Below are positions 1 to 64,000 of a stretch of 64,000 bases of DNA, in pieces (the stretch's first letter is position 1; every line of letters begins with the position of its first letter). The notes beneath the pieces were generated by a model. It searched no databases. It was not told the DNA's origin and saw only the letters and a program-made list of their open reading frames with translations. The translations under genes and the position numbers were made by a program. Origin of the DNA: Candidatus Endomicrobiellum trichonymphae (lineage in GTDB: Bacteria > Elusimicrobiota > Endomicrobiia > Endomicrobiales > Endomicrobiaceae); contig NZ_AP017459.1 of assembly GCF_002355835.1 (NCBI RefSeq), positions 806,001-870,000 on the forward strand, written 5' to 3'.

Positions 1-1004
1 CTGAGAGGCGAAAACCATAAACCATAATATGCAATTTCAGCATATTTATGGGCAAGCAACTGTTTAAAATGCAATGTATCGCGGTCAATGGAAATCGATT
101 CAAGTTCTTCGTGCGCCGCATACAATACTGCGGCGGCAGGAGATTCATAAACTCCTCTTGATTTCATACCGACAAGCCTGTTTTCAACTATATCGGCTCT
201 TCCTATACTATTTGCGCCCGCAATTTCATTTAATTTCGTAATCAGTTCAACAGGCGTAAATTTATTGCCATCTATAGAAACTGGAATACCCTGTTCAAAT
301 GCTATGGCAAGATACATTGGTTTATCCGGAGCCTTTTCTGGAGAAACAGTCATTTTAAACATTGACTCGTCGTACTCGTTTTCAAGATCTTCTAAAACTC
401 CACCTTCATAAGAAATATGCCATAAATTTGCATCCGAAGAATACGGTTTTGCTTTTGTTACGGGAACGGAAATATCTCTTTTTTTAGCATAATTAATAGC
501 ATCTTCCCTTGACTTTATATCCCACTCTCTCCATGGAGCGATAATCTTTACATTAGGTATTAAAGACTTAAAAGCAAGTTCAAACCGCACCTGATCGTTT
601 CCTTTGCCGGTTGCACCGTGACAGACGGCATCAGCTTTTTCTTTTTTTACAACATCCGCAATTTTCTCGGCGATTATCGGTCTTGCAAGCGACGTTCCCA
701 AATAATATTTGTTTTCATATAAAGCGTTTACTTTTATCGTCGGGTAAATATAATTTGTAACAAACTCTTTTTTTGCATCAATTATATATGATTTCGAAGC
801 GCCGGTTTTTTTTGCTTTCTCGTCTAATCCTTCAAGTTCTTTTCCCTGCCCTACATCAACACAACACGCCACAACTTCACATCCATAATTTTCTTTTACC
901 CATGAGAGAATGATAGACGTATCAAGTCCACCTGAATAAGCTACAACCACTTTTTTAACACCATCCCTACATACAGGTTTACTGCTCACTTTGTTAATTG
1001 CCAT
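1..1004 (-). CDS. argG: Argininosuccinate synthase (3' end outside window)
   Basis: Joins citrulline and aspartate with ATP to make argininosuccinate, the penultimate step of arginine synthesis in the cytoplasm. The start at 1004 reads [15 protein letters not shown], followed by the N-type ATP pyrophosphatase P-loop AYSGGLDTS near residue 22. Further on, [14 protein letters not shown] and APWREWD are typical of the family. About 334 codons are visible and the C-terminus runs off the left edge. The start overlaps the 3' end of argD by 19 bases, so the two are probably translationally coupled in one arginine operon. Confidence 0.96.
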
Positions 1005-2182
1005 TTTAGTGCCCCCTCCAAAATTTTCACAGCAAAATCCACGTCTTTTTTCGTAATTATAAGCGGCGGCAGTAATCTCAATACCGTATCATTAGTACAA
1101 TTTATAATCAACCCTTTATCCATACAATAATTTACGATATCTTTGCCGTTTATTTTAAGATCCATTCCTATCATTAACCCGAGTCCCCTAACACATTTTA
1201 TAACTGAATATTTATCTTTTAGATTTTCAAGTTTTATGCGGAGATATTCTGCAATTTTTAAAGAATTATTTAAAAATTCTGAATTGATAATATTTAATAC
1301 CGCAAGTGCAGCGGCGCACGATACGGGATTTCCGCCGAAAGTGGAGCCGTGATCGCCACACAAAAAAGTCCCAGCGCATTTCTCTCCGGCAATAGAAGCT
1401 CCCAAGGGCAGTCCGTTAGCCAAAGATTTTGCCAAAGTGACAATATCCGGTTTAATGCCGTAATTTTCAAAGGCATATAATTTTCCGGTGCGACCCATGC
1501 CGCACTGAATTTCGTCAAAAATCAAAAGAAAGTTGTTGTCGTCACAAAACGCTCTTAGTTCTTTTAAAAATGTTTTATCTGAGGGAATTATTCCCCCTTC
1601 GCCCTGTACAGGTTCTATCATTATAGCGACGGTTCTGTTATTTGCAAGTTTCTTTACGGAATCCATATTATTAATTTCCGCAAAAACAAATTTCTCCTGT
1701 AGCGGTTTAAAAAATTTATGGAATTTATCCTGTCCTGTCGCAGAAAGCGTAGTCAGCGTTCTTCCATGAAACGAGTTGAAAAAACAAATTATCTCATATC
1801 TATTCCCCTCTTTTGAAGGATTTAAAAAACCCCATTTCCTTGCAATTTTTATTGCGCATTCATTTGCTTCCGCTCCGGAATTTGAAAGAAAAACTCTCGC
1901 GCCGGGAAATGTCCTCTTAACAAGTTCCTCGCCTAATTTAATCTGTGGAGGCGCATAATATAAATTCGAAACATGCGAGAAACTGTCTAATTGTTTTTTT
2001 GCTGCTTTTATTACGGCTTCATTACAATGTCCGACATTACATACGCTTATGCCAGCAAAAAAATCGAGATATTTTCTGCCGTTTTCATCCCATATAAACT
2101 GGTTTTTAGTCTCTTTCACTACTAAATCACCGCGTTTATACGTATGCATAAAATATTCATCTTCAATTTGTTTTATATTCAT
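986..2182 (-). CDS. argD: Acetylornithine aminotransferase
   Basis: A PLP enzyme (fold type I, class III aminotransferase) that converts N-acetylglutamate semialdehyde to N-acetylornithine. At 398 residues it has the usual length. [15 protein letters not shown] near residue 102 binds the cofactor phosphate, [12 protein letters not shown] near 223 carries the pyridine-binding Asp, and [14 protein letters not shown] near 250 holds the Schiff-base lysine. [17 protein letters not shown] is also typical. It overlaps argG downstream and a broken restriction gene upstream. Succinyldiaminopimelate transaminase activity is possible in this family, but argG and argB as neighbours favour arginine synthesis. 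Confidence 0.95.
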
Positions 2183-3010
2183 CTCAACCTCTTTTCTAAT
2201 AATTCAGACAGCTTTAAATAAATCGGCAATTTTTTATTTTTGAAATAGTTCAAAAGCAATCTCAAAGTTTTACCTTCAGAAAAAAGAGTCAACAATATTT
2301 GATTATACACTTCGTCATTTGATAAAAGTTTTCTAAATACGGCAACGCTTAAATCTTTAATCTCGTTGAAAACAACTTCAGGCAAACCAGGAACGACAGT
2401 TTTCCAACTTTTTAAGTGTTCAACTATTTCATACCATATATAAGGTACTTTCAAATAGCTAAAAATATCTTTGCCATAGAACAAATATGTATTAATTTTT
2501 ATAGTATTCAGATAAAGAAATTAATTCTTTTTTATAATAGTTTTTATTTTTCATTAAATCAGGATCTACAAAATAGATAATTCCGGTAATTTCATTGTCT
2601 TTGTAAATTTTTTTACTGCAATTAATTTTTTTTAAAAATTTTCAATCTGCCATCTTTTCTTAGTAGAATCATGGTCATCTCTAATTTTTTTGCTCTATAA
2701 AATAAATTTTTTTATTTAATTTTAAAATATTGATCAATAGTCAACTATTCATTTACTTTTTCACCGGAAATTTTCTTCTGAATAATAATAAAACCGTTTT
2801 CTATAAGGTACGATTCAATTAATTTTTCAAAAGCATCCCCAAATTTGATTTCTTGTGATTGTAACAAATTTTGTAAAATTTTCGCTTTGGATTTTGTCGG
2901 TCTAAACAATCCCACATATCTTTCCGGTTTATATGATATTTTTTCTAGCAAGTCGGATTTAGATCTTTCAAATACTTCCCCGTTAAGTATTTCTTTAAAT
3001 TTATTAAAAT

Positions 3011-3014
<4 letters not shown>
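2179..3014 (-). pseudogene. HinfI-like type II restriction endonuclease, broken
   Basis: Three pieces in different frames make up one gene. The N-terminal piece (2745-3014) contains NGEVFERSKSDLLEK and GLFRPTKSKAKILQNLL, which I recall as HinfI-like. A middle stretch (about 2490-2740), outside any long frame, reads IEQKIRDDHDSTKKRWQ, an ExK-containing motif of the type expected at the catalytic centre of PD-(D/E)xK restriction enzymes. The C-terminal piece (2179-2484) contains GKDIFSYL and EGKTLRLLLNYF. Frameshifts and stops separate them, so no active enzyme is expected. It sits directly behind the matching broken methyltransferase. The HinfI assignment is from memory of the family; restriction-enzyme identity itself is better supported. 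Confidence 0.75.
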
Positions 3015-4185
<1,171 letters not shown>

Positions 4186-4206
4186 ATCTCAATTTCTCTA
4201 TTATTT

Positions 4207-4965
4207 TTACTTCCTTATTACTGTTCCCTTTATTTTTTGTATTCCGCTTATCCCCTCTGCTATCCATACTTCTTTTAGACCTTTTTTAACGGATTCGGCA
4301 CAGCCTTTAATTTTTGGTATCATTCCGCCGGTTATGGTTTTATCCTCTATTAAAGAGTTTATTTCTTTTATTTTAATTTCTTTAATTATGTTATTATTTT
4401 TATCAAACACTCCGGCAACATCAGTTAAAAATATGAGTTTCTGCGCTTTAAAAGCCACCGCTATTGAAGCGGCTAAAGTGTCAGCATTGACATTCATAAT
4501 GTTGCCTTCAACGTCAGCGGCAATAGAAGCTATAACCGGTAAAAATCTGGCTTTTATTAAAATATCTATAAGTTTTCTGTTTACTTTAACCGGTTCACCG
4601 ACAAAGCCGAGGTATTCAACCTGTCTGCATATTACACTTTTTCCGTCTTTGCCTGATATTCCGACGGCATTTGCGCCGTTTTTTATAAGACCTGTAGTCA
4701 AAACTCTGTTTACTTTACCGCTCAAGGCCAGCTCAACAACACCCAGCGTATCCGCATCAGTAAACCTTAAGCCGTTTACGAATCTGCTCGTTATTGCAAA
4801 TTTTTCAAGCAGCGCATTTATTTCAGGTCCGCCGCCATGCACCAAAATAATATTTTGTCTTTTTGAAATTAAAGTAAGTTCTTCAAGAAACTTGTTCTGT
4901 GCCTGCGGATTTTTAGTCAAACTTCCGCCAAATTTCACCACCGTTAATTCACTCATTTCTTCCAC
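4207..4965 (-). CDS. argB: Acetylglutamate kinase
   Basis: Phosphorylates N-acetylglutamate, the second step of arginine synthesis. At 252 residues it is short but normal for the amino-acid kinase fold. VKFGGSLTKNP near residue 10 and ILVHGGGPEINALLEKF near 40 form the phosphate-binding loops. VNADTLAASIAVAF and ITGGMIPKIKGC are the conserved substrate and ATP regions. There is no long N-terminal helix of the arginine-inhibited hexameric form, so feedback control may be weak (inference). It lies upstream of the broken restriction-modification pair and argD, argG on the same strand. Confidence 0.95.
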   Translation of the reverse strand: MEEMSELTVVKFGGSLTKNPQAQNKFLEELTLISKRQNIILVHGGGPEINALLEKFAITSRFVNGLRFTDADTLGVVELALSGKVNRVLTTGLIKNGANAVGISGKDGKSVICRQVEYLGFVGEPVKVNRKLIDILIKARFLPVIASIAADVEGNIMNVNADTLAASIAVAFKAQKLIFLTDVAGVFDKNNNIIKEIKIKEINSLIEDKTITGGMIPKIKGCAESVKKGLKEVWIAEGISGIQKIKGTVIRK

Positions 4966-5016
4966 CTATTTTAATACTCTGCCAGTTCTTAACAGCAGCT
5001 TTGTCACGAGAGTCAA

Positions 5017-5763
5017 TTAAGCTGGACATAATTCAGCAGACGCTTTTTTATAAGCCGAAAACTTGCATTTTAACTTAAAACCACACATATGACATTTTGA
5101 AACGTCAGGATCAAAATTTTCAGCCGCTACGTTTTCTGCGGTTTCTATCGCGACATCTATCGCATCAGATATTTCGCTCTGAGATCTTTTTGTATAAATC
5201 TTTTTATTTTCAGATAAAAAATAAACCGATATTTTATCGGGATCAAAACCAAAAACGTTTTTGCACGCATATACGTAAAAACTTAACTGCAAATCTTTAT
5301 CCACTCTTTCCTGCTCCCATATTTTCGCATGGGTTTTATAATCTACAATTTCATATTTGCCGTCAGGGTATCTGTCAACTCTGTCAATAATACCTATAAA
5401 CTTGTATTTTCCTATATTTGCATCAAACGCTTTTTCAACATATATAACTTCTGTATCTGATGCGTTAAAAGATTTATAATAACTTGCAAGCATACGTCTG
5501 CCGCACTCATAATATTCAAATATCTGCTGCGGATCGGCAAACCCGTCATTTCTCCATGCATCATCATAACACTCAAATAACATGTCATAAGACTGTTCCT
5601 TTCCAACATGAAATTTTTCCAGCGCTTTATGAATGATATGCCCGAAAGTTATATCCGCATTAATCGGAATATGAAGATTATCTAAATACATAAGTTTGTA
5701 TTTATATGGACAAAATAAATACATATTTACTCTTGAATAACTTATCTTAAAATCCTGTCTCAT
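5017..5763 (-). CDS. RecB-family PD-(D/E)xK nuclease with four-Cys cluster
   Basis: A stand-alone nuclease domain of 248 residues, of the kind found in AddB, Cas4 and RecB-like proteins. SYSRVNMYLFCPYKYKLMY near residue 9 gives the first Cys. GHIIHKALEKFH near 42 carries the conserved His. IIDRVDRYPDGKYEIVDYKTH near 122-143 is the D...DxK catalytic centre. CHMCGFKLKCKF at the end supplies three more cysteines, consistent with an iron-sulphur cluster. It overlaps rsmD by 17 bases and precedes argB. No helicase partner is visible here, so its substrate is unknown; DNA end processing is likely. Confidence 0.8.
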   Translation of the reverse strand: MRQDFKISYSRVNMYLFCPYKYKLMYLDNLHIPINADITFGHIIHKALEKFHVGKEQSYDMLFECYDDAWRNDGFADPQQIFEYYECGRRMLASYYKSFNASDTEVIYVEKAFDANIGKYKFIGIIDRVDRYPDGKYEIVDYKTHAKIWEQERVDKDLQLSFYVYACKNVFGFDPDKISVYFLSENKKIYTKRSQSEISDAIDVAIETAENVAAENFDPDVSKCHMCGFKLKCKFSAYKKASAELCPA

Positions 5764-6349
5764 TTCTTATGTTTTCCAATTTCGCATGCTTGTAAAAAGA
5801 AATAATAGTATCGCCATATTTCTCTGTCCTAAAACATTCAAGTCCTACAAGATTTCCGACAGGTTCTTTTATGTGTTTCTGCGTTATTAGAATGGAGTCA
5901 TCTTTTAAAATATCGTATCTCATTACATTTCTTAACACAGGATAAGTAAGCGCAAGCGCTTTTTTATTTTCGTCTTTGTAAGGGGGGCCCATAAAAATTA
6001 TGTCATATTTATCCTGCAAAACGGCAAAATCTTTTATTATGTCGCATTTAACAATTTTCGCTTTGTCATTAAACCCCAGCATATTTACGTTGCGTTTAAT
6101 GAGTGACAGAGAAATATCGCTTAACTCTGCAAACACCACTTTTTTTGCGCCGCGCGAAAGAGCCTCAATTCCGACCGAACCCGCTCCTGCAAACAAATCA
6201 ATAAAAATAGAATAGGGAATCTTAAATTGTATTATATCAAAAATTGACTTTTTTATTCTGCCGAGCATAGGTCGTATGGACAAATTATCATGAGGCAGAG
6301 TTTTTATTATTCTTCCGCGAGCCGAACCCGCTATAACTTTCAAACTCAT
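5747..6349 (-). CDS. rsmD: 16S rRNA (guanine-966-N2)-methyltransferase
   Basis: Methylates G966 of 16S rRNA during 30S assembly. VIAGSARGRIIKTL at the N-terminus, IRPMLGRIKKSIFDII, the AdoMet loop FIDLFAGAGSVGIEALSRGA and MGPPYKDE (the catalytic N/D-PP-Y position, here GPPY rather than DPPY) identify the family. I start it at 6349 (MSLKVIAG), four bases after the yjbQ stop, rather than at the longer in-frame ATG at 6406, which would overlap yjbQ. Length is about 200 residues, normal. The Asp-to-Gly change before PPY is unusual: this is the catalytic position, so activity may be altered. Confidence 0.88.
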   Translation of the reverse strand: MSLKVIAGSARGRIIKTLPHDNLSIRPMLGRIKKSIFDIIQFKIPYSIFIDLFAGAGSVGIEALSRGAKKVVFAELSDISLSLIKRNVNMLGFNDKAKIVKCDIIKDFAVLQDKYDIIFMGPPYKDENKKALALTYPVLRNVMRYDILKDDSILITQKHIKEPVGNLVGLECFRTEKYGDTIISFYKHAKLENIRNETGF

Positions 6350-6353
6350 TCGG

Positions 6354-6770
6354 TTATTCTCCAAAAATTTGAACGAAAACTTTTCTGCTTCGCGGTCTGT
6401 TATCAAAGTCCACTAAAATCACCTGCTGCCATGTTCCCGTCATCAGAGATTTTGACACAACGGGTATGGTCTTTGATGTGCCTATCAATGAAGATCGTAT
6501 ATGAGAAAAACCGTTGCCGTCATGCCATTTTTCGTCATGGGCATAAAAACCGTCAACAGGAGCAACTATTTCAAGAGACTTGCGGAAATCCGCAATAAGT
6601 CCAGGCTCAAACTCAAGAGTCGTAATAGCAGATGTAGAACTTGTCACACCCAAAGTAGCTATGCCGTTCGTAATTCCAGAACGGGCGATAATTCTTTTGA
6701 TGTCATCTGTTATATTAATAATATCAGTATAACCTTTAGTCTCGCAGTTAATGTACTCCGAATAAATCAT
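6354..6770 (-). CDS. yjbQ: YjbQ / UPF0047 family protein
   Basis: A 138-residue member of the YjbQ family, for which a secondary thiamine-phosphate synthase activity has been described; its physiological role is uncertain. GIATLGVTSSTSAITTLEFEPG (quoted in part: GVTSSTSAITTLEFEPG) and AHDEKWHDGNGFSHIRSSLIG are the signature segments, the latter carrying conserved His and Asp residues. GTWQQVILVDFDNRPRSRKV closes the fold. It is the first gene of the leftward operon leading to rsmD and the arginine genes. Start at 6770 is preceded by an AGGAGG-like site. Confidence 0.85.
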   Translation of the reverse strand: MIYSEYINCETKGYTDIINITDDIKRIIARSGITNGIATLGVTSSTSAITTLEFEPGLIADFRKSLEIVAPVDGFYAHDEKWHDGNGFSHIRSSLIGTSKTIPVVSKSLMTGTWQQVILVDFDNRPRSRKVFVQIFGE

Positions 6771-6813
6771 TTATATTGCCTCCTTTGTTGTCTGTCCAAT
6801 TTTTACTTCTTTG

Positions 6814-6981
6814 TCAAGTCCTATATATGCCCTTTATTTTGCCGAGTCTTATCATTATTCCAATTTCTTTGTTGGAGTTTTCCTCATCTTCGAGAATTAT
6901 CTCTAGTCTTTCCATAAGTCTGTTTAGCTGTTCAGAACCATAATCCAGTGCCTTTAGGAATATCTTTGATGCTGCAAACAT
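6814..6981 (-). CDS. Small hypothetical ORF, possible gene fragment
   Basis: A 55-codon open frame beginning MFAASKIFLKALDYG and running through a charged, helix-prone stretch (EQLNRLMERLEIILEDEEN) to KIKGIYRT. I do not recognise it. The sequence upstream in the same frame contains stops, so it may be the tail of a decayed gene. It lies between yjbQ and a broken secreted-protein gene on the same strand. Confidence 0.3.
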   Translation of the reverse strand: MFAASKIFLKALDYGSEQLNRLMERLEIILEDEENSNKEIGIMIRLGKIKGIYRT

Positions 6982-7046
6982 TCAGCGATACAAGAACTAA
7001 TCCAGATTTACCCGTCTATTCCCATCTTGCCACATCAAATTTGAGC

Positions 7047-7308
7047 TTAACACATAGCAAAGCAATTGATGAAATTAGCCTTCCTTGCCTCGCTATTTTT
7101 TATTTTTGATACAATGAAGACACCTAGAAAGACAGTCGCTGCTTTAACTAACCATTTTACTCTGCCTATTCTAAAAGAATGTTTTGCTTCACTCTTAAAC
7201 TGACTCTCCGTCATACTGATTGCTTCAACTTTATTTTTCTGTTTTACTACTGGTGCTTCCGCTCTTACCAATCCTGCTAACTAACATCATAAATATTATC
7301 TTTTTCAT
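7047..7308 (-). pseudogene. Small secreted protein with signal peptide, frameshifted
   Basis: The ATG at 7308 starts a signal peptide (MKKIIFMMLVS). A one-base shift moves the reading into the long frame that continues LAGLVRAEAPVVKQKN, giving a plausible signal-peptidase site after VRAEA. The mature part has a basic segment (FRIGRVKWLVKAATVF) and one hydrophobic helix (VFLGVFIVS). Total about 85 residues. It resembles in design other small exported membrane proteins in this window (12126-12598, 29723-30135), though I see no clear sequence identity. Function unknown. Confidence 0.5.
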
Positions 7309-7743
7309 TTGACAACTATTCTTTAAACCAAATCAAAATGTCCACAGTTGGTAGTCTGATTGTTACTTTCTAAACGTCAGCACCCTTTGAAAAATCTGAT
7401 ACAATGAGATGTTTGTTTTTATAGGGAATGTACAGAACCGACTAGTTGGTTTCTCAAGTACTTTATAATACCTAGAAATTACATACATCTTGCTGTTTAC
7501 TGTTTAAAAAATACCAGATAAAAATAACAGTATGCCCTTTGGAAAACTGCGGAAAACTCATAAACACAGCAACGGCTTTTTTCCTTTTATAAAAATTATC
7601 AATATTCCGCCTAAACTACTACCTTCTTGAGATCACTCCTCTGCTTATATTCCTTTCTGAAAATCCAGCACCCTTCTACCAAACATAGTCATAAGTTATA
7701 TTTTTTCTACGACGAAATTCCTCAGCTTTCTATAACCTTTATA
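7309..7743. other. Intergenic stretch without a recognisable gene
   Basis: This span between the broken secreted-protein gene and tRNA-Ala has no frame with family-like content on either strand. It is AT-rich with scattered stops. I see no repeat, terminator or RNA motif that I can support. Confidence 0.5.
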
Positions 7744-7816
<73 letters not shown>

Positions 7817-7972
7817 GCTATTAATTTAATTAAGTAGATTATAATGAAAGACTATTATTATTGTCAAATCCAATAATTATTATTGACATTTTTATTGAAA
7901 TTTATTATAAAATGAATATATTTTTGAAAAAATAGAATTTATTTCGGCGTGGATGCTGGAGGCATTAATTTG

Positions 7973-8242
7973 ATGAAAAAACCTGATATCGTTAAACAGG
8001 TTTCTGACATTTCAGGATTAACGCAAGGCGATTCAAACAAAGCAATAAAAGCTTTGGTTAAAGTAATCCAGATTACCTTAAAAAACAACGGAGTGATTTC
8101 TTTATCTGGCCTTGGATCTTTTAGAGCAAAAAACCGAAAAGCCAGACAGGGTAGAAACCCTAAAACTAAAGAAGTGATTCTCATTCCGCCGGGGAAAAAG
8201 GTTTCATTTAAGCCTACTACAACTCTCAGAAAAATAATATAG
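7973..8242 (+). CDS. hup: HU-family DNA-binding protein
   Basis: Small basic nucleoid protein that bends DNA as a dimer. The chosen start (ATG 7973, MKKPDIVKQVSD) follows a GGAGG site at about 7958-7962; a GTG at 7949 in frame would add eight residues and ignore that site. LSGLGSFRAKNRKARQGRNP is the turn and start of the DNA-binding arm. GRNPKTKEVILIPPGKKVSF is the classic arm with the intercalating proline region. About 89 residues, typical for HU/IHF; no strong feature separates the two. Confidence 0.93.
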   Translation: MKKPDIVKQVSDISGLTQGDSNKAIKALVKVIQITLKNNGVISLSGLGSFRAKNRKARQGRNPKTKEVILIPPGKKVSFKPTTTLRKII

Positions 8243-8661
8243 AATATGATAAGCACAGAACTGTCTAAAAACTGCAGTTTTACATATATTTACAAAAAAC
8301 CATAAACATCCGCGGGCAATACGGATACCTAAATTAATAAAAGCTATAACCAGCGAGCAGCAAGATACTTCAATGGTAAACACGGTGAGGAGAGAAACTA
8401 AGTCTTTTCCTTAGCAGAGAGCGTAAACCCAAAACAGCATAAAGCCCCAGACAGAACTTTTTGACCATTTAATGAAAGCTTCTGAAACTTGCAAAAAATG
8501 GAGTTTTTGTTTCGTCCGGCATAAATTCCGGCAAATACAGCAAAGGATATGTAAAATGTTTCAGGCAGAGCATATAAAATACTCAACGGCATTCTGCTCT
8601 TCAGAAAAATTACAAGATGTACGTAAAATAAATAAAAATTGAAAAATATCAAGGATAAGAC
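8243..8661. other. Intergenic stretch between hup and hom
   Basis: No gene is supported here. A perfect palindrome AAAACTGCAGTTTT lies shortly after hup at about 8264-8280, possibly a weak terminator, though without a long T-run. On the minus strand an 84-codon open frame (8398-8652) is hydrophobic but matches no family I know, and its start overlaps nothing useful. It could be a decayed membrane gene. Confidence 0.4.
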
Positions 8662-9945
8662 ATGGAAAAAAATTATATCAATGTAGGTCTCATAGGATAC
8701 GGAACAGTAGGCAAAGGCGTAGTAAAAATATTAGAAGAAAACAAAAAAATAGTTCTAAGAAAAGTCGGCAATCCTATACGCATAAAATCAATCTGCGATT
8801 TAAACCCCATAGACAAACCCGAACTTCACGTCAAAAATTTCAAAGATATAATAAAAGACCCTGAAATAGATTTGATTGTTGAGCTTATCGGCGGATACGA
8901 ACCTGCGAGAACAATAATAACAGAATCTTTAAAAGCGGGCAAAAACGTTGTCAGCGCGAATAAAGCCGCACTTGCAAAATATTGGGATCAGATTTTCACA
9001 ACAGCGCAAATTTACCAGAAATCAATATATTACGAAGCTTCCGTCGGCGGCGTAATTCCGGTGGTGCAAGGTCTAAGCGAGGGACTTGCTTCCGAAGAAA
9101 TACTCGAAATTAAAGGCATTTTAAACGGCACTACAAATTTTATTCTAAGCGAAATGAAAAAACACTGTGTTTCCTATGAAGAAGCTCTAAAAAGCGCCCA
9201 AAAAGCCGGCTATGCCGAAGCCGACCCATCTTTTGATGTCAACGGTATTGACACGGCAAACAAACTTGCAATACTCGCTTCTCTTGCTTGGGGCAGCTGG
9301 GTAAAAGTTAAAAGTATATCGGTCATCAAGGGTATTGCTGATTTGGATATTGAGGACATTTTAATAACGCAGGATTTCGGATATAACGTAAAACTTATAG
9401 GTTCTGCACAGAAAACAAAAGACGGAATAGATTTGTCCGTACAACCATGCCTTGTAAACCACGAGCATGCTTTTGCAACAGTTGAAAATGAATATAACGC
9501 CATTATGATTACGGGAAAAGATTCAGGCGACGTCTTATTTTACGGAAAAGGTGCGGGACAGCTGCCGGCGGCAAGTGCAGTTGTGTCCGATATTATAAAT
9601 CTTTCAAAATCTATCGTTACAAATACCGCAGGCATTGTTCCAGACGTGGTTTACGACAGCACGAAAAAAATCAAAATTCTTCCTGCAGGCAAGAGTAAAG
9701 CACCTTATTATTTAAAGTTTACGGTCATAGACAAACCCGACGTTTTATCAAAAATTTCAGGTATTTTGTCCAAATTTAAAGTCTCAATAGCAAGAAGTCT
9801 TGCACAATTTAATATAAGCAAAAAGAATTACGGCAGAATTAGCATAATTACGCACGAAACATATTCTGAAAACATTGAAAAAGCCATTAACGCTATAAAA
9901 TCTATAACAAAATCCAAAACGGTTAAAATTAAAATAGAAATTTGA
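8662..9945 (+). CDS. hom: Homoserine dehydrogenase
   Basis: Reduces aspartate semialdehyde to homoserine, the branch point to threonine and methionine. The NAD(P)-binding loop is VGLIGYGTVGKGVVKIL at residue 7. SANKAALAKYW near 99 holds the conserved Lys. GGVIPVVQGLSEGL and ILNGTTNFILSEM are catalytic-domain signatures, and YAEADPSFDVNGIDTANKLAILA carries the substrate-binding Asp/Glu (quoted here as AEADPSFDVNGIDTANKL). A C-terminal ACT domain begins near 350 (YLKFTVIDKPDVLSKISGIL), suggesting allosteric control, typically by threonine. 427 residues, normal length, single gene without fused aspartokinase. Confidence 0.95.
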   Translation: MEKNYINVGLIGYGTVGKGVVKILEENKKIVLRKVGNPIRIKSICDLNPIDKPELHVKNFKDIIKDPEIDLIVELIGGYEPARTIITESLKAGKNVVSANKAALAKYWDQIFTTAQIYQKSIYYEASVGGVIPVVQGLSEGLASEEILEIKGILNGTTNFILSEMKKHCVSYEEALKSAQKAGYAEADPSFDVNGIDTANKLAILASLAWGSWVKVKSISVIKGIADLDIEDILITQDFGYNVKLIGSAQKTKDGIDLSVQPCLVNHEHAFATVENEYNAIMITGKDSGDVLFYGKGAGQLPAASAVVSDIINLSKSIVTNTAGIVPDVVYDSTKKIKILPAGKSKAPYYLKFTVIDKPDVLSKISGILSKFKVSIARSLAQFNISKKNYGRISIITHETYSENIEKAINAIKSITKSKTVKIKIEI

Positions 9946-10946
9946 GCTGAACTGAACAGTTATTACAATAAAAAGTTTAAGAAAATATGACTATTGTTTG
10001 TTATTTTGAAGAGACTTTTTCTCCATGAATTATTTGCCGGATATTGTCTGTTCTATTGAGTAGACTTTATCCCTTAAATATCTAACTTCTTAATGACAGA
10101 CGGATTAATTTTAAACTCTTAATAAGAAATTGACGAGGACTTTAATGATTTTTATTTCAAGAGCTGTGGACGGTATAAACGAACAACAATATTAAGGTAT
10201 TTACGCTGACCACACTTCCAAGTCAAGTGAGAGGATAAAAGAAAAAAATAAGACAGCTATTTTCACGGAGTTATCTTTTCTCCTCTTCTAAAGTGAGAGG
10301 GCAAAAGAATCATGAATATATGTGGCAATGTTTGTTCAAGAGCTTAATCTTTCCCGTTTAAGGACGAGGATAATAAAGGTCTTGCTTGGTAAAATCTTGC
10401 TGCCTTAACTTCCCTCTTTCAAGAGGAAACGAAAATGATAATTAATATCAAAATAAATAAAGAAAAACGTGCTGTCTATGAAACAAGCATTGAAACCGCA
10501 AAGAACAGTCGTGTTAAGTTCTTTTGAGAGAATCATAATAATTTTACAGCAATATAGATATAACGGATATAATTGTCATAGACTAACAGAATTAAAAATA
10601 TACTGAACTCGGCTGCCTCTGAAATATTTATCTTTGAAGTTTTTTTAACAAAGACAACATTGTTGCTGATTTCTTTTATAAATTAAAGTTTTCCTCTAGT
10701 TCTTGGGTTGTTCGGTTGTTCCGACAACTCCTGATTTTCTGGGGAATATTCGGTTTCCTCATCCGTTCCATAAACAATCGGATTTTTATAAAATCAAAAA
10801 CCATTTTTTCTCATTAACTATATTAACATTACATACATTTGCGTTCCGTACAATATACTGGCTTATATATTTTTTTACATACGCGCGTACTTTACTTAAG
10901 AAGCCACATACATTGTTGCACTTAACGCACAATATTTACATAATAA
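9946..10946. other. Long non-coding or fully decayed stretch after hom
   Basis: About one kilobase without any frame that looks coding. Short purine-rich motifs such as aagtgagaggataaaag and aaagtgagagggcaaaaga recur near 10220-10310, but I cannot assign them. An 88-codon plus-strand frame at 10703-10969 has composition dominated by Thr/His/Phe/Leu runs from AT-rich DNA and is unlikely to be a gene. Confidence 0.4.
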
Positions 10947-11110
10947 CAACGGCAACAACTTGCCTTTAAAGAGTAAAACTTCGCTTCACTCAACGACAAT
11001 CAACGCACGGAGCTTCGCTCCTCTTATGCTTCGCATTCTCTGTCCTGCTAACGTTTACTGCTTTTTATTTTTTTAGTTCATTTATAGAATTTTACTCTAA
11101 CTAACAACAG
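10947..11110 (-). repeat. Triple mini-hairpin repeat, copy A
   Basis: One of three related copies (others at 21985-22068 and 23869-24030). Read on the minus strand it holds GAATGCGAAGCAT and GGAGCGAAGCTCC, perfect stems closed by a GAA loop, then a third degenerate stem around AGTGAAGCGAAG. Flanking sequence GTAAACGTTAGCAGGA before, and CTCTTTAAAGGCAAGTTGTTG after, is shared with the other copies. It lies immediately downstream of decayed lipoprotein genes, as copy C does. Confidence 0.8.
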
Positions 11111-11168
11111 CACCTTTAAAACTATAATTCATAAAACTTTTCCTAATGTATTTCAATCAATTCTTTTT

Positions 11169-11374
11169 TTATGTGCCTGCCAAATTACGTACTGCCTGCT
11201 CAAGCCTTTCAGTTTCTAATTGTGCTCCGAGCATAGCTTCATAAGCTTTTGTAAGAAGCTCGCTTTCTGAAGTAATTACGGTATTTAACAATGTTTGCTT
11301 TTTACCCCGCAACTCACAAAAAACCAACACAAACATAAAACCAAAACAACAACGCTTTTAAAATTACAATTCAT
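11169..11374 (-). pseudogene. Lipoprotein of the 24.1-24.6 kb family, frameshifted
   Basis: Begins MNCNFKSVVVLVLCLC with lipobox-like WFFVSCG. A shift in a G-run (GCGGGG) then moves to the frame GKKQTLLNTVITSESE, ending RLEQAVRNLAGT. The segment SCGKKQTLLNT is nearly identical to SCGKK-stop-TLLNT of the lipoprotein at 24061-24633, where the CAA codon has become TAA. So the two are paralogs and both are broken, differently. Its start overlaps the stop of the preceding 30-residue lipoprotein by an ATGA. Confidence 0.65.
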
Positions 11375-11463
11375 AAAATTTCCTCTGATACGTTTCCAAT
11401 TGACTTAGAACCACAACCAGATAAAACAACCAAAACAGCCAAAACAAAAAAACGTTTAATCAT
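11371..11463 (-). CDS. Tiny lipoprotein (30 residues)
   Basis: An intact short frame MIKRFFVLAVLVVLSGCG followed by SKSIGNVSEEIL. The N-terminus is a canonical lipoprotein signal with lipobox LSGC, leaving a mature peptide of only about 14 residues anchored through the Cys. It has its own upstream purine-rich site and overlaps the next lipoprotein start. Size and signal recall phage or plasmid lysis lipoproteins, but this is only an analogy. Confidence 0.5.
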   Translation of the reverse strand: MIKRFFVLAVLVVLSGCGSKSIGNVSEEIL

Positions 11464-11597
11464 ACTTTTTACCTCTTTAACTAAATATATTTTTTACAAT
11501 AATATTATTACATTTCTATACATCTTAAATCCCTGCCGTCAGTGTGGATTCCCTCTGCAAACAAAAAACAGTTACCGGCAAGCGATAATAATAACAA

Positions 11598-12053
11598 TCA
11601 GTCATTAATATCATAATAATCCTTATTCATTAAATCCTCATTTAATTTTTGTACAAATTCGGCATTAATTAAAGCGGACTTTTTCAACGACTTCCTTTCC
11701 CTTGACATTTGGATTTTTTGCAAACCAATATTTAAAGACTATAAAATCGTCTCAATTCGCTCAATGTTTTTTTGTCCAGCTTTAGAACTATGAAGCACTT
11801 TAAGATAATAACTAAGGATAACAACAGATTTAAGCTCACGACCGACAAGTCCCCAACCGGGACGGTTCGGATACAAATCGCAAATATTCTTATAGAACCA
11901 GAAGCAGCTGCATTAGTAAAAACATCGGCAGAAGCAACAACAGCACATAATTAAAATCTTATCTTTTTTGACTGTCGCTACTCTGCCTTTTGCTTCAACC
12001 AAAGTTTTACGATAATTAATTCTTGCCTGCTTCAACTCATCATCACTAGGTGG
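11598..12053 (-). pseudogene. Second, decayed copy of the ORF at 24776-25199
   Basis: Segments LKQARINYRKTLVEAKGR, VVASADVFTNAA and NPNVKGKEVVEKVRFN match the gene at 24776-25199 closely, in the same order, with an internal deletion, unrelated sequence inserted around 11760-11890 and several stops. The upstream residues IVPPSDDE preceding LKQAR may show the true N-terminal side of this protein, which is lost in the other copy. The function is unknown. It shows that the same mobile module once inserted here too. Confidence 0.7.
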
Positions 12054-12125
12054 CACAATAAACTACATTGACAAACATTTGTCCCTTAAGAAATCCAGCG
12101 CTGTTGCAGATCCCCCATTATTATT

Positions 12126-12598
12126 TTAAACGCATATATTAGCAGGTGCAATTGCTAAAAATATGAATTCAAATAGAGTTAATCCAGTAAATCGAGGCAG
12201 CAACGTGTAGTACCCACTTAATCCAATATCGTGCCATCTGTAAACGTCGGTCTTTATACTGTTATAAATCCCGTTTCCAAAAAATAAAGCCCCAGCAACA
12301 ATCAATAATCCACAGCCAATTTTAGCGGGAGTTGTCTCTGTTTCCGAAAGAATAATAACAGCAGCCCCCCCCCCCCAGCTGTGAATGCACCTAACAACAT
12401 TTTGCACCAATGTTTAAACTTTAACATCAAATACGGCGCGCCTTTTTTTATCCTTTCTTCAACAGGATAAGGATTAAAATCCTGAACATTAATTGATTCA
12501 ACAATCTCCGCCTTTTCACTCTTGGTTACAACTTCCCCCGAAAAAGAATTTGAAACAGATAACATAATCATCATTAACCCTGCAACAACTTTTTTCAT
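12126..12598 (-). pseudogene. Exported membrane protein split at a 12-base G/C tract
   Basis: Starts at 12598 (MKKVVAGLMMIMLSVSNSFS), a clear signal peptide. The mature region includes NVQDFNPYPVEERIKKGAPY. At GAFTAGGGG the coding strand has twelve consecutive G. In the present frame it continues only to RQLPLKLAVDY. With ten or thirteen G it would instead read GGGAAVIILSETETTPAKIG and go on through two hydrophobic segments to IFLAIAPANICV at 12126. The second frame looks like the genuine continuation. Either a decayed gene or one switched by tract length. Function unknown. Confidence 0.55.
12365..12376. repeat. C12 homopolymer inside a coding region
   Basis: Twelve consecutive C on the plus strand (G on the coding strand) in AT-rich DNA. 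Its length decides between two reading frames of the gene at 12126-12598. Such tracts are prone to slippage in replication and to sequencing error. Confidence 0.9.
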
Positions 12599-12707
12599 AA
12601 AATACACCTCACTTTACTTGTGAGCAAGAAAAACCGTTATCATTACTTGCTTTTCTTATTTTTTTAAAAATATCCTCATCGGTTATCGCAGGTTTTTTTA
12701 GGGCATT

Positions 12708-12890
12708 TCAAATCCTCTTTTTTAGGAAATGCCATACCGCAAAAAACGCCATCTTTTTGGTTTTCCGACTCATGTGAGGTGTAGTCTTATGCGCCACACA
12801 AATAATACCAAAGCTAATTAGTGCGCTGAGTATCACTATTCCAACAGGACATGCAGTGTAGACTTTCTCTATGGCAAAAGCAACATTCAC
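12708..12890 (-). CDS. Hypothetical small membrane protein, probably a fragment
   Basis: Sixty residues with one hydrophobic helix (GIVILSALISFGIICVAH) and a basic tail (MSRKTKKMAFF...HFLKKRI). In the neighbouring frame upstream (to about 13080) charged segments such as RFKAVLDLKEVQEYVMEKF suggest that a longer protein once began there. No family recognised. It is part of the same decayed module as the genes at 11.2-12.6 kb. Confidence 0.3.
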   Translation of the reverse strand: MNVAFAIEKVYTACPVGIVILSALISFGIICVAHKTTPHMSRKTKKMAFFAVWHFLKKRI

Positions 12891-13214
12891 GGCACAACCC
12901 AGTTTATCAAACTGTTTTCTAACTGTCTCGGGCGTCTCTTTCTATTCTTTCCGCAAGCAATCTATCCTAACAATATACTTACTATCACATCAGAAACCCT
13001 GAAATAAATTTTTCCATTACATACTCCTGCACTTCTTTTAAATCTAACACTGCCTTAAACCGATCAATGTTTTCTATCAACTCAGACAAATAGTCCTAAC
13101 AAAGCAACTTCATTGGCACAAAACTTGAAAATGAGCTGAATTCATTTAAGCATGTTAATATAGCTTTTTTCTATAAAACAGATAAAATATGGACTAAAAA
13201 AGAGAAATCTCTTT
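12891..13214. other. Decayed sequence upstream of the small membrane ORF
   Basis: Only short open segments remain on the minus strand, including LSELIENIDRFKAVLDLKE. They look like coding relics of the mobile module rather than regulatory DNA. Nothing else recognised. Confidence 0.35.
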
Positions 13215-14900
13215 TTATTTTAGCAGTCCAGACTGCTCGTATTTAAGCGTTCTCGTCGTCATGTCCGTTATATCCGCAGGTCCAAAATACTGTATTGGTC
13301 CCGGGGAAATATAGCTTTCGCTTAGAGCCCATTTATCTCTGTTTTTGACAAATTCCTTAAACGGTTTGCCGTTTAAATCAACTAAAGCTTTTTGTATGAC
13401 GGGTTTTTCTTTACCGTGTCTTTTTTCAATATTCATCATCATTGTAAGAGGAATCCCGCCACATTCCCACTGTTTCGGGGATCTTGCAAGATTTCTTACA
13501 GACGACAAATAACCCGTAAGTCCGTTCAGCACAAGAACAGCCGCATTATAGCCCAAAGCATAAGTATAATTTGCGTCAAAATTTGACGGAATTCCGCAAC
13601 GTCCTTCATATCCGAAAAAGTGCGTAATAGCCGAGAATTTACCCCCATATTTATTTTCTTTTTTCAATTCGTAAAGCTTTTTATGTACCATTTCAATTAA
13701 AAGTTTTTCCGTTTCAATCAACGATACCTGAACGTTGCCGTGAGGATCTCTGTCTAACATAAGCTGCGAAGCAATACCTGAAGGAAGCGACTTCATCAAA
13801 TCGGAAAGTTTCGCCGGAAGCTTAGTGCAGATAAATTCTTTTTTACCTGCCACTGAATTAATCTCTGCGACAACACTCGCATTTTCAGCCAAAGCATCAT
13901 TAAGAGTCGAAATAAGCTTTTTCATTTCAGGTATAAACTCTATAAGCCCTTCAGGTACTAAAACAACTCCGAAATTTTTACCAGCCTGCGAACGTTTGAC
14001 TATAACATCAACGATATTTTCAACAACTTTGACAATCCTCAGCTTCTTTTCTAAAATCTCTTCTCCTACTAAAACAATATTAGGCTGTGTTTTAAACCCG
14101 ACTTCCAACGCAATATGGGAAGCGCTTCTGCCCATGAGACGGATAAAATGCCAGTATTTCTGCGCGGAATTTACATCTCTGCAGATATTTCCGACAAGTT
14201 CCGAATAAATTTTTGTCGCTGTATCAAAACCAAACGAAGTTTCAATATATTTATTTTTTAAATCACCATCAATAGTTTTGGGAACGCCTATAACGCATTT
14301 ATCCAATTTTTCTTTTTTTAAGTATTCTGCTATCATGGCGGCATTAGTATTTGAGTCGTCTCCACCGACAACTACCAACGCATCTACGTTGGACATTAAA
14401 AGATTGTCTTTCGTCAAGCAAAACTGCTCAGATGTTTCAATTTTTGTTCTCCCCGACTGTATAAAATCAAAACCGCCCGTATTTCTGTACTTGCACAACA
14501 GTTTTTCGGAAATCACTTTATATTTATTTTCCAAAATTCCCGAAGGACCTCCGAAATAACCTATTAAAGTGTTTTTACTATTTGCTATTTTTAATCCATC
14601 AAAAAGACCTGCTATTACGTTATGCCCTCCCGGAGCCTGTCCTCCCGAAAAAACTACGGCAACTTTTACGGCTTTCTCTGCAATAGCATTATTTGTGCCT
14701 TTTTTAAACGTAATTTCAGGCAAACCGTAGATATTTTTAAAAATCTCTTTTATTTTAGACCGATCCGCTACAGACTGCGTAATCTTTCCCTCAACAGGTT
14801 TTACAGAAGTCGCTCCATTCTTTAGTATATCCGGCAGAACCGGCTCAAATTTCCTTCTTTCAATCTGAAGTTCTGAAACATCTACTGATTTCCATGCCAT
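13215..14900 (-). CDS. pfp: Pyrophosphate-dependent 6-phosphofructokinase, long form
   Basis: Reversibly phosphorylates fructose 6-phosphate with pyrophosphate in glycolysis, saving ATP. At 561 residues it belongs to the long PPi-type group, as in spirochaetes and plants. VVFSGGQAPGGHNVIAGLFDG near 82 is the phosphate loop. VVVGGDDSNTNAA near 175 has GGDD in place of GGDG, the residue associated with PPi specificity. GVPKTIDGDLKN near 205 holds the catalytic Asp pair, and MGRSASHIALEVG near 257 binds substrate. It is a monocistronic-looking leftward gene downstream of the LPS gene remnants. Strong energy-economy marker. Confidence 0.94.
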   Translation of the reverse strand: MAWKSVDVSELQIERRKFEPVLPDILKNGATSVKPVEGKITQSVADRSKIKEIFKNIYGLPEITFKKGTNNAIAEKAVKVAVVFSGGQAPGGHNVIAGLFDGLKIANSKNTLIGYFGGPSGILENKYKVISEKLLCKYRNTGGFDFIQSGRTKIETSEQFCLTKDNLLMSNVDALVVVGGDDSNTNAAMIAEYLKKEKLDKCVIGVPKTIDGDLKNKYIETSFGFDTATKIYSELVGNICRDVNSAQKYWHFIRLMGRSASHIALEVGFKTQPNIVLVGEEILEKKLRIVKVVENIVDVIVKRSQAGKNFGVVLVPEGLIEFIPEMKKLISTLNDALAENASVVAEINSVAGKKEFICTKLPAKLSDLMKSLPSGIASQLMLDRDPHGNVQVSLIETEKLLIEMVHKKLYELKKENKYGGKFSAITHFFGYEGRCGIPSNFDANYTYALGYNAAVLVLNGLTGYLSSVRNLARSPKQWECGGIPLTMMMNIEKRHGKEKPVIQKALVDLNGKPFKEFVKNRDKWALSESYISPGPIQYFGPADITDMTTRTLKYEQSGLLK

Positions 14901-14971
14901 CTTTTACATCCTCCGATTTTTATCACAGGGGAGCTATCGTCATATATAACACAAAAATGCATCACTTGTGT

Positions 14972-15824
14972 TCAACGGCCCCCGTACTGCGCTATAATTT
15001 TTGAAACAATATCTTTCCGGCATAACTTTTGCGAAATATCATTTTTCTTTATTATTACATGTCTTTCTAAAGGCGCAGGTCCTATTTGAAGCGGATCCGT
15101 ATAATCAAATACACCTACACACTTCGTCCCTACGGCAGCAGCCAAATGCATAGCACCGGGAAGAACACAGTCAAAGCCTATGTCCGACAATATATCATAT
15201 CTATTACTTCAATCCATTTGTTTCTTTCCAAACATTTATCCTGCCTTTTTCTGCTTGCGTCGACCGAAACGGCAATTGTTCTCAAAACATTAAGATTATT
15301 TTCTTCAAACCACTTTCTGACGCTATTTAAATTGCCGACCGGAATACTCAATAATCTTAATGAATTGAAATCGGTTAGAAATTCGCATGAAAACTCTTTC
15401 ATCCCATTTATAGAAGACGACGCTATCTTAAATTTTGCACCGGCAAGTTCGACAAGCATCGCCGATTTAGCAAGCCCGTGTAAATCTATGCTCAAATCAA
15501 ATTTTTGTCCTCTCAGTCGCTGTCTCAGATTTTTATAATACTTAAAAGAGATTTGTCTTTTGCCCCAGATAAAAATATTTTCGAGAAAAGGACTGCCGTT
15601 TAAAATTTCAACGCATCTATCATCGACAATCCAGCTAATCTCGCATCCGGATATCTTTTTTTTATTGCCGAGAGAACAGGCAGAGAAAATATTATATCGC
15701 CTATTCTGCTGGGCTGAACAATTAAAATTTTCGGAGCCGTATGATATTCCAAATATTTTAAAATATTTTTATTCCAGTAATATTTATCCGTAAACTCAAA
15801 CAGTTTGTTTAACCTTTCTTCCAC
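14972..15824 (-). pseudogene. Glycosyltransferase family 9 (heptosyltransferase-like), broken
   Basis: Three frame pieces. 15600-15824 carries the N-terminal Rossmann motif ILIVQPSRIGDIIFSLPVL and AIKKRYPDARLA. A shift leads to AWIVDDRCVEILN, then 15178-15495 with FDLSIDLHGLAKSAML. After another shift and missing sequence, 14972-15190 gives LPGAMHLAAAVGTKCVGVFDYTDP, the GT9 donor-binding region. This would have added sugars to the lipopolysaccharide core. At least two frameshifts and an internal deletion make it non-functional. It follows the intact acyltransferase and the broken KDO transferase. Confidence 0.85.
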
Positions 15825-15836
15825 TAGAACCGTTTT

Positions 15837-16391
15837 CTATTCAATACTGTCTTCACTGCTGATATAAACCGGTTCGCCGGAAATCTGCACCATTTTAGAA
15901 AAAGGCAGCGGTATTACCGCTTTATCCCACGATTTATTAATTACGATTTTATTTTTTGGCGAGCAACTTATGGGTAGTAGCGGCATACCCGTTTTCTGCG
16001 CGGCATATACAACTCCAGATTTAAGTATATGATAAAGCCCTCTTGGACCATCTGCCGCAAAAGCAAAACTGCATCCCCTGCGGGGCGCGCATATCTTATA
16101 ATTTCTATCATCGCTCTTCCCCCCGCCTTTGCTTGACGATCCTCTGACAGTCAAATAACCGAATTTCCGTAAAATCCGAGACAAAATCTCTCCGTCTTTT
16201 GAGCAGCTTACCATAATAACTATACTACTTTTTTGGTTAGACAACATCATCGGAAACTGATTTCCGTGCCAGAAAGAATAAACTGAAGGTTTTGGATAAT
16301 AAAAAGTATCGTTTAAAGATGTTTTTCTCAAAGTTTTATCTATAATACGGCATATAAACACGATAATTTTTATCAAATTTTCGCTATGCAT
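15837..16391 (-). CDS. DUF374 lysophospholipid-acyltransferase-like protein
   Basis: A 184-residue intact protein of the DUF374 branch of the LPLAT superfamily, often found with lipid A and KDO genes. SVYSFWHGNQFPMML near residue 35 gives the H-x(4)-like catalytic region. VMVSCSKDGEILSRILRKFGY... (key part SCSKDGEILSRIL) and VRGSSSKGGGKS follow. AFAADGPRGLYHILKSGVVYAA is the DGPRGP-type motif, and KTGMPLLPISCSP precedes the C-terminus. It overlaps no neighbour but starts inside the last bases after waaA. Being intact between two broken LPS genes, it may serve phospholipid or remaining lipid A acylation. Confidence 0.8.
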   Translation of the reverse strand: MHSENLIKIIVFICRIIDKTLRKTSLNDTFYYPKPSVYSFWHGNQFPMMLSNQKSSIVIMVSCSKDGEILSRILRKFGYLTVRGSSSKGGGKSDDRNYKICAPRRGCSFAFAADGPRGLYHILKSGVVYAAQKTGMPLLPISCSPKNKIVINKSWDKAVIPLPFSKMVQISGEPVYISSEDSIE

Positions 16392-16403
16392 TTAAATTTT
16401 CTT

Positions 16404-17620
16404 TTATTTTTTCACCGTAAAAGATACGGCACCGTTCTGCGACTTAACAGCTTTTAAAGCATTGCATCCGATATTTTCAAGAAACTTTTTATCAGACATA
16501 AATTTTCTTATCTTATAAGCTAAATCACAGACATTTTCAACAATTAAAGCCCCGTCGTACTTTATAAGAATTTCAGATTCGGCTTTAAAGTTATCCGCAT
16601 TTTTGCCGAATAAAACAGATTTAGCGTACGCCGCAGACTCTATGGGGGGGGGGGTCTGCCCACCCTTATTTACAATGGAATCTCACACATAACATACGTC
16701 TGAAACCGAATATATGCTCTGAAGTTTTCTAAAAACATCGACTAAAATAAATTTATTCCTGAAATCGCCGCTGGAAAACAACGGATATTTAATACATTTA
16801 TCTTCAAGAATTTTCATTATGCCTTTTACTCTTGAAAGATGTCTGGGAGCAAGAAAGAATTTAATCCTACCGGAACTGGACTTTATTTTATTATAAACGT
16901 CCGAAATAATTTCTTCTTCCCCTTCTCTTATACTACCGACAGTAAAAACAAAATCTTCTCCGATTAAAGAGAAATATTCTCTTTTGGAATTCAATATAAA
17001 ATCCCTGTCGTATTTTATATTTCCAGCAACGACAATTTTACTTTTTTCATCCGTTAAAAACGCAAATCTGCCTGCATCGTCGTTACTCCTTGCAATAACA
17101 ACATCAATTAATCCCACAAGACCAGAAAAATTTTAATTTCTTATAACCTTCAAACGATTTGTCGGACATTCTTCCGTTAATTGTAACAACTTTTATATTT
17201 TTGCGCGCAACAGTATAAAGCATAGTTCCCACAATTCAGTTTCAACAAGCACCAGTATATCCGGCTTGATAATATCAACGCCCTACGCATAAAAAGATAA
17301 ATGTCTAAAGGAAGCAAAGCGACAAAATCCACTTTCGGCAATTTTTGCGCATATTCTCTGCCGCTTTTTGTAGTTGACGTCAAAACAATGTAATATTTAC
17401 CTTCAAAACCGTCCAAAACAGGCTCTACGGCTCGTATTTCTCCAAACGAAGCACACAGTGTATATCCAAAGAATTGTTTTTGATCTTTTATTCAAAGGTT
17501 TATAAACAGCAAGACGTTCGGACAGTCTATAAAAAAATTCTTTTCTGTATTTATTGCTGAGAAGAACAAGAACTGTAATTAAAGGTAAAAACAGAACAAA
17601 AAAAATATCATTTTTTTGTT
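16404..17620 (-). pseudogene. waaA: KDO (lipid A) transferase, broken
   Basis: Pieces of 3-deoxy-D-manno-octulosonate transferase. FYRLSERLAVYKPLNKRSKT and IWIYTV near the N-terminus are followed after a shift by VEPVLDGFEGKYYIVLTSTT and VALLPLDIYLFMRRAL. After further shifts comes 16683-17117 with DVVIARSNDDAGRF, VVAGNIKYDRDF and FFLAPRHLSRV. A TGA at 16683-16685 then interrupts, and the same frame continues DSIVNKGGQTPPPIESAAYA and VLFGKN to a stop at 16404. The PPP comes from an 11-base G/C tract inside the conserved GG-H-N-x-x-E-P-A motif. Clearly inactive, so the cell probably lacks normal LPS. Confidence 0.88.
16644..16654. repeat. G11 homopolymer within the waaA pseudogene
   Basis: Eleven G on the plus strand, reading as proline codons in waaA. 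It lies at the usually well-conserved GGHNPxEPA motif and lengthens it by about two prolines without shifting the frame, so the tract expanded here after or while the gene decayed. Confidence 0.9.
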
Positions 17621-17711
17621 ATCATATCTTAAAATAAAGATACTTACATAACGGCATCGTCATAACTCAAATTTTTGCGTTTCAAAGCGTTTGTACTTTC
17701 ATTTTTAACTC

Positions 17712-18284
17712 CTATTTTTTTGTTTTTTTCTTAGAAGGTATCCAATAAAATAATCCGCATTCCGAATATCGAGGATTCAGCTTTCCGTCTTCTACACTTA
17801 TGCCTATTTTGCCAGCCGGAATACACCCTGTCGTCGTTTCATATAAGAGCGGCGGAATGTCAACATTTCTTGAAATTTCACAGTTTTCTTCCTGTGCTTC
17901 ACTTGAAATGAGTCTTCGTATAAAATTTTTTGACTGTTCTAAAGCGTCAACAGCTACCGCGGAAATGATTTTTCCGGTATGCTCACCGAAAGTTCCTTCA
18001 TCTTTCTTATATTCTTCATAAAGATCGCCTCCTATAGTTACAAAAAAAACACTTTCGGCGATCCATTTTGAAGGTACGTCTTTTTCGAAGACAAAAGGAA
18101 GCATTTCTTTTGAAAAAGTTTCATAAACCGCAGACGGAACTAGAAATCTGGAATAAAAACGACAACACCGCCGAACTGCTTCTTCAACTTCTATAGACAG
18201 TTCAACGACATTTACAAGTTTTTTGATTATGCCCAAAATTTCTTTTATGCGCAAATTTATTCTAAAATTTTTTATTTTTCGCAT
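17712..18284 (-). CDS. Hypothetical protein, resembles MetH reactivation domain
   Basis: 190 residues, intact, overlapping the secF stop by one base. SVFFVTIGGDLYEEYKKDEG, GKIISAVAVDALEQSKNFI and the C-terminal KIGISVEDGKLNPRYSECGL follow the same pattern as the stand-alone MetH activation protein at 38756-39385 (GIGITVGGALE..., SDAAGSVAAEETI..., HIGIKLNE...KPEKS). The AdoMet-binding RxSPGY segment is replaced by a less clear TTGCIPAGK. So it may be a divergent member of that fold with another job. The similarity is my own alignment by eye, so the assignment is tentative. Confidence 0.45.
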   Translation of the reverse strand: MRKIKNFRINLRIKEILGIIKKLVNVVELSIEVEEAVRRCCRFYSRFLVPSAVYETFSKEMLPFVFEKDVPSKWIAESVFFVTIGGDLYEEYKKDEGTFGEHTGKIISAVAVDALEQSKNFIRRLISSEAQEENCEISRNVDIPPLLYETTTGCIPAGKIGISVEDGKLNPRYSECGLFYWIPSKKKTKK

Positions 18285-19216
18285 TACTTTGAACGAACAC
18301 CGTCCTGCTTTATGGCGATTTTCAAACGTTTATTTGTTTTTATTCTCCATTCGCAAATAAGCGGAGCGCAGACAAATATTGTAGAAAACACTCCAAGCAC
18401 CGTACCTATTATCATTATATATGCAAAAGTATGCATGACTTCGCCACCGAAGAAAAAGAGCGAACATGCCACGATAAACACAGTCAGCGAAGTAACAATG
18501 GTTCTGACAAGAACCTCATTTATGCTCTTATTGATTACCGCTACAAAATCTTCTTTTACAAGAAGTTTTAAATTTTCTTTTATCCTGTCAAATAAAACTA
18601 TAGTATCATTAATTGAATAACCGACAACCGTAAGAAGAGCGGCAACGATCGTTATATTGATTTCTTTGTTGGCAAGAATCACAAAACCAAGAGAAATGAC
18701 AATATCATGAATAATCCCCACAACAGATACAATACCCCATAAACTAGATTTAAATCTGAATGCGACATAGACAATCATAACCAGAAACGCAAACAAAAAC
18801 GCGTATACAGCCTGCTTTGAAAGATATTCGCCAACGGTAGGACCTATGTATTCAATCCCTTCAATTTTAACCGGATTATCCGGAAATCTCAACTGTATCG
18901 AACTTTTAATCAAAGTCTCAAATTCTTCCTGAGCTTCAAGATCTTTCTTTATTCTTATCATAACAAGATTGCCGGAACTCTGAAGTTCAAAAGAATTTAT
19001 TCCGCTTTCTTCCACAGCTATGCGTACATCCTGCAATCCAACTTCGTTCTGGAAAGAAATCCGCATAAGAATACCACCGGTAAAATCAATGCCGTAATTT
19101 AGTCCGCCCCTGTAAATAAAAGCTCCTACAGTCAATAACAACAGTAATCCAGAAATCGTAAAAAACTTGTAACGGTTTCCGATAAAATCTATATCTACGG
19201 ACCTAAAAAACCGCAT
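18284..19216 (-). CDS. secF: Protein translocase subunit SecF
   Basis: Inner-membrane partner of SecD that uses the proton gradient to help pull exported proteins through SecYEG. 310 residues. RGGLNYGIDFTGGILMRISF near 30 is the SecF periplasmic start. YIGPTVGEYLSKQA near 122 leads into the membrane block, and VVGYSINDTIVLFDRIKEN near 205 is the family signature in the fourth helix. It lies 12 bases after secD. Confidence 0.96.
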   Translation of the reverse strand: MRFFRSVDIDFIGNRYKFFTISGLLLLLTVGAFIYRGGLNYGIDFTGGILMRISFQNEVGLQDVRIAVEESGINSFELQSSGNLVMIRIKKDLEAQEEFETLIKSSIQLRFPDNPVKIEGIEYIGPTVGEYLSKQAVYAFLFAFLVMIVYVAFRFKSSLWGIVSVVGIIHDIVISLGFVILANKEINITIVAALLTVVGYSINDTIVLFDRIKENLKLLVKEDFVAVINKSINEVLVRTIVTSLTVFIVACSLFFFGGEVMHTFAYIMIIGTVLGVFSTIFVCAPLICEWRIKTNKRLKIAIKQDGVRSK

Positions 19217-19228
19217 TCTGACCTCCGA

Positions 19229-20656
19229 TCATATTTTTATTTTTAATAATAGATTTTTTTTGAACAAAAACTCATATATAAGTTTTGTCACCGTTACGGC
19301 AGTAAACATACTTACGATAAGACCTATTGAAAGAGTGACGGCAAAACCTTTTATAGGACCTGCCCCAAACTGAAACAGAAAAACCGCGGCTATAAGAGTC
19401 GTAAAATTTGCATCAAAAATAGTCCAAAAGACTTTCTGATAACCCGCATCCACTGCCATTTTTGCAGTTTTTCCAACAGCAATTTCTTCTCTTATTCTTT
19501 CTAATATAAGCACATTTGCGTCAACGGACATAGCAAGAGTAAGTGCTATACCTGCCACGCCCGGAAGCGTGAGAGTAAACTTTAAATATGCCATTATAGC
19601 CATAAGTATTATTAAATTTAAAGAGAGCGCAACATCCGCAATCAATCCCGAAGAACGATAATATATAAACATAAAAAGAAAAACTAATACAATGCCGATA
19701 AGAGACGACATAAAACCTTTCTTTATCGAATCATCTCCAAGTGACGGTCCGACCGTTCTTTCTTCTATTAATCTAACTGGAACCGGAAGAGCGCCTGCCC
19801 TTAATACGGCTGCAAGAACTTTTGCATCTTCAGAGTTAAAATTACCCTCAATACTCGCTCTTTCCCCCCTAGAAATTCTTGTTCGGATTACAGGAGCAGA
19901 CTGTACAATGCCATCAAGAACTATAGCAAGGCTCTTTCCTATGTTTCTTTCAGTGATATATTCAAATATTTTCCCGCCATCTCTATTGAACTCTATCGAA
20001 ACCATCATTTGTCCGTACTCTCCACCGAATTCAACTTTCGCGTTTGCAAGAGCGGCACCCGTCAAAAGAGCTTTATCTAAAACGTAATAGTCCATATTAC
20101 TTCTACTCTCAAAAACCGATGCGCCTTCCGGCATAACGGCTTTGATATCTGGATATGCCGATGAATTTTCTCTGTACTGCACGGGCGTAATTCTTTTCTC
20201 ATAAATCAAATCAAGGACCTGCCTTGCTTCTTCGCTTGTATTTACTATTCTAAACTCAAGCAATGCGGTTTTACCTATTAAATCCTTTGCGACCTTAGGA
20301 TCTTTAATGCCCGGAAGCTGTATTACTATCCACTTATCTCCCTGTTTTGCAATCATAGGTTCCGTCACACCGAACTGATCAATTCTGTTTCTGATAATTT
20401 CTATCGCCCTGCTAACCGCATCTTTAACTTTTACAGCCCCATTCAGATGCGACGTATCAGTTTCCAAAAGAAGATACGTTCCGCCTTTTAAATCCAAACC
20501 TAATTTTAAAGTCCTACCCAAAACAGGATCTCTCTCTTTCTCCGACTGCTCTTTTTTCTCATCAGACATTAACGCAAACTTAAGCGACGGCCACAAAGCC
20601 CAGACCGAAAAAGCCAATAATGTAACAGTTATCAACAATTTCCAGTTAATTTTCAT
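19229..20656 (-). CDS. secD: Protein translocase subunit SecD
   Basis: 475 residues, the usual short bacterial SecD. LGLDLKGGTYLLLETD near 51 is the first signature, followed by the P1 periplasmic domain (AIEIIRNRIDQFGVTEP and IVIQLPGIKDP). Near 295, AGALPVPVRLIEERTVGPSLG precedes the six-helix RND-like block, with SVDANVLILERIREE near 385. Gene order yajC, HD protein, secD, secF is kept. Start at 20656 abuts the HD gene. Confidence 0.96.
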   Translation of the reverse strand: MKINWKLLITVTLLAFSVWALWPSLKFALMSDEKKEQSEKERDPVLGRTLKLGLDLKGGTYLLLETDTSHLNGAVKVKDAVSRAIEIIRNRIDQFGVTEPMIAKQGDKWIVIQLPGIKDPKVAKDLIGKTALLEFRIVNTSEEARQVLDLIYEKRITPVQYRENSSAYPDIKAVMPEGASVFESRSNMDYYVLDKALLTGAALANAKVEFGGEYGQMMVSIEFNRDGGKIFEYITERNIGKSLAIVLDGIVQSAPVIRTRISRGERASIEGNFNSEDAKVLAAVLRAGALPVPVRLIEERTVGPSLGDDSIKKGFMSSLIGIVLVFLFMFIYYRSSGLIADVALSLNLIILMAIMAYLKFTLTLPGVAGIALTLAMSVDANVLILERIREEIAVGKTAKMAVDAGYQKVFWTIFDANFTTLIAAVFLFQFGAGPIKGFAVTLSIGLIVSMFTAVTVTKLIYEFLFKKNLLLKIKI

Positions 20657-21352
20657 TCAGAGTAATTTCCTCTCATTTATTATTAACTCAAACGCACAAT
20701 CCAAAAAATCAGCAGCCCTCCTACACATAAGCATTCTCGACATAAAAATCTCAAAGTACTCCATAACTTTTGATATCTGCGTATCAATGGTAAGCTGAAG
20801 CGATATAACCTTTTTATCTTTAAGAACTTTCAAAAAAGATTTTTCTACGGCAGAATTCACTCTGTCGTGTATATCATATTTTGAAATATCAGGATTTCTA
20901 ACTCTTGTTTTATGCACGTCAGATTTATCAGCTAAAATTAAGGCAGCCGCCACAGGATTTACGGGATCTCCTGTTTCTTCTTCGTGGTTTCCTACCGCTG
21001 AAATTATCAATGCTGTTTCTTCAGGTGTCATACCCATATCTTTGAGCAATCTCATAGCTACAAGCGCGGCAGACTGCCCATGATCTTTCCTATTTACAAC
21101 ATTGCCTATATCGTGCATATAACCAGCTATTCCCGCAAGTTCCTGAAGTCTTTTCGAATAATCGAGATATAACAAAACGTTTTCAGCTATAGAAGCAACC
21201 AGCTTTACATGCCTGACGCCATGTTCGGTATAACCAATTGTTCCCAAATAATCGTTAGCGGACTTAATAAACGCATTGACTATTGGGTTTTTCTTTATGT
21301 CTTTAAGGACTATATTTGAATACTTATTTTTATCATCCATTATTTTAACCAT
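20657..21352 (-). CDS. HD-domain phosphohydrolase-like protein, paralog 1
   Basis: 231 residues. EHGVRHVKLVASIAENVL near 42, AGYMHDIGNVVNRKDHGQSAA near 72 (the HD pair and a further His) and NHEEETGDP near 117 give a metal-binding HD site. The C-terminal third contains YFEIFMSRMLMCRRAADFL. A paralog at 26114-26779 has the same layout and about half of the residues by eye. Substrate unknown. Placement between yajC and secD is unusual, and both paralogs flank the tgt-yajC junction, suggesting an old tandem duplication. Confidence 0.75.
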   Translation of the reverse strand: MVKIMDDKNKYSNIVLKDIKKNPIVNAFIKSANDYLGTIGYTEHGVRHVKLVASIAENVLLYLDYSKRLQELAGIAGYMHDIGNVVNRKDHGQSAALVAMRLLKDMGMTPEETALIISAVGNHEEETGDPVNPVAAALILADKSDVHKTRVRNPDISKYDIHDRVNSAVEKSFLKVLKDKKVISLQLTIDTQISKVMEYFEIFMSRMLMCRRAADFLDCAFELIINERKLL

Positions 21353-21395
21353 CGGGCACAGTATTCATCATTCCGAGTCCGACTAAAATCCTACT

Positions 21396-21797
21396 TTACT
21401 TCTTAACTATCTCAGGTATTTTCGCCGATTCTTCATCTTCCTTTGTTATAACAGCAGAAATCAGTTGTTTCACAATCTGAACATAAACTCCGTCTGAAAT
21501 TCTTGCTTCAACAGTGTTTCCTTTTACAGCATTTACCGTAGCATATAAACCGCCGCCGGTAATAATCCTGTCGTCTTTTTTCAAAGAATTTAATAAATCA
21601 CGGTGCTTTTTAGCTTTCTTCTGCTGTGGTCTTAACAAAAATAGATAGAAAAAAACAAATATAAGAATCAGCGGCATCAATCCGCCAAAAGAAGACAATC
21701 CCTCGGAAAGTGGCTGTGCAAACGATAACGACGGCATTGAAATGATTGCCAGCAAAAATATAAATAAATTAACAAATTTCCCCATTTTAAACCTCAT
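21396..21797 (-). CDS. yajC: Preprotein translocase accessory protein YajC
   Basis: Small single-helix membrane protein bound to SecDF. 133 residues with an added N-terminal hydrophobic stretch that may be a signal (MGKFVNLFIFLLAIISMPSL). The core LILIFVFFYLFLLRPQQKKAKKH is the YajC signature (membrane helix plus RPQQKKxK), then LKKDDRIITGGGLYATV. Two starts are possible: 21797, whose ATG overlaps the tgt stop, and 21785 (MGKF). Confidence 0.92.
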   Translation of the reverse strand: MRFKMGKFVNLFIFLLAIISMPSLSFAQPLSEGLSSFGGLMPLILIFVFFYLFLLRPQQKKAKKHRDLLNSLKKDDRIITGGGLYATVNAVKGNTVEARISDGVYVQIVKQLISAVITKEDEESAKIPEIVKK

Positions 21798-21868
21798 TTT
21801 TCCGAATATAAGTTTCTTGAATAGTATTTCTCAAAAAATTCTTTTTTTGACTTAAAAAAGCACCATTT
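21794..21868 (-). pseudogene. tgt: C-terminal fragment of tgt
   Basis: The minus-strand frame KSKKEFFEKYYSRNLYSEK ends in a TGA that overlaps the yajC start (ATGA). This matches the C-terminal end expected for queuine tRNA-ribosyltransferase in the usual order tgt-yajC-secD-secF. The N-terminal fragment lies at 26000-26114 and the catalytic middle is missing. On sequence alone this short piece is weak; the context makes it convincing. Confidence 0.55.
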
Positions 21869-21984
21869 CCCAATGACTTTCTTATTTTTAATATTAAGCC
21901 TACCATAAAATAAGTATTATGTAAAGACAAAAGACTTAAATACAAAGTTTCCTAAGTCCAGATTTTTTCTAAAAGAAAAAGCAG

Positions 21985-22068
21985 AAAAGAAACGACACCG
22001 ACTTGCATTTAAAGAGCGAAACTTCGTTTCACTTAACAACAACGACAGGCACGGAGCTTCGCTCTGAA
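21985..22068 (-). repeat. Triple mini-hairpin repeat, copy B (partial)
   Basis: On the minus strand it reads AGAGCGAAGCTCCGTGCC, then GTTGTTGTTAAGTGAAAC, GAAGTTTCGCTCTTTAAA. It keeps the second and third hairpins of copy C almost exactly but lacks the ATGCGAAGCAT stem and the sequence before it. It marks the tgt-side end of the inserted element. Confidence 0.85.
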
Positions 22069-22089
22069 TTTCTAACGTACATTCTGGTC

Positions 22090-23256
22090 AAAGGCTAGTC
22101 ATTGCGACATAAAACAAGTTGCGTTCCTCTGGTTCATTTTTAATTTCGCCGTGATAAATAAGCGGTGTGCGCCCATTTTCAGCACCTACGATAAACACTG
22201 TATCAAACTCTAAGCCCTTAGCAGAATGAAACGCAAAACTTTATTGCCTATATCGGCAAAAGTATCCTCTGTAGTCATATCCTGTACATAATCTAACCAG
22301 CCTTGTACGCTTTCGTCGCCAAAAGCAGCAATATATAAAACAATACCTTTACGCACCTTCCTCAAGAGCATCATTACGTGTCTGCTCGTAAACTCCAGAG
22401 CTTTTACCTTGATAATCTACATCTTTAAGAGCATATCCGTGAAATAACTTAAACAAAATATAATCACAAACAGCGGTAAGCTCTTTCATATCAGAACATT
22501 TATTTAAATAGTCAGTAAGAACAGAATAATAATTTGACAATCTAGTACAAAGAACATTTGTTAATTTACCAAAAGACATATTTTTGATATTGGATAACGC
22601 TTCATAAATAGATACGCTAGCAATCTCGGCATAGCTTCTAAGCTTTTTAAGAGAGGCTTCTCCAAACAGCTTAACATTTCTAGTCAATAAACGTTCAACA
22701 GCCAAATCATTTTTTGTGTCAATCAAAAATCAAAATAAGCGATAACATCTTTGACTTCTGGTCTAGCATACAAACTGTCAGCAGACTTAATTACATACGG
22801 AATATTTTCAGATTTAAGAGCCTGTTTAATCTTACTTTCCTTGCCAATAAGATTATTCGTGCGAGCTAATATTGCATAATTTTTATACAAATTATCGGAT
22901 TTAATAATATCTATAATATTTTTTTCGGGAGTGTCTGTTTGATATAACTGCAAGTCAGATAAGCTTCTTCCGTCAGAAACTGCTTCAAGCGGTTTAGACA
23001 ACCTGTTAGGATTACATTGTATTAATTGATTGGCGTGTTCAAGGACTACAGGAGCAGAACGATAATTATAAGTAAGGTACAACTGTTTAACAGTTTTTGA
23101 GGCGGAATACCTTTAGACAATAAAGTACGCAAAACGTCTGGCAATAACTGTAGTTTTGCCTGTTCCTTGCGCCAGCATAAACAATATAGGAGCCTTTATC
23201 TGTTGTGATAGCTTCTCTTCATTCATATCTTTTAAAATATGACTTAAATCACTCAT
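22090..23256 (-). pseudogene. UvrD/Rep-type helicase with large internal deletion
   Basis: Starts at 23256 (MSDLSHILKDMNEEK) and reaches a Walker A, MLAQGTGKTTVIARRFA. It then jumps straight to motif IV-like YLTYNYRSAPVVLEHANQLI and on through NYAILARTNN (22723-23082), 22349-22726, and finally AKGLEFDTVFIVGAENGRTPL and ERNLFYVAMT (motifs V/VI) in other frames. The segment between motifs I and III is missing, and at least three frameshifts are present. Intact superfamily 1A helicases have about 650-700 residues. It could be a chromosomal gene caught up in the insertion, or element cargo. Confidence 0.75.
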
Positions 23257-23323
23257 TTTATATACCTTAACTTAAACCATCCTTAAACTCTACAACAGTT
23301 TGATTAATCGCCAATAACGCCGA

Positions 23324-23606
23324 TTACATTTGGTCAAGACGAGAATTAAGCTTTTGTATATCTGAACGAACTGTCTCATATAATCGTTTAATTTCTTGAT
23401 TTTCAGTTTTAACAATATTTAACCAACCGCATATTTGCTTCGTATTGCAAGAAGGACAATCCGACAACTGGGCAACTAATTGGAACAAAGGTTTAACATA
23501 TTTTTTAAGAACGCCAAGACCAGTAATACGCATATTGCCGTGCATTTCGCCGTCGTACCGCTATTTGTTTATAAATCTCATCAAAATCAAATAATAATTG
23601 TTTCAA
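23324..23606 (-). pseudogene. Small hypothetical protein, frameshifted
   Basis: KQLLFDFDEIYKQIAVRR (about 23540-23606, with a TTG start) continues after a one-base shift as DGEMHGNMRITGLGVLKKYV and on to QKLNSRLDQM. The middle holds a possible metal site, CPSCNTKQIC, and the C-terminal part is a coiled-coil-prone helix (VKTENQEIKRLYETV). Family not recognised. It sits between helicase relic and hairpin copy C within the element. Confidence 0.45.
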
Positions 23607-23868
23607 GAAAAGCACTCCTTTAAATAAATTAAGCGGGGATACCGCTACTTCTACTAGACAGCCTCAAGAGTGCGCCAAAGAATAACAACACAAGACAAAA
23701 AACAAGATTAACAACAACATTGCAATAACAACCAAACAACAACAGCAACAACATTTTTTTATAAACATAGTATCTAATATCCAATATAGCAGGGGCAACA
23801 ACAACATAATTAATCAACTAAACTAAATACAAATTCTTTCATATAAAAGTTCTAATATTACATAACAA

Positions 23869-24030
23869 CAACAAACAACGACAACAACTTACATTTAAAG
23901 AGCGAAACTTCGTTTCACTTAACAACAACGACAGGCACGGAGCTTCGCTCCTCTTATGCTTCGCATTCTATATCCTGCTAACGTTTACTACTTTTTATTT
24001 TTTACGGAATTTTACTCTAACAACAACTTT
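23869..24030 (-). repeat. Triple mini-hairpin repeat, copy C (fullest)
   Basis: Minus strand order: GTAAACGTTAGCAGGATATA, hairpin 1 ATGCGAAGCAT, hairpin 2 GGAGCGAAGCTCC, a GTGCCTGTCGTTGTTGTTA linker, hairpin 3 AGTGAAACGAAGTTTCGCT (8-bp stem with one wobble), then CTTTAAATGTAAGTTGTTG. All three stems close on C-GAA-G; two contain the heptamer GCGAAGC, known as an exceptionally stable DNA mini-hairpin. It lies directly downstream of the lipoprotein gene, on the strand that would be the viral strand. Confidence 0.88.
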
Positions 24031-24060
24031 CGTCATACATCTATTCCTCAAAAACCGTCG

Positions 24061-24633
24061 TCAATCATCCATCGCCATTCTCAATCTAGCATTCTCAAGC
24101 CTTAATTGCGTATTCTCATAATGCGACCTATTAAAGTCTTGCCTATATAAATCACTAACGTGTTTTAAACCAACAATTTCGTTATTCAAACCATCAACTT
24201 GGAGATTCAAATACGCATTCCGCTTAAGAAGTCCTTTTTCATAATTAGCCCTGTCTCTAGCATTCACTTCAGCCCAAGCAATACGCGCTCTTTGTTCGTT
24301 TTCTAGCTGAACCTGCAAAGGAACTCGTCCGACTGCTTCTTGATTGGCTCGATTAATTTGTTCCTGCAATACAGAGAAAATGTTAAACACAACAACGAAT
24401 CCCGTTATATAACCTACAGCATTGTCCCAAACAGAGTCCGTCTTTTTTTCTTTATCCTCATAACATTTTGAAACATCGTCGTCCATCTTTTTCAATGTAT
24501 TAATATCCACTTCAACCATAGTCTTTTCAGCCGACGGCAATACTGCAGTGTTTAACAATGTTTATTTTTTACCACAACTGGAAAGAAGAACCAACGAAAA
24601 AACAGTTAATAAAGACAGCAACACTCTTACCAT
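24061..24633 (-). pseudogene. Lipoprotein with coiled coil, nonsense codon after lipobox
   Basis: Start 24633 gives MVRVLLSLLTVFSLVLLSSCG, a lipoprotein signal with lipobox LSSC. Codon 24 is TAA, after which the same frame is open for 166 codons (TLLNTAVLPSAEKTM onward). The paralog at 11169-11374 has CAA here, so this is a C-to-T change. The rest has one membrane segment (VGYITGFVVVFNIFSVL) and a long charged coiled-coil tail (NRANQEAVGRV..., NSEIVGLKHV-like region, ENTQLRLENARLRM). Probably an envelope-anchored protein of the mobile element. A TTG at 24558 could restart translation without the signal. Confidence 0.6.
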
Positions 24634-24775
24634 AATTATCCACCTTTTTAAATTAATTAAATATATTTTTTACAATAATATTACTGCATTTTTATACATC
24701 TCAAACCCTTACCGTCAGTGGGTTCCCTCTGTAAGCTAAACAGAAAACAACTAACGGCAAGCGATATAATAAAAA

Positions 24776-25199
24776 TCAGTCATTAATATCATAATTATTT
24801 TTACGCATTAAATCCTCATTTAATTTTTGTACAATTTCGGCATTACGCTCCAGAGCTTCATTAAAACGGACTTTCTCAACGGCTTCTTTTCCCTTAACAT
24901 CTGGATTTTTTTAAACCAATCCTACAGATACCAATCTTAGCAAAATTAGTACTCCAACCATCAACAAGACCAACAGAACCAGCAGTAGCCGCATTAGTAA
25001 AAACATCAGCAGAAGCGACAACAGAAGCAGGAAACTCACGATTAAAGCCTAATCCTAATGCTTTTGAATATTGCCTAAAAGGCGCGAGCCTGCCATTCTT
25101 ATCACACATAATTAAAATCTTATCTTTTTTAGCTGTTGCAACTCTGCCTTTTGCTTCAACCAAAGTTTTACGATAATTAATTCTCGCCTGCTTCAACAT
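24776..25199 (-). pseudogene. Unknown element protein (ORF X), frameshifted in an A7 run
   Basis: Begins in MLKQARINYRKTLVEAKGRV and passes GRLAPFRQYSKALGLGFNRE, ASADVFTNAATAGSVGLVDG to ICRIG. A seven-A run near 24908 shifts the frame. The continuation KNPDVKGKEAVEKVRFNEAL, ERNAEIVQKLNEDLMRKN ends at 24776. The copy at 11598-12053 keeps both halves, supporting a single gene of about 140 residues. The N-terminus appears fused to the end of the replication gene by deletion. No family recognised. Confidence 0.6.
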
Positions 25200-25987
25200 A
25201 TATTTGCAGCATAATTAAAACAGCCTTTAGACGTACAATCACAAAGTTTGCGAACTTCACCGTATTTCCAAATTTTTTGGAGCAATTCATTTGTAGAATT
25301 CCATTGAGCTTGTTGCTTTTTCAAAAAATAATAATCATATTTAGCCATTGACAAAGACTTCATATTATCAAAAATAACCCCACTTGTTATAATCTTTAGT
25401 TATTCTAGATATAGTTTTAGGGCTATAGCCAGCGCTAAGCCCATATACAGTGATATGATAATGCGGTCTATCCAATATATTTCCGTATTCACCGCAATAA
25501 AAGCACCTAATCTTTAAATTTCTATGATAACTAAGATAATCACGCAAATCCTTAATAAATGTCTGGACGTCAAGTTTACGAAACGTAGAATATTTATTCA
25601 ATTCACGTACAAGCTCATTATGTTCACAACCACAGCAATACTCGTTAGGATTAGCACGATGTTCAAAATGAGTAGGAAGCATATTATATGAATGCCGATT
25701 ATAAACAGAACTTTTTTTGGCATAACGCCTGCCATAAGACTTTAATATTTTCAACTGCTCTTTTATTTCATCTGAACGCTTACCGTATTGAGGCAATATG
25801 GGCAAATTGTTATTATCATAGGTAAGAGTCAACAAGCATTTACATAACCGCTATCCGTAAAATGTACAGCTTCGTCAGACATACGCTGACTAAGTTCTTG
25901 TGCTTTGTCCTTAAGGCAACCAAGGCAATGATTACAACGAACGTAAACTTCTGGCACTGCAGTGCCATTGCGAGATTTAGGTCTCAT
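25193..25987 (-). pseudogene. Microviridae VP4-like rolling-circle replication protein, broken
   Basis: Three frame segments of one gene. N-terminal: MRPKSRNGTAVPEV and CNHCLGCLKDKAQELSQRM, the Cys-pair opening typical of gokushovirus VP4. After a one-base shift near 25837: LTLTYDNNNLPIL, then FIKDLRDYLSYHRNLKIRCF, CGEYGNILDRPHYHITVYG with the HUH-type metal motif (HYH). After a further shift near 25367: KYDYYFLKKQQAQWNSTNEL, where YFLK fits the catalytic Tyr motif YxxK. Summed length about 260 residues, near the family norm. It would nick the origin to start rolling-circle replication. Inactive now. A plasmid Rep derived from VP4 is the alternative. Confidence 0.82.
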
Positions 25988-25999
25988 TTTAACACCTAA

Positions 26000-26114
26000 C
26001 CTTGCGTTCCCACAGGCATAAAAACCGGAGTGTCAATAACACAGCACAAACTCTTCCGCGCCTTGCTCTGAGTTCAGGGGATTTTTTTATAAGTTGGTAA
26101 GAACCATATTCCAT
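26000..26114 (-). pseudogene. tgt: N-terminal fragment of queuine tRNA-ribosyltransferase
   Basis: Start 26114 overlaps the stop of the HD gene (TAATG). MEYGSYQLIKKSPELRARRG and, after a shift, IDTPVFMPVGTQG are the unmistakable Tgt opening (RARRGR...TPVFMPVGTQ). Homology ends at about 26000 where the mobile element begins. The catalytic Asp residues and zinc site are absent, so tRNA queuosine modification through Tgt is lost unless a second copy exists. Confidence 0.88.
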
Positions 26115-26779
26115 TACAGAAACTTATCCTCATTAATATACAATTCAAAATTACAGTTTAAAACGCTGCTTGCTCTTCTGCAGAAATTTGTCCTTGACAT
26201 AAATATTTCAAAATAGTCCATAACCGAACATATTGTGGCGTCGATTTTTATCCGCAATCCGATAGTCATCTCTTCTTTATTTATAACAACATCAACTTTT
26301 TGACAGGCGGCAATGATACGAGAATGTTTATAGACATAATACAAATCTTCAGCCCTTATTCTCTCGCGGCGCACATCTGTTTTATCTCCGAGAACAAGAG
26401 CGGCAGCAATCGCCGACACCGGATCCACAGTCTTATCTTCATGACAACCTACAGCGCTTGCTATAGCAAAAATATCTTCATTATATCTGTTATCTCCAAT
26501 AACATTTAAAAACATTATTGAGCTGCTTTGATCATGTCCATATTTTGAAACCAAATTGCCCATATCGTGAATATAAGAAGCAATTTTAGCAAGTTCCTGT
26601 TCTCTTTTGCTGTAGCCTAAATATTTCAAAATCCGCTCGGCAATTTCAGCGGCGTACAAAGCATGACCTCTGCCATGCTCTTTATATCCCATAAGAGCAA
26701 ATGTTTTGTCCATAAATTCAAAATATGTCCGTATCTCAAGGTTATTTTTTATTTCTTCAAAAGTTAATATCTCATCCAT
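26114..26779 (-). CDS. HD-domain phosphohydrolase-like protein, paralog 2
   Basis: 221 residues, intact. EHGRGHALYAAEIAERILKY near 40, ASYIHDMGNLVSKYGHDQSS near 68 and GCHEDKTVDP near 112 repeat the metal-binding pattern of the HD protein at 20657-21352. VMDYFEIFMSRTNFCRRASS near the C-terminus is nearly the same in both. It was the gene directly upstream of tgt (one-base overlap), so the ancestral order was HD2-tgt-yajC-HD1-secD-secF. Substrate unknown. Confidence 0.75.
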   Translation of the reverse strand: MDEILTFEEIKNNLEIRTYFEFMDKTFALMGYKEHGRGHALYAAEIAERILKYLGYSKREQELAKIASYIHDMGNLVSKYGHDQSSSIMFLNVIGDNRYNEDIFAIASAVGCHEDKTVDPVSAIAAALVLGDKTDVRRERIRAEDLYYVYKHSRIIAACQKVDVVINKEEMTIGLRIKIDATICSVMDYFEIFMSRTNFCRRASSVLNCNFELYINEDKFL

Positions 26780-27017
26780 TTAAATATTATATCAAATCCT
26801 AATATGCATTATCTTTAATTAATGCAGCCCGCTGAAAGGCAAAAACGAGAAAAAACCGTCTCTTAAAGTCTTTTAGTTTAGTTTAAAACCGCAATGTTAC
26901 GGACAAATATCTAATTTAATTCGATGCAATAAATAGCCAATATGCAAAAATACTCCGTTCTTATTAAAATGTTAAGATAGATTGAACCAATTTATTTTTT
27001 TCAGGAATTCCAAAAAT

Positions 27018-27321
27018 ATGAAAAAAGGAAGAGTTTTGCTTACTCTAGGCACTATGGATATAGGTAAACTGTTAATAGAATATGCGATTCCCGCGACTAT
27101 CGCTATACAAAATAACCGATAGTATTTTTATAGGTTACGGCATCGGGGAGCTATAGCTTTATCCGGTCTTGCGACCACTTTTCCTATTATGAACTTATCG
27201 GCGACGTTCGGTTCTCTGATAGGTATCGGAGCTGCTACTCTTAATGTCGCTTAGACTTGGACAAAAAGATTACGTTGCGACAAATTATATCATCGGGAAT
27301 GTGATATCCAATACAGTACAA
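27018..27321 (+). pseudogene. MATE-family efflux transporter, N-terminal part
   Basis: MKKGRVLLTLGTMDIGKLLI, then EYAIPATIAIQ, and after a shift TDSIFIGYGIGELALSG..., LATTFPIMNLSATFGSLIGI and LGQKDYVATNYIIGNVISNT. These are helices 1-3 of a MATE drug/sodium antiporter. Frameshifts and TAG/TAA codons are present. Homology stops near 27321 and resumes only at about 30560. Confidence 0.82.
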
Positions 27322-27383
27322 TAATTATATAAAAACCACGTGGGTATCACCTTCAATAACGGCAAAAAGCGAGGAGGAATAAA

Positions 27384-28158
27384 ATGAAAAGTTTTTTAAA
27401 GGCAGGAGCAGTATGTTTGGTTGTAGCAGTATCAGGGTGCGGGAAACTAGATAGATTTACTGGAATAAAACCTACCGCTGAAATTCCGCCAGCTAAAGAA
27501 ATACAAAATGTTAATCCAGAAGTTGTTGCAAAAGTTAAGAATGTTGATATTTGTACTTCAACGGAATTATTAAAAGAAAGTTTGGGCAACTTAAAAACTA
27601 TGCCAGAAGGCTTGTTTATAGAAAAATTCAGCGAGAAATACAATAAAATAGCACGTAAGCTTCCGCCGCTTAAATCGTCTTTGCTATACAGGTTAAAAGA
27701 AGCGTTTACAACGGATTTCTCAATGATACATCTAATGACTAGTACTTTTTGGGACGGCAATTTTGGGGAACAACTTGAAGCAGAAATGAGATTGAGACTT
27801 GAGGATTAAGTAAAGAAAAATCCTTTGGCGACTTCTTGTTGGATAAATAAACGTATTGAAAAAGGCGAATTGCTGATTAAAAAAGATAATCTTGATTTTA
27901 AAGTCAGAGATTTAGAGTTTATTGTGGGAAGACCTAATATGTTTTCAGACGAAAAAAGAGCAGAGGCAGAGAAAGAGCTAATCGAGCGTAAAAATGAGCT
28001 TGTAGACACAGAGAACAAACTGAAACAATATGACAGCATTGTAATACTGCCTTACAATCAAATGGGTAATATTTCATATAAACTCATATGATACCGAGTA
28101 CGAAACAGCATATATCTATTATCTTAAGGCTGTTAATGAACATCTAGATAATAAGTAA
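27384..28158 (+). pseudogene. Lipoprotein with coiled-coil C-terminus, nonsense and frameshift
   Basis: MKSFLKAGAVCLVVAVSGCG is a lipoprotein signal with lipobox VSGC. The frame runs 141 codons to TAA at 27807. The same frame then stays open (VKKNPLATSCWINKRIEKGE) through an acidic/basic coiled coil (EKRAEAEKELIERKNELVDT) to 28091. A final shift gives YDTEYETAYIYYLKAVNEHL and a stop at 28158. So one lipoprotein of about 255 residues seems to have suffered a nonsense change and a frameshift. Alternatively the first 141 residues are a complete protein. Unknown role in the envelope. Confidence 0.55.
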
Positions 28159-28178
28159 AAACACAGAGGGCAGGAAAA

Positions 28179-28393
28179 ATGAGACTGACAAAAGAACAGA
28201 ATATGAAGTTAGAAAAGCAACTTTTTAAAGATGGACATTATCCTAGTTTTGATAAATGAGGCTACACAGTAGATTTTTTAAAAGGAATATCAAAAGCTTT
28301 AGAAAAAATAGGCGCTGCCTATCCTATGATATTGTATACAAAGTCGACTGCACGCTTAATATCGTAGAAGATATGAACGTAAAAGAATACTAA
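28179..28393 (+). pseudogene. Small unknown protein with in-frame TGA
   Basis: MRLTKEQNMKLEKQLFKDGH YPSFDK, then TGA, then GYTVDFLKGISKALEKIGA in the same frame. After a shift, YKVDCTLNIVEDMNVKEY ends at 28393. A ribosome site (GGGCAGGAAAAATG) precedes it. About 70 residues in total. Family not recognised. Confidence 0.4.
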
Positions 28394-28486
28394 AATGTTA
28401 GTACTACAGAAAGGGATAGCGGCGTAGCTTAAACACGAAAGCCCTACTATCCCTTTTATATTCAGCAAAAAAAAAGAAAATTAAAA

Positions 28487-28807
28487 ATGGAATTGAAAAA
28501 AGGCGGATGGGATGCAAATAGTTATAACTGGCATATTAATCGTAAGCAATATGCATTTACGGTGTTGCCAGCTAGTTTTGTTTGGTCGTTGTGTTATGTA
28601 TATCATTCAGGGATACCCCCTTTGCCTTTTAGCATTATAGTCGGCATTAGTCGTAGTTGTCTCTGTTGGCAGGTGCCACGATTTGGGCGCAAGGGGCTGG
28701 TGGTGCGTTTTACTTGCAGTGCCTGCGCTGAATGTTGTGATGGCGGCAATGTTGCTTTTCGGCAAAAGAGACGCTATGTCATAATTTCTGGAAATAGCAT
28801 AAGTTAA
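28487..28807 (+). CDS. Hypothetical membrane protein, frame doubtful in the second half
   Basis: MELKKGGWDANSYNWHINRK and QYAFTVLPASFVWSLCYVYH look coding with one hydrophobic helix. The second half in this frame is rich in Cys and Arg and looks unnatural. Another frame gives LLAGATIWAQGAGGAFYLQ, and a third NVVMAAMLLFGKRDAMS, so at least two indels may have occurred. Probably a decayed two-helix membrane protein of the inserted module. Confidence 0.35.
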   Translation: MELKKGGWDANSYNWHINRKQYAFTVLPASFVWSLCYVYHSGIPPLPFSIIVGISRSCLCWQVPRFGRKGLVVRFTCSACAECCDGGNVAFRQKRRYVIISGNSIS

Positions 28808-28834
28808 CACAACAAAAAAAGGGGATAAAAGAAA

Positions 28835-29116
28835 TGTTAAATAAATCTATAAATTTTTTGGACTTAGTCGCTAAAATGTTTTTTACTTTTGTTTGTTAGA
28901 AGTTATCTTTTTTATGACTTTGTTAATCGAGCGCACATTAGAATAGTTGATGTTGTTGCCTTTGTTGGGTTATTCTTACTGATGGTTAGATTTATATCAA
29001 ATGTTTGTGGTTTGCTGAAAAAAATAATTTATACAGCGGGCAGGTTTAATCTCCAATTTTTCCTGCTCGTGATAAAATTTAAAAATTTGGGAATAAAAAA
29101 AAGGAGATTGAAATGA
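28835..29116 (+). pseudogene. Small membrane protein, frameshifted
   Basis: MLNKSINFLDLVAKMFFTFV reaches a stop. A one-base shift restores SYLFYDFVNRAHIRIVDVVA, FVGLFLLMVRFISNVCGLLK and a basic tail ending GIKKRRLK. Two hydrophobic helices. Its stop overlaps the next start as ATGA, as in compact phage or plasmid operons. Function unknown. Confidence 0.45.
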
Positions 29117-29674
29117 TTAAGAAAATTGGAGTAATGTTGTTGATGTTTGTGCAGAGGCAGAGGCTGGAATTGGCGGTTTGATTACAAAAGCGGCAGTATC
29201 AGGCGGTATATATGCTGCTAAAAAAACATCATAACAATAAAAAACTTGCAACTGCAGATGAATATGAATTTAAGGTTAACATTGCATCCAAAGAATATGA
29301 TAAAAACTATTCAGAGTTTGAACGTATCCAAAATATGGAAAAGATGTTGAAGTTGAAGTACGAATTAGCTTCTGCAAAAGGAATATCCTACGACAAGTTG
29401 AAGCAAACTAGATAATTGGGTTGAAGCAAAAATAAAATGTAGTAAGGCAGCCATAACTGCTTCTCAATCACTTATTTACTACGATATGGCGCTTATAGAC
29501 TACAACCAGTACATTGTGGACGCAGGAATAGTAGAAAATAAACAGAAAACGCTAGAGCTTATTAAAACTCAAAAAGAAGAGATACAAAGAATGAATAATG
29601 TTATCCCACAAATTAAAATGCGTATAAAAGAATATGAAGCTAATAGGGAAACTATTCAAGTATACCTAAAATAG
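29113..29674 (+). pseudogene. Exported coiled-coil protein, two frameshifts
   Basis: MIKKIGVMLLMFV is a signal peptide. A shift gives AEAGIGGLITKAAVSGGIYA, then HHNNKKLATADEYEFKVNIA and a helical stretch to GISYDKLK. A second shift gives LDNWVEAKIKCSKAAITASQ and 29486-29674, another helical stretch ending YEANRETIQVYLK. About 185 residues combined, largely alpha-helical and charged, probably periplasmic. Good GGAG site upstream. No family recognised. Confidence 0.5.
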
Positions 29675-29722
29675 TTTTAAGGGAAAGAATATTAAAACTA
29701 ATTAAAAAATTGAGGAAATATT

Positions 29723-30135
29723 ATGAGAAAGTTAATTGTAGGTTTAATGTTGTTGTTTTTCAGTGTCAATGTGTTTGCTTGGGATGTTAGTGAAAATTAT
29801 TATGTTAAAGATTCGCGTGGTACTAGCCACAGGTTAGCTACCCCCCCCCCCAGAAAACCTATAGTGCCACAAATGCCAGAGAAGCCACTAACAAAGCTGG
29901 AATTTTGAGTGCGGTATCCGCATTGGGTTTGGGGTCGTGTGCCATTGTGTCTTTTATAATATTTGGTGTTCAGTGGTTCCTTGCCGATGATGAACCAATT
30001 AGGAATAGTGACGGTTCTGTTAAAAACTATGCTGGAAAATGGGCTGTATATGCGGTATCTTTTTTAGCTTATACTGCTGTTAGCGCTCTGTCTTGGATAA
30101 TTTGCCGTAAATATGAAAAAGAAAAGAATGGCTGA
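29723..30135 (+). pseudogene. Exported membrane protein split at a C11 tract
   Basis: MRKLIVGLMLLFFSVNVFAW is a signal peptide (site after VFA). The mature part reads VSENYYVKDSRGTSHRLAT, then a run of prolines from eleven C. In the present frame it ends MPEKPLTKLEF. With nine or twelve C it would read PQKTYSATNAREATNKAGIL and join the open frame SAVSALGLGSCAIVSFIIFG, with two membrane helices, to ICRKYEKEKNG at 30135. The two frames overlap over this stretch. The layout mirrors the gene at 12126-12598. Decayed or tract-length-switched; function unknown. Confidence 0.55.
29841..29851. repeat. C11 homopolymer inside a coding region
   Basis: Eleven C immediately after GCTA in the coding strand of the gene at 29723-30135. 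Length nine or twelve would fuse the signal peptide to the membrane domain; eleven truncates it. Confidence 0.9.
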
Positions 30136-30413
30136 TATCAAATAACATAACACATCACAGAAGCCCTCAAATTGGCACAATTTGGGCACTATTTCAAATG
30201 GCAGTTTGCATTTAGCTTGTCTAGACTAGAAGTACGCTGAGACAAAGAAAGTGAAACATGGTTATAAAACAGTGGGGACTACTTCTGAGGGTGGGGAAGT
30301 CTTTGAGTACGGCGGAAAGATAAGATACTGTCCAAGAGATTACCACTATGATTGCTTCAACGACAAATGCTACCCAAAAGGCAAATCTCATTATGATTAA
30401 AGTATACACACGT

Positions 30414-30487
30414 GGGCGGGTAGGCTATCAGTAAACTTCTGGTCTCCAAAACTAGCATTGCGGGTGCAAGACCCGCTGCTCCTGCCA
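30414..30487 (+). tRNA. tRNA-Trp-like sequence (CCA anticodon), probably defective
   Basis: A 5-bp anticodon stem CTGGT/ACTAG encloses CTCCAAA, the tryptophan anticodon loop. A T-stem GCGGG/CCCGC encloses TGCAAGA, where the invariant T at position 55 is G. The 3' end is TGCTCCT, G73 and an encoded CCA. The 5' half (GGGCGGGTAGGC) pairs poorly with the acceptor and the D-loop lacks GG. The encoded CCA contrasts with every other tRNA here. It lies at the end of the insert in the MATE gene. Likely a relic of an element-borne tRNA or an attachment site. Confidence 0.5.
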
Positions 30488-30559
30488 TATATCAAAAACT
30501 AAAATTAAAATAAAAAGAGGGGAATAAAATGTCGGAATTTGTATATGTACTCAAATTAA

Positions 30560-30896
30560 TAACGGGAATACTGTTTTCCGTAATAGCTCTCATTCGATAG
30601 AAGCTTGCGGGATAGTAAACCGCATAGCATATCTTTTCGTTATGATAGTTTTTGGACTTAATCAGGGCATGCAACCTATAGTCGGATACAATTACGGTAC
30701 AGATCTTTACGAACACGTAACAAAAGTTAAAAAAACAATTATTATCACGGTTGCCCCAATGACTTTTGGATCTGTACTCGTAGAATTGTTTCCGCATTCG
30801 GTGGCATCTATTTTCGCCGATGAAAAAAATCTCATTGATGTGACGGCAACCGGACTGCGTTACGCATTTATGTTTTCCCTCTTTATAGGTTTTTAG
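30560..30896 (+). pseudogene. MATE-family efflux transporter, C-terminal part
   Basis: GIVNRIAYLFVMIVFGLNQG, MQPIVGYNYGTDLYEHV and VELFPHSVASIFADEKNLID are the second-half MATE signatures (cf. GLxQGxQPIxGYNYG). It matches the N-terminal part at 27018-27321. The segment between them, about 170 residues of the protein, is missing and replaced by the inserted genes. The frame ends at TAG 30896, before the family's usual length. Confidence 0.85.
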
Positions 30897-30897
30897 A

Positions 30898-31194
30898 TGA
30901 AAGATTTAAATACAGCATTTTGCGATAAAGCGCTTAATAAAGATAGCTTCAGAAAAAAGCGGGCTAGGAAAGGAGCTTTTTGAAGCGTCAGAAGAAAAAA
31001 AACATGAGAGGACTGCATGAACTGTTTGTAAATATTTTCGGTTTGGAACAAAGCAACAACAATATTATAATTACTATACGGGAAAAGTCTGGGGAGCGGC
31101 AAATTCGTACCACTTATACATTAATTCATCCACTCTCGATACATAGACGAAACGGCAGAACTCATAGGCTTTTTTATAGGAAAACACTCAAATA
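30898..31194 (+). pseudogene. Cytidylate-kinase-like protein, C-terminal relic
   Basis: Starts MKDLNTAFCDKALNKDSFRK, breaks, and resumes in another frame as YYTGKVWGAANSYHLYINSS and DIDETAELIGFFIGKHSN. The latter resembles the C-terminal end of cytidylate-kinase-like proteins (YYTGxxWGxxxxYDLxINSS). The nucleotide-binding N-terminus is absent. Such genes can neighbour MATE transporters in anaerobes, as I recall it. Non-functional. Confidence 0.55.
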
Positions 31195-31257
31195 AAAGTA
31201 TAATAAGGCTTATGATTGCAATTTCAATAAAGCAAGCTAATATATGGAAGCACTAAT

Positions 31258-31739
31258 GTGGATAAAATTTACGAAGTTTTAGAAAGAGTAAGAAAAAGCT
31301 CTCCTTTGGTGCATTACATCACAAACTGGGTTACAATTTCAGACTGTGCGAATATCGTCAAGCTTTTCGACGGTTCTCCAATATGTCCTCTATTTCAAAC
31401 GCCGTCGTAATAAAAGGCAATGTTTCCGAAATAGCAAAAACTGCGGGAATAGACGTTACCACAAAATGCGTCGACAGCAGAAACGTTCCATGAGATATGG
31501 TAAAAAACGCAAAGACACTTACTTATGAAAAAAGAGTGTCATTGCAGTAACCGGAAAAGAAGACATCTGCACTGATGGAACTAAAGTTTTTATAGTCAAA
31601 AACGGGTCTCCTCTAATGTCTCAGCTCGGCGGAAAGCGCCGATAAAACCACTGAAGGTCCCGGAACATTTTAAACAAAATTGTTTGACAAAATAACTACA
31701 GTAAGCGATATATCAATAAATAAAATGAAAAAATTTTAA
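31258..31739 (+). pseudogene. thiM: Hydroxyethylthiazole kinase, broken
   Basis: VDKIYEVLERVRKSSPLVHY and ITNWVTISDCANIVKLF match the ThiM opening (PLVHxITNxVxxxxxAN). After a deletion come NAVVIKGNVSEIAKTAGID, then [20 protein letters not shown] in another frame, and [10 protein letters not shown] near the end. Lesions include a frame break near 31390, a TGA at about 31491 and loss of the GTGC segment. It would have salvaged the thiazole part of thiamine. A GTG start at 31258 is likely. Confidence 0.75.
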
Positions 31740-31750
31740 GAAATAAAGCA

Positions 31751-32674
31751 ATGAAAGAAACAATAAATAAATTAAAAAAAGAAAAAAATGCCGTAATTTT
31801 GGCTCATATATACCAGCTGCCTGAAATTCATAACATAGCAGATTTTGTGGGCGATTCTCTGGATTTAAGCAGAAAAGCCGTGCAGACGAACGCAGATGTA
31901 ATTGTTTTTTGCGGCGTACATTTTATGGCGGAAACCGCATCGATACTGAACCCAAAGAAAAAAGTTTTAATTCCCGACTTAAATGCGGGTTGCCCTATGG
32001 CGGATATGATAATTGCCGAAAAATTAAAAGAATTTAAATCGCGATATAAAAATCCGGTGGTCGTAGCTTACGTAAACACTTCTGCCGCGGTAAAAGCTGA
32101 AAGCAATATATGCTGCACGTCTTCAAATGCAGTAAACGTCGTAAAAAGTATCGCCGGAGAAACAGGTGCGGAAAACAGCGACATAATTTTTGTTCCAGAC
32201 AAAAATTTAGGCAGCTACGTTCAAAAACTAGCAGGCGTAAAAATGAATGTCTGGAACGGTTTTTGTCCTACACACAATAATCTGATTCTTCCGGGATATT
32301 TACTAAAAGCGAAAGAAGAACACCCGCATGCTAAAATTTTAGTTCATCCCGAGTGCCGTCCGGAAGTTGCATCTGCGGCAGACCATGTAATGTCAACCGG
32401 CGTTATGTGCAGATATGTTGAAAAAAGCACTGCAAAAGAATTTATTATAGGCACAGAAACGGGAATTTTATATACGCTTAAAAAAAATAATCCAGGCAAA
32501 AACTTTTATCCCGTGTCATCTTTTGCGGTATGCCCCAATATGAAAAAAATTACGCTTGCAAAAGTTTTAGATGTTCTTACAAATATGAAAAATGCAATTA
32601 GCGTCTCCGAAGATATAAGACAGAAAGCTTACCGCCCGATTTTAAAGATGCTGGAAATAAACGCGCAGGGCTGA
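31751..32674 (+). CDS. nadA: Quinolinate synthase A
   Basis: Condenses iminoaspartate and dihydroxyacetone phosphate into quinolinate for NAD synthesis, using a [4Fe-4S] cluster. 307 residues. NAVILAHIYQLPEIHNIADF at residue 12 and VGDSLDLSRKA bind substrate. Three cluster cysteines lie in AESNICCTSSNAVNVV near 118, WNGFCPTHNN near 175 and SSFAVCPNMKKITL near 260. It begins 12 bases after the thiM relic. No nadB or nadC adjacent, so partners must be elsewhere. Confidence 0.95.
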   Translation: MKETINKLKKEKNAVILAHIYQLPEIHNIADFVGDSLDLSRKAVQTNADVIVFCGVHFMAETASILNPKKKVLIPDLNAGCPMADMIIAEKLKEFKSRYKNPVVVAYVNTSAAVKAESNICCTSSNAVNVVKSIAGETGAENSDIIFVPDKNLGSYVQKLAGVKMNVWNGFCPTHNNLILPGYLLKAKEEHPHAKILVHPECRPEVASAADHVMSTGVMCRYVEKSTAKEFIIGTETGILYTLKKNNPGKNFYPVSSFAVCPNMKKITLAKVLDVLTNMKNAISVSEDIRQKAYRPILKMLEINAQG

Positions 32675-32929
32675 GAAAATATTTCCTCGCCGAAATTTTG
32701 GATAGGTTGCGGTAAGTAGGCGGCGCTTATGCTTGTGACATCGGCGACAATTCAGATGTTCTAAAATAAATTGTAAAATTACCGCTTTAAAACGGAAAAA
32801 TACTGCAAGAATATTAGATTTCTCACAAAACTATAATAACTTTAAATTTTGCCTGCACAATTTAAATTTTATAATTCACTAAGTTCATAAAACTGCCGTA
32901 TAACTTTATTATAATAAAAAGAGGAAAAA
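32675..32929. other. Intergenic region upstream of nrdD
   Basis: 255 bases without a gene. It contains GC-richer segments (GTAGGCGGCGCTTATGC) and a T-rich end before the nrdD ribosome site AAGAGGAAAAA. I find no clear NrdR box pair. Confidence 0.35.
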
Positions 32930-35056
32930 ATGGAAAATGAAGGGTTTTTCAGTTCAATTGTGAAAAGAAACGGCACAAAAGAAGCGTTTAACTCCCAAAA
33001 AATCTCTGCAGCCATAGCAAAAGCTGGCGAAACCACAGGAGAATTCGGACAAGATACAGCAAATAAACTTGCTATAAAAGCTCTATCTCTTTTACTCGAT
33101 ACGATTGAAGACAGAAAACCCACTGTTGAAAAGGTTCAGGACGCGGTTGAAGAAGTTTTGCTTTATTCAAAATATAAAAAGACGGCAAGAGCGTATATTC
33201 TCTATCGTGATCAGCATAGTAAAATAAGAGAAATATATTCTGCTTTCAATATTGATTTAGTTGACCAGTACCTAGAAAAAATAGACTGGCAGGTAAATGA
33301 AAACAGCAATATGTCTTATTCTTTGCAGGGTCTTAATAATTATATTTCTTCGGGAATCAGCAAAATTTATTGGCTGAATAAAATTTATCCAGAAAACGTA
33401 AGAAAAGCGCACAGCGAAGGAGATTTGCATTTGCATGATTTAGGATTGCTTGGCGCTTACTGCGCAGGCTGGGATTTACAGGATCTTCTGCTCAACGGAT
33501 TTAAAGGCGCTTCTGGAAAGTCTGAAGCAAAACCGGCAAAACATTTCAGGACAGTGCTTGGACAGATTGTAAATTTTTTCTATACTCTTCAGGGCGAAAG
33601 CGCAGGAGCGCAGGCTTTTTCAAACTTCGATACTCTGCTTGCTCCTTTCATTTATTATGATAAATTAAACTATGAAGAAGTAAAGCAGGCTTTACAGGAA
33701 TTTTTATTTAACATAAACGTTCCCACAAGAGTCGGTTTCCAGACTCCTTTTACAAATTTAACTATGGATTTGACAGTTGCTCCGTATTATAAAAACGAAC
33801 CTGTTATAATAGGAGGGAAACATCGGGATAAAAAATACGGCGAATTTCAAAAAGAAATAGACAGGTTAAACCAAGCATTTTTAGAGCTTATGCTTGCAGG
33901 AGACGCTAAAGGAAGAGTTTTTACATTTCCCATACCTACATATAACATAACGAAGGATTTTGACTGGAACAATAAAAATATAAGCGCTTTATGGGATATA
34001 ACAGCAAAATATGGAGTTCCTTATTTCGCAAATTTTATTAATTCCGATATGAAACCAGAAGATGCAAGAAGCATGTGCTGTCGTCTTAGAATAGACAACC
34101 GCGAACTTCGAAAACGCGGCGGCGGACTTTTCGGAGCGTCTCCGCTCACAGGTTCTATAGGAGTCGTTACAATCAATCTGCCAAGAATAGGTTATCTTGC
34201 AAAAAACGAATCTGACTTTATAGACAGACTTAAAGAAAATATGGATATTGCAAAGCAAAGTCTGGAAATAAAAAGAAATGTCTTGGAAAAATTTACGTCC
34301 AACAATTTATATCCTTATGTGGGTTTTTATCTGAGAATAGTTAAAGAACGTTTTAACAAATACTGGAAAAATCACTTTTCAACAATAGGAATTATAGGGC
34401 TAAATGAAGCGTGTATAAACTTGTTCGGCGAAGGAGTCGGGAGCATAAAAGGCAAATCTTTCGGTGAAAAAATTCTGGATTTTATGAGAGAAATTCTTAT
34501 TAACTATCAGAAAGAAACAGAAAACAACTATAACCTTGAAGCTACGCCCGCGGAAGGAGCTTCTTATAGACTTGCAAGACTTGACATACAGAAATATCCA
34601 GACATAATTTCGGCAAGCAAAACAATAGGCATGCCATTTTATACAAATTCGAGCCAGTTGCCGGTAGATTACACCGAAGATATTTTTGAAAATCTGGATT
34701 TACAGGATTCAATGCAGGCAAAGTACACCGGTGGTACGGTTCTGCACATGTTTGTGGGAGAGCGTATTAAAGATACGGAAAGTCTAAAAAATTTTATAAA
34801 AATCGTATGCGAAAATTACAGTCTGCCGTATTTTTCAATAACGCCTACTTTCAGCGTATGCCCGCAGTGCGGTTATATTGAAGGCGAACATACTGAATGT
34901 CCTAAATGCAAACAGGAAAAACTTGACGACATAGACAGACAAATAAAAGTCCTCGAAGATATACTTGACAACAGACATCCCTCTTTATGCACAGTAAAAG
35001 AGTATAAGGAAGAGAGCGGAACCTGCCAAACTAAAAGTTTATCTGCTGCAAAATAA
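32930..35056 (+). CDS. nrdD: Anaerobic (class III) ribonucleotide reductase, large subunit lacking the glycyl-radical loop
   Basis: Reduces ribonucleoside triphosphates in anaerobes. 708 residues. An N-terminal ATP-cone begins VKRNGTKEAFNSQKISAAI. The barrel carries HSEGDLHLHDLGLLGAYCAG, GAQAFSNFDT and SMCCRLRIDNRELRKRGGG with active-site cysteines. The C-terminal zinc site is SVCPQCGYIEGEHTECPKC. After it the protein runs KQEKLDDIDRQIKVLEDILD and ends at 35056 with no RVxGYL glycyl-radical motif. That motif is found in the next small ORF. So it is a two-gene enzyme, or a recent break; the separate start with its own ribosome site favours the former. Confidence 0.93.
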   Translation: MENEGFFSSIVKRNGTKEAFNSQKISAAIAKAGETTGEFGQDTANKLAIKALSLLLDTIEDRKPTVEKVQDAVEEVLLYSKYKKTARAYILYRDQHSKIREIYSAFNIDLVDQYLEKIDWQVNENSNMSYSLQGLNNYISSGISKIYWLNKIYPENVRKAHSEGDLHLHDLGLLGAYCAGWDLQDLLLNGFKGASGKSEAKPAKHFRTVLGQIVNFFYTLQGESAGAQAFSNFDTLLAPFIYYDKLNYEEVKQALQEFLFNINVPTRVGFQTPFTNLTMDLTVAPYYKNEPVIIGGKHRDKKYGEFQKEIDRLNQAFLELMLAGDAKGRVFTFPIPTYNITKDFDWNNKNISALWDITAKYGVPYFANFINSDMKPEDARSMCCRLRIDNRELRKRGGGLFGASPLTGSIGVVTINLPRIGYLAKNESDFIDRLKENMDIAKQSLEIKRNVLEKFTSNNLYPYVGFYLRIVKERFNKYWKNHFSTIGIIGLNEACINLFGEGVGSIKGKSFGEKILDFMREILINYQKETENNYNLEATPAEGASYRLARLDIQKYPDIISASKTIGMPFYTNSSQLPVDYTEDIFENLDLQDSMQAKYTGGTVLHMFVGERIKDTESLKNFIKIVCENYSLPYFSITPTFSVCPQCGYIEGEHTECPKCKQEKLDDIDRQIKVLEDILDNRHPSLCTVKEYKEESGTCQTKSLSAAK

Positions 35057-35077
35057 ATTCACAATAAAGGAACTGAA

Positions 35078-35257
35078 ATGACCATAAACGAAATTCAGAA
35101 AAAAATTCAGGAATTAAAGTTGCAAAAAGACTCAGTCGAAGGCACAAAATGTGAAGTTTATTCTAGAGTGGTAGGATATTTGAGACCCGTTGCTTCGTGG
35201 AATGAAGGTAAAAGGGAAGAATTTAAAATCCGCAAAAATTATTGCTTTTGCAAATAA
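35078..35257 (+). CDS. Stand-alone NrdD glycyl-radical subunit (59 residues)
   Basis: A short intact ORF 21 bases after nrdD with a site AAAGGAACTGAA before the ATG. MTINEIQKKIQELKLQKDSV is a charged helix. Then CEVYSRVVGYLRPVASWNEG and KREEFKIRKNYCFCK reproduce the end of standard NrdD proteins, with Gly33 in RVVGYLR as the radical site. nrdD itself lacks this part and nrdG, the activase, follows. The role is inferred: docking in the NrdD barrel, radical formation by NrdG on Gly33, much as a spare-part protein does for pyruvate formate-lyase. The tail CFC may bind metal. Confidence 0.85.
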   Translation: MTINEIQKKIQELKLQKDSVEGTKCEVYSRVVGYLRPVASWNEGKREEFKIRKNYCFCK

Positions 35258-35306
35258 TATTCTCTATTCCTTTTAGGATTATTACATTAAAAGAGGCGGT
35301 TGCGCT

Positions 35307-35900
35307 GTGCAAATTGGCGGACTCCAAAAATTATCACTTATAGATTATCCCGGCACTCCCGCGGCCGTTATCTTTACGCAGGGCTGTAATATGCTTTGCC
35401 CTTACTGTCATAATCCTCAATTAGTTTACCCCTATCTATTTGAGAAAACACTTAATGAAAATGAAGTCTTATACTTTTTGAAAAAGAGACAGGGTCTCTT
35501 AAAAGGAGTGGTTATTACAGGCGGTGAACCGACACTGCAAAATGATTTGTTCAATTTCATAAAAAAAATCAAAAATTTAAAGTTCCTCGTCAAGCTTGAT
35601 ACAAACGGCACCAATCCCAAAATACTGCAAGAATTAATACGCGAAAAACTTATAGATTTCGTAGCTATGGATATAAAATCGGCCGCTGAAAAATACAAAC
35701 TGTTTTTCAAAGGAAATTTAAATTTAATTATGCAGTCGCTGCATGTAATTAAATCTTCAGATATAGCGCATATTTTCAGAACCACGTACGACACAGATAT
35801 TTTAAATAAAAGAGATTTAGATGAAATAAAAGCAACAATGGAAAACTCAGAATATATCGTTCAGAAATGCAGAAAACAATTTAACAGTCCAGAGAAGTAG
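35307..35900 (+). CDS. nrdG: Anaerobic ribonucleotide reductase activating protein (radical SAM)
   Basis: Uses AdoMet and a [4Fe-4S] cluster to put the radical on NrdD. 197 residues, GTG start at 35307 after AAAAGAGGCGG. GLQKLSLIDYPGTPAAVIFT opens the NrdG2-type family, and GCNMLCPYCHNPQLVYP holds the CxxxCxxC cluster motif. VVITGGEPTLQNDL is the GGE motif. VAMDIKSAAEKYKLFF is also typical. It is third in nrdD - small subunit - nrdG, all tightly spaced. Confidence 0.93.
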   Translation: MQIGGLQKLSLIDYPGTPAAVIFTQGCNMLCPYCHNPQLVYPYLFEKTLNENEVLYFLKKRQGLLKGVVITGGEPTLQNDLFNFIKKIKNLKFLVKLDTNGTNPKILQELIREKLIDFVAMDIKSAAEKYKLFFKGNLNLIMQSLHVIKSSDIAHIFRTTYDTDILNKRDLDEIKATMENSEYIVQKCRKQFNSPEK

Positions 35901-35973
35901 AGATACTCCGCCAAAAATATTATCTGCGGACGTTTCTTAAAGCTGCTCTCTCTTTCTCCCCCCCATCGGGCAT

Positions 35974-38379
35974 CTAATTTTTTTGCAAAGTTTTCACATA
36001 TCCAGCAGCTTCCATAGCGTCTCTGGCATAAGCATCCGCACCAATTTCTTTTGCAAACTTTTCTGTAACTGCCGCGCCGCCTACAATGATTTTTGTGGGA
36101 ACACGAGCCGCATTTTTTAATTTTACAACCATTTCCATTTCAGGCATTGTGGTCGTCATAAGAGCGGAAAGTCCTATTGCAATCGGATTAATCTTATGGG
36201 CTTCATCTATTATCGACTGAGAATCGACGTTTACACCCATATCTATGACGTCAAAACCATAGCTTTCAAGCACCGCACCGACTATATTTTTACCTATGTC
36301 ATGCATATCGCCTTTAACCGTAGCTATTATAATTTTGCCGGCAGAAGACGCTTCGTCTTTTTTCAGCGTAGCCTTTACTATAGCAAAAGCCGACTGAGCA
36401 GCTTGAGCAGACATAATTATCTGCGGTAAAAAATACTCTTTTGAGGCAAATTTTTCACCGACAACGTTTAACGCTTTCAAAACATTATTGTTCACTGTCC
36501 GAAAAGGATTGCTATCGCCGGAAGCAATAATCTGACTTAAAATATCATCTACAGAGTCCCGGTTTCCGTTTAAAATCGCAAAATAAAGCTGCTTATCTGT
36601 AGTAAGTTTTTCTGTCTCGGTTTCCGGTATCTGCTTTCTAAAAGAGGTAAAAACCTCCATGTATTTAACCGCTCCCTTATCTTTGTTTTCGAGTAAATTT
36701 TTGGCAAAAGGGTCATCTATATCCCAATTCTCGTGGGGATTAGCGATTGCAAAATCAAGTCCTACAGCTACAGCCATTTTTAAGAAAGTCGAATTGATTG
36801 TCTGCCTTGAAGGAAGTCCGAAAGAAACATTTGACACGCCTAAAACAAGTTTGCATTCGGGGTACATCCTCTTTGATTCTCTCATTGCCTTTAATGTTTC
36901 CCCTATCTGATCGGGTGAAGAGCTTGCAGAAAGGACAAGATAATCAAAAACAATATTTTTTCTTTCAAGTCCGCAGCGATCAGCAAAATTTAAAATTTTT
37001 GCAGCTATTTTTAATCTCTTCTCTGCCGTTGCAGGTATTCCGTTATCATCTGTCGTCAATGCGATAAGCGCCGCGCCATAACGTTTTGCAATAGGCAATA
37101 TTACGTCAAGCTTTGCCTGCTCGCCGTTTACGGAATTTATGAGAGGTCTGCCGGCACAGTTTTTAACAGCCTGTTCTAAAGCACCGGAATTACTTGAATC
37201 TATGCATAAAGGAACAGAAACCGTCTCCTGTATCTGATTTACAGCATTTATAAGAAGCTTTATTTCGTCTGTGCCCGGAACTCCCATATTTACATCTAGA
37301 AGATTTGCACCGGACCAAACCTGTGAGCGAGCCTCGTCTTTTACAGTCGACAAATTGTCTTTAAGCAGCTCCGCCTGAAACTTTTTTCTGTTTGTCGGGT
37401 TTATTCTTTCACCGATTATAACAGGCTTTTCAGCCTCATTTATATCGATAGTTTTTGTTCTTGTTGAAAGAAAATATTTGCTTTTTACACTGCGTATTTT
37501 CGGAGCTTTATTCATCAGCTCACCTGATAGAATCTTTATAAATTCAGGATTCGTTCCACAGCAGCCGCCGAACATATTAACACCGTAAGAATAGGCTTTT
37601 AAGCTTGCTTCAATAAACTCTTCTTTTGTTTCCGGAAAACAGGTCTCACGGTTAATTAACACAGGAATTCCTGCATTAGGTTTAAAAGATATAGGCAAAT
37701 TCGTGTTGACACAAAGAACCTTTGCAAGTTCTGCCAATTCCCGAGAGCCTATAGAACAGTTTAATCCCAGCGCATCAACACCTAAACTTTCCGCCATTGC
37801 AATAAAACTTTTCAGATCAGTTCCCGTAACCGTGACTCCGTCTTTTGAAAAAGTCATCTGAACAATAATTGCTCCGTCAAAATTTTCTTTTGCCGCAAGA
37901 ATTGCCGCTTTAGTTTCTTTTATCTCGGTCATTGTTTCAATAACTATGACATCTGCGCCGTGTTTTTGCAGCAAAGACACCTGAAATGCAAAAGAGTTAT
38001 AAGCTTCATCAAAAGTTAAAGAGCCGAGCGGTTCAATATACTCTCCTATTGACGAAATATCGCCTGCAACAATCGTATCGGAAGAAATTTCCCTTATCAA
38101 ATCAATTCCTGATTTTATTATGTCGTCAGCTTTGTCCAAAAGTCCGTGCTGTTTTAATCTTATGAGATTTGCGCCGAACGTATTTGCAAGAATTATATCA
38201 GAACCCGCATTTATATAAGAAGAATAAATATCCGCTATTCTTTCCGGGAATTTGATATTAATTTCTTCCGGAATTTCAACACCATCAAGATACTTCTTTT
38301 TCTGCAGTTCAGTTCCCGTAGCTCCGTCCATTATTAATATGCGGCTTTTTAGAATATCTAAAAATTTTTGTTTATTCAT
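35974..38379 (-). CDS. metH: Cobalamin-dependent methionine synthase lacking the activation domain
   Basis: Transfers methyl from methyltetrahydrofolate to homocysteine via cobalamin. 801 residues in the standard order: homocysteine domain with LMDGATGTELQ (about 16) and zinc ligands GLNCSIGSREL and MFGGCCGTNPE. The folate domain starts PVIIGERINPTNRKKF near 320. The cap and B12 domain carry ATVKGDMHDIGKNIVG near 690, where the His of DMHDIG is the cobalt ligand. The protein ends after this domain, whereas E. coli MetH has a further AdoMet-binding activation domain; a separate gene at 38756-39385 supplies it. Confidence 0.95.
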   Translation of the reverse strand: MNKQKFLDILKSRILIMDGATGTELQKKKYLDGVEIPEEINIKFPERIADIYSSYINAGSDIILANTFGANLIRLKQHGLLDKADDIIKSGIDLIREISSDTIVAGDISSIGEYIEPLGSLTFDEAYNSFAFQVSLLQKHGADVIVIETMTEIKETKAAILAAKENFDGAIIVQMTFSKDGVTVTGTDLKSFIAMAESLGVDALGLNCSIGSRELAELAKVLCVNTNLPISFKPNAGIPVLINRETCFPETKEEFIEASLKAYSYGVNMFGGCCGTNPEFIKILSGELMNKAPKIRSVKSKYFLSTRTKTIDINEAEKPVIIGERINPTNRKKFQAELLKDNLSTVKDEARSQVWSGANLLDVNMGVPGTDEIKLLINAVNQIQETVSVPLCIDSSNSGALEQAVKNCAGRPLINSVNGEQAKLDVILPIAKRYGAALIALTTDDNGIPATAEKRLKIAAKILNFADRCGLERKNIVFDYLVLSASSSPDQIGETLKAMRESKRMYPECKLVLGVSNVSFGLPSRQTINSTFLKMAVAVGLDFAIANPHENWDIDDPFAKNLLENKDKGAVKYMEVFTSFRKQIPETETEKLTTDKQLYFAILNGNRDSVDDILSQIIASGDSNPFRTVNNNVLKALNVVGEKFASKEYFLPQIIMSAQAAQSAFAIVKATLKKDEASSAGKIIIATVKGDMHDIGKNIVGAVLESYGFDVIDMGVNVDSQSIIDEAHKINPIAIGLSALMTTTMPEMEMVVKLKNAARVPTKIIVGGAAVTEKFAKEIGADAYARDAMEAAGYVKTLQKN

Positions 38380-38755
38380 ATTAAAGATCCTTATTGTCTA
38401 CTCAAACTTCCAAAACCGTCTTTTGCAGTTTTCGCTACAACTGATAATACTTTTCTCAAAATATTCTCAAAGCCAGCTTTGCAATGTCAAACTCAATCCT
38501 GCTCAAAAATTGCTTTTTGTAAAACAGAAATCTTGACATTTTATTTATGCATATTTACATTCCACCTAAAACTCTTGTCGTCCTGGCAGCATATTCAGCT
38601 TCCTCAATACCTCCGCCATACCTAAGAACTGTTCCAATAGAACCAATAGAATAAATTTTTTTTAATTAATATATATAGAAGATGTTTATACAGATGTATC
38701 GCAATTAATTATAAATTCTTTGCTTTTGATTTTAATAATATTTTCTTTAAACCCT
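38380..38755. other. Intergenic region between the two methionine synthase genes
   Basis: No intact gene. On the minus strand a short frame reads GSIGTVLRYGGGIEEAEYAA and ends RTTRVLGGM at about 38560; it looks like the tail of a decayed enzyme I cannot name. I see no cobalamin or SAM riboswitch core. Confidence 0.35.
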
Positions 38756-39385
38756 TTATCTTTCACTCCATCTCTTAGCAACTCCTATCAAAGCCGAAAC
38801 AGATTTCTCGGGTTTCATATGACAGAACTCGTTTAATTTAATGCCTATATGTTCCGCACCTATCCAATTCAAAAATTGCCTGTTGTCTTCAAGTATCCAG
38901 TCTCCGTATCCCGGCGAATATCTCCTCGTCAACATATTACCGTTTTTTTCTTCGTAAGCCTTAATCTGCGCATTTGCAAGATTTATTGTTTCTTCCGCGG
39001 CAACAGAACCTGCCGCATCTGATATCAAAGCGTTAAAAGTTTCTTTTTTTTTCAAAAATTCATCTATTCTCAGCTCTAACGCTCCGCCTACCGTTATGCC
39101 AATCCCGTAAACTTTAAAACAGTTTTTTAAAAGCTTCGCTATATTCCCGCTTTTAATTTTATATCCGTTTTCAAATGAAATCTCGTTCGAGGTTTTATTC
39201 CCACTTATCGTCGCTATGTTTTCAAAAGCAACCACAGCTTTGGGTTTAATAAGTTTCTGTGCTAGACTTAAAGTTTCTTTTATCATGACGGCAGTTTTTT
39301 CATCAAGTTTGGTTTTAGTCTGCAGATATCCCAATCTTACAAGCAGTTTATTATAAGGGATTTCTATGGTTGAAATTCTCAGCAT
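38756..39385 (-). CDS. Stand-alone methionine synthase reactivation protein
   Basis: 209 residues resembling the C-terminal activation domain of MetH, which binds AdoMet to remethylate oxidised cobalamin. GIGITVGGALELRIDEFLKK near 115 and LISDAAGSVAAEETINLANA near 139 match the fold core. TRRYSPGYGDW near 175 is the RxSPGY AdoMet-binding motif, and HIGIKLNEFCHMKPEKSVSA follows. It is upstream of metH on the same strand, with a 376-base gap. metH lacks this domain, so the two products should work together. Confidence 0.85.
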   Translation of the reverse strand: MLRISTIEIPYNKLLVRLGYLQTKTKLDEKTAVMIKETLSLAQKLIKPKAVVAFENIATISGNKTSNEISFENGYKIKSGNIAKLLKNCFKVYGIGITVGGALELRIDEFLKKKETFNALISDAAGSVAAEETINLANAQIKAYEEKNGNMLTRRYSPGYGDWILEDNRQFLNWIGAEHIGIKLNEFCHMKPEKSVSALIGVAKRWSER

Positions 39386-39744
39386 AATTAATACCTTATC
39401 AAAAAAATTTAATTAACACCATTGCAGCGCATGCACTACAATAAAAGATATTATCCAATAACACAATAAAATATCTTTTTCATTGATACTCAAAAAACCG
39501 ATAAAATATATAATTATATATTTTCCTCTAACATTTTATTTTACTATTATTACAATTAAAACACTAAAACACAAATTAAAAAATAGAATATAAAATTATT
39601 CCTTTATGCTTCAGCCAAGCGATAGACAAGCTCAATATGAAACCAACTTAGCTATCACTTTTTTACGATGCGCGGCGTATCTAAATATTGATTTATCAAA
39701 AGCAAATTTATTATAATAAAGCAAATTTAAACTGGGAGTAGATT
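39386..39744. other. AT-rich divergent intergenic region
   Basis: About 360 bases of very AT-rich DNA between the leftward MetH reactivation gene and the rightward thioesterase gene. It should hold both promoters; candidate -10 hexamers such as TATAAT-like taaaat are too common in this composition to call. The thioesterase ribosome site GGGAG lies just before 39745. Confidence 0.4.
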
Positions 39745-40143
39745 ATGAATGTGTTGCATTTGAGGATAGCTTATGCTGATACAGACCAGATGGGTATGGT
39801 TTATTACGGCAATTATCTGACTTTTTTTGAAAGAGGAAGAGCTGAATTACTAAGAGATATAGGGTTTGAATATAAAACAATTGAAAAACGCGGGTTTTAT
39901 TTTCCAGTAATTTATGCCGAATGCAAATATCTAGCGCCAGCAAAATACGATGATGTAATAACAATAGAAACAAGACTCACCGAAGTTACAGCGGCAAGCA
40001 CAACATGTTCTTATAAAGTAAAATGTGATGGAAAACTTTTGGTTACTGGAAAGACAAAACATCCATTTGTAAACAAAATGATGAGACCTGTGCGTTTTCC
40101 GGAAGACATAAAAGAATTAATAGAAAAGCACCTTGAAAAATAA
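39745..40143 (+). CDS. ybgC: Acyl-CoA thioesterase, YbgC/4HBT family
   Basis: 132-residue hot-dog-fold thioesterase. RIAYADTDQMGMVYYGNYLT at residue 7 holds the catalytic Asp in the DTDxxGxVYxxxY motif. FFERGRAELLRDIGF follows, then FPVIYAECKYLAPAKYDD. Hydrolyses acyl-CoAs; in many bacteria the gene sits with tol-pal, absent here. It overlaps tadA by eleven bases if tadA starts at its TTG. Confidence 0.9.
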   Translation: MNVLHLRIAYADTDQMGMVYYGNYLTFFERGRAELLRDIGFEYKTIEKRGFYFPVIYAECKYLAPAKYDDVITIETRLTEVTAASTTCSYKVKCDGKLLVTGKTKHPFVNKMMRPVRFPEDIKELIEKHLEK

Positions 40144-40618
40144 ACAAGTTAAAGACGATGCTTATTTTATGTTTCAAGCTTTAAAAGAAGCCTCTAAAGC
40201 GCGAGAGTCGCGTGAAGTGCCTATAGGAGCTGTTATAGTTAAAGACAACAAAATAATTGCAAGAGGATTTAACAAATGCATTGCGTTATCAGATCCTACA
40301 GCTCACGCTGAAATTGTTGCATTGAGAAAAGCCGCAAAAAAACTCAAGAATTACCGCTTAAACGATTGTTATGCATATGCTACAATTGAACCGTGCGTAA
40401 TGTGCGCCGGAGCTTTAGCAAAAGCGAGAATAAAAAAAATTATTTTCGGAGCTTTTGACAAAAAAGCGGGCTGTTATAAAAATATACTTAAAACAGGAGA
40501 TATTAAAAAACTCAGCCGACGGTTAGTAATTGTTGGAAAAAAAGAAAAACACTTAAGCGCAGAATGCGCAAATATTATAAAAGACTTTTTCAAAAAAATA
40601 AGACAGCAAAAAGCATAG
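40133..40618 (+). CDS. tadA: tRNA-specific adenosine deaminase
   Basis: Converts A34 to inosine in tRNA-Arg(ACG). AHAEIVALRKAAKKL near residue 59 contains the HAE zinc and proton-shuttle residues, and TIEPCVMCAGALAKARI near 83 the PCxxC zinc ligands. FGAFDKKAGC follows. About 161 residues. The start is uncertain: TTG at 40133 overlaps the thioesterase gene and gives the usual N-terminal helix (DDAYFMFQALKEASKARESR); the next ATG at 40169 would trim it. Confidence 0.93.
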   Translation: MKNKQVKDDAYFMFQALKEASKARESREVPIGAVIVKDNKIIARGFNKCIALSDPTAHAEIVALRKAAKKLKNYRLNDCYAYATIEPCVMCAGALAKARIKKIIFGAFDKKAGCYKNILKTGDIKKLSRRLVIVGKKEKHLSAECANIIKDFFKKIRQQKA

Positions 40619-40698
40619 ACTTGTATAAAGAACATATAAAGTTTTTTTCATGTTTCAAGATAAAGTAAAGCAAGGTTAAAGCAGAGAGTATATATAGT

Positions 40699-40706
40699 GG
40701 GGGGGG
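40699..40706. repeat. G8 run at the tmRNA 5' end
   Basis: Eight G; the last five are the start of the tmRNA acceptor stem and three lie upstream. Together with the longer run before tRNA-Ala this shows G-run growth next to RNA genes that begin with G. Confidence 0.7.
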
Positions 40707-41122
40707 TGAGTAGGGTTCGACGAGAGTGATATACGTAATGACAGCAGGCCGGAGTTAGTCGATGGCTCCGTAAAAATCGACTGAACAATAAACAATAAAA
40801 TAAACAAAGTAACAAGTAACAACTTTGCTGCAGTTTTCAATTTTTTCACAGGATCTAAAACGCTTTGCAGCAATTTTGAAATTATGGCCGCTTAATGCGG
40901 CTTCCGTTTTACTTCAGACACCTACTATGGGGATAAAACGACAGGAGCAGGTTAGTTTTAAGCTGTTTGTACCGTCAGCTTAAAATGAAATTAAAACGGT
41001 ACTGGTTTATAATGCAATCTTGTCCGGAGACAGTGTTATAAACGAAATAAACTTTCTGGACTAAGCCTGTAGCGGTCATACCAAAACATTTTCGGACGCG
41101 GGTTCAATTCCCGCCACCTCCA
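40702..41122 (+). ncRNA. ssrA: Transfer-messenger RNA
   Basis: The 5' end GGGGGTGAGTAGGGTTCGAC pairs with the 3' end CACCTCC and includes G3-U70, the alanine identity pair. The 3' tRNA-like part is GGACTAAGCCTGTAGCGG, then TTTTCGGACGCGGGTTCAAT and TCCCGCCACCTCCA; no CCA is encoded. A pseudoknot-like segment GGCCGGAGTTAGTC / GGCTCCG follows the 5' arm. The tag frame ends GAA ATT ATG GCC GCT TAA, so the peptide finishes EIMAA, with its stop in a GCCGC/GCGGC helix. Upstream in frame it reads NNFAAVFNFFTGSKTLCSN, giving an unusually long tag of roughly 25-29 residues. Confidence 0.93.
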
Positions 41123-41435
41123 CAATATCAAACGATACGCTGTCTGATTTTAGAATTGGATATTTGTTCTGTTTTTGACAGCAGTTAAAGCTTAAACATA
41201 TTATCTGTTTAAAATATTATTTAAGAGATCAAAAACAACTCAGTATCAAATGTCATTTAGTCTGCTTACGCTTTAACAAAACTTTTCATTATAGCCGCTT
41301 CTGCGAATTAAAAAGCTGTTATATGTATGATAAATGGAAAATGTGTAGCGGGGTTTAAGGTGTTACCGTAGCTGTTATCTGTTCTTTCTTAGTGCAACCG
41401 AGACGCAAGACATCAAGACATTAAAATGTAAATTA
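41123..41435. other. Intergenic region after tmRNA
   Basis: No gene supported on either strand. A few short plus-strand segments resemble neither the element genes nor RNA motifs. Confidence 0.4.
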
Positions 41436-41791
41436 TCAGTTTTTTCTTTCTTTTACTCGGTAATATATAAAGCGACAAACAGCATTATTAACATCTATAC
41501 CAGACAACTTTAAACCCTTTATTATATACACTAGTTTATTATTAAAGATGAGGTATAAACAAAAAGGCTCCTCAATAGTCAAAACTGTTAATGCGTCTTT
41601 CAACTCTTTTAGCTTTTTCTTAATCTTTGCCCATTTAAAGTCAAATGATACCATCTGCTTTTTGTACGGCTTCCTTCTATATCCCTCAACTCTAGCGACA
41701 GGGATTGATTGTCGTCCAAGAGAATAAAGCTACTCCAAATCGTCAATGAGGTTCTGTTATTACAATAATCGTTGTTTATTATTTTTAACAA
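41436..41791 (-). pseudogene. Unknown protein, two overlapping frame pieces
   Basis: 41609-41791 (TSLTIWSSFILLDDNQSLSL and SRTKSRWYHLTLNGQRLRKS) and 41436-41654 (MVSFDFKWAKIKKKLKELKD to VCRFIYYRVKERKN) look like parts of one decayed gene. Composition is normal for coding, with a basic helix and mixed beta segments. Family not recognised. Confidence 0.35.
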
Positions 41792-42482
41792 GTGCTTCTA
41801 GTTCCTCAAGAGTAGTATCACTCTTAGTCGGATTGATAATACTACTCTAGCCAATGCCTCGTTAGTCACTTTTAATTCACTCTCTTTTGCTTCCAAGCCT
41901 TGCTTCAATAGGTAACCCTACAAAAACTGCTGCAGATAATATGATTGCAAACGAAGATCTTTGCCTTTTTCCATATCCCTTGATTAACTTTTTATCGTTA
42001 TACCCAACTTCAGGCACGTCGCTAAAGTGCTGAAACATTAAGCTTTTCTATCCACTTCATGGTCACCCACGCCCGTTAAAGCTCAACAATCAATTTTCGC
42101 TTTAGTATCTTCTGTATAATCATCAGCCTGCTCCTTTTCAGATTTAGTCAAAAAAATATTTAAAAATATACAATTGAACCTTTCTAACTCGGCTTAGATA
42201 ATTATTATTAGCATTATAGAAATCGTTCATAATCTCTTTTTTTGATTTCCTTCAATCTACTGAAAACTTTCAAATGCACCCGCTCATCATCCGTTTTTAA
42301 GTAATTTTTAAATTGTTGTTCTGCAATTTCACTCCTGTTCATTTTTTTAACTTCACTATGTTCAGGCTTTTGGAACTTTTATATCCACTTTCAACTGCCT
42401 CTTTTTTTATTAAAACATTGTAATTCTAAAAATGGGAAGTTTTGACAGATATGAATATATTTCGTAAATAAAATCTCCTCAA
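41792..42482. other. Decayed minus-strand coding relic
   Basis: Scattered minus-strand segments between stops, for example KPEHSEVKKMNRSEIAEQQF and KTDDERVHLKVFSRLKEIKK near 42270-42370, look like remains of a charged helical protein similar in style to the small element proteins. Nothing identifiable. Confidence 0.35.
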
Positions 42483-42574
42483 TATGACAAACAATTGCCT
42501 TACTGAGTCTATGAAAAAAAAATTAAAATATTGCTATAATGTGCCTGTTATAATAATGATTTTCCGTATCATCC

Positions 42575-42586
42575 GGGGGGGGGGGG
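42575..42586. repeat. G12 run at the tRNA-Ala 5' end
   Basis: Twelve G; the last four form the start of the tRNA acceptor stem, and eight extra G lie just upstream where RNase P must cut. Confidence 0.9.
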
Positions 42587-42653
42587 CCATAGTTAAACGG
42601 GAGAATGTATCGTTCGCAACGATAAGATGCGGGTTCAATTCCCGCTGGCTCCA
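42583..42653 (+). tRNA. tRNA-Ala (CGC)
   Basis: 71-nt cloverleaf. The acceptor GGGGCCA pairs with TGGCTCC and has the alanine-specific G3-U70 pair. Anticodon stem TATCG/CGATA with loop TTCGCAA gives anticodon CGC. T-arm GCGGGTTCAATTCCCGC. The D-arm is short and slightly weak. Discriminator A; no CCA encoded. The G12 run directly abuts the 5' end. Confidence 0.85.
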
Positions 42654-42925
42654 TAACACTAGTTTTATTTACAGTCGTAAGCATTTTTTATTTTTTCAGA
42701 CGACAACCAACCCGACAATTTGAACTTTTTTTACCCTTATTATTGCAACAATTACAACTGCCTTTTATTAAATGTTTTGCCATAAGCACGGCAGCAACTA
42801 CCACAACAATAATTATTATTATATTCTGCAATATTCTTAAAGCCTCTTTTTTTAAATCAATGACAAAAAAACAATAGCATTTTTATTTTAACTTTTCGAA
42901 TTAAAAACCCACTTTGTTTTTTTCT

Positions 42926-45022
42926 TTACATACCTATATTCAGCAGGGTTCCGAGCTGGAAAACAATAAACGAAACTATCCAAGCAAAAATCGTATTTCC
43001 TATAACAAGAAGCGCAAGCCACTTATAACTTGAACCGGTCTCTTTAAAAAAAACTGCGACAGATACGATACAGGGTGTATATATTAGACAAAAAATCAGA
43101 AAAGCTATACCTTTAAGTGGCGACCAGTTATCGTCAGTCGCAATTTTTTCTCTCAAAGTCCGGGTATATCCTGAATTAACTTCGCCAGCAATAGAGTAAA
43201 CCGTACTCAAAGTGCTTACAATCACTTCTTTTGCGGCAAATCCGGCTATTAAAGCAATAACTCTGTTGCCGTCTATACCAATAGGTTTAAACAAAGGTTC
43301 GAAGATTTTTCCCACTCTTCCGGCAATGCTGCAGTCCAATTGAAGCGCCGATTTTTCAGCTTCGGTAAAGTTTTCATTTAAAGGAGCTTGGGGGTAAGCA
43401 AATACCGCCCATACCAAAATTGATATTAAAATGACTACGGTTACGGCTTTGCGCACATAGAGCCAACTTCTTTCCCACATTTTTAAAAATAAACCTTTAA
43501 TTGTGGGAAGATGATAAGGAGGAAGCTCCATAACAAAATGAGTCGACTCCCCTTTTAATAAGATTGTTACGCTCAAGAGTTTTGCAATGCCTAAAGCAAT
43601 AACAACACTCAAAAAATACATAAAAAACATTACAGTTGCCTGATATTTCGCCGAAAAGAAAGCACCTATAATAAGAGCAAATAGCGGAAGCTTAGCGCCG
43701 CATATCATAAACGGCACTACAAACATAGTTATAAGCCTGTCGCGTTTTGAATCTAGAGTCCTTGTCGCAAGAATACCCGGCACCGCACACCCGTTGGTTG
43801 AAAGCATTAAAGGCAGAAATGATTTTCCATGAAGTCCGAATCTGCTCATAATTTTATCCATTACAAAAGCGGCTCTCGCCATGTATCCGGAATCTTCAAA
43901 AAATGCAATTGCAAAAAACATAAACAGCACTAGCGGAAAAAATCCGAGCACACCGCCGACTCCGCCGATTATTCCATCAACAATCAAAGAACGCACCGGA
44001 CCATCCGGGATAAGTCCCATAATAGCGCCACCAAACCATCGAAAAAATAAACCTAAGAGTTTTACCGCAGGTTCTGAAAAAGTAAAAGTAAACTTGAAAA
44101 TTATATACATCACTACAGCAAAAATGGGAATCCCCATGTACCTGTTGAGCGTAAAACTATCAATAAATTCGGTCATATCAATTTTTTCCCGCCCTGTTTT
44201 TTTTACAACCATTTTTACGACAGCTTTCGCGAAACCGTAGCGTCTGTCGGCTACTTCAATTTCCACTTTTCTACCGAAATGTTCTTTAATATGATTTCTG
44301 CTTTTTTTAATCTGCTCTGATATTTCAGTTTCGTTACCTGCTTTGCAGACAAGTTTTAACGCTAAAGGATCATTGTCCAATAATTTTATCGTAAGCCAGC
44401 TTTTGGGAAATTTTGACAATACGGAGTCTTTCGATATAAGCTTTTCAAGTTTTTCGGTTTCACCTTTAATATCGTCACCATAATCAACCTTGACTCTTAT
44501 CTGATTTTTAAACTCTACATTCTCAAAAGTATTTACAACACAATCCAAAATATCGACAATTCCTACATCTTTGCTTGCAACTGTGGCAAATATCGGAACT
44601 CCCAAAATGTCCGACATAACTTTTTTATCGACAGTTTTCCCATGCGATTTTAGAATGTCAACCATATTCAAAACCATTATGACGGGCATATCAAGTTCCA
44701 CTATCTGAGTAAACAAATAGAGATTACGCTCCATGTTGGCAGAATCAATTACGTTAACTACGACATCAAGCTTCTCATTAAGTAAAAAATTCCTTACCAC
44801 CACTTCGTCATCAGAATATGCAGAAAGACTGTAAGTGCCGGGCAAATCAATAAAGTTTACATTGTATCCCTTGTATTTTTTTAAACCCTCTTTTTTTTCC
44901 ACCGTTATTCCGGGGTAATTGCCGACATTCTGGTTAGACCCTGTCAAACTGTTAAAAATTGTTGATTTACCGCTGTTTGGATTGCCCACGAGAGCAACTG
45001 TAATATTTTTATCTGTATTCAT
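42926..45022 (-). CDS. feoB: Ferrous iron transporter FeoB
   Basis: Membrane Fe(II) uptake protein with a cytosolic G domain. 698 residues. VALVGNPNSGKSTIFNSLTG at residue 10 (G1), PGITVEKKEG (G2), DLPGTYSLSAYSDDE near 59 (G3) and VLNMVDILKS near 119 (G4). The membrane part includes FEDSGYMARAAFVMDKIMS near 373 and LSTNGCAVPGILATRTL near 408, the gate motif with Cys. The C-terminal core has GFAAKEVIVSTLSTVYS. It follows feoA by three bases. Confidence 0.96.
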   Translation of the reverse strand: MNTDKNITVALVGNPNSGKSTIFNSLTGSNQNVGNYPGITVEKKEGLKKYKGYNVNFIDLPGTYSLSAYSDDEVVVRNFLLNEKLDVVVNVIDSANMERNLYLFTQIVELDMPVIMVLNMVDILKSHGKTVDKKVMSDILGVPIFATVASKDVGIVDILDCVVNTFENVEFKNQIRVKVDYGDDIKGETEKLEKLISKDSVLSKFPKSWLTIKLLDNDPLALKLVCKAGNETEISEQIKKSRNHIKEHFGRKVEIEVADRRYGFAKAVVKMVVKKTGREKIDMTEFIDSFTLNRYMGIPIFAVVMYIIFKFTFTFSEPAVKLLGLFFRWFGGAIMGLIPDGPVRSLIVDGIIGGVGGVLGFFPLVLFMFFAIAFFEDSGYMARAAFVMDKIMSRFGLHGKSFLPLMLSTNGCAVPGILATRTLDSKRDRLITMFVVPFMICGAKLPLFALIIGAFFSAKYQATVMFFMYFLSVVIALGIAKLLSVTILLKGESTHFVMELPPYHLPTIKGLFLKMWERSWLYVRKAVTVVILISILVWAVFAYPQAPLNENFTEAEKSALQLDCSIAGRVGKIFEPLFKPIGIDGNRVIALIAGFAAKEVIVSTLSTVYSIAGEVNSGYTRTLREKIATDDNWSPLKGIAFLIFCLIYTPCIVSVAVFFKETGSSYKWLALLVIGNTIFAWIVSFIVFQLGTLLNIGM

Positions 45023-45025
45023 ACG

Positions 45026-45364
45026 TTATTTCTTCTTCAATAAAATTTTATCGGCAATTTTATTGCTTAAAGCAATTTTTGAATCTTTTATTTTAATCAT
45101 TGTGCTACCTTTTAGACCAGTGTTTTCAATAACAGTTAAATATTCGCCCGGAACAAAACCCATTTCAAGAAGCCTGTATGCCAATTTTCCATCGCAATAA
45201 GCCGTAATAAATCTATAAACACCTGGAACAGCATCGCTTAATTTAGCCATACCATTATATTTAAGACAGTCGTTAAACGATTTATACTTTTGAAAATGAG
45301 CCTTGACCCAGCGCTCATGCCAATATCTATAAATAAGCTTTATAATTTTTTTCAGATATTTCAT
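45026..45364 (-). CDS. feoA: Ferrous iron transport protein FeoA
   Basis: 112 residues, SH3-like small protein that supports FeoB. AKLSDAVPGVYRFITAYCDG, then YRLLEMGFVPGEYLTVIENT (the LxxxGFxPG signature) and MIKIKDSKIALSNKIADKIL. The N-terminal forty residues are basic and longer than usual. Upstream lies the broken DtxR-like regulator. Confidence 0.9.
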   Translation of the reverse strand: MKYLKKIIKLIYRYWHERWVKAHFQKYKSFNDCLKYNGMAKLSDAVPGVYRFITAYCDGKLAYRLLEMGFVPGEYLTVIENTGLKGSTMIKIKDSKIALSNKIADKILLKKK

Positions 45365-45455
45365 ATCAGCCCCATCTTTAGTTATATATAATTATTTTAG
45401 TTTTAACTAACTAGTCTCAAACACAAAAACAAAACGGCAATACATAACTTTCAAT

Positions 45456-45931
45456 TTATTTATAATCTTTCCATTTTCCCAAATATTCTTTTAAATTAAT
45501 CAAATCTTCATATTCCGTAAGGAAATATTTCTTTAAAAGAATATACAATCTTTCAAGCTTGTATGTATAGTTTCCACACCGACCCAATGCTCTATTTCAC
45601 AGACTTCTCTTTCAGCAACTCTGCTGTCTATAAAAAACAGAGTATTCAAAAATTTATACAATATTCCAGGTTTTCTTTGAACTTCCCAAGCTATCTTCTC
45701 TCACTTATCGGTTAAATCAACATATCCGTATTTCTCATGTATTACAAGTTCATTTTCGGCTAAGAAACTAATTGCGACATTAACGCTTGAACTTTTAACA
45801 TTTAAATATTTGGCAATATCGCCAATTCTTGCGCATTCTTTTTTTCTTTTCAGCACTGCAATAGTCTCAAGATAGTTCTCAAGCGAGGCGCTTAAACTGT
45901 TAAGAGCCTCGCTTCTTCTAACCTTTACCAT
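45456..45931 (-). pseudogene. DtxR/MntR-family metal-dependent repressor, broken
   Basis: Start 45931 (MVKVRRSEALNSLSASLENY) after GAGGTTTTA. The winged helix reads LETIAVLKRKKECARIGDIA, KYLNVKSSSVNVAISFLAEN and IHEKYGYVDLTDK, then TGA at 45701. The same frame continues EKIAWEVQRKPGILYKFLNT and REVCEIEHWVG, giving the metal-binding and dimer region. A frameshift then leads to YKLERLYILLKKYFLTEYED near the end at 45456. The N-terminal DNA-binding half could still be made. It probably once controlled feoAB. Confidence 0.75.
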
Positions 45932-46171
45932 TAAAACCTCGAAAAATATAAATCTTAGACTAATATAAAATTTTTGGATATTCTTGTCAATCAAATACTA
46001 CAGCGCCCATCCCGATTTCACTTAAAAGATTAAATACAGTCGAAGAAAAATAGAAAGGATTTATACAAAAAGAAATACAAAAGATAAGTAAAGAAAGAAA
46101 AGCAGAAGTAAAAATACAACAATGAGAGAATTTTATACTAAGTATAGCACAAGAAAGAGGCAGGTATTTAC

Positions 46172-46245
<74 letters not shown>

Positions 46246-46365
46246 CCTACGTATCTATTTTTAACAACTATATTATTATATCAAAGATTGAGTACATTTG
46301 TCAAACATTTTTATTATGCAAACCGATTTTTGGACGAGTGTTCACCTGCGATAGAACCAAAATTA

Positions 46366-46680
46366 TTATTCAAGATTTTGGCAGATTATTTCTTCAAGTC
46401 TCTTATTATAGAAGTTGATTATATAAATATCTTTTTCTTCGTCACCTACATCCGGCATATTCGAGATAAAAAACATATCTATACGCACCTCTATAAACGT
46501 TTTATAGACGTTTTTAGTTATAAAATCGACTTCTTTTTTGCTTTTTTCAGGAAAAGACAAAGCGATATTTTTGAGCATATCTTTTTTTCTTATAGGGATA
46601 AGATAATACGCTACGCATCCCAAAAATTGAGCAAGAATCCTACGCAATAAACGAACTGCAAAAATCAGTATTTTTAACAC
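46366..46680 (-). pseudogene. Lipid A acyltransferase (LpxL/HtrB-like), truncated
   Basis: Only the N-terminal ~90 residues remain: LKILIFAVRLLRRILAQFLG, CVAYYLIPIRKKDMLKNIAL, SFPEKSKKEVDFITKNVYKT. These match the membrane anchor and RxxNxxxxFPEKS segment of late acyltransferases. The HxxxxD catalytic motif and everything after it are missing. With waaA and the GT9 gene also broken, this points to loss of normal LPS. Confidence 0.7.
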
Positions 46681-46721
46681 GCAATATTCTGCAGTCCGGT
46701 TTTTTTCATACGAACGTTTTC

Positions 46722-47858
46722 TTAATTTTCTTTTATAAAAATCTTTGCAAGCATGCTCTTTTTAAATTTGACAGCTTTATGCGGACACATCTCGTGACAA
46801 CAAAAGCAACTTATGCATTTTTCTGCATCAATATGCGGATACTGATTACCTGCCGCCCGTATTGCCTCTACAGGACACGCTCTAGCACAAAGCATACACT
46901 TTACGCATATTTTTTCATTTATATCCGCTTTTACCCATAAAAATTTCCCCAAAATACGTATTAAGGATTTCGGGAACAAATCCAACTTTCTCACGGATGG
47001 GAATTTGAATTTTTTTAAATTAAAACTTTCAGATTTTTCGCCTGAAACTTCAACCGTTTTGAGAATGTCTTTTGTTATTTTTAAATTTTTTAATATGCCG
47101 CTGTTTGATATGTCGTAATTCAACTCGTTTAACAAATATGCGTCAAGAACAGCAGTATCGCTCGAAGCAGCAATTAAATTCGTTTTTCTAACTTCACCGG
47201 CACTTGGACCGTTTCCTTCCATAGAAAGAACACCGTCGATAAGAGTAAATCTTATTTTATCTTTAAAAAATAAATAAATATTCGTAAGCAGATCCGCAAA
47301 ATCTTTGCTTTTAAATGCATATTTATGATATTCCACTTTCATAAGACCCGGGACTAATCCGTAAAGATTTTTTACGCCCGCAGAAAAACTCATCAACGCA
47401 TGCGTTTTTAACTTCGGCAGATTAATTATTCCATCGCAATCCAGAGCGGCATTTGAGAAATTAACTTTTTTTATATTTTTATCGTTAATGTCAAATTCTT
47501 TTGAACCGGAAGCTTCAAAATTTATAAGTTCAACATTTTCCTCCTTGCAAATTCTTTCCATCTGCGTCGTTTCCCATAAATTTTTTATGTTTCTTATTGC
47601 GCCGCCAGGACTGTCGCCGACCGCGGGCACAGCTCCCGCTTCTTTTACAAGTTTTATAACAACCCTTACGATTTCAGGGTGCGTTGTTATCGCTTTGGAT
47701 GGATCTTTTGGACTTAAAAGATTGGGTTTGATAAGAATTTTCTCCGACGGACTTATAAAAACAGATATGCAGCCCAGCAGTCTGACCGCTTCTCTTACGG
47801 CATTATCCGCTTTACTGTAATCGTCACATTTTATAAGACTTATCTTTGTCACCGACAT
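46722..47858 (-). CDS. DUF362 protein with C-terminal 2x[4Fe-4S] ferredoxin
   Basis: 378 residues. The N-terminal DUF362 domain has KILIKPNLLSPKDPSKAITT, HPEIVRVVIKLVKEAGAVPA and VGDSPGG near 40-90, then NLPKLKTHALMSFSAGVKNL near 140. The C-terminus holds two clusters, CVKCMLCARACPVEAIRAAG and CISCFCCHEMCPHKAVKF. Function is not known; membership in redox or cofactor-linked protein sets is common. Intact. Confidence 0.85.
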   Translation of the reverse strand: MSVTKISLIKCDDYSKADNAVREAVRLLGCISVFISPSEKILIKPNLLSPKDPSKAITTHPEIVRVVIKLVKEAGAVPAVGDSPGGAIRNIKNLWETTQMERICKEENVELINFEASGSKEFDINDKNIKKVNFSNAALDCDGIINLPKLKTHALMSFSAGVKNLYGLVPGLMKVEYHKYAFKSKDFADLLTNIYLFFKDKIRFTLIDGVLSMEGNGPSAGEVRKTNLIAASSDTAVLDAYLLNELNYDISNSGILKNLKITKDILKTVEVSGEKSESFNLKKFKFPSVRKLDLFPKSLIRILGKFLWVKADINEKICVKCMLCARACPVEAIRAAGNQYPHIDAEKCISCFCCHEMCPHKAVKFKKSMLAKIFIKEN

Positions 47859-48057
47859 AAAATTCCTGATATATAATTATCATGCTCTTTTTTCTATTAT
47901 CCTGAAAAAAACAAAGCAAGCTGCAAATCATTAAAGTATCCGGAAAAACTGGATTTTTCAAAAATTCACAACTTTAATGCCCATGATTTACAATGACAGA
48001 CAACCATAAAGAAATAAAGTGATAAACGTTTACAGTTTACAGCAAAAAATAACAGGT

Positions 48058-51000
48058 TCACTGCGTAACTGCATCGTTTTGTTTATTCATTTTTACAGAT
48101 ATTATTTTTGAAATACCCTGTTCTTCCATCGTAACACCGTAAAGAACATCCGCCATCTCCATCGTACGTCTATTATGAGTTACAATCAAAAACTGCGTTT
48201 GTGCGGAAAACTCTTTAACCATAGCGTTATATCTGCCTACGTTTGCATCGTCTAACGGAGCGTCAACTTCGTCTAAAATACAAAAAGGCGAAGGCTTAAC
48301 CACAAAAAAAGCAAAAAGCAGAGCTACGCCAGTTAAAGCTTTCTCGCCGCCGGAGCAAAGCGAGATATTCTGCAATTTCTTTCCTGGAGGCTGAGCATAA
48401 ATGTCAACACCGCTTTCAAGCAGATCATTTTCATCAGTAAGCATTAAATCTGCTTCTCCGCCACCAAAAAGTTTTCTATAAATCTCTTTAAAGTTTCCCT
48501 TTACAATGTCAAAAGTCATCTTAAAGTTCTCTACGGTAACCCTATTTATTTTTTTTATAACTTCATACAAATCGTCTTTAGCTTCCAGCAAATCCTGTTG
48601 CTGCATTAAAAGGAAACTATATCTTTTTTCTAAAGCATCGTACTCTTCCTGCGCAGCAAGATTTACGGCACCCAAAGATTCCATTTTTCTCTTTATTTCC
48701 GCAATTTCTTCGCTGTTTGCTTCATCAACACCTTCAAAATCATTTTTAATATCTTCATAGTTTTTACCGTACGTTTCGGCAAGTCTTTTTTTCAAATTAT
48801 TTTTCTGATATTCAAAATTCTTTATATCGGACTGCATATTTTTTATTTCGCTGTTTAAACCGTCAACTTTACCACATAAACCGCGCCATTCTTTTATTTT
48901 TGCGTCCAGAGCATCTTGCAGTGTCTGCTTATCCGTCAAAGAAATCCTCATTTCGGCTTCTTTCTGGGTCTGCTGCTCGTATAACTGATGCATTTTTACT
49001 GCCTCTGTTTCCTGCGTAGCAAGCAATTCTAAAAGTTTCTCACTGTTTTCCCTAATCCTGTTTTCAGCATACACTATCTGCTGCTTAATGTTGGAAATAT
49101 TGTCAAGAATATACTGCTGTCCTCTCCTCATGTTTTCCAACTCAGCAGCTTTTTTATCCCAACTGCTTCTGGCACTCATCATAAATGGAGCAATAAGTTC
49201 TTCTTCTTTTCTCACCGAAAATATACCGTTGTCAACAGTTTTTAATTCCTCGTAAAGCTTATCCTCTTCATTTTCATAATTTGCGAGTTTTGTTTCAAAA
49301 CCAAATATTTTTCTGCTAAAAGATGCAAGTTCTGTTTTTTTAGAATTTATTTCTTCTTTGTGTCTGTTTATTTCCCCGGCAATTCTTTTTAATCCGTTTT
49401 TTTTCTCTTCAATCCGGGAATGTTTTTCCTCGATCTGAGTTTTTATTTTTATCGTATCAAAACCTAATCTCTCTTTTTCAAGACGGGAATTTATCTGATA
49501 TTCTCTTATTTGCTCTATTTCAGACTGCACGGAAGAAATACTCCGCCTGATTTCATCAGACTTTTTCTGAAGTTTTTTTATCTGCTCTTCAATCAACATC
49601 GGTTTCTCAAAAGATATTTTTCCGCCGCCTTGAACTATGACATTTCCATAAATTTTATTCCCGCAGACAAGAGTATAGGAACATAAAAAGCGGATTATTT
49701 TTTCATCTTCCGGATTATATCTAAAATATTTTATAAGTTCGACATATCCCAGAGGAAGTCCTATATCGGATTTCCTATAAGAATCAGAAATCTTTTCAGC
49801 AACTATAAAAGAAAGCCTGCACAAACCGTTGTCTTCCAAAAACTTAATAGCTCGTTCGACTCTTTCTGAAGTCTCACAGACAAGGTAATTTAATTTTTCG
49901 CCTAAAGCCGACGCTATAAGTCCGATTTTATCATCATTAACATCAATTAAACTGCTTACGGGACCTCTTGCAACATTTCCCAAACTCAGTACCGCTCTTA
50001 TAGACGATCTTACGGGATCCTGTTGATCAAACTCCTTTAAAGTAGCTATGCGGGCTTCACTTGAAACAAGAGTTTCTTTGTACTGCAACAAACTGTTTTC
50101 CAGAGTTTTTATTTTCTCTTCATTTTCTGAAACAGTTTTATTTATTTTTTCGTTTTCGGATTCAAATAACCACCGCGACTTATCTGCGGTAGTAAGTTCG
50201 GCATCAATTTCTGCAATTTCCCGATTTGCGGATTCAACATCATTTTCAAGCATTGTTATCATTCTCTCCAAAGAAATGATATCCGCATCAAGACGTGTTT
50301 TTATTTCCGCAAGCTCTGTTTTTAATTTAAGCTGCTGCTCTTTTTCAGACTTAAGTTCTGAAATCCTTGAACGAATTTCGTTTTCTTTTGATTCAAGTTC
50401 CAAAAGTCCAACTTTTATCGAATTGTACTGCAGTTCTTTTTCTTTGAAAACGTTTTCAAGACAAACGACTTCAACAGACAAAGAGCCATCGTCGGTATTT
50501 AAAGTTTTAAGCTGTTCTTCCATTTGAACAACTTTATCGCGGATTGTCACAAGCTCATGCCCAAGTCTTTCCTGCTCAGCTTTTATCTCGATTTCGCGAC
50601 TCATAGCATGCTGTATTATCTGGTCGGCAACACCTATCTGCGTTTTTATTTCGCTTAAATCTCTATTTATATTCACATACTGTTCGTTTCTGCCGTCTAA
50701 GGAAAAACGCATATCCTGAATTTCCACATCAAGCTGCGCTATAAAGACATTGTCTGATTCAAATTCCTTTACTTTAGGGTCCAAATTTTTTTTTATTCTT
50801 TCTATTTCACCGATGCCGCAGGTTATGTGTCGCACCAAAGAGACAATTTCATATTTTGCAAGATTTTCTTTGTACTCTTTATACTGTTTTGCCTTTTTTG
50901 CTGCAGAGTTTAAATCCGCTATTTGCTGTTTATGAATAACAAGAGCATCTGACAGACGGGACATATCAGTGTCGATTTTTTCAAGTCTTCTTAAAGTTTC

Positions 51001-51525
51001 TTCTCTTTTCACTTTATACTTTGCTATTCCGGCAGCTTCTTCAAACAGCTCTCTTCTGTCTTCAGGTTTCGCAGTAGTCAAAAAGTCAACTTTTCCCTGC
51101 TCGATAATTGAATAACCGTCATAGCCTATACCGGTATCCAAAAACATACCTCTTATATCTTTAAGTCTGCACTGTGTTTTGTTTATAAAATATTCGCTTT
51201 CCCCGCTTCTGAATAATCTTCTTGTTATGATAACTTCGGAATAATCTACAGGTAAACCATTCTGCGAATTGTCAAAAGTAAGAGAAACTTCAGCCATTCC
51301 GGTAGTAGTTCTTGTCTGCGTGCCGCCAAATATTACTTCCTGCATATTGGAGCTTCTCATCGATTTTGCTTTCTGCTCTCCGAGACACCAGCGTATGGAA
51401 TCCGATATATTAGATTTGCCGCAGCCATTAGGACCCACAATGCCAGAAATGCCGGGTTCAAAATCCAATACTGTTCTGTCGGCAAATGATTTAAAACCGC
51501 ATACTTCCACTTTCTTTAAGTGCAT
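48058..51525 (-). CDS. smc: Chromosome partition protein SMC
   Basis: 1155 residues, full length. GISGIVGPNGCGKSNISDSI at residue 26 (Walker A) and NMQEVIFGGTQTR near 58 are N-terminal head motifs. Two long coiled coils flank a hinge near 500-640. ISLCSGGEKALTGVALLFAF (signature) and FCILDEVDAPLDDANVGRY (Walker B) close the head. Organises and segregates the chromosome with ScpA/ScpB, not seen here. Confidence 0.97.
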   Translation of the reverse strand: MHLKKVEVCGFKSFADRTVLDFEPGISGIVGPNGCGKSNISDSIRWCLGEQKAKSMRSSNMQEVIFGGTQTRTTTGMAEVSLTFDNSQNGLPVDYSEVIITRRLFRSGESEYFINKTQCRLKDIRGMFLDTGIGYDGYSIIEQGKVDFLTTAKPEDRRELFEEAAGIAKYKVKREETLRRLEKIDTDMSRLSDALVIHKQQIADLNSAAKKAKQYKEYKENLAKYEIVSLVRHITCGIGEIERIKKNLDPKVKEFESDNVFIAQLDVEIQDMRFSLDGRNEQYVNINRDLSEIKTQIGVADQIIQHAMSREIEIKAEQERLGHELVTIRDKVVQMEEQLKTLNTDDGSLSVEVVCLENVFKEKELQYNSIKVGLLELESKENEIRSRISELKSEKEQQLKLKTELAEIKTRLDADIISLERMITMLENDVESANREIAEIDAELTTADKSRWLFESENEKINKTVSENEEKIKTLENSLLQYKETLVSSEARIATLKEFDQQDPVRSSIRAVLSLGNVARGPVSSLIDVNDDKIGLIASALGEKLNYLVCETSERVERAIKFLEDNGLCRLSFIVAEKISDSYRKSDIGLPLGYVELIKYFRYNPEDEKIIRFLCSYTLVCGNKIYGNVIVQGGGKISFEKPMLIEEQIKKLQKKSDEIRRSISSVQSEIEQIREYQINSRLEKERLGFDTIKIKTQIEEKHSRIEEKKNGLKRIAGEINRHKEEINSKKTELASFSRKIFGFETKLANYENEEDKLYEELKTVDNGIFSVRKEEELIAPFMMSARSSWDKKAAELENMRRGQQYILDNISNIKQQIVYAENRIRENSEKLLELLATQETEAVKMHQLYEQQTQKEAEMRISLTDKQTLQDALDAKIKEWRGLCGKVDGLNSEIKNMQSDIKNFEYQKNNLKKRLAETYGKNYEDIKNDFEGVDEANSEEIAEIKRKMESLGAVNLAAQEEYDALEKRYSFLLMQQQDLLEAKDDLYEVIKKINRVTVENFKMTFDIVKGNFKEIYRKLFGGGEADLMLTDENDLLESGVDIYAQPPGKKLQNISLCSGGEKALTGVALLFAFFVVKPSPFCILDEVDAPLDDANVGRYNAMVKEFSAQTQFLIVTHNRRTMEMADVLYGVTMEEQGISKIISVKMNKQNDAVTQ

Positions 51526-51711
51526 TATTATTCCCCACAGATTTCTTATCGCTGTTCGTCAATCAAAATTTTTACTTCCCAGATTCAATCCCGCCTCAAT
51601 CTTTACTGACAGTTACCGCGACGGTCCCTACAAAACCGAACATGCAAGAGCAGAAACCGGAGATGTTTTAGCCAAACTCCTGCATAAAAAGTTTTCTTTT
51701 TTTTAAATACT
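51526..51711. other. Short gap upstream of smc
   Basis: 186 bases with a minus-strand segment SGFCSCMFGFVGTVAVTVSK between stops; may be chance. No gene called. Confidence 0.3.
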
Positions 51712-52893
51712 TCAAGATTCTTTGTTCTTGTTTTTAAAATCGCACTGTTTCTGGGATGAAAAATCCTGATTTGAAAAAACTTTATTGCCGTATATCGCAT
51801 ACTTCTTATATATCCTGCCCTTCATCATTTCTGCACTGCACTGCGTCATTATATTGTCTTCAAGCACCCAAGAAAGCTCGCAATGTTTATAGCCGATTTT
51901 AAGCGCATTTTTTAAACCTTTTTCATACATAACAGCTTCAATACCCTTATGTCTATATTCTTTTATAACACCCATAATCATCAGTCTTAAACTGTCTATT
52001 TTCCTTCTGTAATATAAAAATTTAAAAACTCCAAACAGAAAAAGTCTACCGTTAATTTTTTTCAACACATAATTATAATCCGGCACAGATATAAGCATTC
52101 CTACAGGCGAACCCGCCACTTCCGCTATTACTACCATCTGCGGAATTATAAGTATTTTTAACTTCGAGGCAAGAGCGGCAAATTCTTCATCGCTCCAAGG
52201 CACAAAACCCCAGTTTTTTTCCCATGCACGGTTATATATTGATTTTACAACCTTTAAATCTTCTTCAAACGAACTTTCCTGCATAGTTCTTATTTTTAAC
52301 GTCGGAAGTTTCTTTTTTGCTGCGGCAATAACTCTTTCAAGCCTGCCAACTCTTGAAGCTTCGCTGATATCCATATCATAAGCATAAAGTTCTTTTACTT
52401 TTTTAAGACCGTATTGCTCAACAAGACGCAGATAATACTGCGGAGTATAAACCATCATAAGACTAGGTGGTATATCAAATCCCTCCGACAAAAATCCGCA
52501 CTCGTCATTTATCGACGGATTCATAGGTCCTATCATCCTGTCTATACTTTGTTCTTTAAGCCAGTTCTCCGCCGCTGAGAGAAGAGATCCAGCAGCCTCA
52601 GTGTCGTCGTAACATTCAAAAAAACCAAAAAAGCCGCACTTATCATATTGAAAAGTTATATAATTGTAATCTATTATCGCCGCAATTCTACCAATGACAT
52701 TGTTATTATCATCGTAAGCTAAAAAAAGCTGCTTTTTTGCGTGCAGCCAGAAAGGATTTTTATTTTCTGAAAGTATTCCTTCGGCATCTGAAATCAGAGG
52801 CGGCACCCACGGACTATTTTTTGAATACACTTTCCAAGGGAATCGTACAAACCTCTTGAATTGCTCTCGGGTATCTGCTTTAATTATCTTCAT
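51712..52893 (-). CDS. GNAT-superfamily protein, substrate unknown
   Basis: 393 residues. The N-terminal domain (FPWKVYSKNSPWVPPLISDA, NPFWLHAKKQLFLAYDDNNN) and IGRIAAIIDYNY resemble a family of double-GNAT proteins. IGPMNPSINDECGFLSEGFD near 145 is strongly conserved in it. The C-terminal GNAT part has MGVIKEYRHKGIEAVMYEKG near 310, the acetyl-CoA loop position. No substrate can be assigned. It lies between smc and an SDR gene. Confidence 0.75.
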   Translation of the reverse strand: MKIIKADTREQFKRFVRFPWKVYSKNSPWVPPLISDAEGILSENKNPFWLHAKKQLFLAYDDNNNVIGRIAAIIDYNYITFQYDKCGFFGFFECYDDTEAAGSLLSAAENWLKEQSIDRMIGPMNPSINDECGFLSEGFDIPPSLMMVYTPQYYLRLVEQYGLKKVKELYAYDMDISEASRVGRLERVIAAAKKKLPTLKIRTMQESSFEEDLKVVKSIYNRAWEKNWGFVPWSDEEFAALASKLKILIIPQMVVIAEVAGSPVGMLISVPDYNYVLKKINGRLFLFGVFKFLYYRRKIDSLRLMIMGVIKEYRHKGIEAVMYEKGLKNALKIGYKHCELSWVLEDNIMTQCSAEMMKGRIYKKYAIYGNKVFSNQDFSSQKQCDFKNKNKES

Positions 52894-53133
52894 TTTATTT
52901 TAATACAGCCGTATAATTTTCGATACAATTAAATTATTATTCTCCGACGTATTGTGTTCAGGTTTTTTTACAAATCTTGAAACTTACGGGAAATTCACAA
53001 TTCCGTTTTCCATATAATTACAACAAATATGTTTTTGCAGGACGTGTCGTTTTTTTCGCGGCATAAAAACTAAAACTTTTTTCGAAAATATCGGCGTTCT
53101 TTATAAACCTTCCTTTTCATAAAATAGTATAGT

Positions 53134-54111
53134 TTAGAAAAATTTATTGCTCAAATACCAATTATACGTTATTTCAGAAGCAACTTCAAGCGAGGTAAAC
53201 TCAATATTTAAATCATTTTCGGCAGGTTCGGTGTCGGCGGTCCAATATTGCTGAAGCATTTCAACAATTTTCTGTCTGTTTAATACCGTAGGCTTCTTTG
53301 TTATATAGGATAAAGATCCCGCCGCTATTGCCGCAAATTTAAAGACAAAATCTGCAACAGGCAGAGGAATTGTCTTTATATCGGCAGAAGAGGATATAAT
53401 TTTGCCTATTTCAGACCAAGTATATACAGTAGAATTTGCAAGATAATAAGTATTATTATCGGTTTTTTTATTTTCCAGACATGATGTTACGGCATTTGCA
53501 ACATCTTTTACGTAGATAAGCTGTAAAAATCTTTTTGTCATTGTTGTAAGTCTCAAATGTTTATGTACCAAATTAAAAAATATAAAAATATCTTTATCTC
53601 TCGGACCGTAAATGACGGCAGGTCTTAAAATTGTATATGGAACTTTTCCGCAAAGATTTTTTTTAACCTCTGACTCCGCCACCAGCTTGCTTAACCCGTA
53701 ATCCGAAACGGGATTATTTTTATCCGTAACTTTTTTAACACCACCGGCAACCGACGGTCCCATAGCCGCCTGCGAAGAAATAAATATAAACTTTTTTAGT
53801 CCCAGACTTACTTTTAGAACCGCCTCGCATAGATTTTTAGTATTTTCAGCGTTTGCTTTGAAGTACTCATCCATGCTCATGGCGCGTACAATACCCGCAC
53901 AGTGGATAACACCGTCAACGTCTTTAACGATTGTCTCAGAAAATTTTTTATCGTCTAAATCACCGTATTTGTACTCTACAGATAAATTTTCCAACCATCT
54001 TAAATTTGACGCTTTTCTTACAGCGCACATAACGCTGTGTTTTACCTCAAGCAATGTTTCAACAATATGGCTCCCGACAAAGCCGTTTGCACCCGTAACT
54101 AAAACTCTCAA
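53134..54111 (-). CDS. NAD(P)-dependent epimerase/dehydratase (extended SDR)
   Basis: 325 residues. MRVLVTGANGFVGSHIVETL has the GxxGxxG nucleotide loop. YGDLDDKKFSETIVKDVDGV and IHCAGIVRAMSMDEYFKANA follow. FIFISSQAAMGP holds the catalytic Ser, and DYGLSKLVAESEVKKNL the YxxxK pair at about residue 142. YTILRPAVIYGPRDKDIFIF is typical of sugar or steroid-type SDRs. Substrate unknown. Confidence 0.85.
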   Translation of the reverse strand: MRVLVTGANGFVGSHIVETLLEVKHSVMCAVRKASNLRWLENLSVEYKYGDLDDKKFSETIVKDVDGVIHCAGIVRAMSMDEYFKANAENTKNLCEAVLKVSLGLKKFIFISSQAAMGPSVAGGVKKVTDKNNPVSDYGLSKLVAESEVKKNLCGKVPYTILRPAVIYGPRDKDIFIFFNLVHKHLRLTTMTKRFLQLIYVKDVANAVTSCLENKKTDNNTYYLANSTVYTWSEIGKIISSSADIKTIPLPVADFVFKFAAIAAGSLSYITKKPTVLNRQKIVEMLQQYWTADTEPAENDLNIEFTSLEVASEITYNWYLSNKFF

Positions 54112-54213
54112 TATCTATCCCTCGATACTGTTGATCATAACAGATCAATTTCTGCAAAGTTAATTAATAAGCAATAAGTTTTTGCTCTTTCAAAGCAGAT
54201 TTTTATTTTTCAG

Positions 54214-55538
54214 TCATATCTTTACTTTTTCCGATAAAGCTTTTACTGCTTTTATGGAAACTTTTGAAATGCAGACTGTTGCATTGCCACCTATGCAGTC
54301 GCCTTCGCAGCCCATTACCTCAGTCAGATTTCCTTCTGCACATTTTTGATCCTTAACAATTCTTTTCAACTATCTGATTGCTTCTTTGTTCAAACCGTTG
54401 ATTTATATGTGGCTTTGCTAAATCTTTTGTTTCAAGAACTTTTGATACGGCAGCCACAACCCCGCCTGCAACACAAAAACCGCGTCCATGTCTTGAATTT
54501 TCAATATCAAATTTTTCCTCTTTACAATCCTAAACTTTAATATCTTTTACGTTAAATAACGTCACAAGTTCCTCGTAATTTATTACATAATCAACATTGC
54601 TGTTTTCCCGCACTTCGTTTTTTTGCAATACAGTGACCTATGAACACAGTTAGAGCATCCTTATGTTCAGCTTTCACCTTCCCGGCAATATAGTAAAGAG
54701 TCGTCTCAGTATCCAACACAAACGTTCTTATTTCGGGCAGATGTTTTCTTATAAACTGATTATAACTCGCGCAGCAGGAAGTTACCATAATAGATCCGGC
54801 AGATTTCATTCTTTTTTCAAGCTATTATGTTTCATTTATTGCGGCTGTGTACGCTCCCTGCGATTATAGCGGATTTCAATTGATAAATGTTTCCAGAAAA
54901 CTGCCCGACAATTTAAGGGCCGATCAAGGCAATAACTTTTTTACAGGAAACTATATTTTTTAAATGTCAATTATCTGACTTTTTTCGTGAGCAGCACCAA
55001 ACGGACAACTCGTAATACACTTCCGCAATATATACAGGCTTTGTAATCTATCTGCGCGGTGTCAATTGCGGCAACCGAACAAGAATCCTCACAGGGAACG
55101 ACTATTTTCACTACAGCATTCTATGGATAAGCCTCTATACATTTTACAGTTTTTACATTTATTGCCGTCAATTGCCGATTTTCCGCCGATTATGGCTACT
55201 GCATCAAACTTACATACCATCTCCGACAAAGATTTACCACACACACCTGACATAAGTTCGTCACATAAATTCTGTTAGGAACACAGCCTTTACAGACAGC
55301 TTCAATTGCCGTGAGAGGATTTTCCTCAGGGGAGGGGGCTTCACACTCTCTCAAGGGATCTTTCTGCATATTTTGACAAGTCAACCGTTTCACAGTCATC
55401 TTATATTGCAAAACCTAGTCCCGCTATAACGCGGACTTTAAGGATAGAGCGTTCTTTAAAATCATGAGAAAAGAATGCTCTCACAATCCTTGCCAAAATC
55501 TCTTTTTTTAAATCTATTTCCTGATTACCGTTATGCAT
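54214..55538 (-). pseudogene. [FeFe]-hydrogenase-like protein, broken
   Basis: Start at 55538 (MHNGNQEIDLKKEILARIVR), then LKVRVIAGLGFAI, LSKYAERSLERV and VCKGCVPNRIYVTNLC. Two ferredoxin clusters can be read across frames: CKNCKM... and ACIYCGKC-like CIYCG...ITSCPFGAAHEKSQ. The H-cluster domain has GSIMVTSCCASYNQFIRKHL (54591-54809), FIGHCIAKKRSAG with His where Pro is usual, ENSRHGRGFCVAGGVVAAVS and EVMGCEGDCIGGNATVCI near the end. Many frameshifts and stops. Hydrogen production by this enzyme is lost. Confidence 0.82.
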
Positions 55539-56094
55539 TTTATAGTTTTTTTTCAATAGTTTGAGACTTTGTTGAAATTATCCGGATACAAAATCACAAT
55601 TGTGCGTTTCACATCGGTCTACCGCGGTCGTTTATTTTTTAATGATAAATCCCAAATCAAGTTCTAAAGCAGTCTCTTTCACTACTTTTATATTATTTTA
55701 CCATTTTTTATTTTCCATTGCCGCAAAAAAATATCAACATTTTCAAATATAAAGAAGAGAATCTTTATCTCAGGCAGAGAGAACTATCAGCAACTATTAT
55801 TCTCTCCTTTTCACTTAACAGGCATTAGACTGTATCGGTATGACATTTTAAAGTCCTAAAAAGCTGAACTGATCTCAAAAACCCGAGAATATTAAAGTTA
55901 AAAAAACTAAGAGAATGAAATTGCAGAATGACAGTTTAAAAATCACTTAAAAGATATATAACTAAAGTTAATGAGCTTTTTTAAAGTTTCAGAAGTATTA
56001 AGAATAGTAGAATAAAAATATAAAATAAATGCAGACAACATTGCCGGGAAAGTTTTTAAGCACCAAAACAGCAAAAACAAGCAGATAAAAAAGC
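55539..56094. other. Intergenic region without a gene
   Basis: About 550 AT-rich bases between the hydrogenase relic and a small plus-strand frame. No coding frame, RNA motif or repeat recognised. Confidence 0.45.
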
Positions 56095-56455
56095 ATGGCA
56101 ATAATTAAAAAAGTATACACTCACATGGTGCGAAAGGTTAAAAATGGAGTAATCTGTTGTCATATTGGTGTAAAGTCGCAACGCAATGATATTCGTACAG
56201 CAGACGAGGTAGACTTTGAAATATCCGCACTTTTCTTATGTTGTTGCGAGAGCATTTGTTATTGCTATTGTATATTATATTATTGTTGCTTCTGTAAAAA
56301 GCAGGAGGAACACTTTATATTCTGGCTTGATGATACAGGAGTATGAATCTATGGAGCAAAACTATAATTTTTCTCTTATTCTTGGAAAGCTTCAAAACGA
56401 TATTAATGAAAGCTCAGCTAATGAAAACAGTCAAAAGTCATTTTGCTTTTCCTGA
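56095..56455 (+). pseudogene. Small membrane protein, frameshifted
   Basis: MAIIKKVYTHMVRKVKNGVI and SQRNDIRTADEVDFEI continue after a shift as PHFSYVVARAFVIAIVYYII, VASVKSRRNTLYSGLMIQEY and a hydrophilic tail. One membrane helix. It resembles the small proteins of the inserted modules in style. Family unknown. Confidence 0.35.
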
Positions 56456-56617
56456 TCCCGATGTAGCAAAACTAAAATATAAAAATATGCGCTAGTATTT
56501 CGTTTTGATATCTTTAATGTTGTTAAAGTTTAGCGATTGCGCTGACCATGAATCGGGTAGTAAATCATAATGCTGATGATCGACAATCTGCTTGTCCCTC
56601 CCCTCCCCCCAAATTAT

Positions 56618-59263
56618 TTAAACTTCTCCATTGTAAGCCTTAATAAAAATATTTTTAATATCAGCAATCAATGGATAAACAGGATTTGCACCGGTACACT
56701 GATCGTCAAACGCCTGCTCCGCAAGTTCATCCAACTTATCATAAAAATCTTTTTCCAATACACCTGTATCTTTTATTGAAAGCGGAATTTGAATATCCTT
56801 TTTAAGCTGCGTTATTGCGTTAATTAACAAATCAACTTTTTCGTCATCATTATGCCCGCCGCCAAGATTTAACTCATCCGCAATTTGTCCGTATTTTGCC
56901 TTAGCATTAGGAAATTTATACTGCGGGAATACGGTCTGCTTTCCGGGGCGTTCTGTCGCATTATAGCGGATTACCTGATTGATAACTAAAGCATTCGCAA
57001 TTCCGTGAGACAGATTGAATGCCGCTCCAAGCTTGTGAGCCGCCGAGTGGCATAAACCTAGAAATGCATTTGCAAAAGCCATACCTGCAAGAGTCGACGC
57101 ATAATGAACTTTTTCTTTTGCAACCGGGTCATCCTTCCCCGCCGCATAAGAACTCGGAAGATACTTGAATATCAATTTTGCCGCTTCTAACGCAGGTGAA
57201 TTTGTAAAGTTTGCAGCAAGCACAGACACATAAGCTTCAATGGCATGAGTTAAAGCATCAATACCAGATGCCGCACACAAACTTTTCGACATAGAATCGG
57301 CAAAGTCAGGGTCAATAATCGCCACATTAGGAGTCAGCACATAATCTGCAATAGGATATTTGATATGAGTTTCATCATCGGTAATTACGGCAAACGGCGT
57401 TACTTCCGACCCGGTGCCAGAAGTTGTGGGAATTGCAATCATCTGCGCTTTCTTACCCAATTCAGGAATTTTACATATTCTTTTTCTGATATCCATAAAC
57501 CGCATCGCAATATTTTTAAAATCAGTTTCGGGATGCTCATACATCAACCATATAATTTTCGCCGCATCAATAGGAGAACCCCCACCAAAAGCAATAATTA
57601 CATCAGGTTCATAATTCCTAATCAGCAACAGCGCTTCATTTACTGTAGAAACAGTAGGATCCGGCTTGACGTCAAAGAATATCTGATAATCAACATTAAT
57701 TTCTTCCAATACTTTTGTAATATTATAAATCACGCCGGAATTAAAGAGAAATCTGTCTGTAACTATAAACGCTCGTTTTTTACCCTGCAATTCACGCAAT
57801 GCAGAATTCGTAACACCTCTTTTAAAATAAATCTTCGGAGGTATTCTAAACCACAACATATTTTCACGTCTCTCAGCGACTGTTTTATAGTTTAATAAAT
57901 GTTTTACGCCTACGTTTTCGCTCACGGCATTGCCTCCCCACGAACCACAGCCGAGCGTCAACGACGGATCCAGTTTAAAGTTGTATAAATCGCCAATTGC
58001 ACCCTGCGAGGACGGCGTGTTAATCAAAATACGACCGGTACGCAGCTTGCCAGCAAACGCATTAATTCTATTTTGTTTTCTTTCATCAGTATAAAGCACG
58101 GATGTATGTCCCGCTCCGCACAACTCTACAAGACGATAAGCCTTCTCAACTGCATCTTCAAAGTTTTCAGCCATGTAAACCGCAATTACCGGCGATAATT
58201 TTTCTTGTGCAAATTCTTCTTCCAAACTGATTTCAGAGACTTCACCCACAAGAACTTTCGCATTCGAAGGAACTTTAACTCCCGACATATCAGCAATTTT
58301 ACAGGCAGACTGACCGACAATCGCAGGATTTAACTTGCCCTTGAGAATTATCGTTTTTGCTATTTTTTCTTTTTCCTGTTCGTTCAAAATATACGCGCCA
58401 CGAAATTTTAATTCCTTAATAACTTCATCATAAACATCTTTTACTATTATAATTGACTGCTCAGATGAGCAAATCATGCCGTTATCAAAAGTTTTTGATA
58501 TAAGAATTGAAGAAACCGCCATTTTAATATCAGCTGTCTCATCTATAACCGCAGGAGTATTGCCCGCACCTACGCCAAGAGCCGGCTTTCCCGAGGAATA
58601 AGCGGCTTTAACCATTCCCGGTCCGCCTGTGGCAAGAATAATAGCTATATCTTTGTGCGTCATAAGCAAATTTGTCAATTCCAGAGACGGAACATCAATC
58701 CACCCGATTATATCCGATGGCGCACCAGCTTTAACTGCCGCATCAAGCATGATTCTGGCAGCTACTACAGTAGATTTTTTAGCTTTGGGATGAGGCGAAA
58801 AAATTACAGCGTTTCTTGTCTTTAAAGAAATCAGAGATTTAAAAATTACTGTGGAGGTAGGATTTGTAGTCGGAATAATACCAGCGATAACGCCGACAGG
58901 CTCGGCTAAAATTTTAATTCCATTCGGTTTATCTTCGCTGATAATCCCGCAAGTTTTAGCATCTTTGTGTTTGTTATAAATATATTCGCAAGCAAAATGG
59001 TTCTTAATAACTTTATCTTCGACGATTCCCATCCCTGTTTCTTCAACGGCTATTTTGGCAAGAGGAATCCTAGAGCGATTAGCTGCAATCGACACTGCTT
59101 TAAAGATTGCGTCAACCTGTTCCTGACTAAAACTAGAGTAGACTTCTTGCGCTTTTTTTACGCGCTGAATAAGCATATTCAGAGCTTCGGAACTGTCGAT
59201 CACGTATCCTGCGCTGACATCTCTTTCCGAAAGTTTAACATTTTTTTCCTTTGTTCCCGTCAT
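56618..59263 (-). CDS. adhE: Bifunctional aldehyde/alcohol dehydrogenase
   Basis: Reduces acetyl-CoA to acetaldehyde and then ethanol, regenerating NAD during fermentation. 881 residues. The N-terminal ALDH half carries GIIPTTNPTSTVIFKSLISL near 119 and SKTFDNGMICSSEQSIIIV near 255 with the catalytic Cys. The linker GCGSWGGNAVSENVGVKHLL precedes the iron-ADH half, with IAFGGGSPIDAAKIIWLMYE near 545, TTSGTGSEVTPFAVI near 605 and the metal-binding HSAAHKLGAAFNLSHGIANA near 740. It is the last gene of the rnc-bcd-etfBA-adhE strand group. Strong AAAGGAGATG ribosome site. Confidence 0.96.
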   Translation of the reverse strand: MTGTKEKNVKLSERDVSAGYVIDSSEALNMLIQRVKKAQEVYSSFSQEQVDAIFKAVSIAANRSRIPLAKIAVEETGMGIVEDKVIKNHFACEYIYNKHKDAKTCGIISEDKPNGIKILAEPVGVIAGIIPTTNPTSTVIFKSLISLKTRNAVIFSPHPKAKKSTVVAARIMLDAAVKAGAPSDIIGWIDVPSLELTNLLMTHKDIAIILATGGPGMVKAAYSSGKPALGVGAGNTPAVIDETADIKMAVSSILISKTFDNGMICSSEQSIIIVKDVYDEVIKELKFRGAYILNEQEKEKIAKTIILKGKLNPAIVGQSACKIADMSGVKVPSNAKVLVGEVSEISLEEEFAQEKLSPVIAVYMAENFEDAVEKAYRLVELCGAGHTSVLYTDERKQNRINAFAGKLRTGRILINTPSSQGAIGDLYNFKLDPSLTLGCGSWGGNAVSENVGVKHLLNYKTVAERRENMLWFRIPPKIYFKRGVTNSALRELQGKKRAFIVTDRFLFNSGVIYNITKVLEEINVDYQIFFDVKPDPTVSTVNEALLLIRNYEPDVIIAFGGGSPIDAAKIIWLMYEHPETDFKNIAMRFMDIRKRICKIPELGKKAQMIAIPTTSGTGSEVTPFAVITDDETHIKYPIADYVLTPNVAIIDPDFADSMSKSLCAASGIDALTHAIEAYVSVLAANFTNSPALEAAKLIFKYLPSSYAAGKDDPVAKEKVHYASTLAGMAFANAFLGLCHSAAHKLGAAFNLSHGIANALVINQVIRYNATERPGKQTVFPQYKFPNAKAKYGQIADELNLGGGHNDDEKVDLLINAITQLKKDIQIPLSIKDTGVLEKDFYDKLDELAEQAFDDQCTGANPVYPLIADIKNIFIKAYNGEV

Positions 59264-59290
59264 TTAACATCTCCTTTCCTAGCACATAAA

Positions 59291-59308
59291 ACAACACTAT
59301 CTTGTTGT
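59291..59308. promoter_or_regulatory. Inverted repeat upstream of adhE
   Basis: ACAACACTATCTTGTTGT, arms ACAACA/TGTTGT with a six-base centre, about 28 bases before the adhE start. It may be an operator or a leader hairpin. It is not a good match to the Rex consensus, which would be the expected redox regulator. Confidence 0.3.
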
Positions 59309-59394
59309 CTTGTGTAAACTATCAAACTGGAACTTGGAACTCTTTCTCAATGCCAAAGCGCATAAAACACAATTTTTCATCGCATACATAACCC

Positions 59395-60654
59395 TTAACT
59401 GCATCTGGAAGATTTTATCTCTTTTATTATACACGGAATAATTTCGTGCAAATCACCTTCTAAAGCATAAGTCGCAACCTTCATCATAGGACACGCCGCA
59501 TCTTTATTTATTGCAATAATAATATCAGACGAACCCATACCCACTCTGTGTTGGATCTGTCCTGAAATTCCGCAGGCAATATAAACTTTCGGAGCAACTG
59601 TCTTTCCGGTTTGTCCTATCTGATGCGAAGAAGGTATCCAATCCAAATCGACCGCAGCTCTTGAAGCACCTATTGCTGCACCGAGGAGTTCTGCAAGTTC
59701 TTTAATGAGTTTAAAACCTTCTCGATTGCCAAGTCCTCTTCCACCGGATACAATAATATCTGCAGCGGCAAAATTGACAGCAACGCTCGTATCTTTTATA
59801 AAACCCAGAAACTTCGTTCTATTGAGCAAAGTCTGCACGTCGGTTTTATATTCAATGATTTCGCCTTTTCTTCCCTCTTCTATCTTTGCTTCCTTAAAAA
59901 CTTTATGTCTTACAGTGGACATCTGCGGACGATGTACCGGAGTTAAAATGGTCGCCATAATATTTCCGCCGAAAGCAGGTCTTGTCTGTCGGAGATTTCT
60001 TGTTTCAGGATCCACTTCCAGGAAAACACAATCCGCCGTAAGTCCCGTACGAATTCTAGCCGCAACTCTCGGAGCAAATGAACGCCCTATATTCGTAGCA
60101 CCCATCAGAATGATTTCAGGCTTTTCCTTTTCTATAAGCTGCGTTAAAGCATCACTGTAAGGATCATCTTGAAACTCAATAAAAATAGGATCTTCGCAAA
60201 CATAAACTTTATCCACACCTCTGTCAATCAACTCACGGGCTTTTGATTTAATATTACTGCCTATTAAAACTGCACTCAAAGCCGTCCCAAGTTTTTCTGC
60301 AAGTCTTTTTCCTTCATTTAAAAGCTCATACACAATGCCCGATACTTCGCCATGTCTTTGTTCGGCATAAACCCATACGCCTTTATACAAATTTTTATCA
60401 ACTACAGACAGCGGCACATCCTTTTTAAGTTCTATAGCATTAAATTTACAAGTCTGGACACAAGAACCGCAGTACGTACACTTGTTTAAATCAATAACCG
60501 CAAGTTTAAATTTTTTAGGATATTCTAATCTTTCAACTATTGAAATTGCATTAAAAGGGCACACATTTTCGCACATTTTACATCCGACACATTTATCAGT
60601 AAATACTTTTATGCTGTTTACCATTAAAGTAACTCTCCAAATAAAGTTTGACAT
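59395..60654 (-). CDS. etfA: Electron transfer flavoprotein alpha subunit with N-terminal ferredoxin domain
   Basis: 419 residues, longer than ordinary EtfA because of two [4Fe-4S] motifs at the N-terminus: KCVGCKMCENVCPFNAISI and KCTYCGSCVQTCKFNAIEL. The EtfA part begins WVYAEQRHGEVSGIVYELLN. The FAD domain has DIIVSGGRGLGNREGFKLIK near 300, GASRAAVDLDWIPSSHQIGQ, TGKTVAPKVYIACGISGQIQ and HRVGMGSSDIIIAINKD. Ferredoxin-bearing EtfA occurs in electron-bifurcating or confurcating complexes. Start may be the internal ATG (MVNSIKVF) at 60624. Partner etfB is upstream. Confidence 0.93.
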   Translation of the reverse strand: MSNFIWRVTLMVNSIKVFTDKCVGCKMCENVCPFNAISIVERLEYPKKFKLAVIDLNKCTYCGSCVQTCKFNAIELKKDVPLSVVDKNLYKGVWVYAEQRHGEVSGIVYELLNEGKRLAEKLGTALSAVLIGSNIKSKARELIDRGVDKVYVCEDPIFIEFQDDPYSDALTQLIEKEKPEIILMGATNIGRSFAPRVAARIRTGLTADCVFLEVDPETRNLRQTRPAFGGNIMATILTPVHRPQMSTVRHKVFKEAKIEEGRKGEIIEYKTDVQTLLNRTKFLGFIKDTSVAVNFAAADIIVSGGRGLGNREGFKLIKELAELLGAAIGASRAAVDLDWIPSSHQIGQTGKTVAPKVYIACGISGQIQHRVGMGSSDIIIAINKDAACPMMKVATYALEGDLHEIIPCIIKEIKSSRCS

Positions 60655-60884
60655 TAAAATGTCAGAACAACTTTAACGATTCTAAAGATAAAAGGCAGGT
60701 TCAGGTTCTTCTCAGTAATAACTTCTTACAAAGTTAAAGTTCCGACACTTTTAGCCCAATCCCATAAACTCAACCAGCCGGCAGTAAAAACAAGCAACAA
60801 AAGACAGAACCCAGTAATACGTAAATATACGACAAAGAAATATTGTCTATCAGTTCTGCTTTTCACTTTTTATTTCAATTCTAT

Positions 60885-61694
60885 TTATATGATTCTGATT
60901 TCGGATAATCTTTTAACCAAAGCAACGGCAACTTCTTTAGCTTCGCCGCTGAATTTCTCAGCATCGCTGTTTCTCTGAGTCGGCGTAAATATTTTCACAA
61001 CCTGTGTGGGAGATCCGTTAAGACCCGTTTTTTTAGTATCAGTACCCACATCTGCAGCGTTAAGAATTTTAATAACCACTTTTTTTGCAACTATTTTACC
61101 TTTAAGAGACGCTATTCTGGGAGTATTTATTCCTTTGACAACTGTTAAAAGAGCCGGAAGCGGACTTTCTATCAGGTCGCATCCATCTTCCATCATTCTT
61201 TCAACTTTTATTGATTTGTCATCAATTAATTCTATTTTTTTAACGTACGCTATGTGTGGTATATTGAGCATTTCCGCAATTTCAGGTCCGACCTGCCCGG
61301 TATCGCCGTCAGAGGACTGTTCTCCACAGAGAATAATATCATAACCGCCGATAAATTCTATCGCCGAAGACAGAGCGTAAGATGTCGCCAAAGTATCCGC
61401 TCCGCCAAAAGCCCTATCACTTATCAAAACAGCTTCATCTGCACCTTTTGAAACAGCTTCTCTTAAAGCAAATTCGGACTGCAGAGGTCCCATTGTAATA
61501 ACTATAACTTTCCCGCCGGTTTTCTCTTTAATCCTCACGCCTTCTTCTATAGCATACTCGTCAAAAGGATTAATTATTGATTCTACACCTTCTCTTTTGA
61601 GGCGTCCCGTTTCGGGATCGATCTGCACGTCTGTCGTATTAGGCACCTGTTTAATGCAAATAATTATATTCATTTTCTTCTCCTGCGATTTCAT
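60885..61694 (-). CDS. etfB: Electron transfer flavoprotein beta subunit
   Basis: 269 residues. IIICIKQVPNTTDVQIDPET at the N-terminus, NPFDEYAIEEGVRIKEKTGG, SKGADEAVLISDRAFGGADT and the nucleotide loop CGEQSSDGDTGQVGPEIAE near 125 are EtfB signatures. The DGDTxQVGP loop is the variant tied to a second FAD (bifurcating type) instead of AMP. The annotated N-terminus (MKSQEKK) may be shorter, at MNIIICIK. It precedes etfA by about 230 bases. Confidence 0.93.
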   Translation of the reverse strand: MKSQEKKMNIIICIKQVPNTTDVQIDPETGRLKREGVESIINPFDEYAIEEGVRIKEKTGGKVIVITMGPLQSEFALREAVSKGADEAVLISDRAFGGADTLATSYALSSAIEFIGGYDIILCGEQSSDGDTGQVGPEIAEMLNIPHIAYVKKIELIDDKSIKVERMMEDGCDLIESPLPALLTVVKGINTPRIASLKGKIVAKKVVIKILNAADVGTDTKKTGLNGSPTQVVKIFTPTQRNSDAEKFSGEAKEVAVALVKRLSEIRII

Positions 61695-61884
61695 CTTTAC
61701 AAAAAAATACGGAAAATAAAATCAACGATAAAAACCGGCAGTTTTTCACTTTTTACTTTTTTATAACTAATCGGGATTTTATAAACTGTTTTTAAGTTTT
61801 ATGCCAAACAAAATCAGTCGCAATTTGATAAAAATACAAATAAGCTGGCTTTATAACGCAAAAACTTAAAAGAATAAAACAAAA

Positions 61885-63054
61885 CTACTTGGATTTTGCC
61901 GCCGATTCCTTAATAAGGTTAAGCGCAATTTCATTTTTCTGAATCTGGCTTGTTCCTTCATAAAGCGTCGTGATCTTTGCATCTCTCATCATTTTCTCTA
62001 CGGGATATTCTCTTGTATATCCGTATCCACCGAATATCTGCACCGCATTTGTGGTAACTCTCATCGCCACTTCCGAGCAGAAAAGTTTAGCCATCGCCGA
62101 TTCTTTGCTTGTGCGTTTTCCGGTTCCAGAATCAATCATTCTCGCAGAAGCATAAAGCAACGCTCTTGCAGCTTCAACTTCAGTCGCCATTTCTGCAAGC
62201 AAGTGTTGTATTGCCTGAAAAGAAGCTATGGGCTGTCCGAACTGAACTCTCTTTCTTGCGTATTCGACGGCTTCATCTAAAGCTCCCTCCGCAATACCAA
62301 GCGCCTGCGCCGCAACGCCCGGACGGGAATTATCCAACGTTGCCTGCGCCGTAAGCAAACCGTGTCCTTCTTTTCCAATCAATTGATCTTTATGCACTCT
62401 GCAGTCATCAAATATAAGTTCTCTTGTTGAAGACGCTCTAATACCCATCTTTTTTTCTTTTTTGCCAAACTCAAACCCCGGTGTGCCTTTTTCCACGATA
62501 AAACACGAAATTCCCCTCGCACCTCTATCCGGATTTGTCTTTGCAAAAATGGTATATATTTCAGCATCTCCACCATTAGTTATAAAACATTTTGTTCCGT
62601 TTAATACGTAATAATCACCGTCTTTAACAGCAACTGTAGCCATTCCGGTTGCATCTGAACCTGCTCCCGCTTCCGTTAAACCGAAAGCCGCAAGTTTTTT
62701 GCCCGATGCAATGTCAGGCAAATATTTTTTCTTTTGTTCTTCACTGCCGGATATAAGAATAGGAAGAGTTCCCAGTGCCGTCGCGGCAAGTGACAATGCG
62801 ATTGCTCCGTCAACTTTACACAGTTCTTCTACAACAAGCACAAGTCCCATAATGCCTTTGCCAAAGCCACCGTATTCTTCCGGAATGTATGCTCCGCATA
62901 AATCGGATTGTGCGAACTCTTTTACGATTTCCCATGGAAATTCTTCTTTCTCATCATAATGTTCTCTTATTGGTTTCATTTTTTCAACTGCAATCGCTCT
63001 TGCGGTCTCAATCATCAGCCGCTCTTCTTCAGACAACATATAATCCATTACCAT
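61885..63054 (-). CDS. bcd: Short-chain acyl-CoA dehydrogenase (butyryl-CoA dehydrogenase type)
   Basis: 389 residues. GAYIPEEYGGFGKGIMGLVL near 55, AAFGLTEAGAGSDATGMATV near 132 (flavin contact), YVLNGTKCFITNGGDAEIY near 152 and RELIFDDCRVHKDQLIG. The C-terminal IFGGYGYTREYPVEKMMRDA is followed by ITTLYEGTSQIQKNEIALNL, whose Glu in YEGT is the catalytic base. Directly upstream of etfB and etfA, so it probably forms a Bcd-EtfAB complex. Exact substrate (crotonyl-CoA or another enoyl-CoA) is inferred. Confidence 0.92.
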   Translation of the reverse strand: MVMDYMLSEEERLMIETARAIAVEKMKPIREHYDEKEEFPWEIVKEFAQSDLCGAYIPEEYGGFGKGIMGLVLVVEELCKVDGAIALSLAATALGTLPILISGSEEQKKKYLPDIASGKKLAAFGLTEAGAGSDATGMATVAVKDGDYYVLNGTKCFITNGGDAEIYTIFAKTNPDRGARGISCFIVEKGTPGFEFGKKEKKMGIRASSTRELIFDDCRVHKDQLIGKEGHGLLTAQATLDNSRPGVAAQALGIAEGALDEAVEYARKRVQFGQPIASFQAIQHLLAEMATEVEAARALLYASARMIDSGTGKRTSKESAMAKLFCSEVAMRVTTNAVQIFGGYGYTREYPVEKMMRDAKITTLYEGTSQIQKNEIALNLIKESAAKSK

Positions 63055-63093
63055 ATTAAAACTCCTCTTTATCCTATCGCCCCAATTTATTGT

Positions 63094-63825
63094 TTATTTA
63101 AGAGTTCGTTCCCGCCGTTTATTTCCACATTCCAATTTCCACACCTCACTCTCTGCCCTTATGTTTTTCATTGCCTGCTTGGCGGCGAACTGCTGGGCTT
63201 CTTTTTTGGAATTTCCCGCGCCTTTGCCTAATAACTCACTTTTTATATATACAGCAACTTCAAATTTCTTATTATGATCGGGACCAGATTCTTTTATTAC
63301 TTTGTACTCGGGAAGCTCTTTATATATCGACTGCAGAATTTCCTGTAATCTGCTTTTATAGTCTGTAATCTCTATCTCTTTCTGATCGTTCAAAAATCTT
63401 AAAACAAACTTTTTTGCATTCTCAAAACCACCGTCTAAATATATCGCTCCGATGACAGCCTCAAATACATCACACAACAAACTTTCTCTCTGCCTTGCTT
63501 CTTTTGTGTCTTCACTTTTACCTAAATATATACAACCGCCCAAATCCATTTCCCTAGCCCAACTGCTCAAATTATGAGCTGAAATAATCTGAGCTTTAAA
63601 CTGCGACAATTTCCCCTCGCTTTCTCGAGGATATCTCAGATAGAGCGTTTCTGCAACAATAGCCGAAAGAATACTATCTCCCAAAAATTCCATACGTCTA
63701 TTATAATTTTCTCCGACGGTCTCCGCCGCATAGGATTTATGCGTTAATGCCGTTGCTAAAATTTTAGGATCGCCAAACTTGTATTCAATAATCTTTTGAA
63801 ACTTTTCCCAATTTTTATTCAACAT
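63094..63825 (-). CDS. rnc: Ribonuclease III
   Basis: Cleaves double-stranded RNA in rRNA processing. 243 residues. [12 protein letters not shown] near 21, [20 protein letters not shown] near 41 (signature with catalytic Glu and Asp), and [18 protein letters not shown] near 115 with the second acidic pair. The dsRNA-binding domain runs from [20 protein letters not shown] to [20 protein letters not shown]. Its start overlaps the end of fabF by eleven bases, as is common for this gene pair. Confidence 0.96.
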
Positions 63826-64000
63826 ATTTTTTTATTACAACGGTCGCATTATGTCCGCCAAAACCAAGAGAATTTGAAAGAGCGCAATTGATCTGCTGAA
63901 TACGCGACGTATTCGGAACATAATCCAAATCACATTCCGGATCGGACGTCTCATAGTTTATCGTAGGATGTATAAAACCTTCCTGCATTGCAAAAACCGT
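63815..64000 (-). CDS. fabF: 3-oxoacyl-[ACP] synthase II, C-terminal end (rest outside window)
   Basis: Only the last 61 residues are visible: [40 protein letters not shown] and [30 protein letters not shown] is the KAS II signature with the catalytic Phe-Gly-Gly-His region. Elongates fatty acids. Continues past the right edge and overlaps rnc. Confidence 0.93.

Follow-up and report, generated by a model that had tools for sequence, protein, structure and literature searches.

A mini-hairpin repeat of small modular plasmids and of their chromosomal scars in the 'Ca. Endomicrobium trichonymphae' lineage

Introduction

DNA mini-hairpins of the d(GCGAAGC) type occur in the origins of single-stranded DNA (ssDNA) phages and in phage N4 promoters. 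Tandem hairpins with the same heptamer and loop are found in the chromosome of the termite-gut endosymbiont 'Ca. Endomicrobium trichonymphae', next to a gene for a replication initiator of the rolling-circle type, and an earlier note on this DNA linked them to rolling-circle or ssDNA-phage replication. We asked whether these hairpins are indeed part of such a replication system or belong to a different kind of element. The genome consists of the chromosome (C1, 1,114,532 bp) and three contigs, C2 (5.5 kb), C3 (5.8 kb) and C4 (5.0 kb). The stretch analyzed, hereafter the window, covers 64 kb (C1:806001-870000); coordinates given without a contig name are window positions.

Results

Anatomy of the hairpins in the window

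Three stem-loops are present on the minus strand at 23901-23966 and again at 10972-11036, and all window hairpins, read on this strand, have the C-GAA-G loop closure described in the earlier note. In the first locus, hairpin 1 (ATGC-GAA-GCAT, ATGCGAAGCAT) occupies positions 23956-23966, hairpin 2 (GGAGC-GAA-GCTCC, GGAGCGAAGCTCC) positions 23939-23951, and hairpin 3, the longest (AGTGAAAC-GAA-GTTTCGCT), positions 23901-23919. In the second, decayed locus, the corresponding minus-strand hairpins are located at 11026-11036 (ATGCGAAGCAT), 11009-11021 (GGAGCGAAGCTCC) and 10972-10990 (AGTGAAGC-GAA-GTTTTACT). The two versions of hairpin 3 differ at three positions, and pairing is kept, allowing G-T, on the GAA strand only; this is suggestive, but chance could also produce it. 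The third copy that had been reported, at 21985-22068, is truncated (22015-22065) and joins the end of a helicase remnant: it retains hairpin 3 (22015-22033, minus strand) and hairpin 2 minus its outer pair (AGAGCGAAGCTCC, 22053-22065, minus strand) and lacks hairpin 1, so that the full set of three hairpins holds for two of the three copies. A search of the window for GGAGCTTCGCTCC with up to two mismatches yielded three matches vs 0.40 expected. Hairpin 3 is confined to the window copies, being found neither on the plasmids nor in the copy at C1:225 kb; the minus-strand interval 23935-23980 holds the shared block (GATATAGAATGCG...CTCCGTGC) plus a portion of the flank upstream of it.

Distribution of the block

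The core of the block, ATGCGAAGCAT-AAGA-GGAGCGAAGCTCC, is present in 11 copies in the genome, so the three copies counted previously were an undercount; the complete repeat is about 44 bp long (GACATAGA-ATGCGAAGCAT-AAGA-GGAGCGAAGCTCC-GTGC.TGTC). In the whole genome, GGAGCGAAGCTCC with at most one mismatch has 11 matches vs 0 for the reversed control, and exact ATGCGAAGCAT occurs 8 times in 1.13 Mb, every time inside the block (reversed control, 1). Five copies reside on C2, C3 and C4, two (C1:1953 and C1:4754) within a plasmid remnant integrated in dnaA, and four at chromosomal sites that retain parts of a VP4 element, namely, C1:225965 and the three window loci. No copy was found elsewhere in the genome, and the possibility of a chromosomal many-copy intergenic repeat was rejected, all 11 copies being in plasmid-type contigs or scars. 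The search of the plasmids that the earlier note had proposed added six copies on pTGRD1-3 of 'Ca. Endomicrobium trichonymphae' (three, one and two, respectively), where the identical block follows rep and lipoprotein genes; the PLSDB annotation of these records does not list the repeat.

Outside this lineage, a search of 41 other genomes of the genus for the tandem GCGAAGC pattern gave four matches vs two in the reversed control, none of the four having the block sequence, and no block was found on related plasmids of other Endomicrobium species. The scan of GTDB species for the pattern produced three single, chance-level matches (metagenome-assembled genomes of Roseburia, Pseudolabrys and Yanofskybacteria). 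There was no exact-stem match to the hairpins in IMG/VR and no Rfam match at the blocks of the window or of the plasmids.

Position and strand

On the plasmids, the block is invariably on the coding strand, the strand of rep, and 10 of the 13 plasmid-type copies fall within a span that begins 13 nt ahead of the end of the upstream gene and closes 50 nt past it. On pTGRD1-3, this range (-13 to +50 nt of the end of a co-directional gene) includes five of the six copies, or three of the four distinct contexts, with P of 2.6e-7 for copies and 1.5e-4 for contexts; when only non-coding positions were allowed, the values were 6e-6 and 1e-3. The context-based values are the safer ones because the copies are related. 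The block directly follows rep in all six rep genes of the lineage that were examined. In three of these, hairpin 1 supplies the last codons and the stop (GAA TGC/CGC GAA GCA TAA); the remaining three end 6-18 nt before hairpin 1. Genes for lipoproteins or small proteins end 33-50 nt ahead of another four plasmid copies (two on pTGRD1 and a single one on C2 and on C3), and a small lipoprotein gene ends 21 nt ahead of the copy at C1:225 kb. For the copies at C3:1275, C4:2437 and pTGRD3:2602, the distance from the nearest gene in front is 180-510 nt. On its other side, the block mostly precedes the leader of the next gene.

Relationship to replication genes

The adjacency to a rolling-circle gene is real in the window, where a partial ORF (25368-25835, minus strand) encodes a VP4-like, microvirus-type replication initiator (PHROG 942, replication initiation protein, 1e-17; Pfam REP_ORF2-G2P, 3e-10). 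A small ORF of unknown function comes after it (24894-25199, minus strand) and is also present in the C1:225 kb copy; these two VP4 loci are 99.8% identical over 947 bp (24.7-25.6 kb in the window), and the VP4 piece at C1:224584-224844, where the gene is truncated, is 98% identical to window VP4. No capsid gene was recognized beside VP4. Phage records contain 1,595 distant (microvirus) matches, at or below about 35% identity among the matches listed, and no relatives of the protein were confirmed in IMG/VR. Tandem GAA/GNA hairpins were not found in four close microvirus relatives.

The predicted proximity of the repeat to Rep genes was borne out on the small plasmids of this genome and a sister genome, except that this Rep is not of the rolling-circle type. 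The plasmid Rep (C4 1-1275; C1 3476-4732; pTGRD1-3 from position 1) is unrelated to VP4 and is not an HUH protein; its N-terminus weakly resembles DnaA domain I (Pfam DnaA_N, E 0.0046, below the cut-off) and is fused to an unassigned domain. The rep gene is preceded by 22-bp direct repeats, as in iteron plasmids, and no such hairpins follow the orthologous Reps of other Endomicrobium species. For these reasons, we link the block to the plasmids and not to rolling-circle replication; the claimed connection is further disfavored by the microvirus relatives without hairpins and the many copies behind lipoprotein genes. An ssDNA-phage complementary-strand origin or a plasmid sso is unlikely, given that most copies are on iteron plasmids, that VP4 is found only at chromosomal remnants, and that neither the four microvirus relatives nor IMG/VR contain the block or its exact stems, respectively; the block as the replication origin of an ssDNA virus is not supported.

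C2 and C3 are plasmid-type small contigs without a recognizable rep, coding mostly for small lipoproteins. No match to Rep was found on either, and they are presumably replicated in trans.

Plasmid scars in the chromosome

The window loci at 10.9-12.0 kb and 22.0-26.1 kb combine shared plasmid sequence with remains of an element with a VP4-type Rep. A 102-bp stretch containing the block at 23935-23980 is 97% identical to pTGRD1 9091-9192, and about 290 nt past this block, there is a 38-nt motif (TTGAGGCTGTCTAGTAGAAGTAGCGGTATCCCCGCTTA; TTGAGGCTGTYYAGYAGAAGYAGCGGTATYCCCGCTTA) at 23630-23667 on the minus strand. It is identical to the degenerate consensus of the plasmid copies on C2 (5057), C3 (1455), pTGRD1 (1457 and 6201), pTGRD2 (1453) and pTGRD3 (2776). 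The shared motif and the 102-bp stretch therefore place the window loci in the same plasmid family, and we read the VP4 loci in the window and at C1:225 kb as remnants of integrated plasmid-like elements with a VP4-type Rep. The 38-nt motif also heads a conserved, hairpin-rich, non-coding plasmid region of about 700 bp. As a shared cis-acting maintenance site, it is a better candidate than the mini-hairpins.

Ahead of the hairpins in the window is the remnant of a small lipoprotein gene (24061-24558, minus strand) with relatives at pTGRD1 8648-9100 and C3 3956-4399. The earlier statement that the same lipoprotein gene precedes the hairpins in two loci is loosely right, although neither has an intact version, and at C1:225 kb, the third locus, the gene is a different one, so that the near-identical VP4 loci differ in the small lipoprotein gene before the block. 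A remnant of a second UvrD-like helicase, split into two ORFs (22349-23082, minus strand), is distinct from the helicase at C1:1060559, with 36% identity to this chromosomal protein over the compared part; it may once have been part of the VP4 element. The integrated-element stretch is flanked by similar HD-domain proteins encoded on the same strand (20657-21352 and 26114-26779). Elsewhere in the chromosome, C1:1070089-1070208 is another decayed plasmid rep fragment, with three stops in 120 bp.

Plasmid DNA has also entered dnaA, loss of which was already reported for this species (PMC10579323). About 6.3 kb of plasmid DNA interrupts the only dnaA of the genome, with the Bac_DnaA profile matched from 2 to 97 at C1:331-618 and from 97 to 161 at C1:6929-7114. 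The insert (within C1 1-7340) contains two rep genes, one of them intact (418 aa), and 22-bp iteron-like direct repeats. Sampled GC skew switches sign near the C1 ends and near 620 kb. Possibly, the plasmid replicon inside dnaA now starts the chromosome, a case of natural integrative suppression.

Folding, stem conservation and terminator features

Folding of the blocks is slightly better than that of shuffled sequences on either strand, as RNA or as DNA (z -1.0 to -2.0). RNAalifold recovered the two hairpins without covariation: eight of the nine pairs are invariant, and one is broken once. The changes among the plasmid copies comprise one that breaks a stem (C4:1263, T to C, disrupting hairpin 1 on the GAA strand), one in a spacer and one in a loop, the only loop change (GAA to GAAA, C4:2437), which remains in the GNA/GNNA class. 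Such loops with G-C pairs form very stable DNA mini-hairpins (PMC4686876), the stability class to which the heptamer and loop of the block belong; the block differs from its phage counterparts in that its host plasmids use an iteron-type Rep. The folding and variation data do not tell RNA from ssDNA. Compensatory stem changes, the check suggested by the earlier note, are absent, so the conserved stems are no evidence of selection on pairing, and recent spread suffices to explain them.

On the GAA strand, the hairpins are not followed by a T-run. A terminator scan did not call the coding strand and called the opposite strand only weakly, whereas classical terminators are present elsewhere on these plasmids, for example, AGCTTGCAGAAATGCAGGCT-CTTTTTTT at C3:5612. 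A Rho-independent terminator was therefore rejected.

Discussion

The best reading of these observations is that the block is a lineage-specific repeat of small modular plasmids in the 'Ca. Endomicrobium trichonymphae' lineage. It has partial parallels among known repeats. In enterobacteria, REP/BIME elements are short palindromes located in transcribed 3' regions of genes. The block, too, consists of short palindromes behind genes, but it has another sequence, is limited to 11 copies on plasmids and in plasmid scars, and comes without a Y1/RAYT transposase. Rickettsia palindromic elements are small palindromic repeats of intracellular bacteria that can add codons to genes, as the block does at the ends of three rep genes; unlike them, it is plasmid-borne, has few copies and provides last codons only. 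The pdif (XerC/D) modules of Acinetobacter plasmids likewise belong to small plasmids of exchangeable modules, but the block has neither a dif-like 11-6-11 site nor an excess of breakpoints.

What the block does, if anything, can be approached through its position and its mobility. Our tentative preference, at a little under an even chance, is for a 3'-end element of plasmid transcripts: position and strand are direct observations, from which action in the mRNA is inferred. On the coding strand behind rep and lipoprotein genes, the block would form two neighboring mini-hairpins, and this structured 3' end would bound or protect the mRNA of the preceding gene. Besides position and strand, the loop change that stays in the GNA/GNNA class and the preserved pairing of hairpin 3 agree with this reading; the missing T-run, the mild folding z-scores, the lack of covariation, the broken stem at C4:1263, the three copies far from any gene end and the plasmids of other Endomicrobium species without the block count against it. 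Copies probably spread between plasmids by ordinary recombination and may have reached the chromosome through integration of plasmid-like elements. A more specialized role in mobility, as a cassette joint of the integron, pdif or hotspot kind at which the gene in front is swapped, was suggested by pairwise comparisons in which perfect identities end at the block: C2 and pTGRD1 are identical over 279 bp up to it and diverge 36 nt inside, C3 and pTGRD1 over 449 bp, likewise diverging there, and for two copies on pTGRD1, the perfect identity covers 892 bp downstream of the block, with none upstream. This hotspot did not survive a control in which all plasmid tract ends were counted: breakpoints are everywhere, and the blocks account for 3 of the 108 tract ends, roughly in line with their share of the sequence. 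Nor is there a fitting recombination site, given that the best match of the block to the arms of E. coli dif or Acinetobacter pdif in an 11-6-11 arrangement does not exceed shuffles, which led us to reject a XerC/D dif or pdif site, and that an integron attC was rejected because no paired GTTRRRY/RYYYAAC boxes are present at the block, no integron integrase is encoded in the genome, and the only tyrosine recombinases are one XerC-like and one XerD-like. An apparent target-site duplication (AAAAGTAAAAATA) around one insertion was discarded as well, since this sequence occurs again within the flank and homologous exchange explains it. A REP/REPIN element with a RAYT was rejected because the Y1 transposase (PF01797) is absent from the genome, in a search that detected the controls. 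With tract ends not enriched and no dif or attC site, integrase or Y1 transposase, ordinary recombination within a family of mosaic plasmids suffices, and the cassette joint appears very improbable.

The same recombination could act on a repeat without any function. A selfish or neutral palindromic repeat, moved by plasmid recombination and integration, whose apparent stem conservation reflects only the young age or gene conversion of its copies, would account for the near-identity of the copies without covariation and for their homogenization within plasmids, evident in the long perfect tract behind the pTGRD1 pair and in CTCCTTGCTAGTC, common to both C4 copies. It fits also the lack of the block on plasmids of the sister species and the same flank without hairpins at C2:4938, pTGRD1:6082 and pTGRD3:3340. 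We nevertheless consider it somewhat unlikely, in view of the tight, strand-fixed placement at gene ends in three of four distinct contexts, the lack of a REP-type transposase and the absence of copies from the remainder of the 1.1-Mb chromosome. Less probable still is a Rep-independent ssDNA signal, such as a complementary-strand or primosome start, in which ultra-stable GNA mini-hairpins on the exposed rep-sense strand would explain the presence of the block in two replicon types. The block is common to the iteron plasmids and the VP4 (HUH-type) element, with which only one other cis motif has been seen so far to be shared; it is always on one strand, belongs by its loops and G-C pairs to the extremely stable ssDNA class (PMC4686876), and in one copy precedes the 38-nt motif on C3, on pTGRD1-3 and in the window. 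Against such a signal stand the extra copies behind lipoprotein genes, the non-coding regions without hairpins on C2 and in one part of pTGRD1, the lack of the block in microvirus relatives and sister-species plasmids, and a DNA folding z-score of only about -1.9. A bolder variant, which we regard as quite doubtful, would combine the tandem GNA mini-hairpins with the 38-nt motif into a portable Rep-independent single-strand site of two unrelated replicon types that lets plasmids, including C2 and C3, persist in trans.

The block thus marks a plasmid family, each occurrence in the lineage being a plasmid or a plasmid scar, and it provides a concrete candidate for a 3'-end or ssDNA element in an uncultured bacterium. 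Its distribution reveals a reduced endosymbiont chromosome that has been strongly colonized by its own small plasmids, even inside the only dnaA.
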